The position numbers and the translations under genes were made by a program. Positions 1 through 54,954 of a stretch of DNA of 54,954 bases are shown in pieces. Each line of letters opens with the position of its first letter. Positions within the stretch are counted from its first letter, which is position 1. Where the stretch lies: contig NZ_KQ959992.1 in assembly GCF_001553035.1 (NCBI RefSeq), positions 16,103-71,056 of the forward strand. Direction: 5' to 3'. Below the pieces are notes generated by a model. It did not search any database and was not told the DNA's origin. It worked only from the letters and a program-made list of their open reading frames with translations. The stretch is from Gemella haemolysans. GTDB taxonomy: Bacteria; Bacillota; Bacilli; Staphylococcales; Gemellaceae.

Positions 1-35
1 CTCCGAAATCACGATTTTTGAGTCACTCCCAATAT
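1..35. repeat. Truncated copy of a hairpin repeat at the window edge
   Basis: The first 30 bases match, block by block, the right half of the hairpin that follows engB at 22368-22429: GAAATC, then GATTTT, then GAGTCAC, then a C-rich end. The left half lies outside the window. No T-run follows on the plus strand, so it is not an obvious plus-strand terminator here. Confidence 0.45.
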
Positions 36-119
36 AAAATTATTTGTAGTGTAATATATTTTTTAATTAAATTAGTTGATTAATTAATAGCTTATAAATT
101 AACTTTTTTCACTTTAATC

Positions 120-148
120 TAGTGTTTAAAACAAGTCTATGCTATAAT
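120..148 (+). promoter_or_regulatory. Promoter for cmk-plsC-thioesterase
   Basis: An extended -10 box (TGC then TATAAT at 143-148) lies 34 bases upstream of cmk. The -35 region at the 17-nt position (about 120-125) is poor, as is common for promoters with a TGn extension. Confidence 0.5.
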
Positions 149-181
149 ATATATTGAAAAAATTTGTCTGAGAGGTAAATG

Positions 182-856
182 ATGAAATATGTATCAGTGG
201 CTGTAGATGGGCCAGCAGGATCAGGAAAAAGCACAATAACAAAAATGGTAGCAAAATCATTAGGATTCAACTATGTTGATACTGGTGCAATGTATAGAGC
301 TTTAACGTATAATTTCTTGTCTAATGGATTAGATGAATTAGAAGAAGAAAAAATTAAGGGATTATTAGGTAAAATTGAATTCAAAGTTGAGTATGTTGAC
401 GGAGTTCAATATGTTTATGTTAACGATGAGGAAGTGAGTGATAAAATTCGCACAGCAGAAGTATCTAAATTTACTTCGTTATTCGCTAAATCTCCAGCGG
501 TGAGAGACTTCTTAATCGATACTCAAAGAAATCTAGCGAATACTAATAATATTATTATGGACGGTAGAGATATTGCATCTGTAGTGCTTCCCAATGCGGA
601 TGTTAAGATTTTCTTAACTGCATCTGTAGAAGAAAGAGCTAGACGAAGAATGTTGGATTTTGAACGTCAAGGTATTGCAAATGTAGACTTCGAAAAAGTA
701 AAAGAAGATATTAAAGCGCGAGATTGGCAAGATGAGAATAGAGATATTGCACCGCTAGTTAAAGTAGATTCGGCTACATTATTAGATACAACACGCCTAA
801 CTATCGATGAAGTTGTTGAAAAGATGACTGAACTAGCTAAAAGCGTAGAAAAATAG
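182..856 (+). CDS. cmk: Cytidylate kinase
   Basis: Phosphorylates CMP and dCMP to the diphosphates with ATP, in the cytoplasm. The N-terminus carries the P-loop GPAGSGKS around residues 10-17, then DTGAMYRA for nucleotide binding and a GRDIASVV motif further on, in a 224-aa chain of normal length. Two ATGs lie in tandem at 179 and 182. The second is preferred because the Shine-Dalgarno GAGAGG at 170-175 is then 6 nt away instead of 3. It is first in a tight group with plsC and a thioesterase, so pyrimidine salvage and phospholipid synthesis are probably co-transcribed. Confidence 0.96.
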   Translation: MKYVSVAVDGPAGSGKSTITKMVAKSLGFNYVDTGAMYRALTYNFLSNGLDELEEEKIKGLLGKIEFKVEYVDGVQYVYVNDEEVSDKIRTAEVSKFTSLFAKSPAVRDFLIDTQRNLANTNNIIMDGRDIASVVLPNADVKIFLTASVEERARRRMLDFERQGIANVDFEKVKEDIKARDWQDENRDIAPLVKVDSATLLDTTRLTIDEVVEKMTELAKSVEK

Positions 857-875
857 AAATTAGTAGGAGAGTACT

Positions 876-1463
876 ATGTATAATTTTATTAGAAAGTTAT
901 TAGCACTGTATTATAAAACTTTTTACAAGGTTACTATTGTTAATAAAGAAAAAATCGAAAATGCTAAAGGTGTTGTAATTTCTGGAAATCACTTGAGCAA
1001 TCATGATCCGTTATTATTCCCAGCGTTTTTTGATAAAAAAATACGCTTCATAGCAAAAGAAGAATTGTTTAAAATTGTTTTTGTGAAACAGGCTTTAGAA
1101 GCTACAGGGGCAATACCAATTAAACGTGGTACGTTTGATAGAACCGCTATTAATAACAGTATTAAATTACTTAGGGAAGGTGAAGTAGTTGGAATCTTTC
1201 CTGAAGGAACACGTTCACATTCAAAAGAGTTAAATTTAGGTGAGTCTCATAACGGAGCATCATTTATTGCGACACGAGCAAAAACTAAAATTATCCCATT
1301 TGCAATTATCCCTAGTAAAAATTTCAGAATTTTTTCTAGTATTAAGATTGTAGTTGGGGATGAAATTGATGCAGCTTCATTAAAAGAAGAAGGCAAGAGT
1401 CATGATGAGATAACTACGATTTTAATGGAAAAGATTTCTGAGTTAATTGCGAAGGAGAAATAA
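876..1463 (+). CDS. plsC: 1-acyl-sn-glycerol-3-phosphate acyltransferase
   Basis: Second acylation step of phospholipid synthesis, converting lysophosphatidate to phosphatidate at the membrane face. The acyltransferase signature NHLSNHD (NHx4D) and the glycerol-phosphate-binding FPEGTRS are both intact, in a short 195-aa protein typical of the bacterial PlsC family. The cmk-plsC order is common in Firmicutes. A good ribosome-binding site (TAGGAGAG) precedes the ATG. The stop codon lies one base before the next gene's GTG, which suggests translational coupling. Confidence 0.92.
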   Translation: MYNFIRKLLALYYKTFYKVTIVNKEKIENAKGVVISGNHLSNHDPLLFPAFFDKKIRFIAKEELFKIVFVKQALEATGAIPIKRGTFDRTAINNSIKLLREGEVVGIFPEGTRSHSKELNLGESHNGASFIATRAKTKIIPFAIIPSKNFRIFSSIKIVVGDEIDAASLKEEGKSHDEITTILMEKISELIAKEK

Positions 1464-1464
1464 A

Positions 1465-1896
1465 GTGTACGAAAAAACAATAAAATTTAAATTAGAAAAA
1501 AAATTCTTCAATCAAGCAGGCTTCTTAGATAATAAATATGTGTATGATTGGATGAATTTGGCTAAAAAATATTATTTAAATGGTCTAGGAATTGATATTG
1601 ATTCGTTAATAAACTATGATTTATATTATGGTGATATCGATGTTAAATATTCAATTAGATCAAATATCAGATATAATAGTCAAGATATATTCATTAAAAC
1701 ATGGATAGAAAAACACAGTGGTATTAAAACTATATTTTCATATGAATTCTATGTGGATGGAGAAGTTGTAATTCTTGCAACAAGTTCTCACAATATTCTT
1801 GGTACTGATAGTGATAGAGCTATTAGAATTGACCGTAACTTACCGAAATGGGATCAAATCCTTAAAGATGTTGTAGGTAATGAATATACAGAGTAA
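1465..1896 (+). CDS. Hotdog-fold acyl thioesterase-like protein
   Basis: A 143-aa protein with the look of the 4HBT/YbgC-type hotdog family: an aromatic-rich N-terminal strand, a helix with a YVYDWMN segment, and late strands of the 'YEFYVDGEVVILATSSH' type. The start is GTG at 1465: AAGGAG at 1452-1457 is 7 nt away, and the plsC stop is one base upstream. An in-frame TTG at 1447 would put the ribosome-binding site inside the gene. The neighbour plsC suggests an acyl-ACP or acyl-CoA substrate; that is inference. No exact substrate can be read from the sequence. A terminator follows. Confidence 0.7.
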   Translation: MYEKTIKFKLEKKFFNQAGFLDNKYVYDWMNLAKKYYLNGLGIDIDSLINYDLYYGDIDVKYSIRSNIRYNSQDIFIKTWIEKHSGIKTIFSYEFYVDGEVVILATSSHNILGTDSDRAIRIDRNLPKWDQILKDVVGNEYTE

Positions 1897-1913
1897 GATT
1901 TTAGAATAATAAG

Positions 1914-1959
1914 AACAACTAGTAACTATATAATTTATGGTTATTAGTTGTTTATTTTT
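1914..1959 (+). terminator. Terminator after the cmk-plsC-thioesterase group
   Basis: Inverted repeat AACAACTAGTAAC / GTTATTAGTTGTT followed by TATTTTTG. Confidence 0.85.
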
Positions 1960-2048
1960 GATTAGTGTCTAAATTATTACTGTAAAAAATATTAATTTTT
2001 AAAAAATATCAATGATATAACTAGTTTTATTTACAATAGCCACTTTAA

Positions 2049-2077
2049 TTGATAAAATATCTATTTTGTTATATACT
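2049..2077 (+). promoter_or_regulatory. Promoter for iscS-thiI-trmFO
   Basis: TTGATA (2049-2054), a 17-nt spacer, and TATACT (2072-2077): a near-consensus vegetative promoter about 70 bases upstream of the iscS start. Confidence 0.75.
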
Positions 2078-2148
2078 TTAAGGTGGTTTAAAATGTAATA
2101 ATTTTAAAATTAGAAATATTGAATAATAAAAAAAGAAAGGTAGATAGT

Positions 2149-3300
2149 ATGATATATTTAGATAATTGTGCTACAACTAAACCGTATAAAGAAGTGCTTG
2201 ATACATTTGTTGAAGTTAACAATTCTTATTTTGGTAACGCTGCTAGTATCAATAAATTTGGGAAAACAACTAATAAACTTCTTTCAGCTGCCAGAGGACA
2301 AGTAGCATCTATCTTACAAGTGGCGGAGGATAGTATTTTTTTCACATCTTGTGCTACTGAAAGTAATAACATAGCTTTACTTGGGAGTGTAGAACACAAA
2401 AAAGATTTTGGTAATAGAATTATTGTCTCAAAAATCGAACACCCTTCAGTTTTAGAATCTTTTAGAGAATTAGAGAGAAGAGGGTTTATATTAGACTATT
2501 TAAATGTTGATGAAGATGGAGTAGTCGATTTAAACCATTTAAAATCTTTACTGACAAAAGAGACAATTTTACTAAGTGTAATGCAGGTTAATAATGTTTT
2601 TGGGACGATTCAACCAATAGAAGAAATTTCAGAGATTTTAAAAGACTATCCTAAGGTTCATTTCCATGTTGATGGGGTACAAGGGGTATTAAAAGATAAA
2701 ATAGATTTATCGAAAGTTGATAGTTATGCAATTTCTGCGCATAAGTTTCATGGTATAAAAGGTGTTGGTGTTCTATATTTAAAATCTAGAAGAACAGTTC
2801 ACAATATTACTTTTGGTGGTGGTCAAGAAGATGGCTTACGTAGTGGAACAGTTAATGTTGCCGCCGCAGCTAGTCTTGCGAAAGCTCTAAGATTATCACA
2901 AGAAAAAGTGGAAGATGTAAAAATAAAACATAAAGAATTTAAGACTATGATTGTTGATGGATTTTCAGAATACAATCATATAGTACTTAACTCTCCGTTA
3001 AGTGAAAAGTATATTGATTCAATAATAAATATCAGTTTACCTAAGATCAAAGGAGAGGCGATTGTCAATGCTCTTAATGAGAGAGGGATAATGGTTTCAA
3101 CTACTAGTGCATGTTCTTCTAAAACTTTCCATCTAAATGAGGCTCTTTTTGCAAGAGGGCTGTCGAGAGAAAATATAGAAGGAAGCATTCGTGTAAGTTT
3201 TTCGAATGAGACTACTAAAGAAGAAGTTGAAACATTTATTGAAGTATTCATCGATGAATATAATAAAAAATTTAAAGAGGTAATTGAAAGTGGAATTTAG
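2149..3300 (+). CDS. iscS: Cysteine desulfurase (NifS/IscS class) serving ThiI
   Basis: PLP enzyme that takes sulfur from cysteine to form a persulfide. It carries YLDNCATT at the N-terminus, the PLP-lysine motif SAHKFHG and the active-site cysteine in TSACSSK. At 383 aa it is a normal class I length. The ATG at 2149 is chosen because the protein then opens with MIYLDN as in the family and GAAAGG is correctly spaced; a TTG at 2119 gives an unlikely Lys/Arg-rich extension. It overlaps thiI by 11 bases, the arrangement of nifZ-thiI in Bacillus, so its likely partner is ThiI (tRNA 4-thiouridine, possibly thiamin thiazole). Confidence 0.92.
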   Translation: MIYLDNCATTKPYKEVLDTFVEVNNSYFGNAASINKFGKTTNKLLSAARGQVASILQVAEDSIFFTSCATESNNIALLGSVEHKKDFGNRIIVSKIEHPSVLESFRELERRGFILDYLNVDEDGVVDLNHLKSLLTKETILLSVMQVNNVFGTIQPIEEISEILKDYPKVHFHVDGVQGVLKDKIDLSKVDSYAISAHKFHGIKGVGVLYLKSRRTVHNITFGGGQEDGLRSGTVNVAAAASLAKALRLSQEKVEDVKIKHKEFKTMIVDGFSEYNHIVLNSPLSEKYIDSIINISLPKIKGEAIVNALNERGIMVSTTSACSSKTFHLNEALFARGLSRENIEGSIRVSFSNETTKEEVETFIEVFIDEYNKKFKEVIESGI

Positions 3301-4540
3301 TCATATTATAGTAAGATATGGAGAACTTACATTGAAATCTGGAAACAGAAATGAGTTCTTAAAAAAATTAACAAAAAACATTCGTTACAACCTTCATGGG
3401 TTAACAGGTTTCCATGTCCAAACAAAAAGAGATAGAATGTATATTCATCTAGATCATAACGAAGATGTTCAAGAAATTATGGAGAGATTAAAAAAAGTTC
3501 CAGGTATTCACAACTTTTCTCCAGTATTAAGAGCTGGATTAGATGTTGAAGAAGCTAAAAAAGTTATTGATAGACTTCTAGAAACTAAGTTAGATAAAGA
3601 ATATAAATTTAAAATTCAAACTAAACGACCAAATAAAAACTTCCCACATAATACAAATGAATTAAATAATGTATTTGGAAGCCATGTTTTAATTAATTAT
3701 AAGAATTTAAAAGTAAATGTTAAGCAACCTGATTTTATAATTAATGTTGAAGTAAGAAGTGAAGGTATTTTTATCTTTACCGACTTTATTAAAGGGGTAG
3801 GAGGATTCCCAGTAAATACATCTTCTAAAGCATTGTTATTATTATCAGGAGGTATTGATTCTCCGGTTGCTGCTCATACTTTACAAGTGAAAGGTGTGGA
3901 AGTTGAAATGATTCACTTCCAATCACCGCCATTTACTTCAGCTGAAGCTTTACAAAAGATATTTGATTTAACAATTAAATTAAGTCAAGTTGTTGGTAGA
4001 ATTAAACTTCATGTTGTTAACTTTACAAAACTACAAACAGAAATTGTAAAACGTGTACCTTCAAACTACACAATGACTTCAACTAGAAGATTTATGTTAC
4101 GTATAGCTGAGGAAGTAGCGAAAAAAGAAGGATGTTTAGCTATTGCAACAGGTGAATCTCTTGGTCAAGTAGCGTCGCAAACACTTGAGTCAATGAATTG
4201 TATTAATGAGGTAACTAATTTGCCAGTTTTACGTCCATTATTAACTATGGATAAAGTTGATATAATTAAAATTGCGCAAGAGATTGATACTTTAGAGATT
4301 TCTAATTTGCCGTTTGAAGATTGTTGTACAATATTCACACCTAAAGCTCCAAAGACTAAGCCTAGATTAGAGAAAATTAAAGGATATGAAGCGCGTGATG
4401 ATTACTCAGATCTTATCGCTGAAACACTTGATAGTGTAGAAACATATTTATTTGATAAGAATGGTAGAGTAGTTACTCAAGATATGAGAGAACAAGAAGT
4501 TAAAAAAGAAGAAAAAGATGATTTTTCTGGATTACTATAA
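3290..4540 (+). CDS. thiI: tRNA 4-thiouridine synthase ThiI
   Basis: Adenylates U8 of tRNA and transfers sulfur from the upstream desulfurase. A THUMP RNA-binding domain lies at about residues 60-165 and the PP-loop SGGIDS at about 186-191, with a Cys-Cys pair near residue 345. The C-terminal rhodanese domain of the E. coli enzyme is absent, as is usual in Firmicutes. GTG at 3290 is preferred over the TTG at 3284: AGAGG ends 9 nt before it and the protein then begins MEFSHI, close to family starts. The gene overlaps the end of iscS. Confidence 0.94.
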   Translation: MEFSHIIVRYGELTLKSGNRNEFLKKLTKNIRYNLHGLTGFHVQTKRDRMYIHLDHNEDVQEIMERLKKVPGIHNFSPVLRAGLDVEEAKKVIDRLLETKLDKEYKFKIQTKRPNKNFPHNTNELNNVFGSHVLINYKNLKVNVKQPDFIINVEVRSEGIFIFTDFIKGVGGFPVNTSSKALLLLSGGIDSPVAAHTLQVKGVEVEMIHFQSPPFTSAEALQKIFDLTIKLSQVVGRIKLHVVNFTKLQTEIVKRVPSNYTMTSTRRFMLRIAEEVAKKEGCLAIATGESLGQVASQTLESMNCINEVTNLPVLRPLLTMDKVDIIKIAQEIDTLEISNLPFEDCCTIFTPKAPKTKPRLEKIKGYEARDDYSDLIAETLDSVETYLFDKNGRVVTQDMREQEVKKEEKDDFSGLL

Positions 4541-4560
4541 AATAGAAAGAGAGACAATTA

Positions 4561-5865
4561 ATGGAAAAAAAAGTAATAGTAATAGGTGCAGGTTTAGCAG
4601 GAAGTGAAGCTGCTTGGCAACTAGCAAAACGTGGAGTAAAAGTAGATCTTTACGAAATGAGACCTAAAAAAATGACACCTGCGCACAAGACTCAAAATTT
4701 TGGTGAATTAGTATGTTCTAACTCATTAAGAGCGAACAACGTAACAAATGCAGTTGGTCTTTTAAAAGAAGAGATGAGAATGTTAGATTCAATTATTATT
4801 AAATGTGCTGATGCCACACAAGTACCAGCTGGTGGAGCATTAGCTGTAGATAGAGATAAATTCTCAGAGATGATTACTGAAACAATTAAAAATCATCCGA
4901 ATATTAATGTAATCGGAGAGGAGCTTCCAACAATACCTAAAGGTGATATTCCTGTAATTGTTGCGACAGGTCCACTTACATCTGATGCATTAAGTCAAGA
5001 CATTAGAAATTATACAAAACAAGATGGATTGTATTTCTATGATGCAGCAGCGCCTATTATTGAAAAAGATTCAATCGACATGAATAAGGTTTATCTGAAA
5101 TCAAGATATGATAAAGGTGAAGCAGCATATCTAAACTGCCCGATGACAAAAGAAGAATTCTTTAATTTTTATAATGAATTAATAAATGCGGAAGCAGCAC
5201 CATTAAAAGAATTTGAAAAAGAAATTTATTTTGAAGGATGTATGCCTTTTGAAGAAATGGCGAAACGTGGAGAGAAAACTTTATTATTTGGACCTATGAA
5301 ACCAGTAGGTTTAGAAGATCCAAAAACTGATAAACGTCCATATGCTGTTGTACAATTACGTCAAGATAATAGTGAAGGTACTTTATATAATATCGTAGGT
5401 TTCCAAACACACCTTAAATGGGGAGAACAAAAGAGAATTATTAACATGATTCCAGGATTAGAGAATGCTAATATTGTACGTTATGGTGTTATGCACAGAA
5501 ATACTTACTTAAACTCTCCTCAACTATTGGAAAAAACATATAGACTTAAAGAGGAGAAAAATATTTACTTTGCTGGTCAAATGACTGGTGTTGAAGGTTA
5601 TGTTGAAAGTGCAGCTTCAGGAATTGTTGCAGCATTAAATGCTTTATACAATACTGAGGATAAAGAAATAGTATTCCCGACTGAAACTATGGTAGGTGCT
5701 ATGGCAAACTATATTGTAGATAATACTAGTAAGAATTTCCAGCCTATGAATGCGAATTTTGGAATTATTAAACCACTTCCAGAAAGAATTAAAGATAAAA
5801 AGGAAAAATATGAAAGATATGCTAAAAGATCTTTAGAATTGTTAGAAAATTTCAAAATTGATTAA
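4561..5865 (+). CDS. trmFO: Folate/FAD-dependent tRNA (uracil-54-C5)-methyltransferase
   Basis: Makes m5U54 in the T-loop using methylenetetrahydrofolate and FADH2. The FAD-binding [10 protein letters not shown] lies at residues 9-18. The conserved cysteines are Cys52 (in LVCSNSLR) and Cys227 (in EGCMPFE), and the protein is 434 aa, the family norm. It is third in the iscS-thiI-trmFO run, all tRNA-modification functions. In Bacillus and Staphylococcus xerC-hslV-hslU separate it from codY; here only 80 bases lie between, holding just the codY promoter. Confidence 0.95.
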
Positions 5866-5884
5866 ATTAATTTTTTAAAAAGTC

Positions 5885-5913
5885 TTACAATTTATAAAAA
5901 TTAATGGTATAAT
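5885..5913 (+). promoter_or_regulatory. codY promoter
   Basis: TTACAA (5885-5890), a 17-nt spacer, and TATAAT (5908-5913), followed by AAGGAG just before the codY start. Confidence 0.75.
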
Positions 5914-5945
5914 AAGCAAGGAAGTATTTTGTAAGGAGAAAATTA

Positions 5946-6728
5946 ATGGCAAGTTTATTACAAAAAACAAGAAAAATTAGTACAATTTTACAAGAAGGAC
6001 GCCATGAAAATGTTGACTTTGAGGCTATGGCAATGCGTTTAAGCCCAATCTTAGATTCAGTCGTGTATATTCTTGATACTGAAGGTAATATACTTGGATA
6101 TGATTCGATTATTGATTATTCTAATGAGCGAATGGAAAAAATTATTCAAGATAGAAAGGTGCCAAAAGCATACTTAGACGCAACATTAAAAGTGTATGCG
6201 ACTAAAGTAAATATCCCATTCCAAGATCCATTATCTATCTTCCCTGAGGAAGAACAAGAACGTTTTGAAACTAACAGTTATACGGTTATCTTGCCTATTC
6301 GTGGTGGGGGAGATCGTTTAGGAACATTAGTTATTGGTAGAATGGACAATGATTTTAAGGATGAGGATTTAGTTTTAGCTGAATATGCATCAACAGTAGT
6401 AGGAATTGAAATTTTACACGAAAAACAAGATAAAGAGAAAAACTTAGCACGTGATAAAGATATGGTTAATATGGCATTGAATTCATTATCATTTTCTGAA
6501 AAAGAAGCTATTGAACATATCTTTAGAGAATTAGATGGAACTGAAGGATTACTTATTGCAAGTAAAATCGCGGATAGAGTAGGGATTACTAGATCTGTAA
6601 TTGTTAATGCATTAAGAAAATTAGAAAGTGCTGGAATTATTGAATCTAAGTCTTTAGGTATGAAAGGAACTTATATTAAAGTTCTGAAAGAGTATTTCTT
6701 AGAATTAATGTTTTCTAATGAATTTTAA
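5946..6728 (+). CDS. codY: Global nutrient regulator CodY
   Basis: GTP- and branched-chain-amino-acid-responsive repressor of stationary-phase, amino-acid and virulence genes. The N-terminal GAF-like effector domain covers about residues 1-155 and the C-terminal winged helix-turn-helix is seen in SKIADRVGITRSVIVNALRK near 205-225. The 260-aa length is typical. It has its own strong promoter and is closed by a bidirectional terminator. I found no clear CodY box (AATTTTCWGAAAATT) in its own leader. Confidence 0.96.
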   Translation: MASLLQKTRKISTILQEGRHENVDFEAMAMRLSPILDSVVYILDTEGNILGYDSIIDYSNERMEKIIQDRKVPKAYLDATLKVYATKVNIPFQDPLSIFPEEEQERFETNSYTVILPIRGGGDRLGTLVIGRMDNDFKDEDLVLAEYASTVVGIEILHEKQDKEKNLARDKDMVNMALNSLSFSEKEAIEHIFRELDGTEGLLIASKIADRVGITRSVIVNALRKLESAGIIESKSLGMKGTYIKVLKEYFLELMFSNEF

Positions 6729-6741
6729 TAAGTGAAATTGT

Positions 6742-6785
6742 AAAAAAAGAAAGATCGTTTGTATACGGTCTTTCTTTTTTTTTTC
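6742..6785. terminator. Bidirectional terminator between codY and the thioesterase
   Basis: AAAAAAGAAAGA-t-CG / CG-g-TCTTTCTTTTTT hairpin, with an A-run on the left and a T-run on the right, between convergent genes. Confidence 0.85.
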
Positions 6786-6800
6786 TATTTATGATATTTT

Positions 6801-7181
6801 TTATGAAAGTTTGCTTAAGAATTTTTCGTTGTTGATGATAACTCGTGTGTGTGTAGCATCTCCGATTTTTTTATCTTGCTCGTATGCTTCTAAAGAAAAG
6901 ATGATTATTTTTTCTTTGATAATTTCGGTTATCTTACCTTGGACTGTAATTTCTTTGCCTACTAGAGTAGGGGCTATGTGATTAATATTTATGTTGCTTC
7001 CAACTGAACCTAATTCTTCAGGTAAAAATGTGTTTAAGTATTCTTTTGCAGCGTTTTCCATAAATGCAACAAGACTTGGTGTGGCAAATACTTCTAGGTC
7101 ACCACTCCCCATAAATTTCGCAGTGTTATTATCTTGTACTAAATAATTTTGTTTGAATTCTTTATTAATTTCTATATTCAT
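6801..7181 (-). CDS. FlK-like hotdog thioesterase
   Basis: A 126-aa hotdog protein of the fluoroacetyl-CoA thioesterase (FlK)-like family. The family's catalytic triad is visible as Thr34 (ATPS), Glu42 (MENAA) and His68 (NHIAPT), followed by the typical late strand DATHTRVII. Most members away from Streptomyces cattleya act on unknown acyl-CoAs. The start is the ATG at 7181, with AGAGGG 8 nt upstream; the ATG at 7205 overlaps the Nudix stop and has no ribosome-binding site. It is downstream of a Nudix gene in a two-gene minus-strand operon. Confidence 0.75.
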   Translation of the reverse strand: MNIEINKEFKQNYLVQDNNTAKFMGSGDLEVFATPSLVAFMENAAKEYLNTFLPEELGSVGSNININHIAPTLVGKEITVQGKITEIIKEKIIIFSLEAYEQDKKIGDATHTRVIINNEKFLSKLS

Positions 7182-7197
7182 AATATTATCCCTCTGT

Positions 7198-7671
7198 TTA
7201 TTCATAAAATGTTACTTCGTAGTCTACAAATTCATTGTTTTTGTAGTTGAATTTAGCTGAGAAGAATGGTTTATCTTTTACTAACCAATCGAGAAAGATA
7301 TAATCACCTTCCCAAGTTTTTATATCTTGTATTTCTGATTTTTTCACCCATATCAGATCGCCCTCATTGCAATCTTCAGTTAAAGTACCTTTGTAGTCTG
7401 TTGCGGTATATACGTAAGTATACCAATCTTTTTCACCATCAAAATTAGGGAATGTGATGATTCCTCTTAATTTAGGTTTTATAATATCAAGGTTTGTTTC
7501 TTCTTTAACCTCTCTAATAACACAGTCTTCAGGACTTTCACCTGGTTCGAATTTTCCACCGACACTAATCGTTAAACCTTCATGAATATCGTTTTCTTTT
7601 TTATTTCTTTTTAACATTAAATAGTTTTCACCATCATCAACATAACACATAGTTGCTAGTACGTTGTTCAT
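7198..7671 (-). CDS. MutX-like Nudix hydrolase (8-oxo-dGTPase-like)
   Basis: A 157-aa single-domain Nudix protein whose opening (ATMCYVDD, MLKRNKKENDIHEG) resembles streptococcal MutX, which removes 8-oxo-dGTP. The Nudix box runs from residue 39: GGKFEPGE then REVKEETNL. All metal-binding glutamates are present but the conserved glycine of EExG is Asn60. It has a good AGGAG upstream of its ATG. The nucleotide-pool-sanitising role is inferred from family similarity only. Confidence 0.8.
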   Translation of the reverse strand: MNNVLATMCYVDDGENYLMLKRNKKENDIHEGLTISVGGKFEPGESPEDCVIREVKEETNLDIIKPKLRGIITFPNFDGEKDWYTYVYTATDYKGTLTEDCNEGDLIWVKKSEIQDIKTWEGDYIFLDWLVKDKPFFSAKFNYKNNEFVDYEVTFYE

Positions 7672-7694
7672 ATAAAAATCTCCTGTATTTAAAT

Positions 7695-7735
7695 AAAAAG
7701 TAGGAAGGAGGAAAAACTCCTCGATACCTACTTTA
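7695..7735 (-). terminator. Terminator for the small YjzD-like gene
   Basis: Nested stem AAAGTAGG / CCTACTTT with an inner GGAG / CTCC. Reading the minus strand it is followed by TTTTTATTT. Confidence 0.75.
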
Positions 7736-7764
7736 TAAATTTTCTATATACTAATTGTTAAAAT

Positions 7765-7956
7765 TTACTTTTCTTCGCGTTTTTTATCGATACCCACTAC
7801 GTCAAATAAAGCAGCAAAAATTGTAAATAATACAGCTAAAATTGCGCAGTCACGAATTGTATTGATTTCACCATTGCTTCCTAAAATAGATGATACGATA
7901 AATACTATAACAGCTGAAAATATAAATGACCAAAATAGTGAAATAATATATCTCAT
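7765..7956 (-). CDS. Small two-helix membrane protein, YjzD-like (DUF2929)
   Basis: A 63-aa protein with two hydrophobic segments (about residues 4-25 and 37-54) and a charged KKREEK tail. The opening MRYIISLFW and the ILAVLFTI segment resemble Bacillus YjzD (DUF2929), whose function is unknown. The ATG at 7956 is chosen because AAGGAG is 8 nt upstream; the GTG at 7965 overlaps that site. It is monocistronic, with its own terminator. Confidence 0.65.
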   Translation of the reverse strand: MRYIISLFWSFIFSAVIVFIVSSILGSNGEINTIRDCAILAVLFTIFAALFDVVGIDKKREEK

Positions 7957-8157
7957 TGTTACCACTCCTTAAATTTTATCTACATTAATTATTATACAAC
8001 TATTCTTACAATCTAGCAAGATTTTTATTGATAAATTGTTTAATAAATACATTGCTTTTAAATATAATTAAATAGGTGTAGAATTAATTTAGTAAAAAAT
8101 CATTATGAAATTAATGTGCAAATAGTGAAAGTCTCGCTGGTTTATTTTCGAAAAATC

Positions 8158-8185
8158 TAGATTAAAATTAAAAATGTGTTATAAT
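8158..8185 (+). promoter_or_regulatory. Promoter for the Nudix-YoaK pair
   Basis: Extended -10 (TGT then TATAAT at 8180-8185) with a weak -35 TAGATT (8158-8163) 16 nt upstream. Confidence 0.6.
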
Positions 8186-8210
8186 ATAAACAATAGTAAG
8201 GAGAATGCCT

Positions 8211-9095
8211 ATGTACAAAAAAATATACATTGATAAAAATATGGAGCAATTAATAACAGAAGATTTTAAAAAAATATTGATTGATAGCAGTATTCCATTT
8301 GATTTTATAGATGAGTTAAATATTGTTGATAGGAATACGTTATATTTAACTAATGACAAGAAAAGACTTAGCCAAAATTTAATAAATGTGTTTTTATTAA
8401 CAAATGACTATGATTTTTTAGATGTGAAAAATACAATTTTTATTAAAAATATAGAGGATGTTATAAATGTTATAAAAGATGATGTTTGGAAACAATGGGC
8501 ACAAGAACTACAGTTTTTAGCACAATGTAGCCTAGCATATAGTAAGGATAAATTTGATAGAGAGCGCTCTGAGAGAATTAGAGAGATTGCTTGTGAGATG
8601 CTATCTTTTAAATATGATTTACCTCTAGAAAAGATTAAGATGGATTTTGCAGGAGAGATTGGTTATCAAACGCCTAAGGTGGAAACAAGGGCAGCAGTTA
8701 TTAAAGATAATAAAATATTATTGGTAAAAGAACAATTTGATGGGAAATGGGCATTACCAGGTGGTTATCAAGATGTTAATATGAGTATTAGAGAAAATGT
8801 AATTAAAGAATCGAGTGAAGAGGCAGGTGCCGTAGTAAATCCGATAAAGGTAGTTGCGGTACTGGATTATAATAGGCATCATCATGTGAACTTTCCATTA
8901 GGGATGGTTAAAATATTTGTTTTATGTGAATATATTAATCATAGTTTCAATGAAAATACAGAAACTCTAGGTGCAGAATTTTATTCACTTGATGATTTAC
9001 CAGAATTATCATTAACTAGAACTACGAAAAAACAATTAGAGATGTGTTTTGAATGTTATAAAGATCCAGAAAATTGGGATACAATTTTTGATTAG
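8211..9095 (+). CDS. Three-part Nudix hydrolase with Nudix_N domain and extra N-terminal region
   Basis: Residues 90-148 match the helical Nudix_N module (WKQWAQELQFLAQ, SKDKFDRERSERIREIA) found ahead of Nudix domains that cleave nucleoside-diphosphate-linked substrates. The Nudix domain follows at 155-285. Its box is GGYQDVNM...KESSEEAG: the first box glutamate is Met191 and the usual Arg is Lys199, while the EE pair is kept. Residues 1-88 form an additional domain I do not recognise. ATG 8211 is chosen over 8205 because AAGGAG is 7 nt away instead of 1. It is probably co-transcribed with the next gene. The substrate is unknown. Confidence 0.75.
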   Translation: MYKKIYIDKNMEQLITEDFKKILIDSSIPFDFIDELNIVDRNTLYLTNDKKRLSQNLINVFLLTNDYDFLDVKNTIFIKNIEDVINVIKDDVWKQWAQELQFLAQCSLAYSKDKFDRERSERIREIACEMLSFKYDLPLEKIKMDFAGEIGYQTPKVETRAAVIKDNKILLVKEQFDGKWALPGGYQDVNMSIRENVIKESSEEAGAVVNPIKVVAVLDYNRHHHVNFPLGMVKIFVLCEYINHSFNENTETLGAEFYSLDDLPELSLTRTTKKQLEMCFECYKDPENWDTIFD

Positions 9096-9122
9096 ATTAT
9101 GTGAGGAGTTGATTTATAAAGT

Positions 9123-9827
9123 ATGAATTTACGCGAGACTTTAATTAATAAAAATCTCCCTGTTCATGAGCAACTTATTTTCTGCTTATTATTAACTATG
9201 GTTGGTGGATTTTTCGATGCATATACCTTTGTTAATTGTAATGGTATATTTGCAAATGCTCAGACAGGGAACTTAATCTTTGTTGGTATAGATTTAATTG
9301 AGGGCAATTTTCGAGAGGTTTTACATTACTCAATACCAATTTTATCGTTTGTTGTAGGAGTATTAGTTAGTAAGTGTATCGAAACAAAGTATAAAGAGTT
9401 ATCTATATTTAAACATATTTACATTTTATTACTTATTCAAATTTTTGTTTTATTTGTGATTCTGTTTAAGTATAAATATTTTGGTTTAGATATAAGACCG
9501 ATTGTAATTTCTTTTATTTGTGCTATTCAGTTTGATGGTTTTAGAAAAGTAAATAATTTAGTTTTTGCTAGTGTATTTTGTACTGGGAACTTGCGTTCTA
9601 TGAGCGAGCATTTATATAAGTTTTTTGTATTGAAAAAGAAAGAGAGTAAAATCCCATTATTAATATACTTTACTGTTATTTCGGTGTTTCTAACAGGCGT
9701 AATTTTAGGGGCAGCAATGTCAAAATATTACCTAAATAAAGCAATTTTGTTACCTTTAGTTATTATATGTATTAATCTATTTTTTGTTACAATTATTTAC
9801 CACAAGTTTGGAAGAAAAAGAATATAA
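9123..9827 (+). CDS. YoaK family (DUF1275) integral membrane protein
   Basis: A 234-aa polytopic membrane protein with about six hydrophobic helices. The conserved block MVGGFFDAYTF...NAQTGN near residues 20-45 is the signature of the YoaK/DUF1275 family, of unknown function. A second family-like block, NNLVFASVFCTGNLR, sits near residues 145-160. The nearest Shine-Dalgarno (GGAG at 9100-9103) is unusually far from the ATG, so translation may be weak or coupled to the preceding Nudix gene. A terminator follows. Confidence 0.75.
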   Translation: MNLRETLINKNLPVHEQLIFCLLLTMVGGFFDAYTFVNCNGIFANAQTGNLIFVGIDLIEGNFREVLHYSIPILSFVVGVLVSKCIETKYKELSIFKHIYILLLIQIFVLFVILFKYKYFGLDIRPIVISFICAIQFDGFRKVNNLVFASVFCTGNLRSMSEHLYKFFVLKKKESKIPLLIYFTVISVFLTGVILGAAMSKYYLNKAILLPLVIICINLFFVTIIYHKFGRKRI

Positions 9828-9834
9828 AATAATA

Positions 9835-9896
9835 AAATTTCAAGGCGATTTTAGATATCATTTTTTATCATTCAAAAGCGTCTTGAAATTTTTTAT
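9835..9896 (+). terminator. Terminator after the YoaK-family gene
   Basis: AAATTTCAAGgCGaTTTT pairs with AAAAGCGtCTTGAAATTT and is followed by TTTTTAT. Confidence 0.8.
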
Positions 9897-9914
9897 ATTT
9901 AGCTAAAAATTGTT

Positions 9915-9952
9915 GTAAATGCATTTACATAAAGTTTTATAGATGTTATAAT
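9915..9952 (+). promoter_or_regulatory. xerD-like/scpAB promoter with overlapping palindrome
   Basis: TTTACA (9924-9929), a 17-nt spacer and extended -10 TGT TATAAT (9947-9952). The perfect 14-bp palindrome GTAAATGCATTTAC (9915-9928) covers the -35 box, a position suited to a repressor. No binding protein can be named. Confidence 0.65.
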
Positions 9953-10002
9953 CAATATAGAAATAAAAATTAGGGTAATTTTAATACTAAGGGGGTAATT
10001 TT

Positions 10003-10902
10003 ATGAGCGAGACAGTATTAAAAAATTTCAATGAATATTTACTAAATAGGAAAGAGTTTTCTACAAACACTATTAACTCTTATGATAGGGACTTAAAGAA
10101 AATCTTTTTATATTTAGAGGAGAAGGGGTATTCAACACAAGATTATTCTTGGTTAAATGAAGAATTTATTTCTAGATATATTGATTATTTAAGAGAGAAA
10201 GAATATTCTTCTGCAACTCTTTCAAGAACTATCTCTACTGTCCATATTTTTGTAGAGTATTTATGGTTTGAAAAAATTATTCCAAATAGAGTAAATATAG
10301 AGGTACACATTGATAAAGATGAACATGCTGATTTAGTGATCTTTACAAGACAAGAAATTTCTAAAATCTTAGATATAGAAACAAAGAATCTGATGAACTA
10401 TCGAGATAAAGCAATATTTGAATTATCTTATTCAATTGGAATAAAACCAACAGAATGTATTAATATAGAACTTGGAGATGTTAATACAAATATAGGATAT
10501 ATAAAATATAAGAAAAAAGATGGATATAGAACAGTTCCTTTAAACAGAGAATGTGTAGAAGCTCTTGAAAACTATATTGTAGAGTTGAAGAAAGAATATC
10601 CAGAAATCAAAGATAACAGTAAGTTATTCTTGAATCATGATGGTGAAAGTATTAGTCGTCAAGGGTTCTGGAAAATTTTCAAAAAACGTCAGCAAGATTT
10701 AGGTTTGACAAAAGAATTAAATACTATGAATTTTAGAAATTCTCTAGCTATCCACTTACTTGAAGATAAGGTGCCAGCTGAAGAGGTACAAGAATTATTA
10801 GGATTGAAAAATATTCATAGTCTAAAATTATATTTCTCTAGTCTTGAGGGGAATAAATCGAAAAGAATGATGATGAATCATCCAAGAAAAACGATTAATT
10901 AA
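10003..10902 (+). CDS. XerD-like tyrosine recombinase homologue, catalytically degenerate
   Basis: A 299-aa two-domain protein with the Xer/integrase architecture: a SAM-like N-terminal domain (about 1-95) and a catalytic-fold C-terminal domain. Aligned by motif to E. coli XerD, Arg148 is Lys148 (GIKPTE), the first catalytic His is Met242 (TMNFRN), and the LLGH His/Trp is Leu268. Lys171, Arg245 and the nucleophile Tyr277 remain. Streptococci carry a comparable inactive 'XerD-like' protein at the same place, before scpA. It starts the scpAB-rluB run 12 bases ahead of scpA, so a structural or regulatory role with SMC is more likely than recombination. Confidence 0.8.
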   Translation: MSETVLKNFNEYLLNRKEFSTNTINSYDRDLKKIFLYLEEKGYSTQDYSWLNEEFISRYIDYLREKEYSSATLSRTISTVHIFVEYLWFEKIIPNRVNIEVHIDKDEHADLVIFTRQEISKILDIETKNLMNYRDKAIFELSYSIGIKPTECINIELGDVNTNIGYIKYKKKDGYRTVPLNRECVEALENYIVELKKEYPEIKDNSKLFLNHDGESISRQGFWKIFKKRQQDLGLTKELNTMNFRNSLAIHLLEDKVPAEEVQELLGLKNIHSLKLYFSSLEGNKSKRMMMNHPRKTIN

Positions 10903-10914
10903 AGGAAAAAATAA

Positions 10915-11616
10915 ATGTATAATGTTAACTTAGAGGTTTTTCAAGGTCCACTTGATTTACTTTTGCATTTAATTGAAAAGATGGAGATTGATATTTATAA
11001 TATTCCAATAGCTCAACTAACAGAAAGTTATTTGGAGTATATTAATAATAGTGATGAATTTTCATTGGAAAATGCAGAAGAATATATTGTAATGGCTGCA
11101 ACATTACTACATATAAAAAGTAAAAATTTACTTCCTAAGTTTGAAGATGAAACTATAGAAGATGAAGAAGATTTGGTTCAACAACTTTTGGATTATAAAA
11201 ATTATAAAGAACTTAGTGAAAAACTGGACAATCTTCAAAAAATTCGAGCTCAATTTTTAGATAAAGAAAGCGAAAGTATTGAAGTAGAAGCTAGAGTTGA
11301 GGATCTTAGAATACCATCTTCAAAATTACTTAGAGCGATGGAAAATATTCTTAGATCTTTAGAAGATATAGAAGATGAGGTTTCATTAATTAGCTATAGG
11401 AGAGAAGTTTCATTTGAACAAGTAAAAGAAGAACTGAAAGATAAGTTTAAAAATAAGGGAAATATATCATTTTTCGAATTGATTAAATCATATTCACAAA
11501 AAAATGAGGTTGTTCTAGTATTTATGGGAATATTGGCAATGATAAAAGATCAAGAATTGCTATGTGTTGACAAAGATAGTGGAATCATTCTAGAATATAA
11601 ATCAAAGGAAAATTAA
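10915..11616 (+). CDS. scpA: Segregation and condensation protein A (kleisin)
   Basis: The kleisin subunit that bridges the SMC heads of bacterial condensin and binds ScpB. The N-terminal block EVFQGPLDLLLHLIEK is the family hallmark, followed by an acidic middle (EDETIEDEED) and a C-terminal winged helix. The 233-aa length is normal. The start follows AAAGGAAAA, and its stop is one base before the scpB ATG. Smc itself is not in this window. Confidence 0.95.
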   Translation: MYNVNLEVFQGPLDLLLHLIEKMEIDIYNIPIAQLTESYLEYINNSDEFSLENAEEYIVMAATLLHIKSKNLLPKFEDETIEDEEDLVQQLLDYKNYKELSEKLDNLQKIRAQFLDKESESIEVEARVEDLRIPSSKLLRAMENILRSLEDIEDEVSLISYRREVSFEQVKEELKDKFKNKGNISFFELIKSYSQKNEVVLVFMGILAMIKDQELLCVDKDSGIILEYKSKEN

Positions 11617-11617
11617 T

Positions 11618-12166
11618 ATGTTATTAGATGAAATAAAGAAAATAATAGAGGCTTTACTTTTTATGAAAGGTGAAGAAGGCCTTAATATAGAGTATTTTTC
11701 AACTTTTATGGAGGTTGAGCCACATGAAGCTGAAAATATGTTAAATGTATTTTGTGAAGAGTACAATAAGTTTAATAATTCTTTAATTATTAAAAAATTT
11801 GGAACTACATACAAAATGTTAATAAGAGATGAAATGGCTGAAATAATCAAAAAAGCTGTAATATCTAAAAACCTTGTTAAGTTATCTAAGGCTTCTTTGG
11901 AAACTTTAGCGATTATCGCGTATAATCAACCGATAACAAAAATTCAAATCGATAAAATAAGGGGTGTAAGTAGTGATTCTATATTACACTCTCTTGTTAG
12001 TAAAGAGCTTATAGTTTCGAATAAAACTCTAGATACTATTGGTAAACCGAAGTTATATGAAACAACAGATCTATTTTTAGATGTTTTTGGATTAGAGAGT
12101 TTAGAACAATTGCCTAAATCGGAAATTGTTACTAATGAACAGATAAATAAATTTTTACAAAATTAG
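11618..12166 (+). CDS. scpB: Segregation and condensation protein B
   Basis: The winged-helix dimer that associates with ScpA in the SMC condensin complex. The segment SKASLETLAIIAYNQPITKIQIDKIRG, shown here only by its centre (LETLAIIAYNQPIT), is diagnostic of the family, in a 182-aa chain. It is tightly coupled to scpA and 9 bases ahead of rluB, the standard Firmicutes order. Confidence 0.95.
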   Translation: MLLDEIKKIIEALLFMKGEEGLNIEYFSTFMEVEPHEAENMLNVFCEEYNKFNNSLIIKKFGTTYKMLIRDEMAEIIKKAVISKNLVKLSKASLETLAIIAYNQPITKIQIDKIRGVSSDSILHSLVSKELIVSNKTLDTIGKPKLYETTDLFLDVFGLESLEQLPKSEIVTNEQINKFLQN

Positions 12167-12175
12167 GAGGACAAC

Positions 12176-12907
12176 ATGGCAGAAAGATTGCAAAAATTAA
12201 TAGCAGCATCTGGGTACACATCAAGAAGAAAGGCTGAGCAACTTATTCTTGATGGAAAAGTAAGTGTAAATGGTGAAGTAGTAAAAGAGCTAGGAGTCAA
12301 AGCGGAACCTAGTGATATTATTATTGTAGAAGGTGTGCGTTTATTAAAGGAAAATAAAAGATATTATTTATTCTACAAACCTGAAAAAGTAATTACTTCA
12401 ATGTCTGATGAAAAAGACAGAACATGTGTAAAAGACTTTTTTGAGAGTGTTAATGAACGTGTAGTGCCAGTAGGTAGATTAGACTATGATACATCTGGGG
12501 CACTTATTATGTCAAATGACGGTGAGTTTATTAATTTAATAACACACCCTAAGCATAAGATTAAGAAGACATATGTTGCAAAAATTAATGGGAAATTAGA
12601 AGAGCATCACCTAAGAATACTTCGTAACGGTGTTAGAATTGATAATTATAAAACTGCTAAAGCTGAAGTTAATGTTGTCAAGAATAAAAACAAGAGTGGT
12701 AATACTTTAGTTAGATTAACAATACATGAAGGGAAAAACCGCCAAGTAAGAAGAATGTTTGAAGCATTAGGTTATGAAGTGATTAAATTAAAACGTGAAT
12801 CTATTGAAGATTTAACGTTAGAAGGATTAAAAAAAGGTGAATATAGGCCTCTTACTATTCATGAAGTAAAACGACTTATTAATAAGGCTAAGAATGGTGA
12901 GAAGTAA
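12176..12907 (+). CDS. rluB: 23S rRNA pseudouridine synthase RluB
   Basis: Makes pseudouridine at 23S rRNA position 2605 (E. coli numbering). The S4 RNA-binding domain is at residues 2-60 (RLQKLIAASGYTSRRKAE), then the RsuA-type catalytic domain with the aspartate in GRLDYDTSG and the motif HEGKNRQVRRM. AGGAGG is well placed before the ATG. scpA-scpB-rluB is a conserved trio. Confidence 0.94.
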   Translation: MAERLQKLIAASGYTSRRKAEQLILDGKVSVNGEVVKELGVKAEPSDIIIVEGVRLLKENKRYYLFYKPEKVITSMSDEKDRTCVKDFFESVNERVVPVGRLDYDTSGALIMSNDGEFINLITHPKHKIKKTYVAKINGKLEEHHLRILRNGVRIDNYKTAKAEVNVVKNKNKSGNTLVRLTIHEGKNRQVRRMFEALGYEVIKLKRESIEDLTLEGLKKGEYRPLTIHEVKRLINKAKNGEK

Positions 12908-12932
12908 ATAAGAAATTAGGAAGTGATGAATA

Positions 12933-13649
12933 GTGGCAGAGAGAATATTAATAATAGATGATGAAGAAAGAATAAGAAAATTATTAATAATGTATCTTGA
13001 AAAAGAAGGATATATTGTCGATGAAGCTAGTAATGGTCATGATGGTTTAGAAAGATTAAAATTTATGGACTATTCTTGCGTGCTTCTAGATGTTCAATTA
13101 CCAATGTTAAATGGAAAATCTATTTTATCAGAATTTAGAAAAACTAAGGCTACACCTGTAATAATTATGTCAGGGCAGGCAGATGAACAGAGTAGAGTAG
13201 AAGGATTCGAGTTAGGGGCAGATGATTATGTAATTAAGCCTTTTAGCCCAAGAGAATTGATGTTAAGAATTAAAGCTATTCTACAACGTACTAAGAGAAG
13301 TGTATTTTATACTCCAGAACTTTATGCAAAAGATGTTCTTGTATTTCCTGGTTTAATCATTGATGTGAATTCTCATAAGGTTATAGTTGATGATAGTGAA
13401 GTGTTATTAACACCGAAAGAGTTTGACCTTTTACTATTTTTAGCTAAATCGCCAGATAAGGCGTTTAAACGTAATGAAATACTGCGTGCTGTTTGGGATT
13501 ATGATTTTTATTCTGATCTTAGAACAGTAGATACACATATTAAACGTGTTAGAAAAAAATTCGATAAAATTTCCCCAAAAGTTTCTCAGATGATTGTCAC
13601 GGTTTGGGGAATTGGTTATAAATTTGATACATCACAAAATAGTCTATAA
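12933..13649 (+). CDS. srrA: SrrA/ResD-type OmpR-family response regulator, no kinase beside it
   Basis: A receiver domain (residues 4-118) with the acidic pair Asp9/Asp10, phospho-acceptor Asp53, switch Ser80 and Lys102, followed by an OmpR-type winged helix (TPKEFDLL, LRTVDTHIKR). The wording of both domains is very close to staphylococcal SrrA, the respiration and NO/oxygen-responsive regulator. In Staphylococcus and Bacillus the kinase srrB/resE follows; here murT starts 12 bases later, so the regulator is an orphan at this locus. The start is GTG with AGGAAG 9 nt upstream. The symbol is assigned by similarity and position. Confidence 0.85.
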   Translation: MAERILIIDDEERIRKLLIMYLEKEGYIVDEASNGHDGLERLKFMDYSCVLLDVQLPMLNGKSILSEFRKTKATPVIIMSGQADEQSRVEGFELGADDYVIKPFSPRELMLRIKAILQRTKRSVFYTPELYAKDVLVFPGLIIDVNSHKVIVDDSEVLLTPKEFDLLLFLAKSPDKAFKRNEILRAVWDYDFYSDLRTVDTHIKRVRKKFDKISPKVSQMIVTVWGIGYKFDTSQNSL

Positions 13650-13660
13650 AAGGAGAATAT

Positions 13661-14962
13661 ATGCTAGCATTTTATAGAAATTTAGCAAAGTTAACTAGAA
13701 CTGCAAGTAAATTAGCAGGAAAAAAGGGAACAGATTTACCGGGTAAGGTATTAAGAAAAGTAAATGATAATGTCCTTACTAAATTAGCTAGTGATTTCGA
13801 TGAAATTGTTTTTGTAACGGGGACTAATGGAAAAACGACAACATCAAATCTTATAGGTCATACTTTAAGATCTGCTGGTGAAAACTTTATTAATAATTTT
13901 GAAGGAGCGAATATGTTAGATGGTATTATCTCAACGTTTGCTATTCAAGGGAGAAATAACACTAGATTAGCCATTATCGAAATTGATGAGGGTTCTATTA
14001 AACGTGTTATGAAATATATTACACCAACAAAATTTGTTATCAATAATTTCTTTAGAGATCAGATTGATAGATTCGGAGAAATAGATACACTTATTGCAAC
14101 GATTGGAGAACAACTCGAAGGTAAAAAAATCCAGTTAATCCTAAATAGTGATGATCCTTTTGTTACAAGACTTTCTAAGTATGGTGAAGATAATATTTAT
14201 TTTGGAATTGCGAAGGATGCATATCAATTTTCCGATTTTGGAATTTCTGAATCCAAATTCTGTCCAAATTGTGGAATGGAGTTGATTTATGATCATGTTC
14301 ATTATAGTCAGCTTGGTTTCTATCATTGCTCTAAATGTAATTTCGAACATCAAAATGTAAAATATGAAGTAACAAAAGCAACAGTTGAACCATTCATAAA
14401 TATGTCTATTAATAATGGACATGCAATAGAGACGAAACTAGCTGGAGATTATAACATTTATAATTTACTAGCTGCGTATTCTCTATTAAAAGAGTTAGGC
14501 TTATCTGAAGATAAAATCGCAAAAGGGCTAGGAACATATACTCCTACTAATGGTCGTATGCAAAGTATAAGTTTTGCTAACGGGTCGACAGTGTTATTAA
14601 ATCTTGCAAAAAATCCAGCTGGACTAAATGCATCATTAGCTATTGCTAATTCGATTAAGGAAGAAATAAATTACTTATTAGTACTTAATGATAATGGTGC
14701 TGATGGAATTGATATATCATGGATATGGGATACAGATTTTGATATATTATTAGGTCAAAATATTAAAAATATTGTATGTTCAGGAAAAAGAGCAAAAGAG
14801 TTAGCCTTAAGATTAAAATATTGTGGAATTAACGCTAATGTTGTAGTGAATGAGGCTATACCAGAAGCTGTAGCTAAACTGAAAAGTTATAATGAAAAGT
14901 ATGCAATTGCTATTCCGAACTACACAGCCTTAGTAGAAACTCAAAGAGAATTGGAGAAATAA
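13661..14962 (+). CDS. murT: Lipid II isoglutaminyl synthase, MurT subunit
   Basis: The Mur-ligase-like subunit that with GatD amidates D-glutamate of lipid II to D-isoglutamine. It has the ATP P-loop GTNGKTT near residue 54, a zinc ribbon inserted in the middle domain (CPNCG near 202-206 and CSKC near 224-227), and the C-terminal DUF1727 region. 433 aa matches staphylococcal MurT. gatD follows 4 bases later. It lies in the same direction as the response regulator, which may share its transcript. Confidence 0.94.
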
Positions 14963-14966
14963 TTCT

Positions 14967-15695
14967 ATGGATTTAAAATTATATCATTTTATGCCAGATA
15001 AATTAAATTTATATGGAGATATAGGTAATGTTATCGCATTAAAGAAACGTTGTGAATGGCGTGGAATTAATCTTGAAATTGAAAATATCACTTCAACAGA
15101 TGGAGTGAAATTAACAGATTGCGATATGTTCTTTATTGGAGGAGGATCTGATAGAGAGCAGTGTATAGCGACAGAGCAATTTAGTAAGATTAAGAATGAA
15201 TTTAAATCTGCTATTGAAGATGGAATTCCAGCTCTTACTATTTGTGGTGGTTATCAATTTCTTGGTGAGTATTATAAAACTGTAGATGGTGATAAACTTC
15301 CAGGATTAAATATACTAGATTTTTACACAGAGTCAAAAAAAGACGCACCGCGTCTTATAGGTAATATACTAGTTGAATCTGAAAAATTTGGTAATATTGT
15401 AGGATTTGAGAATCATGGTGGAAGAACATACCACAATTATGAAACTCTAGGTAATGTAGTGGTTGGATATGGAAATAATGATGAAGATAAAAAAGAAGGA
15501 ATTCTTTATAATAATCTTATTGGAACTTATCTTCATGGTCCAATTTTACCTAAGAACCCTAATGTAACAGATTATTTAATCAAAGCTGCATTAGATAATA
15601 AATATGGTACTTACGACTTTATTGAATTAAACAATGATATAGAGTTAAATGCCAATAAACACATGGTCGAATTATTAAAAAAATCTGTAAAATAA
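14967..15695 (+). CDS. gatD: Lipid II isoglutaminyl synthase, GatD glutaminase subunit
   Basis: A class I (CobB/CobQ-like) glutamine amidotransferase giving ammonia to MurT. The nucleophile is Cys93 in LTICGGYQ and the catalytic histidine is His190 in YLHGP; no synthetase domain is attached. 242 aa is the family length. It is the last gene of the run and is closed by a bidirectional terminator. Confidence 0.95.
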
Positions 15696-15740
15696 ATAAA
15701 ACTAGGTGAATTTATATTTGATTCACCTAGTTTTATTTTT
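15694..15740. terminator. Bidirectional terminator between gatD and the aminotransferase
   Basis: A perfect 17-bp stem, AATAAAACTAGGTGAAT / ATTCACCTAGTTTTATT, with T/A runs on both sides, between convergent genes. Confidence 0.9.
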
Positions 15741-16980
15741 AAAATTGTTGGATACATTCTTTGAACTTAGTTACTAATTCAGGAATTAATTCTATATCTA
15801 AGCATGAGAATGCTATTCTTATGTGCTCGTCATCCATAGAATATACCCCGTACTTGTATTCGTTTAGGAATTTTAGTCTGAATTCGTGAGCGTTAATTGT
15901 GTTTGGTAGTTTAATAGTGAAGAAATAGCCAGAGTTGAATGGTAAGATCGTGACTAGTGTATCTATTTTTTCTTTAGCGATAGCTGATTTAAGTTCGTTG
16001 TATCTATCTTGGATAATACTATCATTTTCTTCTTTTTCTTTAATTGCTTCTTTATTATCTAATAATCTTATTGCAATTTGTTGAGATAAGTTAGAAGGAG
16101 AAGATGTTGTACTTCTTAAGAATCCTTGAGTTTTTTCTAGAAGTTTTTGTCGTAAAGATGCATCTTTTGTGTAATATGTGATGAAACCTACTCGTAATCC
16201 CCAACTATAATATTCTTTAGTAATTCCATCTAATTTAACTATTAAGCAGTTTGGATTTTCTGCAAGTTTATATGTTGCACTAAGAGTAGGAGTTTTGTGA
16301 TTATCCTCGAAAAATAGTCCGAAGTATGCATCATCAGAAACGATGATAAGTTGTTTATTTGGGTGCTCTTTAGCAAAAATATTAATTACTTCAACTAATT
16401 GAGTTAATTCATCATCTGATGGTGTATAACCTGTTGGATTATTTGGGAAGTTTAATATTAAAGAAATTTTATCTTGTTTAATATCATAAAGTACATTTTT
16501 GAAATTATCAATGCTAAATTTATTATTTTCGTCAAATTGATTGTATTTATAGATGTTGTTACCTAACTTAATAGTATATATTTGAGCATAGTTTTGCCAA
16601 AATAGATTTGGTAAAAGTAGAGCATCTCCTGCTTCACTAAATAAGTTTGCCGCAATGTCAATACCTTGTGTAATACCTGTAGTTACCATTGGTAAAGATA
16701 AATATTCATCATTAATTTTTGGATTATCTTTTAAGATTTTTTGTTTCCATAATTCTCTCATTTTTGGTAATCCTGGTGTTGGAGAATATGGTAAATATTC
16801 TGAATTGTTAATTTCTGTTATTACTTTATTAATTGACGGTAATGCCATCGCTTTTTTATTTGCTGTTGCAATACCGATAGTAGCATTTATTGCCCCTGCA
16901 ACTGCTGCTGTTTCTTTCGATTGAATTAGTACGTCTTGAGGTAAAATAATATTTTCACCTAATTTTGAAAAAAATGACAT
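15739..16980 (-). CDS. Class I/II PLP-dependent aminotransferase
   Basis: A fold-type I aminotransferase of 413 aa. Recognisable parts are NNPTG (residues 180-184), the PLP-ring aspartate in SDDAYFG (216-217) with Tyr219, the PLP lysine Lys255 in DGITKEYYSWG, and the carboxylate-binding Arg263 in GLRVGF. The motif SPTPGLPKMREL near residue 66 is typical of aspartate/aromatic/alanine subfamilies. The spacing between the PLP lysine and GLR (KEYYSWGLR) is unlike the common KxxxxxGxR of AspB. Substrate cannot be read from sequence. AGGAGG precedes the ATG; an extended -10 (TGG TATAAT, 17010-17015 on the minus strand) lies upstream. Confidence 0.85.
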   Translation of the reverse strand: MSFFSKLGENIILPQDVLIQSKETAAVAGAINATIGIATANKKAMALPSINKVITEINNSEYLPYSPTPGLPKMRELWKQKILKDNPKINDEYLSLPMVTTGITQGIDIAANLFSEAGDALLLPNLFWQNYAQIYTIKLGNNIYKYNQFDENNKFSIDNFKNVLYDIKQDKISLILNFPNNPTGYTPSDDELTQLVEVINIFAKEHPNKQLIIVSDDAYFGLFFEDNHKTPTLSATYKLAENPNCLIVKLDGITKEYYSWGLRVGFITYYTKDASLRQKLLEKTQGFLRSTTSSPSNLSQQIAIRLLDNKEAIKEKEENDSIIQDRYNELKSAIAKEKIDTLVTILPFNSGYFFTIKLPNTINAHEFRLKFLNEYKYGVYSMDDEHIRIAFSCLDIELIPELVTKFKECIQQF

Positions 16981-17126
16981 AGTATTCCTCCTATTTCGTA
17001 TATAAATTAATTATACCACTAATAGATGATTACTAAAAGATTTTAATAAGAGTATTTTAATAATCGTAGCTAAAATTTGTTATTTGTGTTAGGATAGTAA
17101 TATCTGATTAAAGTAGGAGAATTTGA

Positions 17127-17978
17127 ATGAAAAGTGTAGATTTATTAAAAAACAAAGGTGTAATGAATTTTACTCTAATGTTCTTGTTGATTATTGTATA
17201 TTCATTTTTACAAGGAATACTATTTGAATATGTCTTTAAAAATATAGTTGGTTATAATATTATATCTGTTTTATGCTCATATATATTTTCAGCGGTTATT
17301 TTATTATTTTTTGTTAAGTATTTTGAAAAAACAACGTTTGAATATTTTGGCTTTAGTAAAGAAAATAATTTAGAAGCTATTAAAGTAGGAGCAGGATTAG
17401 CTATATTTAGTATTGTAGGAGTAGTAGCTATTTTATTGATGTCAAATAATATATCTCTATCCTTATCAAAGGATTTAAAAATTGGTATAATAATTATTCT
17501 TACTATGTTAGTTTTAATGCAAGGCTTTCTAGAAGAGGTTGTTTTTAGAGGTTATTTAATGACTAGATTAGCAGCAAAAAAAGGAAAATGGATAGCCATT
17601 CTATTGAGTTCGCTATTTTACTTAGTATTTCGTATGTCTAATCCAACTACATCAAAAATAGATTTATTAAATATATTTTTAATATCAGTTGTAATGTCAT
17701 TATTATATTGGTATTTTGATAATGTTTTAGTTATTGCAATTTTTCATGCTTTTTGGAATTGTATATCTGGTTTGGTATTTGGATTTAATTTAAGTGGGAT
17801 TAAATTATCCGATTCAATATTTACTGTTGAGGCAATTAGTGATAAACAAATACTAATCGGAGGAAGTTATGGAATAGAAGGTAGTATTATTACTACAGTT
17901 TTCTTCGCTATTTTGGGACTATTAGTATATATGGGCTTATATCTAAAAATGTTTAGAAGAATAACAAAAAATAAATAG
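17127..17978 (+). CDS. CPBP-family intramembrane protease homologue with an altered metal ligand
   Basis: A 283-aa protein with about eight hydrophobic helices of the CPBP (CAAX protease/bacteriocin-processing, Abi) family. Motif 1, EEVVFR (Glu136, Glu137, Arg141), and motif 3, HAFWN (His207, Asn211), are intact. Motif 2, normally FxxxH, reads YLVFR with Arg169 where the second metal-binding histidine should be. Either the enzyme is inactive or the metal site differs. It is monocistronic with its own terminator. Family members in lactic bacteria are linked to bacteriocin immunity, but no bacteriocin gene is seen here. Confidence 0.8.
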   Translation: MKSVDLLKNKGVMNFTLMFLLIIVYSFLQGILFEYVFKNIVGYNIISVLCSYIFSAVILLFFVKYFEKTTFEYFGFSKENNLEAIKVGAGLAIFSIVGVVAILLMSNNISLSLSKDLKIGIIIILTMLVLMQGFLEEVVFRGYLMTRLAAKKGKWIAILLSSLFYLVFRMSNPTTSKIDLLNIFLISVVMSLLYWYFDNVLVIAIFHAFWNCISGLVFGFNLSGIKLSDSIFTVEAISDKQILIGGSYGIEGSIITTVFFAILGLLVYMGLYLKMFRRITKNK

Positions 17979-17984
17979 AAATTG

Positions 17985-18030
17985 AATAAGATATAAAATT
18001 TTAAGATTTAAATTTTATATCTTATTTTTT
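17985..18030 (+). terminator. Terminator after the CPBP gene
   Basis: A 17-bp stem, AATAAGATATAAAATTT / AAATTTTATATCTTATT, then TTTT. Confidence 0.85.
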
Positions 18031-18108
18031 ATTAGGGAAAAATACAAAAAGATATGTTGAATTACCTTCTAATAGCACTTATATTAATTATTTTGTAGTA
18101 CTATTTGC

Positions 18109-18137
18109 TAGTAAATATAGTTAGAATATGTTATAAT
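18109..18137 (+). promoter_or_regulatory. Promoter for clpX-lon-engB
   Basis: Extended -10 TGT TATAAT (18132-18137) about 90 bases upstream of clpX. The -35 at the 17-nt position is weak (TAGTAA). No CIRCE or CtsR operator was recognised in the leader. Confidence 0.5.
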
Positions 18138-18223
18138 AATGTGTATCTTTTTGGGCTTTATATCGATTTGATAATAAAAAGATAATAAGATATAAAAAAA
18201 GTTCAATAATGTGAGGTGTAATT

Positions 18224-19432
18224 ATGGTTAAAAATAAAGATGAAGTAAGATGTTCTTTTTGTGGAAAAAATACTAACGAAGTTTTTAAAATGATTGCTGG
18301 GAATGACGTATTTATTTGTGATGAGTGCGTTGATTTATGCTCAGATATAATCGAAGAAGAAATTGACTATAGAAATGCAAAAAATAAACCAGTATTTAAG
18401 TTATTAGAACCTCAAAAAATCATGGAACATTTAAATGAGTATGTAATTAGTCAGGATAAAGCTAAAAAATCTGTAGCTGTAGCTGTTTATAATCATTATA
18501 AAAGAATTATAGCTAAAGAAAATAATGATATTGAATTACAAAAGAGTAATATTGCTTTAATAGGTAGCACAGGATCAGGTAAAACATTAATTGCTCAAAC
18601 ATTAGCGAAGATGCTTGATGTACCTTTTACAATTTCTGATGCAACTACATTAACAGAAGCAGGATATGTAGGTGAAGATGTTGAAAATATTCTTCTTCGA
18701 CTTATTCAGAGTGCAAATTATGATATAGAAAGAGCTGAAAAAGGTATTATCTATATCGATGAAATTGATAAAATCGCTAAAAAAGGTGAGAATATTTCAA
18801 TAACTCGTGATGTTTCTGGAGAAGGTGTTCAACAAGCACTTCTTAAAATTTTAGAAGGAACGGTTGCTAGTGTTCCACCGCAAGGAGGAAGAAAACACCC
18901 TGGAGAAGAAATGATAAAAATAAATACGAAGAATATACTATTCATTATTGGTGGTGCATTCTCAGGTATTGAAGAAATTATTAAACGTCGTCTTGGAGAA
19001 AAAGTTATTGGTTTTTCTAAGAGTGATGAGTTAAATGACAATGAGGATATTATTTCTAAAGTAAAACACGAAGATCTTGTTAAGTTTGGTATGATTCCAG
19101 AATTTATCGGTCGTATTCCGGTTGTTTGTTATTTAGAAGAACTAGATGAGAAGGATTTAGTTAGGGTTTTAACTGAGCCTAAGAATTCGGTAGTTAAACA
19201 ATATGAATATTTATTTGAACTTGATGGAGTAAAACTAGTATTTGAAAAAGAAGCATTAGAAGAAATTGCTAAAGAATCGATTAAGAGAAAAACAGGAGCT
19301 CGAGGCTTACGTTCTATTATCGAAGAATTACTTTTAGATGTAATGTTTGAAATTCCAAGTAAAAAAGATATTAAAACATGTACGGTAACACGTGATAATG
19401 TAATTAATAAAACAAAACCAATTTTAAAATAA
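18224..19432 (+). CDS. clpX: ATP-dependent Clp protease ATP-binding subunit ClpX
   Basis: AAA+ unfoldase that feeds ClpP. A four-cysteine zinc finger (CSFCGK ... CDEC) opens the protein, then Walker A GSTGSGKT near residue 115 and Walker B YIDEIDKI. The 402-aa length is slightly under the usual 410-420. The gene is separate from tig, its usual neighbour, and instead leads a clpX-lon-engB protein-quality-control and ribosome-assembly operon. An AGGTG lies 8 nt before the ATG. Confidence 0.96.
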
Positions 19433-19454
19433 ATAGGTTAGAGAGGAGTTCGTT

Positions 19455-21752
19455 TTGACAAAATATTATTTATTAGAGAATAGAGATTTATTCTTTCCGT
19501 CTAATACTTATACAATAGATGTAACGGACAAAAAATTTTTAAAAACGATAAAAACTGTAAAAAAAGATAGAATTCCAGTTTTTGTAACGTATAAGAGAAA
19601 ACCAATTGATAGTTATGATGATTCATTTTCTGAAGAGGATGTATTTGATAGTAATGGATTCAATGTTTTCTTTGGTACATATGGTCAACTTACAATTGAT
19701 AAAAAGAATAAAAAGTATGAATACCACTGCTATGGTATAGCTGAGGTTAAAAGTGGCGTTTATAACAATAATATTGTAGAAAATTTAGATATTAATATTA
19801 GAGAAATTGTAGATAATGGATTTGATAAAGCAGGATTATTAAATAGTATTAGAACTAATTTCCTTAATTACTTAAAAAGAGAAAACTTTGATATTGATTA
19901 CTATAAAACTGATGATTTAGAGAAGTTTATAAATAAAAATATTAAATTTTTCCCAATCGATAAAATGCTTAAACAAAGAGTGTTGTTTTTACTAGATTTA
20001 GAGAAAAAAGCAATCTTCCTAAACAGAAGTCTAGAAGCATTCTTAGTTGGTAATAGTTTTAAACGTGAAATCGATGAAAAAGTTCGTACGAATATAGATA
20101 ATCAACAGAAAGAATACTTTTTACGTGAACAGATGAAAGTAGTTCAAGATGAACTAAGACAAATTTCACCTGAAGATGATGACATTGAAAAAATCCGCCA
20201 GGCTATAAATGAAATTGAATTATCTGAAGAAGATAAAGCAGTATTATTAAAAGAAGTAGATCGTCTAGAAAAAACACCTGTTATGAGTCCAGAACACTCA
20301 ATTATAAGAACATATCTGGATACTGTTGTTGCTTTACCTTGGAACACTTTAACAGCAGATGAAATCGATATAAAAAATGCAGAAAAAATTCTAAATGAAG
20401 ACCACTATGGTCTAGAAAAAATTAAAGAAAGAATATTAGAGTTCTTGGCTGTTAAGAAGTTGCGTGATGATATGAAGTCACCAATATTATGCTTATCTGG
20501 GCCTCCAGGTGTAGGTAAGAGTTCATTAGCTAAGTCTATTGCCGCTTCTATGGGAAGAAGTTTTGTACGTATTTCTCTAGGAGGGGTTCATGACGAAGCT
20601 GAAATTCGTGGACATAGAAGAACATATCTAGGTGCATTACCAGGTAAGATTATTCAGTCGCTGAAGAAAATTAAAACTAAGAATCCTGTAATACTATTAG
20701 ATGAAATTGATAAAATGGCATCTGATATTAAAGGAGATCCAGCAGCTGCGATGCTAGAAGTAATTGATCCTGCGCAAAACAATGAGTTTGTGGATCATTA
20801 TCTAGATATTCCATTCGATTTATCAAAAGTTCTATTTATTGCTACAGCCAATAATCTAAGCTTAATCCCAGCTCCGCTTAGAGATAGAATGGAAGTTATA
20901 GAATTAGAATCATATACAATTAAAGAAAAAGAAAATATTGCTGCTAAATATTTAATTCCACGTCAAATTACAGAAAATGGTCTGAAAAAAGGACAAATTA
21001 CTTTTAGTAAACAAGCTATTAATAAAATAATTAATGGTTATACGTATGAAGCGGGAGTAAGGAATTTAGAGCGAGTTTTCGGAGCTATCTGCAGAAAAGC
21101 TGCTTTGAAAGTTCTTCAAGGTGAAGAAAAAATTAAGGTTGGAGTTAATAACCTAGAAGATTTTGCTGGTCCTGAAAAATATAGTGGTAAAGATAAGAAT
21201 GTAAAACCAGAGATTGGATTAGTTAATGGATTAGCGTATACAGTAGTTGGTGGAGATACATTAGAGATTGAAACGAGTATCTCGAAAGGTACAGGTAAAA
21301 TTATCCTAACAGGTAAACTAGGTGATGTAATGAAAGAATCAGCTCAAATGGCTATTTCATTCTTACGATCTAATGCAGAAAAATTAGGAATTGAAGATGT
21401 TAATTTCTCAGAAATTGATATACATCTACATGTACCGGAAGGAGCAGTTCCTAAAGATGGTCCATCAGCGGGTATTACGATTACTACTTCAGTATATTCA
21501 GCTTTAACTAAAAAGCCGGTTGATAATAATATTGCAATGACTGGAGAAATGACTCTACATGGTAAAGTACTGCCAATTGGCGGAGTTAAAGAGAAAATCT
21601 TAAGTTCTGAGAAAATGAATATCAATACTATTATTATTCCAACTAAGAACAAAAAAGATTTAATTGATATACCTGAAGAAGTTCTTGAAAAATTAACTAT
21701 TCACACAGTAGACAATATTCAAGAAGTGTTTAAAATAGTATTTGGAGAATAA
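19455..21752 (+). CDS. lon: ATP-dependent protease Lon
   Basis: A LonA-type protease, 765 aa, with an N-terminal substrate-recognition domain, the AAA+ module (Walker A GPPGVGKSS near residue 352) and a C-terminal Ser-Lys protease domain with Ser671 (DGPSAGIT) and Lys714 (GGVKEK). It begins with TTG at 19455, supported by GAGAGGAG 6 nt upstream and by the family-like opening LLENRDLFFPS. The lon-engB order is the same as in Bacillus (lonA-ysxC). Confidence 0.95.
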   Translation: MTKYYLLENRDLFFPSNTYTIDVTDKKFLKTIKTVKKDRIPVFVTYKRKPIDSYDDSFSEEDVFDSNGFNVFFGTYGQLTIDKKNKKYEYHCYGIAEVKSGVYNNNIVENLDINIREIVDNGFDKAGLLNSIRTNFLNYLKRENFDIDYYKTDDLEKFINKNIKFFPIDKMLKQRVLFLLDLEKKAIFLNRSLEAFLVGNSFKREIDEKVRTNIDNQQKEYFLREQMKVVQDELRQISPEDDDIEKIRQAINEIELSEEDKAVLLKEVDRLEKTPVMSPEHSIIRTYLDTVVALPWNTLTADEIDIKNAEKILNEDHYGLEKIKERILEFLAVKKLRDDMKSPILCLSGPPGVGKSSLAKSIAASMGRSFVRISLGGVHDEAEIRGHRRTYLGALPGKIIQSLKKIKTKNPVILLDEIDKMASDIKGDPAAAMLEVIDPAQNNEFVDHYLDIPFDLSKVLFIATANNLSLIPAPLRDRMEVIELESYTIKEKENIAAKYLIPRQITENGLKKGQITFSKQAINKIINGYTYEAGVRNLERVFGAICRKAALKVLQGEEKIKVGVNNLEDFAGPEKYSGKDKNVKPEIGLVNGLAYTVVGGDTLEIETSISKGTGKIILTGKLGDVMKESAQMAISFLRSNAEKLGIEDVNFSEIDIHLHVPEGAVPKDGPSAGITITTSVYSALTKKPVDNNIAMTGEMTLHGKVLPIGGVKEKILSSEKMNINTIIIPTKNKKDLIDIPEEVLEKLTIHTVDNIQEVFKIVFGE

Positions 21753-21754
21753 TA

Positions 21755-22351
21755 ATGAAAAAGTTAAATACACATAATGTAGATTTACTTATAAGTGCGG
21801 TATCGAAAAAACAATATCCAGAACATGAAAAACCAGAAGTTGCGATGTGTGGTCGTTCAAACGTTGGGAAATCATCTTTTATTAATACAATTTTAGAAAG
21901 AAAAAACTATGCTCGTGTTTCATCTAAACCAGGGAAAACTCGTACACTAAACTTTTTTGATGTAAATGATCAAGTAGTCCTAGTAGACGTACCAGGATAT
22001 GGATATGCAAAATTATCAAAACCTGAAAAAGAAAAATTATATGATATGATTGTTGAGTATTTTACTAATAGTGAAAATCTTGGATTTGTATTACATTTAA
22101 TTGATAGTAGACACAAGCCTTCTCAAGATGATATTGAGATGAATGAATTTTTAAATTACTACGAGATTCCATTCGTTATAGTTATGACAAAAATTGATAA
22201 AATATCAAAAAATGAATTGGCTAAAAATACCGGGATTATAAAACGAGAATTAGACCTAACGAACAATATGGCTATTATTCCATTTTCTTCGGTTACTAAA
22301 ATAGGTAAAGATCAAGTGCTTAGTGAAATTGCTAAAGTATTAGAAGATTAA
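21755..22351 (+). CDS. engB: Ribosome-biogenesis GTPase EngB/YsxC
   Basis: A small TrmE-Era-class GTPase needed for 50S subunit maturation. G1 is GRSNVGKSS, G3 is DVPGYGYA, G4 is TKID, in a 198-aa chain. It starts 2 bases after the lon stop, so it is translationally linked. A GC-rich bulged hairpin terminator follows. Confidence 0.95.
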   Translation: MKKLNTHNVDLLISAVSKKQYPEHEKPEVAMCGRSNVGKSSFINTILERKNYARVSSKPGKTRTLNFFDVNDQVVLVDVPGYGYAKLSKPEKEKLYDMIVEYFTNSENLGFVLHLIDSRHKPSQDDIEMNEFLNYYEIPFVIVMTKIDKISKNELAKNTGIIKRELDLTNNMAIIPFSSVTKIGKDQVLSEIAKVLED

Positions 22352-22367
22352 AAATTGAAATATAGAT

Positions 22368-22429
22368 GAGGGGGGACTCGATAATCATGATTTCGTAGAA
22401 ATCGATTTTGTCGAGTCACCTCTTTTTTT
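22368..22429 (+). terminator. Hairpin-repeat terminator after engB
   Basis: Outer stem GAGG / CCTC, middle stem GACTCGA / TCGAGTC, inner stem GATTTC-gta-GAAATC, then seven Ts. The same sequence blocks recur at bases 1-30 of the window, so this terminator is also a member of a repeat family. Confidence 0.85.
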
Positions 22430-22475
22430 GATTATTCTTATGGTATAAGGGGTGTTTTTTTATAAATATTTTATC

Positions 22476-22504
22476 TTTACATGGTAAAATAAACCTGGTA
22501 TAAT
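22476..22504 (+). promoter_or_regulatory. rpsP upstream promoter (P1)
   Basis: TTTACA (22476-22481), a 17-nt spacer and an extended -10 TGG TATAAT (22499-22504). It is the first of two promoters in the 343-base gap before rpsP; the rest of the gap holds the engB terminator, the palindrome at 22518, P2 and the leader stem-loop. Confidence 0.65.
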
Positions 22505-22517
22505 AAGGTTTAGGTGA

Positions 22518-22536
22518 GTCAACAAAAAAAGTTGAC
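22518..22536. promoter_or_regulatory. Palindrome GTCAAC-A7-GTTGAC upstream of rpsP P2
   Basis: A perfect 6-bp inverted repeat around seven As, ending 18 nt before the -35 box of P2. A near-identical element with the same spacing lies upstream of rpmE2 (25325-25343). It looks like a regulator site or an A-tract upstream element. Confidence 0.6.
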
Positions 22537-22554
22537 ATTTTTCACCAAAAAGTA

Positions 22555-22583
22555 TTGACATACTTTTAGTTTAATGTTAGAAT
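22555..22583 (+). promoter_or_regulatory. rpsP proximal promoter (P2)
   Basis: Consensus TTGACA (22555-22560), a 17-nt spacer and extended -10 TGT TAGAAT (22578-22583). It is the best promoter in this intergenic region. Confidence 0.8.
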
Positions 22584-22615
22584 AATATCTAGCTTAGAAA
22601 ACTTAGCGTTATAGA

Positions 22616-22677
22616 TTCAACTTTTTCATTAAAACACTTCATAAACACACACACATAAAATTAATAAAAAAGTTGAA
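22616..22677 (+). other. rpsP leader stem-loop
   Basis: In the mRNA leader, TTCAACTTTTT (22616-22626) pairs perfectly with AAAAAGTTGAA (22667-22677) across a 40-nt AC-rich, poorly structured loop. AAGGAG of rpsP begins 4 bases after the stem, so the structure may present or shield the ribosome-binding site. Confidence 0.5.
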
Positions 22678-22694
22678 ACATAAGGAGTACAAAC

Positions 22695-22967
22695 ATGGCA
22701 GTAAAAATCCGTTTAAAAAGATTAGGTGCTAAAAAATCACCTTTCTACCGTATCGTTGTTGCTGATTCAAGATCTCCACGTGATGGACGTTCTATCGAAA
22801 CTATCGGTACTTACAATGCTGTTAAAGAACCAGCAGAAGTTAAAATCGATGAAGAGTTAGCATTAAAATGGTTAGGTAATGGAGCTCAACCTTCTGACAC
22901 AGTTAGAAGTTTATTATCAAAAGAAGGAATTATGAAAAAATTCCACGATTCAAAATTAAATAAATAA
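22695..22967 (+). CDS. rpsP: 30S ribosomal protein S16
   Basis: The 90-aa S16 protein (bS16), with the opening [14 protein letters not shown] and the SPRDGR motif. AAGGAG is well spaced from the ATG. In Bacillus rpsP sits between ffh and the rimM-trmD-rplS genes; here it is a single-gene unit with its own double promoter, long leader and terminator, about 22 kb from ylxM-ffh. Confidence 0.97.
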
Positions 22968-22974
22968 TATATTT

Positions 22975-23004
22975 AGCCCCTTAGTTAGTAAGGGGTTTTT
23001 GTTT
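22975..23004 (+). terminator. rpsP terminator
   Basis: CCCCTTA-gttag-TAAGGGG followed by TTTTTGTTTT. Confidence 0.9.
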
Positions 23005-23018
23005 TATAAAAATTGTGC

Positions 23019-23070
23019 TATAATTAAATATAAAATTTTTAAAACAACCAATTTCATTATTAGTAATGAA
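23019..23070 (+). promoter_or_regulatory. Promoter and leader hairpin of the amino-acid ABC operon
   Basis: Extended -10 TGC TATAAT (23019-23024) directly after the rpsP terminator, with no good -35. In the leader, TTCATTA-ttag-TAATGAA (23053-23070) forms a perfect 7-bp hairpin or operator half-sites, 30 bases before the first ATG. No CodY or CymR box was convincing. Confidence 0.45.
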
Positions 23071-23099
23071 TACAAATAAATATAAAAGGAGGATAATAT

Positions 23100-23744
23100 A
23101 TGGAATATTTAATAGAAATATTACCTAGTCTGATTAATGGAGCACTTATAACATTAGAAGTGTTTTTTCTAGTTTTAGTATTATCGATTCCGTTAGGTGT
23201 AGTAATAGCGTTTATTATGCGCTTTAATATTAAGTTATTAAATTACTTTATTAATATATATATATGGATTATGCGTGGGACGCCGTTGTTATTACAATTG
23301 ATTTTTATCTATTATGTATTACCATCTGTGGGAATACGATTCGATAGATTACCTGCTGCAATAATCGCATTTACGTTAAACTATGCAGCATACTTTGCTG
23401 AGATTTTCCGTGGAGGTATTGAATCAATACCAAAAGGGCAATATGAGGCAGCTAAAGTATTGAAATTCACTCAATTTCAGACAATTAGATATGTTATTTT
23501 ACCGCAGGTAATAAAAATTGTACTACCTAGTGTATTTAATGAAATAATGAGTCTTGTTAAGGATACATCTTTAGTTTATGCATTAGGAATTAGTGACCTA
23601 ATATTAGCTAGTAGAACGGCTGCTAATAGAGATGCTAGTTTATTACCAATGTTTGTTGCGGGTGCAATTTATTTAATATTAATAGGTATTGTGACAATTG
23701 TATCTAAGAGAGTAGAAAAACGTTATAATTATGATAGGAGGTAA
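23100..23744 (+). CDS. Polar amino-acid ABC transporter permease
   Basis: A 214-aa HisM/GlnP-family permease with about five membrane helices and the cytoplasmic EAA loop (EAAKVLKFTQFQTIRYVILPQ) that docks on the ATPase. It lacks a fused binding domain, which is supplied by the third gene. AGGAGG lies 7 nt before the ATG. First of a three-gene operon importing a polar amino acid (glutamine, glutamate, cystine or arginine class); the substrate cannot be decided. Confidence 0.88.
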   Translation: MEYLIEILPSLINGALITLEVFFLVLVLSIPLGVVIAFIMRFNIKLLNYFINIYIWIMRGTPLLLQLIFIYYVLPSVGIRFDRLPAAIIAFTLNYAAYFAEIFRGGIESIPKGQYEAAKVLKFTQFQTIRYVILPQVIKIVLPSVFNEIMSLVKDTSLVYALGISDLILASRTAANRDASLLPMFVAGAIYLILIGIVTIVSKRVEKRYNYDRR

Positions 23745-23747
23745 TGT

Positions 23748-24377
23748 ATGTTAGAATTAAAAAATATTAGTAAAAAATTCAAAGATAGACAAATACTTTC
23801 AGATTTTAATTTAACTGTAGAAAAGAATAAAATTTTAGCGATAGTAGGTCCTTCTGGTGGTGGGAAAACAACCCTATTAAGAATGTTAGCTGGTCTTGAA
23901 AAAATAGACTCAGGTGAAATTATTTATAATGGTGAGTCTCTTCCGATTGATGAATTGGAAAAAAGAAATCTTTTAGGTTTTGTGTTTCAAGATTTTCAGC
24001 TTTTCCCTCATCTTACTGTCCTAGAAAATCTAGTTTTATCTCCAATTAAAACTATGAATATGGAAAAAAATGATGCTGAGAAAAAGGCGATTGAATTGTT
24101 AGAAAAACTTGGTTTAGAGAAACAGATTAATAATTATCCAACGTCATTATCTGGAGGACAGAAGCAGCGTGTTGCATTAGCTCGCGCTATGATGATAAAT
24201 CCAAAAATTATAGGTTATGATGAACCGACAAGTGCATTGGATCCTGAATTAAGATTAGAAGTTGAGAAATTAATACTTAAGAATAGAGAACTAGGTATTA
24301 CACAAATTGTTGTAACTCACGATTTACAGTTTGCTGAAAATATTGCTGATAGTATTCTGAAAGTAGAACCGAAATAA
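23748..24377 (+). CDS. Polar amino-acid ABC transporter ATP-binding protein
   Basis: A 209-aa GlnQ-type ATPase. Walker A is GPSGGGKTT, the Q-loop is VFQDFQLFPH, the signature is LSGGQKQR, and Walker B reads IIGYDEPTSALD, where the usual LLFDEP is IGYDEP. The switch His is in VTHD. At 209 aa it is shorter than the usual 240, ending soon after the switch region. The ATG follows TAGGAGG, 3 bases after the permease stop. Confidence 0.92.
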   Translation: MLELKNISKKFKDRQILSDFNLTVEKNKILAIVGPSGGGKTTLLRMLAGLEKIDSGEIIYNGESLPIDELEKRNLLGFVFQDFQLFPHLTVLENLVLSPIKTMNMEKNDAEKKAIELLEKLGLEKQINNYPTSLSGGQKQRVALARAMMINPKIIGYDEPTSALDPELRLEVEKLILKNRELGITQIVVTHDLQFAENIADSILKVEPK

Positions 24378-24388
24378 GAGGTGGTTAA

Positions 24389-25225
24389 ATGAGAAAATTA
24401 AAATTCTTTCTAACACTTGTTATTACTGTTTTAATAATTACAGGTTGTGCATCTGGAGGAAAAGATAAACCTAAAAAAGATAATTGGAATGATTTTCAAA
24501 CAGATAAAAAGATTGTTATTGGATTTGATAATACTTTTGTACCGATGGGCTTCCAAGATAAAAGTGGAAAAAACGTTGGTTTTGATATAGATTTAGCGAA
24601 TGCTGTCTTTGAAAAATATGGGATTAAGGTAGAGTGGCAAGCTATAAACTGGGATTTAAAAGAAACAGAATTAAAGAATGGAAATATTGATTTAATTTGG
24701 AATGGATATTCGAAAACTGCAGAAAGAGAGGCTGTCGTGCAATTTACTAAGCAGTATATGGTGAATGAACAGGTTGTAGTTGTAAAGAAATCTAAAGGTG
24801 TTAAAAATATAACAGACTTAAAAGATAAGGTTCTAGGTGCTCAAAATGGTTCATCTGGATACGATACTTTTAATGAAAATCCAGATGTTCTTAAAAATAT
24901 TGTGAAGAATAATGATGCTACTCAATACGAGAGTTTCAATGAAGCTTTAATTGACTTAGAAAATGATAGAGTAGATGCATTATTAATCGATAGAGTGTAT
25001 GCGAACTATTATTTAAAACAACAAAATAAATTAGAATACTTTGACATTTTAAATGCAGGATTTGATAGTGAAGCTTTTGCGGTTGGAGCAAGAAAAGCAG
25101 ATGTAACACTTGTTAAAAAAATTAATGAAGCATTCTATGAGATGTACAAAGAGGGGAAATTCCAAGAGATTTCTAAAAAATGGTTCGGAGAAGATGTTGC
25201 AACTGAAGAAATAAAAAGTAAATAA
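24389..25225 (+). CDS. Amino-acid ABC transporter substrate-binding lipoprotein
   Basis: A family 3 solute-binding protein, 278 aa. The signal peptide ends in the lipobox ITGC with Cys20 as the lipidated residue, so it is anchored on the outer membrane face. The body has the family patterns VIGFDNTFVPMGF, GFDIDLANAVF and DALLIDRVYA. It is the third gene of the transporter operon and is followed by a terminator. Confidence 0.92.
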   Translation: MRKLKFFLTLVITVLIITGCASGGKDKPKKDNWNDFQTDKKIVIGFDNTFVPMGFQDKSGKNVGFDIDLANAVFEKYGIKVEWQAINWDLKETELKNGNIDLIWNGYSKTAEREAVVQFTKQYMVNEQVVVVKKSKGVKNITDLKDKVLGAQNGSSGYDTFNENPDVLKNIVKNNDATQYESFNEALIDLENDRVDALLIDRVYANYYLKQQNKLEYFDILNAGFDSEAFAVGARKADVTLVKKINEAFYEMYKEGKFQEISKKWFGEDVATEEIKSK

Positions 25226-25233
25226 TAATATTC

Positions 25234-25267
25234 GGGGTAATCAAAATATTGATTGCCTCACTTTTTG
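25234..25267 (+). terminator. Terminator of the ABC transporter operon
   Basis: GGGGTAATCA-aaatat-TGATTgCCTC, then CTTTTTG. Confidence 0.8.
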
Positions 25268-25324
25268 TAATATGATATAACAATATATAAATTTGTATGT
25301 AATGGTTAAAAAATAAATAAGGGT

Positions 25325-25343
25325 GTCAACAAAAAAAGTTTAC
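25325..25343. promoter_or_regulatory. Palindrome GTCAAC-A7-GTTTAC upstream of rpmE2
   Basis: Identical to the rpsP element at 22518-22536 except one base in the right arm, and again ending exactly 18 nt before a -35 box. The flanks also agree (GGTG just upstream). Confidence 0.6.
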
Positions 25344-25361
25344 AAATATTAGTAAAAGTAC

Positions 25362-25390
25362 TTGATTTTTTTTAGAATATTATTTATAAT
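25362..25390 (+). promoter_or_regulatory. rpmE2 promoter
   Basis: TTGATT (25362-25367), a 17-nt spacer and TATAAT (25385-25390). Confidence 0.75.
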
Positions 25391-25423
25391 AAATAGGTAT
25401 GTGATTAACTCACTGAAAAATAA

Positions 25424-25450
25424 CTCTGTTCGTATTAAAAGCGTTCAGGG
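25424..25450 (+). other. rpmE2 leader hairpin
   Basis: In the leader, CTCTG (25424-25428) can pair with CAGGG (25446-25450, one G-U) around a short CG/CG inner stem, ending 3 bases before AAGGAG. It may be an L31-type autoregulatory leader, but the stem is short. Confidence 0.35.
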
Positions 25451-25468
25451 CAGAAGGAGACGATAATA

Positions 25469-25714
25469 ATGAGAGAAGGAATTCACCCAGATTACCGTAA
25501 AGTTGTGTTCATGGATACTACAAGTGGTTTCAAATTTTTAAGTGGTTCAACTAAACCATCTAAAGAAACTATCGAGTGGGAAGATGGAAATACATACCCA
25601 TTATTAAAAGTTGAGATCTCTTCAGATACACACCCATTCTACACAGGGCGTCAAAGATTCGCTCAAGCAGATGGTCGTATCGAACGTTTCAACAAAAAAT
25701 ACGGTATCAAGTAA
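25469..25714 (+). CDS. rpmE2: 50S ribosomal protein L31 type B
   Basis: The 81-aa, zinc-independent (cysteine-free) form of bL31, opening [14 protein letters not shown] and ending in [17 protein letters not shown]. In Bacillus the type B paralogue is a zinc-starvation backup under Zur; I see no Zur box here and the strong promoter suggests it is the main L31. It precedes tdk-prfA-prmC, the place that the ordinary rpmE takes in Bacillus. Confidence 0.96.
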
Positions 25715-25721
25715 GAAAAAT

Positions 25722-25757
25722 AAAACAGACATTTCTTTATTGGATTGTCTGTTTTTA
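25722..25757 (+). terminator. rpmE2 terminator
   Basis: AAAACAGACA / TGTCTGTTTTT stem with a T-run. Confidence 0.85.
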
Positions 25758-25772
25758 TTCTATTAGTAATTG

Positions 25773-25778
25773 TATAAT
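25773..25778 (+). promoter_or_regulatory. -10 box upstream of tdk
   Basis: TATAAT 22 bases before the tdk start, immediately after the rpmE2 terminator; no convincing -35. Confidence 0.4.
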
Positions 25779-25799
25779 ATAAGCCCGAGGGGATATGTA

Positions 25800-26378
25800 A
25801 TGATAGAAAATAGAAAATTCGGATGGATAGAATGTATTTGTGGTAGCATGTTTTCTGGTAAGTCAGAAGAACTGCTAAGACGTATAAAACGTGGAGTAAT
25901 TGCTAAACAAAACGTGCTTCTATTTAAACCGTCTATAGATAATAGATACGAAGAGAACAAAGTCTCTACTCATAATGGAAATAGTTATGAATCTGTAAAT
26001 ATTGATAAAGCAGAGCAGATTTATGACTATATAAATGATAAAAAATATGATATCATAGGAATTGACGAAGTGCAGTTCTTTGATGATAAAATTGTTGAAG
26101 TTATAAATAAGCTTGCTGATGATGGAGTTCGTGTTATTGTTGCAGGTTTAGATATGGATTTCAAAGCAGAACCATTTCATCCTATGCCTGAGATTATGGC
26201 TATTAGTGAAATGGTAACTAAACTTCATGCTGTATGCAATAAATGTGGAAAAGAAGCAAGTCGAAGTCAAAGATTGATAAATGGTGAACCTGCTAAGTAT
26301 AATGATCCAATCGTAGTTATTGGAGCTAGTGAATCATATGAAGCTAGATGTCGTCATTGTCATGAAATTAAAAGATAA
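25800..26378 (+). CDS. tdk: Thymidine kinase
   Basis: Type II thymidine kinase, phosphorylating salvaged thymidine. The P-loop is [10 protein letters not shown], the Walker-B-like DEVQFF follows, and the zinc site is CNKC ... CRHC near the C-terminus. The ATG at 25800 gives [11 protein letters not shown] (192 aa), with GAGGGG upstream; an upstream TTG at 25770 would run through the promoter. It leads tdk-prfA-prmC. Confidence 0.95.
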
Positions 26379-26392
26379 ATTAGGAGGAACAA

Positions 26393-27481
26393 ATGGAAAT
26401 TTTTGGACAACTTGAGATAGTTGAAGAGCGTTATGAAAAGTTAAACGAATTACTTAGTGATCCAGATGTTGTAAGTGATACAAAGAAACTTATGGAATAT
26501 TCAAAAGAACAACGCTCTATTGAAAAAACAGTAGCTGTATTTAGAGAATATAAAGATATAGTTCAACAAATTAAAGACACAAAAGAACTTCTTGAAATTG
26601 AAGAAGATAAAGAAATGAAAGAAATGATGCAAGAAGAGATTAAGGAATTAGAACCAACTCTTGCACCTATGGAAGAAGAATTAAAAATTCTATTATTACC
26701 AAAAGATCCTAACGATGGTAAAAACGTTGTTGTTGAGGTTCGTGGAGCAGCGGGTGGAGATGAAGCACAATTATTCGCAGGTGATTTATTACGTATGTAC
26801 ACTAGATTTGCTGAATCTCAAGGATGGAAAGTTGATGTACTAGAACGTTCTGAAACTGGAATCGGTGGTATTAAAGAAGCAATCTTCATTATTTCTGGTG
26901 AAGATGTTTACTCTAAGATGAAATTCGAAAGTGGAGCGCATCGAGTACAACGTGTCCCTACAACAGAATCAAGTGGACGTATCCATACTTCAACAGCAAC
27001 AGTAGTAGTATTACCAGAAGCTGAAGAGATTGAAATTGATATTAATGAAAATGATATCCGTGTTGATACATTTGCATCAAGTGGTGCTGGAGGTCAATCG
27101 GTAAATACAACAATGTCAGCTGTACGTTTAACTCACATTCCTACAGGAGTTGTAGTATCTATGCAGGATGAGCGTTCTCAGATTAAGAATAAAGAGAAAG
27201 CTATGAAAGTATTACGTGCCCGTGTATATGATAAATATCAACAAGAAGAACAAGCTAAGTTTGATGCTGAACGTAAATCTAAAGTTGGTACTGGGGACCG
27301 TTCTGAACGTATTAGAACATATAACTATCCTCAAAACCGTGTTACTGACCACAGAATTGGTTTAACTATTCAAAAACTAGACCAAATTATGGAAGGTAAA
27401 CTTGATGAAGTTCTAGAAGCACTTCGTATTGCAGAGCAAGCTGAGAAAATGGCAGAACTTAATAAAGGTGAAGAACTATAA
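26393..27481 (+). CDS. prfA: Peptide chain release factor 1
   Basis: Terminates translation at UAA/UAG. The GGQ motif ([11 protein letters not shown]) and the stop-codon-reading region ([17 protein letters not shown]) are intact, in a 362-aa protein. AGGAGG is well placed. The last base of its TAA overlaps the prmC ATG, consistent with co-production of the factor and the enzyme that methylates its GGQ glutamine. Confidence 0.97.
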
Positions 27482-28323
27482 TGAACAGAAGGCAAGCTAT
27501 AACAAAAGCTTGTCTTCTTTTAAGAAGACAAGGAAAAGAAGAATCTTTAGCTAGATTTTTACTAATGTATATCCTAGACGAAAGTCCGCATTTATTCTCA
27601 AATAATCTGTCAGAGCAAATGTCTAAAGAAATTGAAGATAAATATTTTTCTTTGATTGAAAAACACATTAAAGAAGATGTTCCATTAAGTCATTTAGTAG
27701 GTTTTGAATATTTTTATGATAGGAAATATAAAGTCACTAAAGATGTCTTATCACCGAGGATGGAGACTGAGGAGCTTATATATAAAGTTATTGAATATGT
27801 AAAAGCGTCTAATAAGAACAAATTCAAAATTCTAGATCTTTGTACAGGAAGTGGTATAATAGCTATTACATTAAAGAAAGAATTATCTCAATTCTCGATT
27901 GATGTAGTGGCCAGTGATATTAGTGAAGAGGCTATAGAAGTTGCAAAAGAAAATGCACAATCTCATGATGCTACTATTAAATTCATAAAATCGGATATTT
28001 TTAATAATATTGATAATAAATTTGATATTATTGTTTCAAATCCTCCATATATAGACCGTAAGGATGAGGTTACAATGCAGGATAATGTACTAAAATATGA
28101 TCCACATCTTGCGTTATTTGCTGAAGAAGAAGGTATGTATTTTTATAGAAAAATTATAGAACAGGCGAATGATTATTTAAATGAAAATGGAGTTATGTTT
28201 TTTGAAATAGGATATGATCAGAAAGATAAGATTATAAAACTAGCAGATATGAATGGATTTTCGGCTGAAGTTTATAGAGATATAAATGGCCGAGATAGAA
28301 TGGCGTTTTTAGTTCGTAAATAA
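27481..28323 (+). CDS. prmC: Release-factor glutamine methyltransferase
   Basis: N5-methylates the GGQ glutamine of RF1 and RF2 using S-adenosylmethionine. It has the SAM-binding LDLCTGSGIIAI and the catalytic NPPY (SNPPYIDRKD). 280 aa is normal. It overlaps prfA by one base and is followed by a bidirectional terminator. Confidence 0.95.
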   Translation: MNRRQAITKACLLLRRQGKEESLARFLLMYILDESPHLFSNNLSEQMSKEIEDKYFSLIEKHIKEDVPLSHLVGFEYFYDRKYKVTKDVLSPRMETEELIYKVIEYVKASNKNKFKILDLCTGSGIIAITLKKELSQFSIDVVASDISEEAIEVAKENAQSHDATIKFIKSDIFNNIDNKFDIIVSNPPYIDRKDEVTMQDNVLKYDPHLALFAEEEGMYFYRKIIEQANDYLNENGVMFFEIGYDQKDKIIKLADMNGFSAEVYRDINGRDRMAFLVRK

Positions 28324-28372
28324 AAAAAGCGAGAATTACTTAGAAAAGTATCTAAGTAATTTTCGCTTTTTG
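28322..28372. terminator. Bidirectional terminator between prmC and the S24 repressor
   Basis: AAAAAGCGAgAATTACTTAG / CTAAGTAATTtTCGCTTTTT stem, with A and T runs on each side. Confidence 0.9.
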
Positions 28373-28402
28373 GCGTTTGATAATCTGTTTAAAATCAAAA
28401 AA

Positions 28403-29035
28403 TTAAAGTTCCCTATATACTCCAACACATTCTCCGATTATTTCTACGTTACGTGTAACAATAGGTTCGTAATCAGGATTGCAAGGATAAAGAATCACAT
28501 TGTCATTTTTAACAAATATTTTCTTTAAAGAAGCTTCGTTCCAATCAGTTAAACGAACTGCTGCAATTTTTCCGTTTCTAACTGAACTCTGTTGGCGGAT
28601 AAATACTAAATCGCCATCAAAAATTCCAGCTTCAATCATACTATCGCCCTTAACACGTAATGCAAAATCAGCTCGCATACCTTGATCGATGAAAATATGC
28701 TCATCATATTCTTCTTCAATATACACACCATCTCCAGCACAAATTGTACCTAATATTGGTAATTTAGATACATCATCAGAAAAATTTTGTGCTGATGATA
28801 CGTTGCTATCAGTACTGTTGACTTCCATAGTATCACAATCACCGACAAGCCACTCTGGATTAACCGATAGGTATTCAGCTATTATAATAAGCTTATCTCT
28901 TTTTGGAGTATATTTTCCTTTAGACCAATCGCTAATTGATGATGGAGTAATATTAGTAGAACGAGCAAGTTCAGCTTGCTTTATATTCTTTTCTTTTAAA
29001 CATTGTTTAAATCTAATGCTAAATGTTGTTGTCAT
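28403..29035 (-). CDS. Self-cleaving HTH repressor (XRE + S24 peptidase), HdiR/LexA-like
   Basis: A 210-aa regulator with a Cro/CI-type helix-turn-helix (residues 8-62; KQAELARSTNITPSSISDW) and a C-terminal S24 LexA-like domain. The cleavage bond is Ala100-Gly101 (ICAGDG); the catalytic pair is Ser132 (GDSM) and Lys171 (EASLKKIF). Such proteins (HdiR of Lactococcus, phage CI) are cleaved with RecA-ssDNA help after DNA damage. It has no LexA-type HTH. No phage genes surround it, so it may act as the SOS regulator of this genome. It is transcribed away from a 37-aa membrane peptide through shared divergent promoters. Confidence 0.88.
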   Translation of the reverse strand: MTTTFSIRFKQCLKEKNIKQAELARSTNITPSSISDWSKGKYTPKRDKLIIIAEYLSVNPEWLVGDCDTMEVNSTDSNVSSAQNFSDDVSKLPILGTICAGDGVYIEEEYDEHIFIDQGMRADFALRVKGDSMIEAGIFDGDLVFIRQQSSVRNGKIAAVRLTDWNEASLKKIFVKNDNVILYPCNPDYEPIVTRNVEIIGECVGVYREL

Positions 29036-29069
29036 AATATTTTTTCCAATCTTTTTTATCTATATATAA

Positions 29070-29098
29070 ATTATAAAGTAAACCGTATATAAAATCAA
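29070..29098 (-). promoter_or_regulatory. Repressor promoter with CCGTAT box in the spacer
   Basis: On the minus strand: TTGATT (29098-29093), a 17-nt spacer, TATAAT (29075-29070). The spacer contains ATACGG, i.e. CCGTAT on the plus strand at 29083-29088, a candidate operator. Confidence 0.7.
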
Positions 29099-29138
29099 GT
29101 AACTTTATAAAAAAAATTAAGAAATATGAATTTTTCAC

Positions 29139-29167
29139 TTGATTTTCGGTTTTCCGTATGTTATTAT
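29139..29167 (+). promoter_or_regulatory. Small-peptide promoter with CGGttttCCGTAT operator candidate
   Basis: TTGATT (29139-29144), a 17-nt spacer, TATTAT (29162-29167). The spacer contains CGG-tttt-CCGTAT. The 10 bases ACTTGATTTT at 29137-29146 are an exact inverted copy of those at 29091-29100 in the repressor promoter. A third related box, ACGTAT, lies at 29194-29199 in the leader. Confidence 0.65.
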
Positions 29168-29220
29168 ATAAGTACGATAAGAAATTAAGTTTTACGTATA
29201 AAAAGAAAGAAGGTAATTTT

Positions 29221-29334
29221 ATGTTTATATATTGGATAATTATACTAGTTTTATTAGCAAAAGTTTTTACATTTTTTGAAACTAATAAATTAAAGATTGT
29301 AAAAAGGGGAAAATTGAATCGTAAAGTGTATTAG
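29221..29334 (+). CDS. 37-aa membrane peptide divergent from the S24 repressor
   Basis: ATG at 29221, stop TAG at 29332-29334, with AAGAAGG 7 nt upstream of the ATG. Residues 2-19 form one hydrophobic helix (IYWIIILVLLAKVFTFF) and the tail is strongly basic (KLKIVKRGKLNRK). Promoter, ribosome-binding site, ORF and terminator (29391) make a complete one-gene unit. I do not recognise the family. Size and topology recall SOS-induced small membrane proteins (TisB-like toxins, SosA/YneA-type division inhibitors in a general sense), and the promoter overlaps a candidate operator of the repressor. The function is unproven. Confidence 0.65.
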   Translation: MFIYWIIILVLLAKVFTFFETNKLKIVKRGKLNRKVY

Positions 29335-29390
29335 TATATTTTATTAATTTAATGAAGTTATTATGATGAGAAAATATTATTTACTGTTAT

Positions 29391-29433
29391 AAGATTAGAT
29401 GAACTATAATAATGATCTAATCTTATTTTTTTA
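29391..29433 (+). terminator. Terminator of the 37-aa peptide gene
   Basis: AAGATTAGAT / ATCTAATCTT perfect 10-bp stem, then ATTTTTTTA. Confidence 0.85.
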
Positions 29434-29548
29434 TCTTATATATATCAGTAAAGAATAAATGTTATTTAACTAAATATAATAAAGTTGATGTAACGTTTTC
29501 ATAGATGAAATTATAATAAAAACTATGTACTAATACTAGAAAATATTG

Positions 29549-29554
29549 TATAAT
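29549..29554 (+). promoter_or_regulatory. -10 box upstream of gpmA
   Basis: TATAAT 35 bases before the gpmA start; no good -35. Two other TATAAT strings occur nearby (29512-29517 and just downstream), so the active promoter cannot be decided. Confidence 0.35.
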
Positions 29555-29589
29555 AAAAATATAATAACGAAACTAGGAGGATTTCTTAA

Positions 29590-30276
29590 ATGAAATTAGT
29601 ATTAACTAGACATGGTGAAAGCCAATGGAATCTTGAAAACAGATTTACAGGATGGGTTGATGTAGACATCACTGATAAAGGTAGACAAGAAGCGATTAAA
29701 GGTGGACAAACTCTTAAAGAATTAGGTCTTACTTTTGATGTAGCTTATACTTCATACCAAAAACGTGCTATCAAAACTTTAAACCTATTCTTAGAAGAAT
29801 TAGATTTATTATGGATTCCAGTACACAAAAGCTGGAGATTAAATGAAAGACACTATGGAGCTTTACAAGGTCTTAACAAAGCTGAAACTGCTGAAAAATA
29901 TGGTGATGAACAAGTTCACATCTGGAGAAGAAGTTTTGACGTAGCTCCACCTGCATTAGATAAATCTAGTGACATGTACCCAGGAAACATCGATAGATAT
30001 AAAGAAATTCCAGAAGGAGAAATCCCAACAGGAGAAAGCTTAAAACTTACTATCGATCGTGTATTACCTTACTGGGAAAGCGATATTTCTAAACAAATTA
30101 AAGCTGGTAAAAACGTACTTATCTCTGCTCACGGTAACAGTTTAAGAGCGTTAATCAAATACTTATTAAATATCTCAGATGAACAAATCTTAGATCTTAA
30201 CTTACCAACTGGTACTCCACTAGTATTTGAAATCGACGAAAACTTAAACATTATCTCAGCACCAGAATTATTCTAA
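29590..30276 (+). CDS. gpmA: 2,3-bisphosphoglycerate-dependent phosphoglycerate mutase
   Basis: Glycolytic interconversion of 3- and 2-phosphoglycerate. The phospho-histidine is His8 in [10 protein letters not shown], with RLNERHYG and SAHGNS completing the site. 228 aa is the standard dPGM length. The gene is rich in favoured codons and regular in composition, as expected for a highly expressed enzyme. The ATG follows TAGGAGG. Confidence 0.97.
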
Positions 30277-30282
30277 TAAGTA

Positions 30283-31041
30283 ATGAAGAAGCTGATAATA
30301 TTACTAACAACCTTGCTAATTTTGCAAGGTTGTAGTTCTAAAGGAGATATTTCTACTGAACAATTACAAAATCTTACTAATTCCGTTTCAATAAGCCAGC
30401 TAGAAAAAACAGAATTTAGTAAAAAAGATAATAAATTAGTTATTTCAACAAATGATGAAGTAATAAGTAAAGAAGGTTTTGACTCGCTTTTAAAATCGTT
30501 AAAATTAAATAGTTTTAACGGTAAAGCGATCAACGTTGACGGTATAAACTCAAATGAGTTTAATAATAAAGACTTTAACATAGCTATTGTTACTAAAAAT
30601 AATAATTCTGTCACATTCAGTGTTAAAGATAGTAGTAATAAAAATTATGAAATTACTAATAAAAAGTATTCAAAAGATTACATGAAAAATAAATTAAATG
30701 AATTTTCTAAAGAATTAATCAGATTTGATGAATTAGCAGGAACTATTCAGACTGATCTTGATAAAGGACGTTCTTTAGGTGATAAAGTAGATAAGTTTAA
30801 AGAAGTAGCTGAGAAGGTAAATACTTCTATGTTAACATTAAAATCATTATCTGCTGACAATATTGAATATGGAAAATTAGACGAAATTAAGCAAAGAGTT
30901 CAACGTTTAGAGACTTTAACTAAAAATGTTGTCGCAGCTGTGAATACTTCAGTAGAAAGTAAAAAAGGTACTGCAATAGATGCGGCTTTCTTAACTATCA
31001 ATGATATTGATAAGATAGCTCGTGATTTAGCAGCAATGTAA
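30283..31041 (+). CDS. Predicted lipoprotein of unknown function
   Basis: A 252-aa protein whose signal peptide ends in LQGC, making Cys17 the lipid-anchored residue. The mature part is Lys/Asn/Ser-rich and mostly helical, with likely coiled-coil stretches from about residue 140 to 230 (KLNEFSKELIRFDELA, EIKQRVQRLETL). No family recognised. It starts 6 bases after the gpmA stop without a clear Shine-Dalgarno, so it may be read by coupling from gpmA, or a weaker promoter inside gpmA may serve it. A bidirectional terminator follows. Confidence 0.8.
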   Translation: MKKLIILLTTLLILQGCSSKGDISTEQLQNLTNSVSISQLEKTEFSKKDNKLVISTNDEVISKEGFDSLLKSLKLNSFNGKAINVDGINSNEFNNKDFNIAIVTKNNNSVTFSVKDSSNKNYEITNKKYSKDYMKNKLNEFSKELIRFDELAGTIQTDLDKGRSLGDKVDKFKEVAEKVNTSMLTLKSLSADNIEYGKLDEIKQRVQRLETLTKNVVAAVNTSVESKKGTAIDAAFLTINDIDKIARDLAAM

Positions 31042-31045
31042 TATA

Positions 31046-31090
31046 AAAAGAAACCTAGAAGTAGTTTTTTAGCTACATCTAGGTTTTGTT
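31046..31090. terminator. Bidirectional terminator between the lipoprotein gene and recD2
   Basis: AAACCTAGAaGTAG / CTACaTCTAGGTTT stem flanked by A- and T-runs. Confidence 0.88.
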
Positions 31091-31097
31091 ATTTGAC

Positions 31098-33434
31098 TTA
31101 GATAAAGTCAATTGGTTTTATATCTCCCATTCCAATCATTGGATCGATTGTATTGATATTTTGAAAATTCAATATATATTCTTTAATTTCCTCTTCTAAT
31201 TCAAGTTCTTGTATTTTCGCTTCTTTGTCTGTTGTAAAGAACCATTCTAGTGCTGTTTGTCTAGTTACAACATTTGTTGGCTCTATCGACTTGTAAAATA
31301 CATTTGAACTACCACAGAGTATTAATTTTTTCTTAGCACGTGTTATTGCAGTATATGTTAGGTTTTTATTTAACATAAAATTGTAGTTATCAATAAAAGG
31401 AATAATCACATTCTCAAATTCTGACCCTTGGGCTTTGTGGATTGAACAAGCATAAGAAAGGGTAATTTGATTTAGCTCTGTTTTTTCATAGGTAACATAA
31501 TTACCGTCATAGTCTATTACTATTTTTACTTTATTTCCTTCTTTATAAATCTCTTCTATATAGCCTATATCACCGTTAAAAATATTATCCTCAGGTCTAT
31601 TTACTAACTGCATAACTCGGTCATTAACTTTATATATTAATTCACCGTATTCTATTTGTTCCTCATTATCGTTAAACCTTGATTGAATAGCCATATTTAT
31701 CTCATTGATACCACTTGTTCCTTTGTAGATAGGAGCTAAAATTTGAATGTTTTCTTTTGTAGAACCTTTTATTAAATCATCATATATGGCTGAGATGACA
31801 TTTATCATTTCATTTTTGTTTGCTGAGATAAATTCTTTGTCGTCGAAGTTTTCTAAGATATCGAATGGAATATTGTTTTTTATTGAATGTGAAATATTAA
31901 TAATACTTGAATGTTCACTTTGTCTAAATATTTTATTTAATTTTACTGTGGAAATCGCTTTGGAATTAATTAAATCATTAAGCACATTACCAGGAGCGAT
32001 AGAAGGAAGTTGGTCATTATCACCGACTAATATAATTTTAGCGTCTTTGTTAATGATTTTTAGTAAATTATACATTAAAAATACATCAATCATACTAGAC
32101 TCATCGATTATAACTAGTTCTGATTTAATAAATTTTTCACTAACGAATTCTTCCATGTTTTCATCTTCTGTACTCCAACCAATAGCTTTATGAATTGTTG
32201 AAGCATAAAAGCCAGTACTTTCTGACATTCTTTTTGCAGCCTTACCAGTTGGTGCACATAAAGTAAGAATACTTCTAGATTCATCAAGTAAGTCGTGAAG
32301 ACTGTAGTTTTTAATTTTTTGGAAGATTTTTATTACGGCAAGTATTATTGTAGTTTTCCCTGTTCCAGGACCACCGGTTAAAATAGCGAAGTTATTTTTA
32401 ATACAATTTTTGATTGCGGCTATTTGCACGATATCGTATGATATCTCTAATTCATCTTCAACCTCTTCTATATATTTATCAAGTAAGCTGTCGCTAATAT
32501 CAAAACCATCTTCGAGTTCTAGTCTTTTACTAATGTCACTGTAAATAGAGTACTCAGAATAGTAAATTTCAGGTAAAAATACTCTGTCTTCAATTTCTAT
32601 TAGTTTACCGGTATCTAGTGCGTAGTCATAAGAACTTAGTATATCTTCTTTAGTTACGGCTATATTTCTAGAGCTATATAGTATATTAAACGTATTATAG
32701 AGTAGTGTGTTTTTTGATATATATGTATTACCGGTTGAAAAACAAAATGAGTTTATTGTGTATATAAAACCATACAGGATTCTTTCGCGATCGTTTGCGG
32801 CTATTTCATTAGTTTCGGCTATTTTATCTACTGTTTTAAAGTTAATACCTTTAATATCTTTTATTAAGGAGTAGGGACTTTCCGTAATAGTACGAAGTGT
32901 ATTATGCTTATAGAAGTTATATATTTTTAGAATCAAATTATTGCTAAGATTATACTCGTTTAGTTTAAGGATAATATCTTGTGTTTGTTTATTTGCAACA
33001 ATAGTAGCATATATTGTATCTTTTCTCTGTTCTGGAATACCTTTTATATTAAATAGAGAATCTTTATTTTCATAAATTTTATCTAATGCATCAACTCCAA
33101 GTGTATCAACTATTAATTCAGCTGTTTTTCTTCCAACACCTTGGAATATAGAGCTTGAAAGATAAGAAACAATAGCTTCTTTATCTTTTTCTATTACTGG
33201 TTCTACAACGATTGCTGATAATTGAGTTCCATATTTTCTATGTTGGACTATTTCTCCTTTGAATGAATAAAGATCATCTTCTATAAATTCAAAATCATTA
33301 AAAGTACCAACAACACTAAGATAATCTCCTTCAACAAAGTCGTATTTATCGTTTAAAAAGATAGATAAAATATAATAATTGTTTTCTTTATTGTGGAAAA
33401 TGATTTTATTTAAATAACCTTCTACAGTTTGCAT
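31098..33434 (-). CDS. recD2: RecD2-type ATP-dependent DNA helicase
   Basis: A 778-aa SF1B 5'-3' helicase of the RecD2 (YrrC) class, which acts without RecBC. The long N-terminal region carries a helix-hairpin-helix area (FQGVGRKTAELIVD near residue 100), then Walker A GGPGTGKTT near 355, Walker B IIDESSM and the late motif SIHKAQGSEF. In Bacillus RecD2 limits replication-fork problems and spurious recombination. AGGAG precedes the ATG, and the gene stands alone on the minus strand. The 250-base gap to nif3 holds only promoter-like AT-rich sequence. Confidence 0.94.
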   Translation of the reverse strand: MQTVEGYLNKIIFHNKENNYYILSIFLNDKYDFVEGDYLSVVGTFNDFEFIEDDLYSFKGEIVQHRKYGTQLSAIVVEPVIEKDKEAIVSYLSSSIFQGVGRKTAELIVDTLGVDALDKIYENKDSLFNIKGIPEQRKDTIYATIVANKQTQDIILKLNEYNLSNNLILKIYNFYKHNTLRTITESPYSLIKDIKGINFKTVDKIAETNEIAANDRERILYGFIYTINSFCFSTGNTYISKNTLLYNTFNILYSSRNIAVTKEDILSSYDYALDTGKLIEIEDRVFLPEIYYSEYSIYSDISKRLELEDGFDISDSLLDKYIEEVEDELEISYDIVQIAAIKNCIKNNFAILTGGPGTGKTTIILAVIKIFQKIKNYSLHDLLDESRSILTLCAPTGKAAKRMSESTGFYASTIHKAIGWSTEDENMEEFVSEKFIKSELVIIDESSMIDVFLMYNLLKIINKDAKIILVGDNDQLPSIAPGNVLNDLINSKAISTVKLNKIFRQSEHSSIINISHSIKNNIPFDILENFDDKEFISANKNEMINVISAIYDDLIKGSTKENIQILAPIYKGTSGINEINMAIQSRFNDNEEQIEYGELIYKVNDRVMQLVNRPEDNIFNGDIGYIEEIYKEGNKVKIVIDYDGNYVTYEKTELNQITLSYACSIHKAQGSEFENVIIPFIDNYNFMLNKNLTYTAITRAKKKLILCGSSNVFYKSIEPTNVVTRQTALEWFFTTDKEAKIQELELEEEIKEYILNFQNINTIDPMIGMGDIKPIDFI

Positions 33435-33647
33435 AATTAACTCCTACTAATTTCTTTATAACAACAATAATAATATAATATAGAAAAAAAGTCTAGTGTA
33501 TATGAGATGAATATAAAGTTTATTAATGTTTATAAAGTATTAATAGACATTATAATTTTATAGAGATAGAAAAATTATTATAGAAAATAAATATGTTATT
33601 TTAATTACAAACTATGTTTCGTTATGGCAATATTTTTTATAAAGTGT

Positions 33648-33653
33648 TATAAT
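33648..33653 (+). promoter_or_regulatory. Extended -10 box upstream of nif3
   Basis: TGT TATAAT (33648-33653) 31 bases before the GTG start, with a weak -35 (TGGCAA at 33625-33630). Confidence 0.5.
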
Positions 33654-33684
33654 AATATGAAAACAATTAAAGGAGGTTAGATTT

Positions 33685-34461
33685 GTGATCACTGTAAAAG
33701 ATGTATACAATCAACTAAATGAATTAGCGGATGTTAAACTTGCTGAAAAATGGGATAATGTCGGCTTAATGTTAGGTGATAATAAGAGTAATGTTAGTAA
33801 GGTTTTGGTTTGCTTAGATGTAACCACAAAAGTAGTAAAAGAAGCTATAGATAATAATGTAGATTTAATAGTTTCTCATCATCCTCTTATATTTAAACCG
33901 CTGAAATCATTAGATTTTACAGATGATTTCAAGTCTAACATAATTCGTGATTTAATAATAAACGATATTTCGGTAATTTCATTTCATACTAATTTGGATT
34001 CAGCGAAATTGGGTCTTAATGACCATTTAGCAAAATTATTAGATTTAAATAATATTAGTGTATTATTTGAACATAATTTAGATAAAGAAGCGGGATTAGG
34101 AAGAATTGGACAATTATCTTCTCCTTTATCAATTAATGAATTTGTGGATTATATTAAAGAGAGATTTTTATTAGATAATGTATCTGCAGTTATTGGAAAT
34201 GAAAAAGATATTTCTTCTGTAGCATTATTAGGTGGAAGTGGAGCAGACTTTTTATATTCGTTACCTGATGTTGATATCTATTTAACTGGAGATGTGGGTT
34301 ACCATGCCGCTCTAGACGCTATGGAAATGAAAAAAAACATTATCGATATAGGACATTTTACAGAACATTTAGTGAAAGATTTATTGGTTGACTATTTAAC
34401 TAAATTAGGTGTCGACGTAATTAAATCGTCTGTAGAGAAGTCTCCGTTTAAAATTTTATAA
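33685..34461 (+). CDS. Nif3-like dinuclear metal-centre protein (YqfO family, short form)
   Basis: A 258-aa member of the NIF3/DUF34 (formerly GTP cyclohydrolase I type 2) family. Metal-binding motifs are visible: SHHPLIF, SFHTNLD and, late, DIGHFTEH. The Bacillus YqfO has an extra 110-residue PII-like insert between the halves; this protein lacks it. The function in bacteria is unsettled. The start is GTG with AAAGGAGG 7 nt upstream. It heads a long run to mltG with gaps of 0-26 bases. Confidence 0.88.
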   Translation: MITVKDVYNQLNELADVKLAEKWDNVGLMLGDNKSNVSKVLVCLDVTTKVVKEAIDNNVDLIVSHHPLIFKPLKSLDFTDDFKSNIIRDLIINDISVISFHTNLDSAKLGLNDHLAKLLDLNNISVLFEHNLDKEAGLGRIGQLSSPLSINEFVDYIKERFLLDNVSAVIGNEKDISSVALLGGSGADFLYSLPDVDIYLTGDVGYHAALDAMEMKKNIIDIGHFTEHLVKDLLVDYLTKLGVDVIKSSVEKSPFKIL

Positions 34462-34475
34462 AGGAGGAATAATAT

Positions 34476-34865
34476 ATGGCAAAAGCTACACCAACAATGG
34501 AAGATTATATTGAAGTGATATATTCTTTAGTGAAAAATAAAGGTTATGCAAGAAGTGCAGATATTGCAGAAAAGTTAGACGTTTATCCATCTACCGTAAC
34601 TAAAATGTTGAAGAAATTAGATGTAGAAGGATATATCGTTTATGAAAAGTATAGAGGTATCGCTCTTACTGAACAGGGTGAAAAAATGGGAGAGTATGCT
34701 CTAACAAGACATGAACTATTAGAAGATTTTCTAAGACTAATAGGCGTAGATGAAGATAAAGTTTACGAAGAGGTTGAAGGGATTGAACACCATTTTGGAA
34801 AAAGTTCATTAGAAAAAATTAAAGATTTAATGAAATATTTAAGGGAACACAACTATAAAGCGTAA
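34476..34865 (+). CDS. mntR: DtxR-family manganese regulator MntR
   Basis: A 129-aa manganese-responsive repressor: winged HTH (SADIAEKLDVYPSTVTKM) and dimerisation domain, no SH3 domain. The metal ligands of Bacillus MntR are present: Asp and Glu in TMEDYIEVIY, His in RHELLE, and the EGIEHH cluster. AAAGGAGG precedes the ATG. Its targets (mntH, mntABC) are not in this window. Confidence 0.9.
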   Translation: MAKATPTMEDYIEVIYSLVKNKGYARSADIAEKLDVYPSTVTKMLKKLDVEGYIVYEKYRGIALTEQGEKMGEYALTRHELLEDFLRLIGVDEDKVYEEVEGIEHHFGKSSLEKIKDLMKYLREHNYKA

Positions 34866-34877
34866 TGGAGAATTAGA

Positions 34878-35810
34878 GTGGCTGATAAAGAGTATTTAAA
34901 ATTATGTAATCATATTTTAGAAAATGGAATTGAAAAAGAAGATAGAACTGGAGTTGGTACGAAAAGTATTTTTGGATATCAGATGAAGTTCGATTTATCT
35001 AAAGGGTTCCCATTATTGACTACAAAAAAAGTTAATTTTAATCTAGTATGGTCAGAATTATTATGGTTTATTAAAGGTGATACTAATATTAGATTTTTAT
35101 TAGAAAATAAAAATAATATTTGGAATGAATGGGCATTTAAAAAGTGGGTAGAAAGTGGCGAATATCTTGGACCTGATATGACGGATTTTGGTCATAGAAC
35201 TCTAGTTGATGAAGAGTTTTCTAAGCAATATAAAGAACAAATGTCATTATTCAAAGAACGAGTTCTAACTGATGATGAATTTTCAGCAAAATACGGTGAT
35301 TTAGGTAATGTTTATGGTAAACAATGGAGAGACTTTAATGGCATTGATCAATTAAAAAATGTAGTTGAACAAATTAAAAGTAATCCATCATCACGCCGTT
35401 TAATTGTGTCATCGTGGAATCCAGCAGAAGTTGATACTATGGCACTTCCACCTTGTCATTCATTATTCCAATTTTATGTGAACGATGGAAAATTAAGTTG
35501 TCAGTTATATCAAAGAAGCGGAGATGTATTTTTAGGTGTGCCATTTAATATTGCATCATATTCATTACTAACTATTTTAATTGCTAAGGAATGTGGTCTT
35601 GAAGTAGGTGAATTTGTTCATACGTTAGGTGATGCTCATATTTATAAAAATCACTTTGATCAAGTAAAAGAACAAATGTCTAGAACACCGTATTCTTTAC
35701 CGGAATTAAAAGTTAATGATTTTGAAAGTATCTTCGATCTTAAAATTGAGGATGTTGAGATTATTAATTATGAAAGTCATCCATTTATAAAAGCACCAAT
35801 CGCAGTTTAG
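34878..35810 (+). CDS. thyA: Thymidylate synthase
   Basis: Makes dTMP from dUMP with methylenetetrahydrofolate. The active-site cysteine is in [10 protein letters not shown], with RSGDVFLG for the folate/dUMP pocket. 310 aa is the longer form with the insert seen in staphylococci and lactobacilli. It starts with GTG; GGAG is 7 nt upstream. It is followed 10 bases later by folA, which regenerates the dihydrofolate it produces. Confidence 0.97.
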
Positions 35811-35820
35811 GAGGTATAAT

Positions 35821-36312
35821 ATGTTATCACTAATAGTTGCATACGATAAAAATAAATCAATAGGTCAAGAAAATACTATTCCATGGCGTTTGAAAAATGA
35901 TATGTTAAGGGTTAAAGAATTAACAACTAACCAAACTATTATCATGGGACGTAAAACATTGGATAGTATTGGTAGAGCACTGCCTAATAGGATAAATAGA
36001 GTATTAACTCGTGATAAAAATTCTTTAAGTCACTATTCAGATATTGAAGTATATACAGATGATTCTATTTTAGAGAATATACAGACGGAAAAGGCTTATA
36101 TTTTCGGCGGTGGCATGATTTATAATAAATATTTTGATAGCTGTGATGAAATGTTTATTACTGAGGTGGATACAGTTGTAGAAGCTGATACGAAGTTTCC
36201 TGAATTTGATGAAAATAAATGGGAATTAATTAGTAGAGAAGAATTTTCAAAAGACGAAAACAATGAATTTGATTATGTGTTTATACATTATAAAAGAAAG
36301 AGGAAAGAGTAA
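35821..36312 (+). CDS. folA: Dihydrofolate reductase
   Basis: Reduces dihydrofolate with NADPH; the target of trimethoprim. Motifs are IGQENTIPWRLKNDM at the N-terminus (catalytic acid plus Trp), GRKTLDSIG for NADPH and FGGGMIY late. 163 aa. AGGAGG precedes the ATG, and its stop directly abuts the next ATG. Confidence 0.95.
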   Translation: MLSLIVAYDKNKSIGQENTIPWRLKNDMLRVKELTTNQTIIMGRKTLDSIGRALPNRINRVLTRDKNSLSHYSDIEVYTDDSILENIQTEKAYIFGGGMIYNKYFDSCDEMFITEVDTVVEADTKFPEFDENKWELISREEFSKDENNEFDYVFIHYKRKRKE

Positions 36313-37155
36313 ATGGTAGAAAAAGTAAAAGTAATTATTGATTCATCTAGTGATTTAACTTTTGATGAAATTGAAAAATACAATGTGGATGTAATTCCTC
36401 TGACAATTAATATAGATGGTACAGAGTACGATTACCGTACAATTAGCAATGATGAATATATTGAGAGGATGAGGACAGCAACTTCATATTCGACAAGTCA
36501 ACCTGCAATTGGGAAATTTATAGAAGCTTTTGAAAAATGGACTAATGAAGGCTATAAGGTTATTGTTTTAACACTTTCTTCTGCTTTAAGTGGTACATAT
36601 AATACGGCTGTTACCGCAAGTTCAGAATTTGAAGGAGTATATGTTGTAGATACTAAGACGACAACCCGAGGTATGTTTTTCTTACTTAAAGAGTGTCTAA
36701 AACAACTTGAAGAAAATGTGCCTGTAGAGGTAATTGCAGAGAACTTAAGAGAGAAAGCTAAAAATATTTTAACGTATGTTACAATCGATAAACTTGACAA
36801 TTTGGTAAAAGGTGGTAGACTAAGTAAGTCACAAGCTTTAATTGGAGGTTTACTAAATATTAAAGTTTTAACACAGTTAAAAGAAACTGAGTTAGTTGCC
36901 TTAGATAAAGTTCGTGGTAAGAAAAAATTGGTTCAAACTTTAATTAAACATATTGAAGAAGTGAAACAAAATAGAACTATAAAAAACATCAGCTTGCCAA
37001 ATGCTTTAGCTGATGAGTATGTAGATTTAATCAAAGCAGAATTAAAAGAAGCTTTTGGTTATGAAGTAAGTGAAGATGAAATATTTACTACAACACCAAT
37101 TATTTCGACACATACAGGAGAAAATGCAGTAGGTATCTTAGTAGAGTTAGTATAA
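36313..37155 (+). CDS. DegV family fatty-acid-binding protein
   Basis: A 280-aa DegV/FakB-type protein with the family signatures VIIDSSSDL, STSQPAIG and TLSSALSGTYNTA, then KGGRLSKSQALIGGLLNIK. Members bind a fatty acid and present it to the kinase FakA; FakA is not in the window, so the exact role (FakB or another DegV) is open. It starts immediately after the folA stop. Confidence 0.9.
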   Translation: MVEKVKVIIDSSSDLTFDEIEKYNVDVIPLTINIDGTEYDYRTISNDEYIERMRTATSYSTSQPAIGKFIEAFEKWTNEGYKVIVLTLSSALSGTYNTAVTASSEFEGVYVVDTKTTTRGMFFLLKECLKQLEENVPVEVIAENLREKAKNILTYVTIDKLDNLVKGGRLSKSQALIGGLLNIKVLTQLKETELVALDKVRGKKKLVQTLIKHIEEVKQNRTIKNISLPNALADEYVDLIKAELKEAFGYEVSEDEIFTTTPIISTHTGENAVGILVELV

Positions 37156-37170
37156 TCGGAGGTAAAGATT

Positions 37171-37425
37171 ATGACAAATTTCGATGAAACAAGATTATTT
37201 GATAGCAATTTTTATGATAAAAATGATATTCACAACATTCTAAAAAATGTTGTTGAGACAATTAAGCAGCGTGGATACGACCCTATTAATCAACTAATGG
37301 GATATATCAAAACTGCTGATCCAGTATATATTCCTAGAGATAATCATGCAAGGGAGCAAATAAGATTAATAGAAATGGATGATATACTAGAGTACTTATT
37401 ATACTTTTTTATACAGGAGTCTTAA
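37171..37425 (+). CDS. ireB: IreB/YrzL family (UPF0297) regulatory protein
   Basis: An 84-aa protein with the family pattern NILKNVVETIKQRGYDPINQLMGY and YIPRDNHAR. In Enterococcus, IreB is a substrate of the PASTA kinase IreK and affects cephalosporin resistance. The phospho-threonine region near TRLFD is present. ireB-ruvX-yrzB-mltG is the conserved order (yrzL-yrrK-yrzB-yrrL in Bacillus). The ruvX ATG abuts its stop. Confidence 0.9.
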   Translation: MTNFDETRLFDSNFYDKNDIHNILKNVVETIKQRGYDPINQLMGYIKTADPVYIPRDNHAREQIRLIEMDDILEYLLYFFIQES

Positions 37426-37854
37426 ATGTTAGATAAAAGAATTATGGGCCTTGATTACGGATCAAAAACTATAGGTGTTGCCGTTAGTGATTTGTTAGGG
37501 TTCACTGCACAAGGTATAGAAACCATAAATATTAATGAGCAGGTTAAAGATTTTAAAATTAAAAGAATTAAGGAATTAGTTCAAGAGCACAATGTAGGAA
37601 CAATAGTAGTTGGTCTTCCTAAAAACATGGATAATTCTGTAGGTTTTAGAGGAGAAGCAACACTGTATTTTGTAGAAGTATTGAAAAAGAAAATAAAAAA
37701 TGTTGAAATAATTTTACAAGATGAACGTTTGACTACAATGGGTGCTGAAAGAGTACTTCTTGAAGCTAATGTTTCAAGAAAAAAAAGAAAAAATGTTATT
37801 GATAAAATGGCTGCAGTATTAATACTTCAGACATATTTAGATAAATTAAATTAA
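37426..37854 (+). CDS. ruvX: Holliday-junction resolvase-like RuvX/YqgF
   Basis: A 142-aa RNase-H-fold nuclease implicated in pre-16S rRNA 5'-end processing and originally proposed as a Holliday-junction resolvase. It has [15 protein letters not shown] at the N-terminus (catalytic Asp), [10 protein letters not shown] and [14 protein letters not shown] lies inside the end of ireB. Confidence 0.93.
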
Positions 37855-37880
37855 TATATATATTTCAGGAGGAAAATTAA

Positions 37881-38186
37881 ATGCAAGAGAAAGATTTAAA
37901 AAACATTAGTATCGATAATACAGAAGAGGTGTACACACTTAGTACATTAGAAGGTGAAGAAAAAGAATACCGTAAAATTTTAGAATTTACTAATCCAACC
38001 AACGGTAATTTATACTATATTTTTGCTGAAGAAGAAACAATTGACGAAGAGGAAATTAGCATCTTCCCAATGGTATGTGTTGAAGATGGTGAGGATAGTG
38101 TTAGATTTGAACCAGTTGAAACAGATGAAGAATACGATATGATTTCAGAAGTATTAGATACTTTCTACTACGATGAAAGTGAGTAA
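37881..38186 (+). CDS. DUF1292 acidic protein (YrzB family)
   Basis: A 101-aa, very acidic protein (long Glu/Asp stretches such as EEETIDEEEISIFPM) of the DUF1292/YrzB family, function unknown. It is always near ruvX and mltG in Firmicutes. AGGAGG precedes the ATG; mltG begins 3 bases after its stop. Confidence 0.88.
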   Translation: MQEKDLKNISIDNTEEVYTLSTLEGEEKEYRKILEFTNPTNGNLYYIFAEEETIDEEEISIFPMVCVEDGEDSVRFEPVETDEEYDMISEVLDTFYYDESE

Positions 38187-38189
38187 AAG

Positions 38190-39320
38190 ATGAGAGAAGA
38201 TAAAATTAGAAGAAGTAGAGAACTAAAGAAAAAAAATAGGAAGAAAAAATCAATTATTCCTGTAATTATTACTTTCTTTGTTGTTCTAGGAATAGTAGTC
38301 TTATCACTGTTTTACTATATGACAACTCCAGTTGATAAGACTAATAATAAAGATATTCCCGTTGAGATTAGAGAAAATTATGGTAGTGCTAAGATTGCTC
38401 AAGAATTAAAAGCCAAAGGTTTAATTAAAAACGAGGAAGTTTTTAAAATTTATGCAAGATTACACCCTAATACATCTTTTTACGTGGGTAACTTTAATTT
38501 AAAACAAAGCATGAACTTATCTCAAATTATACAAGAGCTTGGTACTAAAAATAAAGCTAGCTCAGGTAATTCGTTTGCTTTAATAGAAGGTGACAGTATT
38601 CTTAAAATTGCTAAGAATTTAGAAAAGACTAAATTAAGTAGTGATGAATTTTTAGAAAAAGTTAATGATGCTGAATTTATTAAAAAATTACAGAAACAAT
38701 TCCCTGAATTAATCACGGATGATGTTTATGGAAAAGATATTAAATATGCTTTAGAAGGATATTTATACCCAGCTATTTATGACATAAATGATAATGAGAC
38801 TGTAGAGAGTTTAATTACTAAAATGGTTAAGTTAACTAACGAAAAAGTAGTACCATTGTACAAGAAAAATAATAAAACTTGGAAAATAAATGGACAAGAT
38901 AAAGAAATTTCTATTCATGATTATATGACAATGGCAAGTATTCTTGAAAAAGAATCTACGAAATCAGATGAGAATAAACTTATTGCAAGTGTATTCTTAA
39001 ATAGATTAGCTCAAGGAATGAAATTACAGACTGACCCTTCAGCCAACTATGCAGCTGATAAGTTAACTGGAGCACCAACGCAGGCAGAATTGTCATTAAA
39101 TTCACCTTATAATACATATGCTGTTATTGGCTTACCGCCAGGACCTATTTCATCTATTGGATCTGCGTCTTACGAAGCATTAAATAATGCTGAGAATACA
39201 GACTATTTATACTTCTTACATGCTACAAAAGATGGAAAAGCTTATTTCTCGAAAACTTATCCAGAGCATGAAGAATTAGCTAAACAACATATCGAAGGTT
39301 ATATTCCAGCTGGGAGCTAA
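38190..39320 (+). CDS. mltG: Endolytic murein transglycosylase MltG
   Basis: Cuts nascent glycan strands and sets their length. Residues 1-23 are basic, a single membrane helix follows (about 24-45), then the YceG domain with LysM-like part and catalytic Glu253 in ASILEKEST. Family motifs LQTDPSANYA and SPYNTYAVIGLPPGPI are intact. 376 aa. Last gene of the nif3-mltG run. Confidence 0.94.
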   Translation: MREDKIRRSRELKKKNRKKKSIIPVIITFFVVLGIVVLSLFYYMTTPVDKTNNKDIPVEIRENYGSAKIAQELKAKGLIKNEEVFKIYARLHPNTSFYVGNFNLKQSMNLSQIIQELGTKNKASSGNSFALIEGDSILKIAKNLEKTKLSSDEFLEKVNDAEFIKKLQKQFPELITDDVYGKDIKYALEGYLYPAIYDINDNETVESLITKMVKLTNEKVVPLYKKNNKTWKINGQDKEISIHDYMTMASILEKESTKSDENKLIASVFLNRLAQGMKLQTDPSANYAADKLTGAPTQAELSLNSPYNTYAVIGLPPGPISSIGSASYEALNNAENTDYLYFLHATKDGKAYFSKTYPEHEELAKQHIEGYIPAGS

Positions 39321-39393
39321 ATAATATATTAAATTCAATATTAATGTCGATTTTGTTAGAATTAATTTTAAACTACAATTGATAAATAAGATA

Positions 39394-39434
39394 AGTAACG
39401 ACTTGTAAATTAGATTTACGAGTCGTTACTTTTA
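39394..39434 (+). terminator. Terminator after mltG
   Basis: AGTAACGACTtGTAAAT-tag-ATTTACgAGTCGTTACT, then TTTTAT: a 17-bp stem, strong for this genome. Confidence 0.9.
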
Positions 39435-39451
39435 TATTAGGATTGCTAGTA

Positions 39452-39480
39452 TTGAATTAATGCGCATTATGAGGTAAAAT
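39452..39480 (+). promoter_or_regulatory. Promoter for rsmE-gpsB-coaBC-priA
   Basis: TTGAAT (39452-39457), a 17-nt spacer and TAAAAT (39475-39480). Confidence 0.65.
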
Positions 39481-39510
39481 TAATTGTAAGATTAAAATTT
39501 AGGAGTTTTT

Positions 39511-40260
39511 ATGCAACAGTATTTTATAAATGAAGATTTGAATGTTGAATCAACATATGAATTGTCTAAAGATGACAGTAATCATATTGTAAGAATTATG
39601 AGAAAGAAAATAGAAGATAAGGTATATGTTGTATTTAATAATGAAATTAAATACATTTGTACAATTGTTGATAATAATGCAGACAAAGTTCTTATTACGC
39701 CGTACGAACAAGTAATAGGTACTAATGAATTATCAACAAAAATAACAGTGGCTATTCCGCCATTAAAAAATGATAAAATTGAATATTTAATGCAAAAATT
39801 AACTGAACTTGGTGTTAGTAATATAGTGCTATTTAATTCTGAGAGGAATGTAGCTAAGGTAAAGAAAGATAAGGTAGATTCTAAATTAAATAGATGGAAT
39901 AAAATCGTAAAAGAGGCTGCTGAGCAGTCTAAGAGAAATATAATTCCTGATATCACTTATGTTGATAGTTTAAAAGATTTAATTGCATTTTCTGAAAAAT
40001 TTGATCATAAAGTTGTAGCTTATGAGAAGGAATCAGTAAATGAGGAAAATATCAACTTAAAAAATTTATTACACTCTGATTTAAGTAATAAAGAGGTTAT
40101 AGCAGTGTTTGGAAGTGAAGGTGGACTTTCTGAACAAGAGATTGATTTTTTAACTGAAAATAAATTTGATGTGATAGGATTAGGTAAGAGAATACTAAGA
40201 GCTGAAACAGCACCGCTATATTTTGTTAGTTGTGTCGCATATTTTAGTGAATTTAATTAA
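39511..40260 (+). CDS. rsmE: 16S rRNA m3U1498 methyltransferase
   Basis: A SPOUT-class methyltransferase, 249 aa, with an N-terminal PUA-like domain and the C-terminal knot motif FGSEGGLSEQEIDF and LGKRILRAETAPLY. AAEQSKR near residue 135 is also typical. In Bacillus it lies behind prmA in the dnaK region; here it heads an unrelated group. Confidence 0.94.
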   Translation: MQQYFINEDLNVESTYELSKDDSNHIVRIMRKKIEDKVYVVFNNEIKYICTIVDNNADKVLITPYEQVIGTNELSTKITVAIPPLKNDKIEYLMQKLTELGVSNIVLFNSERNVAKVKKDKVDSKLNRWNKIVKEAAEQSKRNIIPDITYVDSLKDLIAFSEKFDHKVVAYEKESVNEENINLKNLLHSDLSNKEVIAVFGSEGGLSEQEIDFLTENKFDVIGLGKRILRAETAPLYFVSCVAYFSEFN

Positions 40261-40272
40261 AGGAGTTAAATT

Positions 40273-40596
40273 ATGAGTATTGAATTAAATTTAACAGCAA
40301 AAGAAATTTATGAAAAAGAGTTTAGAAAAAGTAGAGTTAAAGGATATAGTGAAGAAGATGTTAATGACTATTTAGATTTAATAATAGAAGACTATATGAA
40401 GCTAGATAAACTTATAACTAGACTTAAAGAATTAGAAATAGAAAATCAAAACTTAAAAATTAAAATAGAAGCTTTAAAAAATACAAGTCGTGAAGATAAA
40501 CCTGTTCAGGTAACTAACTTAGATATATTAAAAAGACTATCGAAACTTGAAACGGCGGTTTTTGGAACAAATAATACTGATCATGACTTATATTAA
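40273..40596 (+). CDS. gpsB: Cell-division protein GpsB (DivIVA family)
   Basis: A 107-aa coiled-coil cell-cycle protein that links division and peptidoglycan synthases (PBP1). The N-terminal membrane-binding DivIVA domain shows KEIYEKEFRKSRVKGYSEEDVNDYLD in its usual form, a coiled coil covers about 40-70, and a short C-terminal trimerisation region ends the protein. Confidence 0.92.
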   Translation: MSIELNLTAKEIYEKEFRKSRVKGYSEEDVNDYLDLIIEDYMKLDKLITRLKELEIENQNLKIKIEALKNTSREDKPVQVTNLDILKRLSKLETAVFGTNNTDHDLY

Positions 40597-40617
40597 TTAA
40601 GTTTAGAGGAGAATTCT

Positions 40618-41793
40618 ATGAATATTTTATTAATAGTTTCTGGGGGGATTGCAGCATATAAATCAATTGAGTTATGCAGTTCTCTCGTGAAGCAGGGTAA
40701 TAATGTTAAAGTAATACTTACAAAAAATGCTGAAAATTTTGTTACACAGTTACCTTTTCAAACTTTAACAAAAAATAGAGTTTATACTAGTACTTTTGAA
40801 GAGATAGACGAGAATGAAATACAACATATAGATTTAACGAAGTGGGCTGATAAAATAATTGTAGCACCAGCTACAGCTAATCTAATTTCGAAATTCGCAA
40901 ATGGAATTGCAGATGACTTAGCTACTTCATTAATGCTAGCAGTAAGAGATACATCTATTGTTTATATTGTCCCAGCGATGAATACATTTATGTATAGAAA
41001 TCCAATTATCCAAGATAATATGAATAAATTAATTAAACTTGGTTTTAATTTTGTGAAACCTGATAGTGGGCTTCTAGCATGTGGAGATGTGGGTGAAGGT
41101 AAATTTCCTTCAATCGAAAAAATTGAAAGTTTTGTGTTTCAAGAAGTTGAACAGAATTTAAAAGGGAAAAAGGTATTAGTAACTGCGGGGCCTACAAAAG
41201 AATTCATCGATCCATTTAGATGCTTAACAAATCCATCTACAGGAAAAATGGGTATTTCTATTGCGAATGAGTGTGCAAGAAGAGGGGCAGAAGTAATCTT
41301 GGTGTCTAGCGTTGATAATGATACTATAAGCAGTAAAGTAAAAAAAATAAAAATCACTAGTACAAATGATATGTTTGAAGTAGTAAAAAATAATTTTAAG
41401 GATTGTGATTTTATCATAAAGGCAGCAGCTGTATCAGATTATACACCAGTTCAAGTTTTTGATAAAAAAGTAAAAAAACAAGACGGAAATTTAACAATTG
41501 AATTTCAAAGAACACAAGATATATTAAAATATGTCGGTGATAATAAAACAGATAAACAAAAAGTTATTGGTTTTGCTGCGGAAACAAATAATTTGATAGA
41601 GTATGCGAAAGAAAAGATAGTTAAGAAAAATCTTGATTTTATTGTTGCTAATGATATATCTAAAAAAGATATAGGTTTTGGTAGTGATGATAATGAGGTC
41701 TATATAATAGATAAACACGATAATATTAAGAAAATTGATAAAAGCAATAAAAATAATATTGCAAAAGCTATAGTTGATGAAATATCAAAATAA
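40618..41793 (+). CDS. coaBC: Bifunctional phosphopantothenoylcysteine decarboxylase / synthetase
   Basis: Two consecutive steps of coenzyme A synthesis in one 391-aa chain. The CoaC flavoprotein half (1-185) has SGGIAAYKS, PAMNTFMY and the active-site cysteine in LACGDVGEGKFP. The CoaB half starts at KKVLVTAGPTKEFIDPFR. GAGGAG precedes the ATG. It adjoins priA as in many Firmicutes, but gmk and rpoZ, usual upstream neighbours, are absent. Confidence 0.94.
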   Translation: MNILLIVSGGIAAYKSIELCSSLVKQGNNVKVILTKNAENFVTQLPFQTLTKNRVYTSTFEEIDENEIQHIDLTKWADKIIVAPATANLISKFANGIADDLATSLMLAVRDTSIVYIVPAMNTFMYRNPIIQDNMNKLIKLGFNFVKPDSGLLACGDVGEGKFPSIEKIESFVFQEVEQNLKGKKVLVTAGPTKEFIDPFRCLTNPSTGKMGISIANECARRGAEVILVSSVDNDTISSKVKKIKITSTNDMFEVVKNNFKDCDFIIKAAAVSDYTPVQVFDKKVKKQDGNLTIEFQRTQDILKYVGDNKTDKQKVIGFAAETNNLIEYAKEKIVKKNLDFIVANDISKKDIGFGSDDNEVYIIDKHDNIKKIDKSNKNNIAKAIVDEISK

Positions 41794-41822
41794 ATGAATT
41801 TTAATTTGAAGGAGGTGAGATT

Positions 41823-44186
41823 ATGTATGCTGAGGTAATAATTGATGTAAATAATCATAATGTTAATCAAGTTTATTCTTATCTTGTACCTGAGGAATTT
41901 AAAGGTATGGATATAGTAGGATATAGAGTCGAGGTTCCTTTTGGAACAAGAACGGTTCAAGGCTATGTAGTAGATACTAGAAGTGGGAATTCTGAAGTAG
42001 AAACAACGAATAAGTTTAAATATATTAAAAGACTAAAGGATGACTTTCCAATATTAACAAAAGAAATGATTCTATTGTCTAAAGTGATGGCTGATGAACT
42101 TTTTTGTACAAGAATTCAAGCTATAGAAACTATTGTTCCGACAAGCCTAAAGAATAAGTATATAGAATACTATGAGCTTCTTGATGGTAATAAAACATTA
42201 CTTTTGGATTATGCAAAACACTTCAATACGGACAATTTAATCGAAAAGAATAAACTTGAGAAGCTATTTTCAATTGAACAAATAGGATACTTAATCTCAC
42301 TAAAAGCTATTAGGCTGATAAGTAGAATTAAAGAAATTAAAAACAACGAAACAGAAGAGTTTTATGTGTTAGATAAATATGAAGATGTTAAATTAACAAA
42401 AAAACAAAAAGAATTAGTCGATTTTTTAATTACTAATGATAAAATAAAAAAATCAAAGGTTAAAGATAAACTAAATATAGGAAACTCTGTTACGAAAAAA
42501 CTACTTGAAAAGAATGTAATTAGAATTACAGAAGAAGATATTAAACATGATATAAATACATCTATACTAGAAAATAATACGAAATTAAGTGAGCACCAGC
42601 AAAAAATTTATGATAGAATTAGCGAGAATTTCAATACTAATAAATTCAATGAGTATCTTTTACATGGTGTAACAGGTGCAGGGAAAACGGAGATTTATAT
42701 AAAGCTTGTTGAAGCGGTTATTAAAAAAGGGAATGACGCTATAATATTAGTTCCTGAGATAATATTAACACCGCAAATTGAAAAGAAATTTAGAAAAGTA
42801 TTTAGCGATAACATAGCAGTTATACATTCTAGACTCAATGTAAAAGAAAAGTATAATGAGTGGAAAAAAATTCGAGATGGTAAAGTTAAAATATGCTTAG
42901 GTACTCGTTCTGCAGTTTTTGCACCGTTTAATAATCTAGGTATTATTATCATTGATGAAGAACATGAAAATAGTTATAAACAGACTGAGTCACCGAGATA
43001 TGATGCTAAGGATATTGCTAGAAAGCGTGGAATCTATAATAAATCAACTGTAGTATATGCTAGTGCAACACCTTCAGTTGATCTATATTATAATTTTGAA
43101 AAGAATAATCCTAATAATTTATTAAGGCTTACACAAAGGTTTAATAATAAATTACCGATGATAAATATAGTTCATACTGCAGAAAAAGAAGATGTTATTG
43201 CTAGTGAATTACTTACTAAGATAAAAGAAAAAATAGAGAAGAAGGAACAAGTGCTCTTATTAATGAATAAACGAGGATATACTAACTTTATTCGTTGTTT
43301 TTCGTGTGGGCATTTATATAAGTGTGAAAATTGTGATATAAGTTTAAACTATCATAAACATGATAATTCATTGCATTGTCATTTTTGTGGATATCAAAAG
43401 AAAATTTCTAATATACCTAAGTGTTGTGAACATCCAGAATTAGTTTCGGGGAATTATGGTATACAGCGCGTTGAAGAGTACTTATATCAAAATATACCAG
43501 GTGTTAGAATTACAAGGATGGACTCTGATACCACTAGTAGAAAAGGGGCATATGAAAGGCTACTTACTGATTTTAAAAATCACAAATCTGATATTTTATT
43601 AGGAACACAGATGATCTCAAAAGGACTAGATTTTCCAAATATTACTTTAGTTGGTGTATTATCTATTGATAATATGATAGCACTACCTAGTTTTAAAGCA
43701 AATGAGAAACTATTCCAATTACTAGTTCAAACTGCTGGTAGGGCTGGACGAAGTGAGAAGGAAGGAGAAGTTGTCTTTCAAACTAATATAGCCAGCAATA
43801 TACTAGATTATGCAATTGAACATAGCTATGAGAAGTTTTATAAATATGAACTTAACAGAAGAAAGTTAATAGACTATCCTCCATTTTGTAAAATCTCATT
43901 TATAACAATAAAAGGATATGATGAACAAAAAACAGAACGTGTTGCTAAGATGATATTCGATTTTATTAGTAAGAAACAAACTAATTTATCAGTATTAGGA
44001 CCTAATAAGAGTCTGTTTTATAAAATAAATAATGAATATAAATTCAATATTGCTATAAGATATCAAGATGAAGATTATAATAAACTTTATTCTTTATTAA
44101 AGTATATTAATGATTATTTTGCCGAAAGCTTTTCTAGAGAGAAAATTACAATAACGATTGATAATTCTGCATTGGATTATATGTAA
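41823..44186 (+). CDS. priA: Primosomal replication-restart helicase PriA
   Basis: A 787-aa SF2 3'-5' helicase that reloads the replisome. Walker A is GVTGAGKTEIY near residue 285 and the box is DEEHENSYKQ. The zinc region carries CFSCGHLYKCENC ... CHFCGYQ and a later pair, CCEHPELVSG, where one usual zinc cysteine appears as Glu/His. AAGGAGGTG precedes the ATG. def and fmt, its usual followers, are missing; a terminator follows. Confidence 0.94.
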   Translation: MYAEVIIDVNNHNVNQVYSYLVPEEFKGMDIVGYRVEVPFGTRTVQGYVVDTRSGNSEVETTNKFKYIKRLKDDFPILTKEMILLSKVMADELFCTRIQAIETIVPTSLKNKYIEYYELLDGNKTLLLDYAKHFNTDNLIEKNKLEKLFSIEQIGYLISLKAIRLISRIKEIKNNETEEFYVLDKYEDVKLTKKQKELVDFLITNDKIKKSKVKDKLNIGNSVTKKLLEKNVIRITEEDIKHDINTSILENNTKLSEHQQKIYDRISENFNTNKFNEYLLHGVTGAGKTEIYIKLVEAVIKKGNDAIILVPEIILTPQIEKKFRKVFSDNIAVIHSRLNVKEKYNEWKKIRDGKVKICLGTRSAVFAPFNNLGIIIIDEEHENSYKQTESPRYDAKDIARKRGIYNKSTVVYASATPSVDLYYNFEKNNPNNLLRLTQRFNNKLPMINIVHTAEKEDVIASELLTKIKEKIEKKEQVLLLMNKRGYTNFIRCFSCGHLYKCENCDISLNYHKHDNSLHCHFCGYQKKISNIPKCCEHPELVSGNYGIQRVEEYLYQNIPGVRITRMDSDTTSRKGAYERLLTDFKNHKSDILLGTQMISKGLDFPNITLVGVLSIDNMIALPSFKANEKLFQLLVQTAGRAGRSEKEGEVVFQTNIASNILDYAIEHSYEKFYKYELNRRKLIDYPPFCKISFITIKGYDEQKTERVAKMIFDFISKKQTNLSVLGPNKSLFYKINNEYKFNIAIRYQDEDYNKLYSLLKYINDYFAESFSREKITITIDNSALDYM

Positions 44187-44243
44187 ATAATTCAAATTAA
44201 TTTGTATTAAAAATAAATCATATATTTTAAAATAAATGTAAAT

Positions 44244-44288
44244 AAATCAGCTCAAAATAGTTTTTATTTGAGTTGATTTTATTTTTTA
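44244..44288 (+). terminator. Terminator after priA
   Basis: AAATCAGCTCAAA / TTTGAGTTGATTT (one G-U pair), then TATTTTTT. Confidence 0.82.
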
Positions 44289-44304
44289 AAAAAGCGGTAA
44301 AAAT

Positions 44305-44333
44305 TTGAAAAAAACGCGATTTTATCGTATAAT
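44305..44333 (+). promoter_or_regulatory. Promoter for ylxM-ffh
   Basis: TTGAAA (44305-44310), a 17-nt spacer and TATAAT (44328-44333). Confidence 0.75.
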
Positions 44334-44373
44334 ATAATGATGTAGATTTATATTTAATGACTGGAGGAACATT

Positions 44374-44697
44374 GTGGAAATAGAACAAGTTATAAAGATT
44401 TCACAACTCTATGATTTTTACTCTGAATTACTTAGTGATAAACAAAGACAGTATTTAGATGACTATTATTTTAACGATTTATCGCTAACAGAGATTTCTG
44501 AAAATTATAATATATCAAAACAAGCTGTATCTAATAATATTAAGAGAACAATATTAGAATTAGAACAGTTTGAAGAGAAGTTAAATTTAATTAAATTAAA
44601 CAATCAGAGATTGTTTTTACTAAATGAGATAAAAAAATCAACTACTGATACAGAAGTACTAACGTATGTTGAAGAATTGATAAAACTAGAAAATTAG
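44374..44697 (+). CDS. ylxM: UPF0122 protein YlxM, SRP-associated
   Basis: A 107-aa sigma-like helix-turn-helix protein (SLTEISENYNISKQAVSNNIKR) always encoded just before ffh. In streptococci YlxM binds SRP RNA and stimulates SRP GTPase activity. The start is GTG at 44374 with GGAGG 6 nt upstream; a TTG two bases earlier is out of frame. ffh begins 10 bases after its stop. Confidence 0.9.
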   Translation: MEIEQVIKISQLYDFYSELLSDKQRQYLDDYYFNDLSLTEISENYNISKQAVSNNIKRTILELEQFEEKLNLIKLNNQRLFLLNEIKKSTTDTEVLTYVEELIKLEN

Positions 44698-44707
44698 GAG
44701 AGCTTGT

Positions 44708-46060
44708 ATGGCATTTGAGAATTTATCAGAAAGATTACAAAATACAATAGCTAAGCTTACTGGAAAAGGTAAAGTTTCAGAAGCGGATGTAAAAGAAATG
44801 ATGCGTGAAGTTAGATTAGCTTTATTAGAAGCGGACGTTAACTTCAAGGTTGTAAAAGAATTTGTAAAGAAAATAAGCGAAAGAGCAGTTGGAACAGAGG
44901 TTATGAAATCTCTTACTCCGGCACAACAAGTAGTAAAAATTGTAAATGAAGAATTAGTTGAATTACTAGGTGGTTCTAATGTTGAATTAAACCAAGGTGG
45001 TAAAATTACTACTGTAATGATGGTTGGTCTTCAAGGGGCTGGTAAAACAACAACAGCAGGTAAATTAGCGCTTAAAGTTAAAAAGACTATGAAGAAAAAA
45101 CCGCTTCTTATTGCTGCTGACGTTTATAGACCCGCTGCAGTTCAACAATTAAAAACATTAGGTAAGCAACTTGATATCGAAGTATTTTATGTAGATAAAG
45201 ATCCAGTAGATATTGTTAAGGATGGATTAGCTTTTGCTAAAGAAAATTACTTCAACTATGTAATCATCGATACAGCTGGACGTTTACACATCGATGAACT
45301 ATTAATGGATGAATTAAAAAATATTAAAGCTGCTACAACACCAGATGAAATATTACTTGTTGTCGATTCTATGATAGGTCAAGAAGCAGTTAATATTGCG
45401 ACTTCATTTGATGAACAACTTGATATTACTGGTTTAGTACTAACTAAGTTAGATGGTGATACTCGTGGTGGTGCTGCACTATCTATTAAGTCAATTACAG
45501 GAAAACCAATTAAGTTAGTCGGTATGGGTGAAAAAATGAATGACCTTGAGTTATTCCACCCAGAACGTATGGCATCTCGTATTTTAGGTATGGGTGACGT
45601 ACTTACATTAATCGAAAAAGCTCAAGCTTCTATCGATGAAGATGAAGCTAAAAAAATGCAGGAAAAAATTCTAAATCAAAGTTTTACTTTTGAAGATTTC
45701 TTAACTCAATTAGAACAAGTTAAAAAATTAGGTAGTCTTAAAGACATACTTGGAATGATTCCAGGAATGGGTAAACTAAAAAATATGAATTTAGATGCTG
45801 TTGATGAAAAACAATTTGTCTATATCGAGGCTATTATTAAGTCAATGACAATTGAAGAAAGACAAAATCCTGATATTATAAACGTACCGCGTAGAAAACG
45901 TATTGCACAAGGTAGTGGTCGACCTCTTAATGAGGTTCATAAACTTATCAAACAATTTGAAGAAATGAGAAAGATGATGAAACAATTCGGCGGACTTATG
46001 AATGATAAATCTAAAAGAAAGGGTCTTGGAAGAATGTTTGGTGGCAAACTTCCATTCTAG
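44708..46060 (+). CDS. ffh: Signal recognition particle protein Ffh
   Basis: SRP54 GTPase for co-translational membrane targeting. It has an N domain, a G domain (GLQGAGKTT near residue 110, DTAGRLH, TKLDGDTRGG) and a C-terminal Met-rich M domain (GMIPGMGKLKNM, MRKMMKQFGGLM). 450 aa is normal. The SRP RNA gene was not seen in the window. Confidence 0.96.
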   Translation: MAFENLSERLQNTIAKLTGKGKVSEADVKEMMREVRLALLEADVNFKVVKEFVKKISERAVGTEVMKSLTPAQQVVKIVNEELVELLGGSNVELNQGGKITTVMMVGLQGAGKTTTAGKLALKVKKTMKKKPLLIAADVYRPAAVQQLKTLGKQLDIEVFYVDKDPVDIVKDGLAFAKENYFNYVIIDTAGRLHIDELLMDELKNIKAATTPDEILLVVDSMIGQEAVNIATSFDEQLDITGLVLTKLDGDTRGGAALSIKSITGKPIKLVGMGEKMNDLELFHPERMASRILGMGDVLTLIEKAQASIDEDEAKKMQEKILNQSFTFEDFLTQLEQVKKLGSLKDILGMIPGMGKLKNMNLDAVDEKQFVYIEAIIKSMTIEERQNPDIINVPRRKRIAQGSGRPLNEVHKLIKQFEEMRKMMKQFGGLMNDKSKRKGLGRMFGGKLPF

Positions 46061-46066
46061 TTAATT

Positions 46067-46540
46067 ATGAATAATATAGTTTTATTCCAACCAGAGATTC
46101 CAGCTAATACAGGAAATATTGCACGTACTTGTGTTGGAACTAATACAAGATTACACTTAATTAGACCACTAGGATTCTCTATTGATGATAAACATGTAAA
46201 AAGAGCTGGTTTAGATTATTGGGAACATCTAGATTTAGTTGTTTGGGATAGTTTTGATGAATTTTTAGAAGCAACTAATGATAAGCACTACTATCTTATA
46301 ACTAAATTTGGAACGAAAAATTATTGTGATTTTGATTTTTCAAATGCAGATAATGAAGACATCTATTTTATTTTTGGTAGAGAGACAAAAGGTTTACCAA
46401 AGGAATTTAGAGAGAAATATAGTGAACAAGCATTACGTATTCCAATGAGCGAAAATGTTCGTTCTCTAAACTTGTCTAATACAGCTGCATTAATAATTTA
46501 TGAAGCTTTAAGACAACAAAATTTTAATAAATTAAAATAG
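46067..46540 (+). CDS. trmL: tRNA (cytidine/uridine-34 2'-O)-methyltransferase TrmL
   Basis: A SPOUT methyltransferase for the wobble base of tRNA-Leu, 157 aa. Motifs are [14 protein letters not shown] at the N-terminus, FGRETKGLP and [14 protein letters not shown]. It starts 6 bases after the ffh stop with no evident Shine-Dalgarno, so it may rely on translational coupling. Confidence 0.93.
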
Positions 46541-46545
46541 TATGT

Positions 46546-46585
46546 GAGGGGAGAATTTAGGGTTTTTGTCTTGAATTAGCCCCTC
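46546..46585 (+). other. Hairpin between trmL and ybeY without a T-run
   Basis: GAGGGG (46546-46551) and CCCCTC (46580-46585) close a roughly 17-bp imperfect stem around a T-rich loop. The right arm is followed by TAAATAAG, not Ts, 27 bases before the ybeY start. It is more likely a processing or stability element, or a weak attenuator, than a strong terminator. Confidence 0.55.
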
Positions 46586-46612
46586 TAAATAAGAATATAT
46601 AAGGAGAAAATC

Positions 46613-47086
46613 ATGACATTTGTTGAAATTATAGATGATAATAACTTAGTAGAAGATAGTACAAAAGATATGTTGCTAAAACTATTAGATTGTGCAGCTG
46701 AGTATGAAGGTGTTGATACTGAGATTACTGAGATGTCGTTATCATTTGTTAGTAAAGAAGAAATACAAGAAATTAATCGTGACTATAGAGGAAAAGATGT
46801 ACCTACAGACGTTATCTCTTTTGCGTTAAATGATGAAGTCGAAGATGAAATTGATATTATTGGTCTTGAAGATGAGATTAATTCTATTGGTGATGTGATT
46901 ATCTGTGTAGATATTGCTCATGAACAAGCAAAAGAGTACGAACATAGTTTTGATAGAGAAATAGGTTTTCTTGCAGTACATGGATTTTTACACTTACTAG
47001 GTTATGACCACATGACTGAAGAAGATGAAAAAGAAATGTTTGGTAAACAAGATGAGATTCTTGAGAAGTTTGGTTTAAGGAGATAA
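46613..47086 (+). CDS. ybeY: Endoribonuclease YbeY
   Basis: Zinc-dependent RNase for 16S rRNA 3'-end maturation and ribosome quality control. The metal site [11 protein letters not shown] (H-x3-H-x5-H) is intact in a 157-aa chain. AAGGAG precedes the ATG. era begins 2 bases after its stop. In Bacillus dgkA and cdd lie between them and are absent here. Confidence 0.95.
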
Positions 47087-47088
47087 GC

Positions 47089-47997
47089 ATGTTTGAAGAA
47101 CAAATTAAAACGGGATTTGTCACAATTATAGGTAGACCTAATGCTGGTAAATCTACGTTATTAAATAATATATTAAAACAAAAAATAGCAATAATGTCGG
47201 ATAAACCACAAACGACACGTAATATTATAAATGGTGTTTATACAGATAATGATTCACAAATAGTCTTTATTGACACACCTGGTATTCACAAGCCAAAACA
47301 TAGACTTGGTGATTATATGATGAAACTTGCTAGTAGTGCAATTCAAGAATCTGAGATAGTTTATCTAATTATAAATGCGAGTGAGAAGTTTGGGCCTGGA
47401 GATCAACATTTAATAAATATAGTTAAGGAATTAAAAGTTCCAACGTTTTTATTAATTAACAAGATCGATTTAATTTCACCTGAACAACTTATTCAGATTA
47501 TTGAATTTTATAAAGATTTATATGATTTTGTTGAGATAGTTCCAATTTCAGCATTAAAATCAATAAATGTTGATAATCTATTAAATACAACAAAAAAATA
47601 CTTACAACCAAGTTTTAAAATGTATCCTGATGATGTGATTACTGACTCTCCGGAGTATTTTGTAATATCGGAATTCATTAGGGAAAAAGTACTACAATTA
47701 ACAGAGCAAGAGATTCCACATTCAATTGCTGTTGTGATTGATAGAATAGAGAAACAACATGGTAAAAAGAAAAATATTATAGCTACAATTGTTGTTGAAA
47801 GAAAATCACAAAAAGGTATGATTATTGGTAAACAAGGTAAGATGATTAAAGAAATTGGTTCTAGAGCAAGAAAAGATATCGAGGTTCTTCTAGGGGAGAA
47901 AGTATTTTTAGAACTTTGGGTTAAAGTTATTGATAACTGGAGATCTAAACCAAACCAAATTCGTGACCTTGGCTATAGGGATGATATTTTTGACTAA
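47089..47997 (+). CDS. era: Ribosome-assembly GTPase Era
   Basis: A 302-aa GTPase with a KH domain that binds the 3' end of 16S rRNA. G1 is [10 protein letters not shown]3 is [11 protein letters not shown]4 is NKID; the KH region reads [19 protein letters not shown] lies inside the end of ybeY. It overlaps the start region of recO. Confidence 0.96.
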
Positions 47998-48712
47998 TAG
48001 AAATTTTATTACAGGAATAATAATAAAAAAAATAAGATATAGAGATTACCATGAAATATTGCATGTTTTAACTGAACAGGGTAATATAGAAAGTTTTTTT
48101 TATGAAAATGTCCATAAAAGTAAGAAGAAAATTAAGGTTAGTACACCATATGAGGTATCTATTAATTTTTTTCCTACTAGTGGAATGAACAAAATTACAA
48201 ATCTAGAAATAGAAAATACGTATACAAATATTGTATATGACATATTAAAAAATAGCTATGTTGCCAATATGTTGGAATATGTTAATTTAATAAATGATGA
48301 TACATTTAATATGTATAAGTTATTGAAGGTATGTTTAAAAAATATAGAAAATGATGTTTCTGAAAAACTTGTTTTAATATATTTTTTGTGTCAAATTTTA
48401 AAAGGTCAGGGTTTTATGTTTAAATATCAAAAAACAGATCAACCTTATGTAGGATATAGCTTTTTAAAGAATAGCTTTGTTGATAAGTTTAATATTGATC
48501 ATAGTGTATATGGTCTTAGTGATTCATTAGTGAAACTTACATATTATATGACTGTTAAAAATATCGACTTTTTAGAAAGTTTGGAAATAGAAAACAAAGA
48601 TTTAATTCAATTATTCTCATTTTTAAATATGGTATTTAAAGAATTTGTAGGAATAGAAACTAAATCTTATACTAAAATATTAGAACTAGAAGAGATGCTC
48701 GGTTCTAATTAA
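47990..48712 (+). CDS. recO: DNA repair protein RecO (divergent)
   Basis: A 240-aa protein in the place of recO (era-recO in Firmicutes), with an OB-fold-like start ([22 protein letters not shown]) and a helical C-terminal part. The usual zinc cysteines of the C-terminal domain are absent: only isolated cysteines (VCLKN, FLCQIL) occur. Identification rests on position, length and the N-terminal pattern. TTG at 47990 is favoured because TAGGG lies 9 nt upstream; the in-frame ATG at 47981 has that same sequence directly against it. Either start overlaps the era stop. Confidence 0.75.
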
Positions 48713-48726
48713 GAAAGAGGCCATAT

Positions 48727-49521
48727 ATGAATAATGCAATAGGAGTATTTGATAGTGGAGTAGGTGGACTAACAGTTGCTCGTGAGATTATGAGACAGTT
48801 ACCCAATGAAACTATCTATTATTTCGGAGATGTTAAAAATTGCCCTTATGGTGATAAAACAAAGGAAGAAATAATAAAAAATACGGATAGAGCAGTAAAA
48901 TTCTTAATAGATAAGGGAGTAAAGCTTGTTGTTTTAGCATGTAATACTGCAACAGCTGCGGCACTAGACTATCTGCAAAATAAATATGAAGTACCTATTA
49001 TAGGAGTTGTTCAACCAGGTGCAAGACGAGCTATACAAGCAACAGAGAATAATAAAGTACTGGTATTAGGAACAAAATTTACAGCAAATTCAAAAGTATA
49101 TGATATGGAAATCGAAAATATCAATTCTAATATTATAGTTTTTGATAAAGCCTGCCCAGCTTTTGTACCGTTTATTGAGTCAGAAGGAAATCTTGATAAA
49201 GAGGCTACTAAAAATTTAATATCTGATACATTAGGTAATACTAATACACTGGGAGTTGATACTGTAGTTCTTGGTTGTACACATTATCCTATATTGAAGA
49301 AAGATATAGAAGAATATTATGGTAATAATATTAAAGTTATTTCTTCAGGAAGAGAAGCAGCACGTGAAGTAAGTACTGTTTTAGGATATGCAAAATTACA
49401 TCAGAAAAAGTTAAATAAAAAAGAACACAGATTCTTTATTTCACAAGAAAGTGATAATTTTGATAGTATTGCTTCTAAGTGGTTAAAGAAAGATATTAAT
49501 GCAGAAGTAGTTGAAATATAG
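48727..49521 (+). CDS. murI: Glutamate racemase
   Basis: Supplies D-glutamate for peptidoglycan. The two catalytic cysteines are in LACNTATAA and GCTHYPIL; the N-terminus is GVFDSGVGGLTV. 264 aa. AGAGG precedes the ATG. Its product feeds the pathway whose D-Glu is later amidated by MurT-GatD (13.7-15.7 kb). Confidence 0.96.
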   Translation: MNNAIGVFDSGVGGLTVAREIMRQLPNETIYYFGDVKNCPYGDKTKEEIIKNTDRAVKFLIDKGVKLVVLACNTATAAALDYLQNKYEVPIIGVVQPGARRAIQATENNKVLVLGTKFTANSKVYDMEIENINSNIIVFDKACPAFVPFIESEGNLDKEATKNLISDTLGNTNTLGVDTVVLGCTHYPILKKDIEEYYGNNIKVISSGREAAREVSTVLGYAKLHQKKLNKKEHRFFISQESDNFDSIASKWLKKDINAEVVEI

Positions 49522-49531
49522 GAGTGATACA

Positions 49532-50116
49532 ATGAAAGAATTGATTTTAGCATCGAATAATGCACATAAAGTTGAAGAAATAAAAAGCATATTAAGTGAT
49601 TATAATATACTAACTTTAAAAGATATTAATTTTACTGATGAGATTATTGAAGATGGATTAACATTTGAAGAAAATGCTTTGATAAAGGCAAGAACAATCT
49701 CAAAATATTCAGGAAAAACTGCAATAGCAGATGATAGTGGACTTAGTGTTGAACTATTAGAGGGTCGTCCTGGAGTCTATTCTGCAAGATATTCAAAAGA
49801 ACAAACTGATGCAAAGAATATAGAGAAAGTATTATCTGAGTTAGATGGTAAGAAATCAAATGCTAAGTTTGTATCAGTTATAGCGTTAGTTAAACCTGAT
49901 GGTACGGAATTTACTTTTAGAGGAGAATGTCATGGTGAAATTATCTCTGAACAAAGAGGTAATAATGGTTTTGGATATGATCCTATATTTTATGTTCCAA
50001 GTTTAGAAAAAACATTTGCAGAATTAAGTTCTGACGAAAAAAATAGTATCAGTCATCGAAAAGAATCGTTGGAGAAATTTTCTAATTTTTTGAAAGAAGA
50101 AAATAATGAAAACTAA
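49532..50116 (+). CDS. rdgB: XTP/dITP diphosphatase (RdgB/HAM1)
   Basis: Removes non-canonical purine triphosphates. It has SNNAHKVEEI, TFEENALIKA, ADDSGLSVELL and GYDPIFYVP, in 194 aa. ATG 49532 is chosen because AGGAG of the site is 7 nt upstream; the ATG at 49511 lies inside murI without a site. In streptococci murI and rdgB are adjacent or fused; here they remain separate. Confidence 0.94.
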   Translation: MKELILASNNAHKVEEIKSILSDYNILTLKDINFTDEIIEDGLTFEENALIKARTISKYSGKTAIADDSGLSVELLEGRPGVYSARYSKEQTDAKNIEKVLSELDGKKSNAKFVSVIALVKPDGTEFTFRGECHGEIISEQRGNNGFGYDPIFYVPSLEKTFAELSSDEKNSISHRKESLEKFSNFLKEENNEN

Positions 50117-50318
50117 AATAATACGAGAAGATTGTATTGCTTGTGGTAATTGTAATGCGATATGCCCTGATGTATATGATTATGATGAAGACGGAATAGC
50201 GTATTGCATTATCGACGATAATAAGATGACTGATGAAGTTGCTGAAAAGTATCGTAGTTTAGTTTTAGAAGCAAAAGTTAATTGTCCAACTGAGGCAGTT
50301 TTTGTAGAAGAAGACTAG
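50106..50318 (+). CDS. fer: Single-cluster [4Fe-4S] ferredoxin
   Basis: A 70-aa acidic ferredoxin. CIACGNC (with a third Cys in ICPD) plus the lone Cys in NCPTEA bind one [4Fe-4S] cluster, as in Bacillus Fer. It overlaps rdgB by 11 bases with only a weak AAGAAG upstream. The redox partners are unknown. Confidence 0.93.
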   Translation: MKTKIIREDCIACGNCNAICPDVYDYDEDGIAYCIIDDNKMTDEVAEKYRSLVLEAKVNCPTEAVFVEED

Positions 50319-50331
50319 AAAGGAGAGAAGA

Positions 50332-52653
50332 TTGAGCAATAAAAAGACAAAAAGTACAAAAAAAACAAGTAAAACTAATAAAAATAAGAAAGCCACTAAG
50401 GTTAGTGGTAAAAAGGCAAGTGTAAAGAAAGCTCCAAAGAAAAATGTTATTCCCGTTTTGTCTAAAGAAGTCTATCGTGGATTATATTTTGTAATTTCTG
50501 TTCTTATAGTAATTTTAGCTGTTTTGCAAATGGGATTTATTGGTAGATTTTTTGATACACTTTTTAAATATTTATTTGGAAGTTTTAGTTATCTTATCTA
50601 TATAATAATAGTTGCAACACCAATATATTATATTATGAATAAAAAGCTAAAAACTCCAGCAATTATAGTAATATTATTAATTTTAGTAGATTTTCTATTT
50701 CAGTTAATTTACATTGGCAATAGTGATAATAATTTATTAGGTTTTAATGATATTTACAATAATAGAGTTAGTTCATATGGTGGAGGACTATTATCATATT
50801 ATCCTGTTAAATTCTTAATTTATTTATTATCTTATTATGGTTCATTATTGGTAATAATATCAGCTATAATAACAGTTATATTTTTATATTTTAATATTAA
50901 TCATAGGGAGTTAGTCTTAAGGATTAAACATCATATAGTTAATGCATTTGATAAAAATGAGTATATAGAAGATTCTTTAGATGATTATCAAGAAGAGGAT
51001 GATATTATCTATGACGAATATAATTCGTCTAATGTTAATAGAGAAAACTCTAATGAACAAAGATATAATAAAATTAAAGATAAAGATTTAGTTGTTGATA
51101 TAAGAGAATTCAAAGAAGATGAAGAATTCTATGATGAGGAAATTATACAACGTCCTTCTAGAAAACAACCTAAATTAAATAAAGAACATATTACTGTTGA
51201 AGAAGAAACGGTTAATGAAATAGTTTCAGAAGAGTCGTATGATAATTATCAACTTCCACCAGTTACTCTACTTAATAACCCAGTTAAGAAGCAAACTATT
51301 ACTAAAGGTGATGTAGTAGAAAAATCAAAAATTCTTCAAAGTACATTTAATAATTTCGGTATTGAGGTTAAGATTGTCAAAGCAATAGTAGGACCATCGA
51401 TTACACAGTTCCAAATATTACCAACTCCAGGAACTAAGGTTAGTAAGATAGTAAACTTAAGTAATGATATAGCACTAAATTTAGCAGCTAAAGATGTACG
51501 TATTGAAGCACCAATTCCCGGTAAATCATTAATAGGTATAGAAATACCTAATACGGTAAATGAGCTAGTAACGATGAAAGAGGTTTTTGTTAATGATGAA
51601 GATAATTCACCACTATCTGTTGCATTAGGTAAAGATGTATCAGGTGAATCAATTTTTACTAGAATTGATAAAACACCTCACTTATTAATAGCAGGTTCTA
51701 CAGGAAGTGGTAAGTCAGTTTGTGTAAATACGATAATTACGAGTATATTATTAAAAAATAAACCAGATAAAGTTAAATTGATAATGATAGATCCTAAGAT
51801 GGTTGAGCTATCAATTTATGATGGTATTCCACACTTACTTACTTCTGTTGTTACAGATCCTGTGAAAGCAGCCGATGTTCTACATAAAGTTGTTCTTGAA
51901 ATGGAAAACAGATACAGAGAGTTTGCAAGAGCTAGAGTAAGAAATATGGAAGGTTATAACAAAATTGCTGCAAAAGATCCAGACTATAAAGAACTTCCTT
52001 ATATAGTAGTTATTATAGATGAGTTAGCTGATTTAATGATGGTATCTTCTAAAGAAGTAGAAGAATCAATTGCTCGAATAGCACAGAAAGCTAGGGCAGC
52101 TGGTATACATATGATAATAGCAACTCAAAGACCTTCAGTTGATGTTATTACAGGAGTTATTAAAACCAATATTCCATCAAGAATTGCTTTTGCTGTAAGT
52201 TCTAGTATTGATTCAAGAACTATTCTTGATAAATCGGGTGCAGAAACACTACTAGGTAAAGGTGATATGCTTTACTTATCAGCTGATTCAAGTAAGCCAG
52301 TACGTGTGCAAGGAGCATTCTTATCTGATGAAGAAGTAGAGAAAGTTGTTGACTTTGTAAAGAGTCAGTCTGAAGCACAGTACGATCCAAATATGACTCC
52401 AAGTGAAGTAAGTTCACAAAATGGAGGCACATCAGGAGAAGATGTAGATCCGTTATATAAAGAGGTACTATTATTTATAGCTAAAACACAAAAAGCTTCC
52501 GCTTCATTATTGCAAAGAAGATTTAAGATAGGCTATAATAGAGCAGCTCGAATAATAGATATGCTTGAGGAAGATGGGTACATTGGACCCGTAGATGGGA
52601 GTAAACCAAGAAAAGTATTTTTAGAAAAAGAATACGCAGAAGATTATGAATAA
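50332..52653 (+). CDS. ftsK: DNA translocase FtsK/SpoIIIE
   Basis: A 773-aa septal DNA pump. It has a Lys/Thr/Ser-rich N-terminus (1-45), four membrane helices (about 45-190), an acidic linker (210-320), a RecA-like motor (Walker A GSTGSGKSVC near 456, Walker B VVIIDELADLMM) and the C-terminal gamma winged helix (ASLLQRRFKIGYNRAARIID) that reads polar DNA motifs and contacts Xer recombinase. TTG at 50332 is supported by AAAGGAG 6 nt upstream. Confidence 0.95.
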   Translation: MSNKKTKSTKKTSKTNKNKKATKVSGKKASVKKAPKKNVIPVLSKEVYRGLYFVISVLIVILAVLQMGFIGRFFDTLFKYLFGSFSYLIYIIIVATPIYYIMNKKLKTPAIIVILLILVDFLFQLIYIGNSDNNLLGFNDIYNNRVSSYGGGLLSYYPVKFLIYLLSYYGSLLVIISAIITVIFLYFNINHRELVLRIKHHIVNAFDKNEYIEDSLDDYQEEDDIIYDEYNSSNVNRENSNEQRYNKIKDKDLVVDIREFKEDEEFYDEEIIQRPSRKQPKLNKEHITVEEETVNEIVSEESYDNYQLPPVTLLNNPVKKQTITKGDVVEKSKILQSTFNNFGIEVKIVKAIVGPSITQFQILPTPGTKVSKIVNLSNDIALNLAAKDVRIEAPIPGKSLIGIEIPNTVNELVTMKEVFVNDEDNSPLSVALGKDVSGESIFTRIDKTPHLLIAGSTGSGKSVCVNTIITSILLKNKPDKVKLIMIDPKMVELSIYDGIPHLLTSVVTDPVKAADVLHKVVLEMENRYREFARARVRNMEGYNKIAAKDPDYKELPYIVVIIDELADLMMVSSKEVEESIARIAQKARAAGIHMIIATQRPSVDVITGVIKTNIPSRIAFAVSSSIDSRTILDKSGAETLLGKGDMLYLSADSSKPVRVQGAFLSDEEVEKVVDFVKSQSEAQYDPNMTPSEVSSQNGGTSGEDVDPLYKEVLLFIAKTQKASASLLQRRFKIGYNRAARIIDMLEEDGYIGPVDGSKPRKVFLEKEYAEDYE

Positions 52654-52666
52654 AAGCAAAAAAAAG

Positions 52667-52690
52667 TTTACATAAAATTAATTATGTAAA
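52667..52690. promoter_or_regulatory. Inverted repeat TTTACATAA-N6-TTATGTAAA before the surface-protein gene
   Basis: A perfect 9-bp inverted repeat with a 6-nt spacer, lying just upstream of, and partly within, the likely promoter (TATATT near 52703-52708). No T-run follows, so it looks like an operator and not a terminator. The same arms and spacer length recur at 54841-54864. Confidence 0.5.
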
Positions 52691-52722
52691 TCGTAGTTAA
52701 ATTATATTAGAGGTGAATAAAA

Positions 52723-53556
52723 GTGAAAAAAAATAATAAATTATTAATAGGATTACTAACTATAGTAATTTTAGCAGTTATTGGATTATCTGCATATGCT
52801 TATCAAAAGCAACAAGCACTGAATAGTAATAAACCAAAAGTTGAGAATAAAAAAGAAGATTCTAAATTAGAGAAATTAATAAAAGAAACAGTTTCTAAAT
52901 TTAATAAAGAAAATGACTTAAATAAAAAAATTGAAATATTTAAATCAATTCTTGATAAAAAGGATGAAGTTGCAAAAGAGAACAAAGATAAACTAAACAG
53001 TGAGTATAATGATGCAATTAAAAACATGCGTGAAAAACTAAATAACGCTGTTAAGGAAAAAATTAAAAACGCTTCATTAAATGATGAAGATAAGAAAAAT
53101 AATGAGAAAGTTGATTCTGTAAAAAAAGAATTAAATGAATTACAATCTACTCTTGAAAAAGAAAAATCAGTTTTATTTGAAAAAGAAGAAGACTACAATT
53201 CTATCGTTCAGAGTATTAAAGATGCGTTAACAGCTTTAGAGGCTCCTAAGTCTACAGAATCTAATCAATCTCAACAACAGCAGGAAACACAGGCACAAGC
53301 TACTGCAGAAACACATGAAGCACCAGCTCCTCAACAACCTGCAAATACATACACACCAAGCTATAGTAATAGTAGTAACTCTTCTAGTAATAATTCTAAT
53401 AGTAATACTTCTGCTGAGAGTAGTGGACCAAGTAATCCATCGAATAGTGCAGCAACTACTGAAACACCAGCTAATAGCGGTTCTACTACAATTCCAGAAG
53501 CACCAGCTACGACAGTACCACCAGCTAGTACAGAAACTCCAGGTACTGGTCAATAA
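52723..53556 (+). CDS. Membrane-anchored extracellular protein with coiled coil and Ser/Pro/Gln-rich tail
   Basis: A 277-aa protein: short basic N-terminus, one membrane helix (about 7-27, uncleaved anchor or signal), a Lys/Glu-rich coiled coil (about 45-165), then a low-complexity tail (about 175-277) rich in Ser, Asn, Thr, Pro, Gln and Ala, suited to spanning the cell wall. There is no LPxTG motif at the end (STETPGTGQ) and no lipobox. No family recognised. The start is GTG with GAGG 9 nt upstream. It follows ftsK and precedes pgsA with its own terminator. Confidence 0.75.
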   Translation: MKKNNKLLIGLLTIVILAVIGLSAYAYQKQQALNSNKPKVENKKEDSKLEKLIKETVSKFNKENDLNKKIEIFKSILDKKDEVAKENKDKLNSEYNDAIKNMREKLNNAVKEKIKNASLNDEDKKNNEKVDSVKKELNELQSTLEKEKSVLFEKEEDYNSIVQSIKDALTALEAPKSTESNQSQQQQETQAQATAETHEAPAPQQPANTYTPSYSNSSNSSSNNSNSNTSAESSGPSNPSNSAATTETPANSGSTTIPEAPATTVPPASTETPGTGQ

Positions 53557-53565
53557 CACTTTTGA

Positions 53566-53600
53566 AATACAGGATAATTAGATTTATCCTGTATTTTTTA
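53566..53600 (+). terminator. Terminator of the surface-protein gene
   Basis: ATACAGGATAA / TTATCCTGTAT stem followed by TTTTTTATT. Confidence 0.85.
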
Positions 53601-53629
53601 TTGTAGCAAGTTATAGAATATGTTATAAT
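53601..53629 (+). promoter_or_regulatory. pgsA promoter
   Basis: TTGTAG (53601-53606), a 17-nt spacer and extended -10 TGT TATAAT (53624-53629), directly after the preceding terminator. Confidence 0.65.
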
Positions 53630-53679
53630 TAATAATGAATTGAATTTATACTTTAAGTTAGAAGGGTAATTAAAAAATA

Positions 53680-54249
53680 ATGAATCTACCGAATAAAATA
53701 ACATTATTTAGAACAATATTAATACCTGTATTTATACTATTTTTACTAGTTGATATGGGAGGAAGTATTTCTATTCTAGGAGGAAGAGATATATCCTTAA
53801 ATATTTTTATAGCAGCATTAATATTTATATTTGCATCATTTACTGATTTTATTGATGGTTATTTAGCAAGAAAATATAATTTAGTTACAAATATGGGTAA
53901 ATTCTTAGATCCATTAGCTGATAAACTTCTTGTTGGAAGTGCATTTATAGTTATGGTTGAATTAGGATTAATGCACAGTTGGATGGTAGTTGTTGTAATT
54001 GCGAGAGAATTTGCTGTAACAGGTCTTAGATTATTAGCTGTTGAAAAAGGTGAAGTTATACCTGCTGGTATTTTAGGAAAACTAAAGACTATTAGTCAAT
54101 TAATCGCTATAATTCTTATATTATTAGGAAATCCTATTTTTAATACTATGGGATTTAAACTAGATTATATTCTATTGTGGATATCAGTAATTTTAACGAT
54201 ACTATCTGGAATCGAGTATTTCAAAAATTCATTACATGTATTCAAATAA
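53680..54249 (+). CDS. pgsA: CDP-diacylglycerol-glycerol-3-phosphate 3-phosphatidyltransferase
   Basis: Committed step of phosphatidylglycerol synthesis. The CDP-alcohol phosphotransferase motif is complete: DFIDGYLAR ... [10 protein letters not shown]. There are five to six membrane helices in 189 aa. GAAGGG is 13 nt upstream of the ATG, farther than usual, but the start MNLPNKIT is standard for the family. Confidence 0.95.
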
Positions 54250-54287
54250 TGTTAGTGATAGGTGGTTCTGCCTATCCTAGCATTTTT
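54249..54287 (+). terminator. Terminator after pgsA
   Basis: ATGTTAGTGATAGG / CCTATCcTAGCAT stem, then TTTTTT. Confidence 0.8.
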
Positions 54288-54313
54288 TATTTTTTTGGAG
54301 GTATTTTTTATAA

Positions 54314-54853
54314 ATGAATAAAATATTGAGAGATGAAGATTTTAAAAGGAAATTTCCTATAAAACTTGTTGAACATAATAGAGAATGGGTACATTGGTAT
54401 GAAGATGAAAAAATAAATTTATTGTCTAAACTAAAAAAATATAAAGTAAACTTATATCATATAGGTAGTACAGCCATTCCAAATATATGTTCAAAGGACA
54501 TAATAGATATAATTTTAGAAATCAATGAAAGTGATGATTTTGATAGTACAATTAACATACTGATTGTTGAATGGGAACTACGTTGGATAGAGGAGAATAG
54601 AGCTTTTCTAGTTAAAGGATATGGGGAGGATGGTTTTTTAGATAAAGTCTACCATCTTCATGTAAGAATAAAAGGTGATATTGAAGAAGTTAAGTTTAGA
54701 GATATACTAATAGAAAATCCAAAATTAGCAAAACAATATGAAAGATTAAAATTAGACTTAGAACTAATGTATAAGTATGATAGAGAAGGCTATACTGCTG
54801 GAAAAACAAAATTTATAAAAGATATTATAAAAATATATAGTTTACATAAATAA
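54314..54853 (+). CDS. GrpB family (UPF0157) nucleotidyltransferase-like protein
   Basis: A 179-aa protein with the family pattern HNREWVHWYEDE, HIGSTAIPNICSKDIIDIIL and HLHVR. GrpB proteins belong to the nucleotidyltransferase-fold superfamily but their reaction is unknown. In this copy the usual GSTA(I/V)PGL(x)AKP is changed to NICSKD. GGAG lies upstream of the ATG. Its stop is inside the terminal palindrome. Confidence 0.82.
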   Translation: MNKILRDEDFKRKFPIKLVEHNREWVHWYEDEKINLLSKLKKYKVNLYHIGSTAIPNICSKDIIDIILEINESDDFDSTINILIVEWELRWIEENRAFLVKGYGEDGFLDKVYHLHVRIKGDIEEVKFRDILIENPKLAKQYERLKLDLELMYKYDREGYTAGKTKFIKDIIKIYSLHK

Positions 54854-54880
54854 CGTTATGTAAACTATATATTTATTTTA
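54831..54880. terminator. Bidirectional terminator, 19-bp perfect palindrome
   Basis: Arms 54831-54849 and 54856-54874 pair perfectly around a 6-nt loop. The core TTTACATAA-N6-TTATGTAAA equals the element at 52667-52690. It sits between convergent genes and overlaps both stop codons. Confidence 0.75.
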
Positions 54881-54954
54881 CTTCTTTTTTATTGAAGTAC
54901 TTAAATAATCCTTGAATTGCAACGTAAGCGTCCAATAACGAGGTATATTGAATA
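54873..54954 (-). CDS. C-terminal end of a convergent gene (partial)
   Basis: Reading the minus strand from the window edge, 26 codons stay open and end in TAA (54875-54873), giving a tail with SLLDAYVAIQGLFKYFNKK and EVK. The composition (balanced hydrophobic, basic end) is protein-like and the shared terminator supports a convergent gene. Too short to assign. Confidence 0.45.
   Translation of the reverse strand, partial: IQYTSLLDAYVAIQGLFKYFNKKEVK

Follow-up and report, generated by a model that had tools for sequence, protein, structure and literature searches.

The window, that is, the whole 54,954-nucleotide stretch of DNA analyzed here, is part of a 1.89-Mb Gemella genome (contig C79). 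Located between prmC and gpmA, and divergently oriented, are a gene encoding an S24-type repressor and a previously unannotated ORF of 37 codons, which are separated by a region of 185 bp (29036-29220). The features of the locus are as follows.

27481-28323, plus strand: prmC, flanking the repressor/peptide locus on one side.
28403-29035, minus strand: repressor of 210 aa with HTH_3 and Peptidase_S24 domains, from Pfam, LexA structures and a family alignment.
29098-29070, minus strand: repressor promoter, TTGATT-17-TATAAT, from the sequence and aligned in relatives.
29076-29088, plus strand: putative operator O1, AAGTAAACCGTAT, in the spacer of the repressor promoter, at 13 of 14 Gemellaceae loci.
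29139-29167, plus strand: peptide promoter, TTGATT-17-TATTAT, from the sequence and the alignment of relatives.
29147-29159, plus strand: putative operator O2, CGGTTTTCCGTAT, in the spacer of the peptide promoter, at 14 of 14 loci.
29187-29199, plus strand: putative operator O3, AAGTTTTACGTAT, in the peptide leader, at 13 of 14 loci.
29221-29334, plus strand: gene for a 37-aa membrane micropeptide, MFIYWIIILVLLAKVFTFFETNKLKIVKRGKLNRKVY, with an AGAAGG ribosome-binding site and under purifying selection.
29389-29433, plus strand: terminator-like hairpin and T-run downstream of the peptide gene, seen in some species only.
29590-30276, plus strand: gpmA, encoding phosphoglycerate mutase, flanking the locus on the other side.

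A sequence-only reading of this DNA had taken the locus for a candidate DNA-damage module, to be judged by conservation of the 37-aa ORF beside the repressor in related genomes. Of 15 Gemellaceae genomes, 14 carry the repressor-peptide pair, one of them with a frameshifted repressor; the fifteenth, lacking the pair, is an assembly rated 66% complete. The gene is present in the named relatives G. haemolysans, G. sanguinis, G. cuniculi, and G. bergeri.

The repressor gave Pfam matches to S24 (1.5e-25) and to HTH_3 (3.6e-12), the HTH being of the Cro/CI type, and its C-terminal half was aligned to LexA structures (6e-16). The Ala100-Gly101 scissile bond and the Ser132/Lys171 dyad, both located correctly in the sequence-only reading, align with the LexA cleavage site and catalytic dyad, and are invariant in an alignment of 13 family members. 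The protein has the features of a CI-type self-cleaving S24 repressor, in which an Ala/Cys-Gly bond and a Ser-Lys dyad lie in an S24 domain following a Cro/CI HTH. It also matched PHROG family 4 (transcriptional repressor) at 5.8e-44, and is 72-92% identical across the genus Gemella. A structure prediction made from five alignment rows was confident for the HTH only. These sequence features mark the repressor as phage-type and apparently self-cleaving, and by analogy with the S24 family its cleavage would depend on RecA. Some S24-type regulators answer signals other than RecA.

The repressor does not belong with LexA, which has a winged HTH and a different box. Pfam returned HTH_3 and no PF01726, the winged-HTH LexA_DNA_bind domain, and the NCBIfam LexA model gave 97.4 bits, under its cut-off of 110.95, with residues 84-209 only being matched. 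HdiR of Lactococcus and Streptococcus more closely resembles the Gemella protein in that it combines an HTH with S24, stands in for LexA, and controls a small regulon, which in S. thermophilus includes cinA-recA (PMC8565304). The sequence-only reading had accordingly called the repressor HdiR-like, but as a statement of kinship this was rejected by the tree, the operator, and the presence of a separate HdiR-type gene. In the tree, a branch with 100/99 support set the repressor apart from HdiR-type proteins. The latter were represented by proxies, namely plasmid-borne S24 proteins from lactococci and streptococci and a phage copy located upstream of uvrX, with the L. lactis chromosomal protein absent; the deep order among phage repressors is uncertain, and the tree contains long branches. 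The HdiR operator, tttATCAGtTtttCTGATaaa / ATCAGtTtttCTGAT (PMC1592510), differs from O1-O3. HdiR also controls umuC, whereas no site of the O1-O3 type was found upstream of dinB or at the umuC cassette of genomes G003, G001, and G007.

The HdiR-type S24 regulator of Gemella is encoded at ~96.2-97.4 kb of G000:C41 (L006, L091), followed by umuC, and its product shares ~40-48% identity with S24 proteins of lactococci and streptococci. The umuC gene is split by an in-frame TGA in G000, broken in G008, and intact in G003. Besides the repressor-peptide locus, this cassette may also serve the damage response in Gemella.

Footprinting across 14 loci from two genera revealed a putative operator unit of 13 bp, [AC][AG]G-N-WWW-[CA]CG-TAT, whose three copies in the divergent region score 17-20 bits against the matrix. 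The genome holds 23 sites of this type in 1.89 Mb, so that ~0.002 would be expected in 185 bp, compared to the three seen. Much of this arrangement had been anticipated: both promoters indeed have the form TTGATT-17-TATxAT, and a CCGTAT box lies in each spacer with a third related box in the peptide leader. All three boxes are retained at 13 of 14 loci. The proposed consensus CGG-N4-CCGTAT held only in part, with the CGG half present in the middle site and AAG in the other two. Likewise, the inverted repeat described earlier exists, ACTTGATTTT at 29137-29146 having its exact reverse complement at 29091-29100, but most of it is simply the pair of -35 boxes, and some relatives lack it. In two genomes of the sister genus, G011 and G012, O2 is on the opposite strand yet still within the spacer, and O3 too is reversed in the sister genus. 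Such flips at a kept position fit a protein-binding site, as an RNA element would not tolerate them.

A fourth operator between the two promoters was considered and rejected with a matrix score of -1.6. Between the -35 boxes, AAATTAAGAAATATGAATTTT (29114-29134 of the window) has hardly changed across nine Gemella genomes and one genome of the sister genus; it is not an operator by the matrix, and is perhaps an UP element. Loci L013 (G005) and L016 (G006) carry an extra operator-like stretch (ACTTTAT...ACGGAAAA) just past the peptide stop codon.

The peptide gene adjoins the repressor in every genome where it was found. Its pN/pS ratios of 0-0.37 over 21 species pairs indicate that the ORF is real, and between the window and the nearest species there are 7 synonymous and 0 non-synonymous changes. 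Residues M1, Y4, W5, F18, K23, K25, and K28 are invariant, and F2, K14, E20, and I26 nearly so. The AGAAGG ribosome-binding site, single membrane helix, and basic tail ascribed to the gene from its sequence all stood up to analysis. Residues 2-19 are hydrophobic enough for a membrane span, and AlphaFold returned one helix, confident over the first 20 residues. The first eight residues have a charge of 0 and the tail a charge of +4 to +9, from which an N-out/C-in topology is predicted by the positive-inside rule. The terminator hairpin that had also been ascribed to the gene does fold (-11.3 kcal/mol, z -3.4, GC-poor), but was seen in some species only. The peptide had no match in Pfam, NCBIfam, or PHROGs. 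When 397 other Bacilli genomes were searched, no match survived inspection, and four weak ones were rejected as unrelated frames. None was found in phages, and plasmid matches were attributable to chance.

Within the genome, no LexA DNA-binding domain was found except for a weak match in HrcA, and a true LexA elsewhere, which the sequence-only reading had recognized as a difficulty for its proposal, was rejected on this basis. In other Staphylococcales genomes sampled, the S24 half of the repressor gave LexA-like matches. The genome search for operator-type sites that had been suggested was carried out by pattern, and the context of each match was then read. The sole strong conserved non-coding match besides O1-O3 lies upstream of a gene pair ending in recA. 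The first gene of the pair resembles the fumarylacetoacetate-hydrolase family, and recA follows after ~13 bp. All nine Gemella genomes retain this site, TACGGATAACTT, with one of them carrying TACGGATATCTT, and it scores 14-19.5 bits versus 17-20 for O1-O3. The sister genus has no operator at recA. Genome-wide counts of the motif do not exceed those of a reversed-pattern control, so the case for recA is made by position and conservation rather than by count. In most species the site is one arm of a hairpin after uvrC, but it was rejected as a mere uvrC terminator because it outlives the other (left) arm, which is gone in G002 and G006. It sits ~56-68 bp upstream of the start inferred for an extended -10 promoter, too far for simple occlusion. 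The repressor probably controls recA as well, acting through this putative operator.

A larger regulon was rejected, since among the rows read, relaxed patterns gave in-gene matches apart from O1-O3, recA, and two non-coding ones. A non-coding match is present near htrA in G000 (L046), and another, AAGTTATCCGTAT, lies at position 588 of L193 (G013:C7), just after a TATAAT and ahead of a ytmP-like gene. In the sister genus, no recA was found in G009 and G012, whose assemblies are rated 99% and 96% complete, reflecting either an assembly gap or a true loss; both genomes keep the repressor-peptide pair.

The absence of LexA, together with the operators at the repressor, the peptide, and recA, looks like a minimal SOS-like regulon under a co-opted phage-type repressor, and the output kept almost everywhere in Gemellaceae is the micropeptide. 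On the model of S24 repressors whose self-cleavage has been characterized, a CI-like repressor fixed in the Gemellaceae chromosome beside gpmA would have taken over part of the job of LexA. Bound to O1, O2, and O3, it would block RNA polymerase at its own promoter and at that of the divergent 37-aa gene. Following DNA damage, RecA-ssDNA filaments would bring about cleavage at Ala100-Gly101, both promoters would open, the membrane micropeptide would be made, and the repressor would reset itself through O1. In Gemella, the fourth conserved operator would tie the recA transcription unit to the switch. We consider this explanation of the locus as a damage switch, leaving aside the target of the peptide, to be likely. 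The module recognized from sequence therefore persists in its self-cleaving S24 features, conserved putative operators, conserved membrane peptide, and lack of LexA; it has gained the link to recA and lost the kinship with HdiR.

The same genes might instead be a fossil phage immunity region, with the repressor retained through inertia or because it gives superinfection immunity, the peptide in the place of cro, and no role in host damage. The phage relatives of the repressor are indeed divergent to cro, and the PHROG match is in keeping with such an origin. We nonetheless hold this to be very improbable. No phage genes were seen around the locus, whose flanks in Gemella are prmC and gpmA. The repressor is highly similar across the genus, selection acts on the peptide, which is not Cro, and a conserved operator is present at recA.

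The closest precedent in kind for the damage switch is FddR of Francisella (PMC13148647), a phage repressor that has been co-opted and has a gene divergent to it. FddR is likewise of the S24 type and autoregulated, and there is no working canonical LexA response; its genus-wide network is tiny, the dominant member being the one divergent gene, of unknown function. It differs in its operator, GTG-N11-CAC, and in having recA outside its network, while the Gemellaceae partner is a 37-aa membrane peptide; the likeness is in kind. If the damage switch is correct, Gemellaceae would present a second, independent case in which a small damage response was rebuilt by a phage repressor in the absence of LexA, one that would span a whole family and add to the precedent a membrane micropeptide and a likely link to recA. 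A literature search on Gemella with LexA or SOS returned oral and subgingival community models and nothing on a Gemella SOS response.

What the peptide may do is suggested by its context. In staphylococci, which belong to the same order as Gemella, sosA is divergent to lexA and encodes a division blocker (PMC6851548), and the lexA-sosA and lexA-yneA (Bacillus) pairs resemble the Gemella locus in that the gene facing a self-cleaving repressor encodes, in divergent orientation, a small membrane protein with one helix. SosA itself has 77 residues, and its extracellular C-terminus is essential (PMC6851548). In contrast, the Gemella peptide is 37 aa, has no family match and no LysM, and is predicted to be C-in, the opposite topology, so that the extracellular part that follows the single TM helix of SosA and YneA, and that in YneA contains LysM, would be missing. 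Nearest in size is SidA of Caulobacter, a 29-aa SOS-induced inner-membrane division inhibitor (PMC4211646). SidA differs in being LexA-controlled and binds FtsW; the likeness is one of size and type, with no sequence relation known. Given that both the divergent sosA and the 29-aa Caulobacter peptide block division, we favor for the Gemella peptide a role like that of SosA, YneA, and SidA, in which one N-terminal membrane helix and a basic cytoplasmic tail would act as a brake on division or growth. Division inhibition specifically we put at slightly under an even chance. If the peptide does block division, the checkpoint would have been re-invented with an unrelated, oppositely oriented micropeptide. 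More tentatively still, the whole family may have lost both LexA and the accompanying division inhibitor, and then assembled a minimal SOS response anew out of recA, a phage repressor, a new operator, and a new family of membrane checkpoint peptides of 35-58 aa with inverted topology.

Growth arrest through membrane action is a possible but rather unlikely alternative under the same switch. Here the peptide would be a TisB/DinQ-like membrane-active toxin that enters the membrane, reduces the proton motive force, and either retards growth or gives rise to persisters, without binding the divisome. Its length, single hydrophobic helix, and strong positive charge fit such peptides, and its gene sits under an SOS-type repressor. 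The strict conservation of particular residues instead suggests a defined protein partner; moreover, no known RNA family was found in the peptide region, and type I toxin mRNAs do not have so short a leader as the ~45 nt seen here. With either outcome, the peptide is a good candidate for a damage-induced brake on growth or division in Gemellaceae, and so small and conserved a protein offers the field a target of action that is open to direct test.

The one-to-one pairing of peptide and repressor, and the predicted cytoplasmic side of the basic tail, could also be explained if the peptide were a membrane-anchored feedback partner that sequesters or protects the repressor, with no effector role in division or at the membrane. 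We found no positive evidence for such an interaction and regard it as improbable. The complete genome G010 bears on this point. Its peptide gene is still open, and extended, despite a broken repressor, and the peptide is thus not simply useless without it. The G010 repressor is frameshifted after ~residue 155 and its cleavage bond reads Ser-Gly, while O1 is unrecognizable and O3 eroded. Repressor and operators have decayed together, as expected if they work together.
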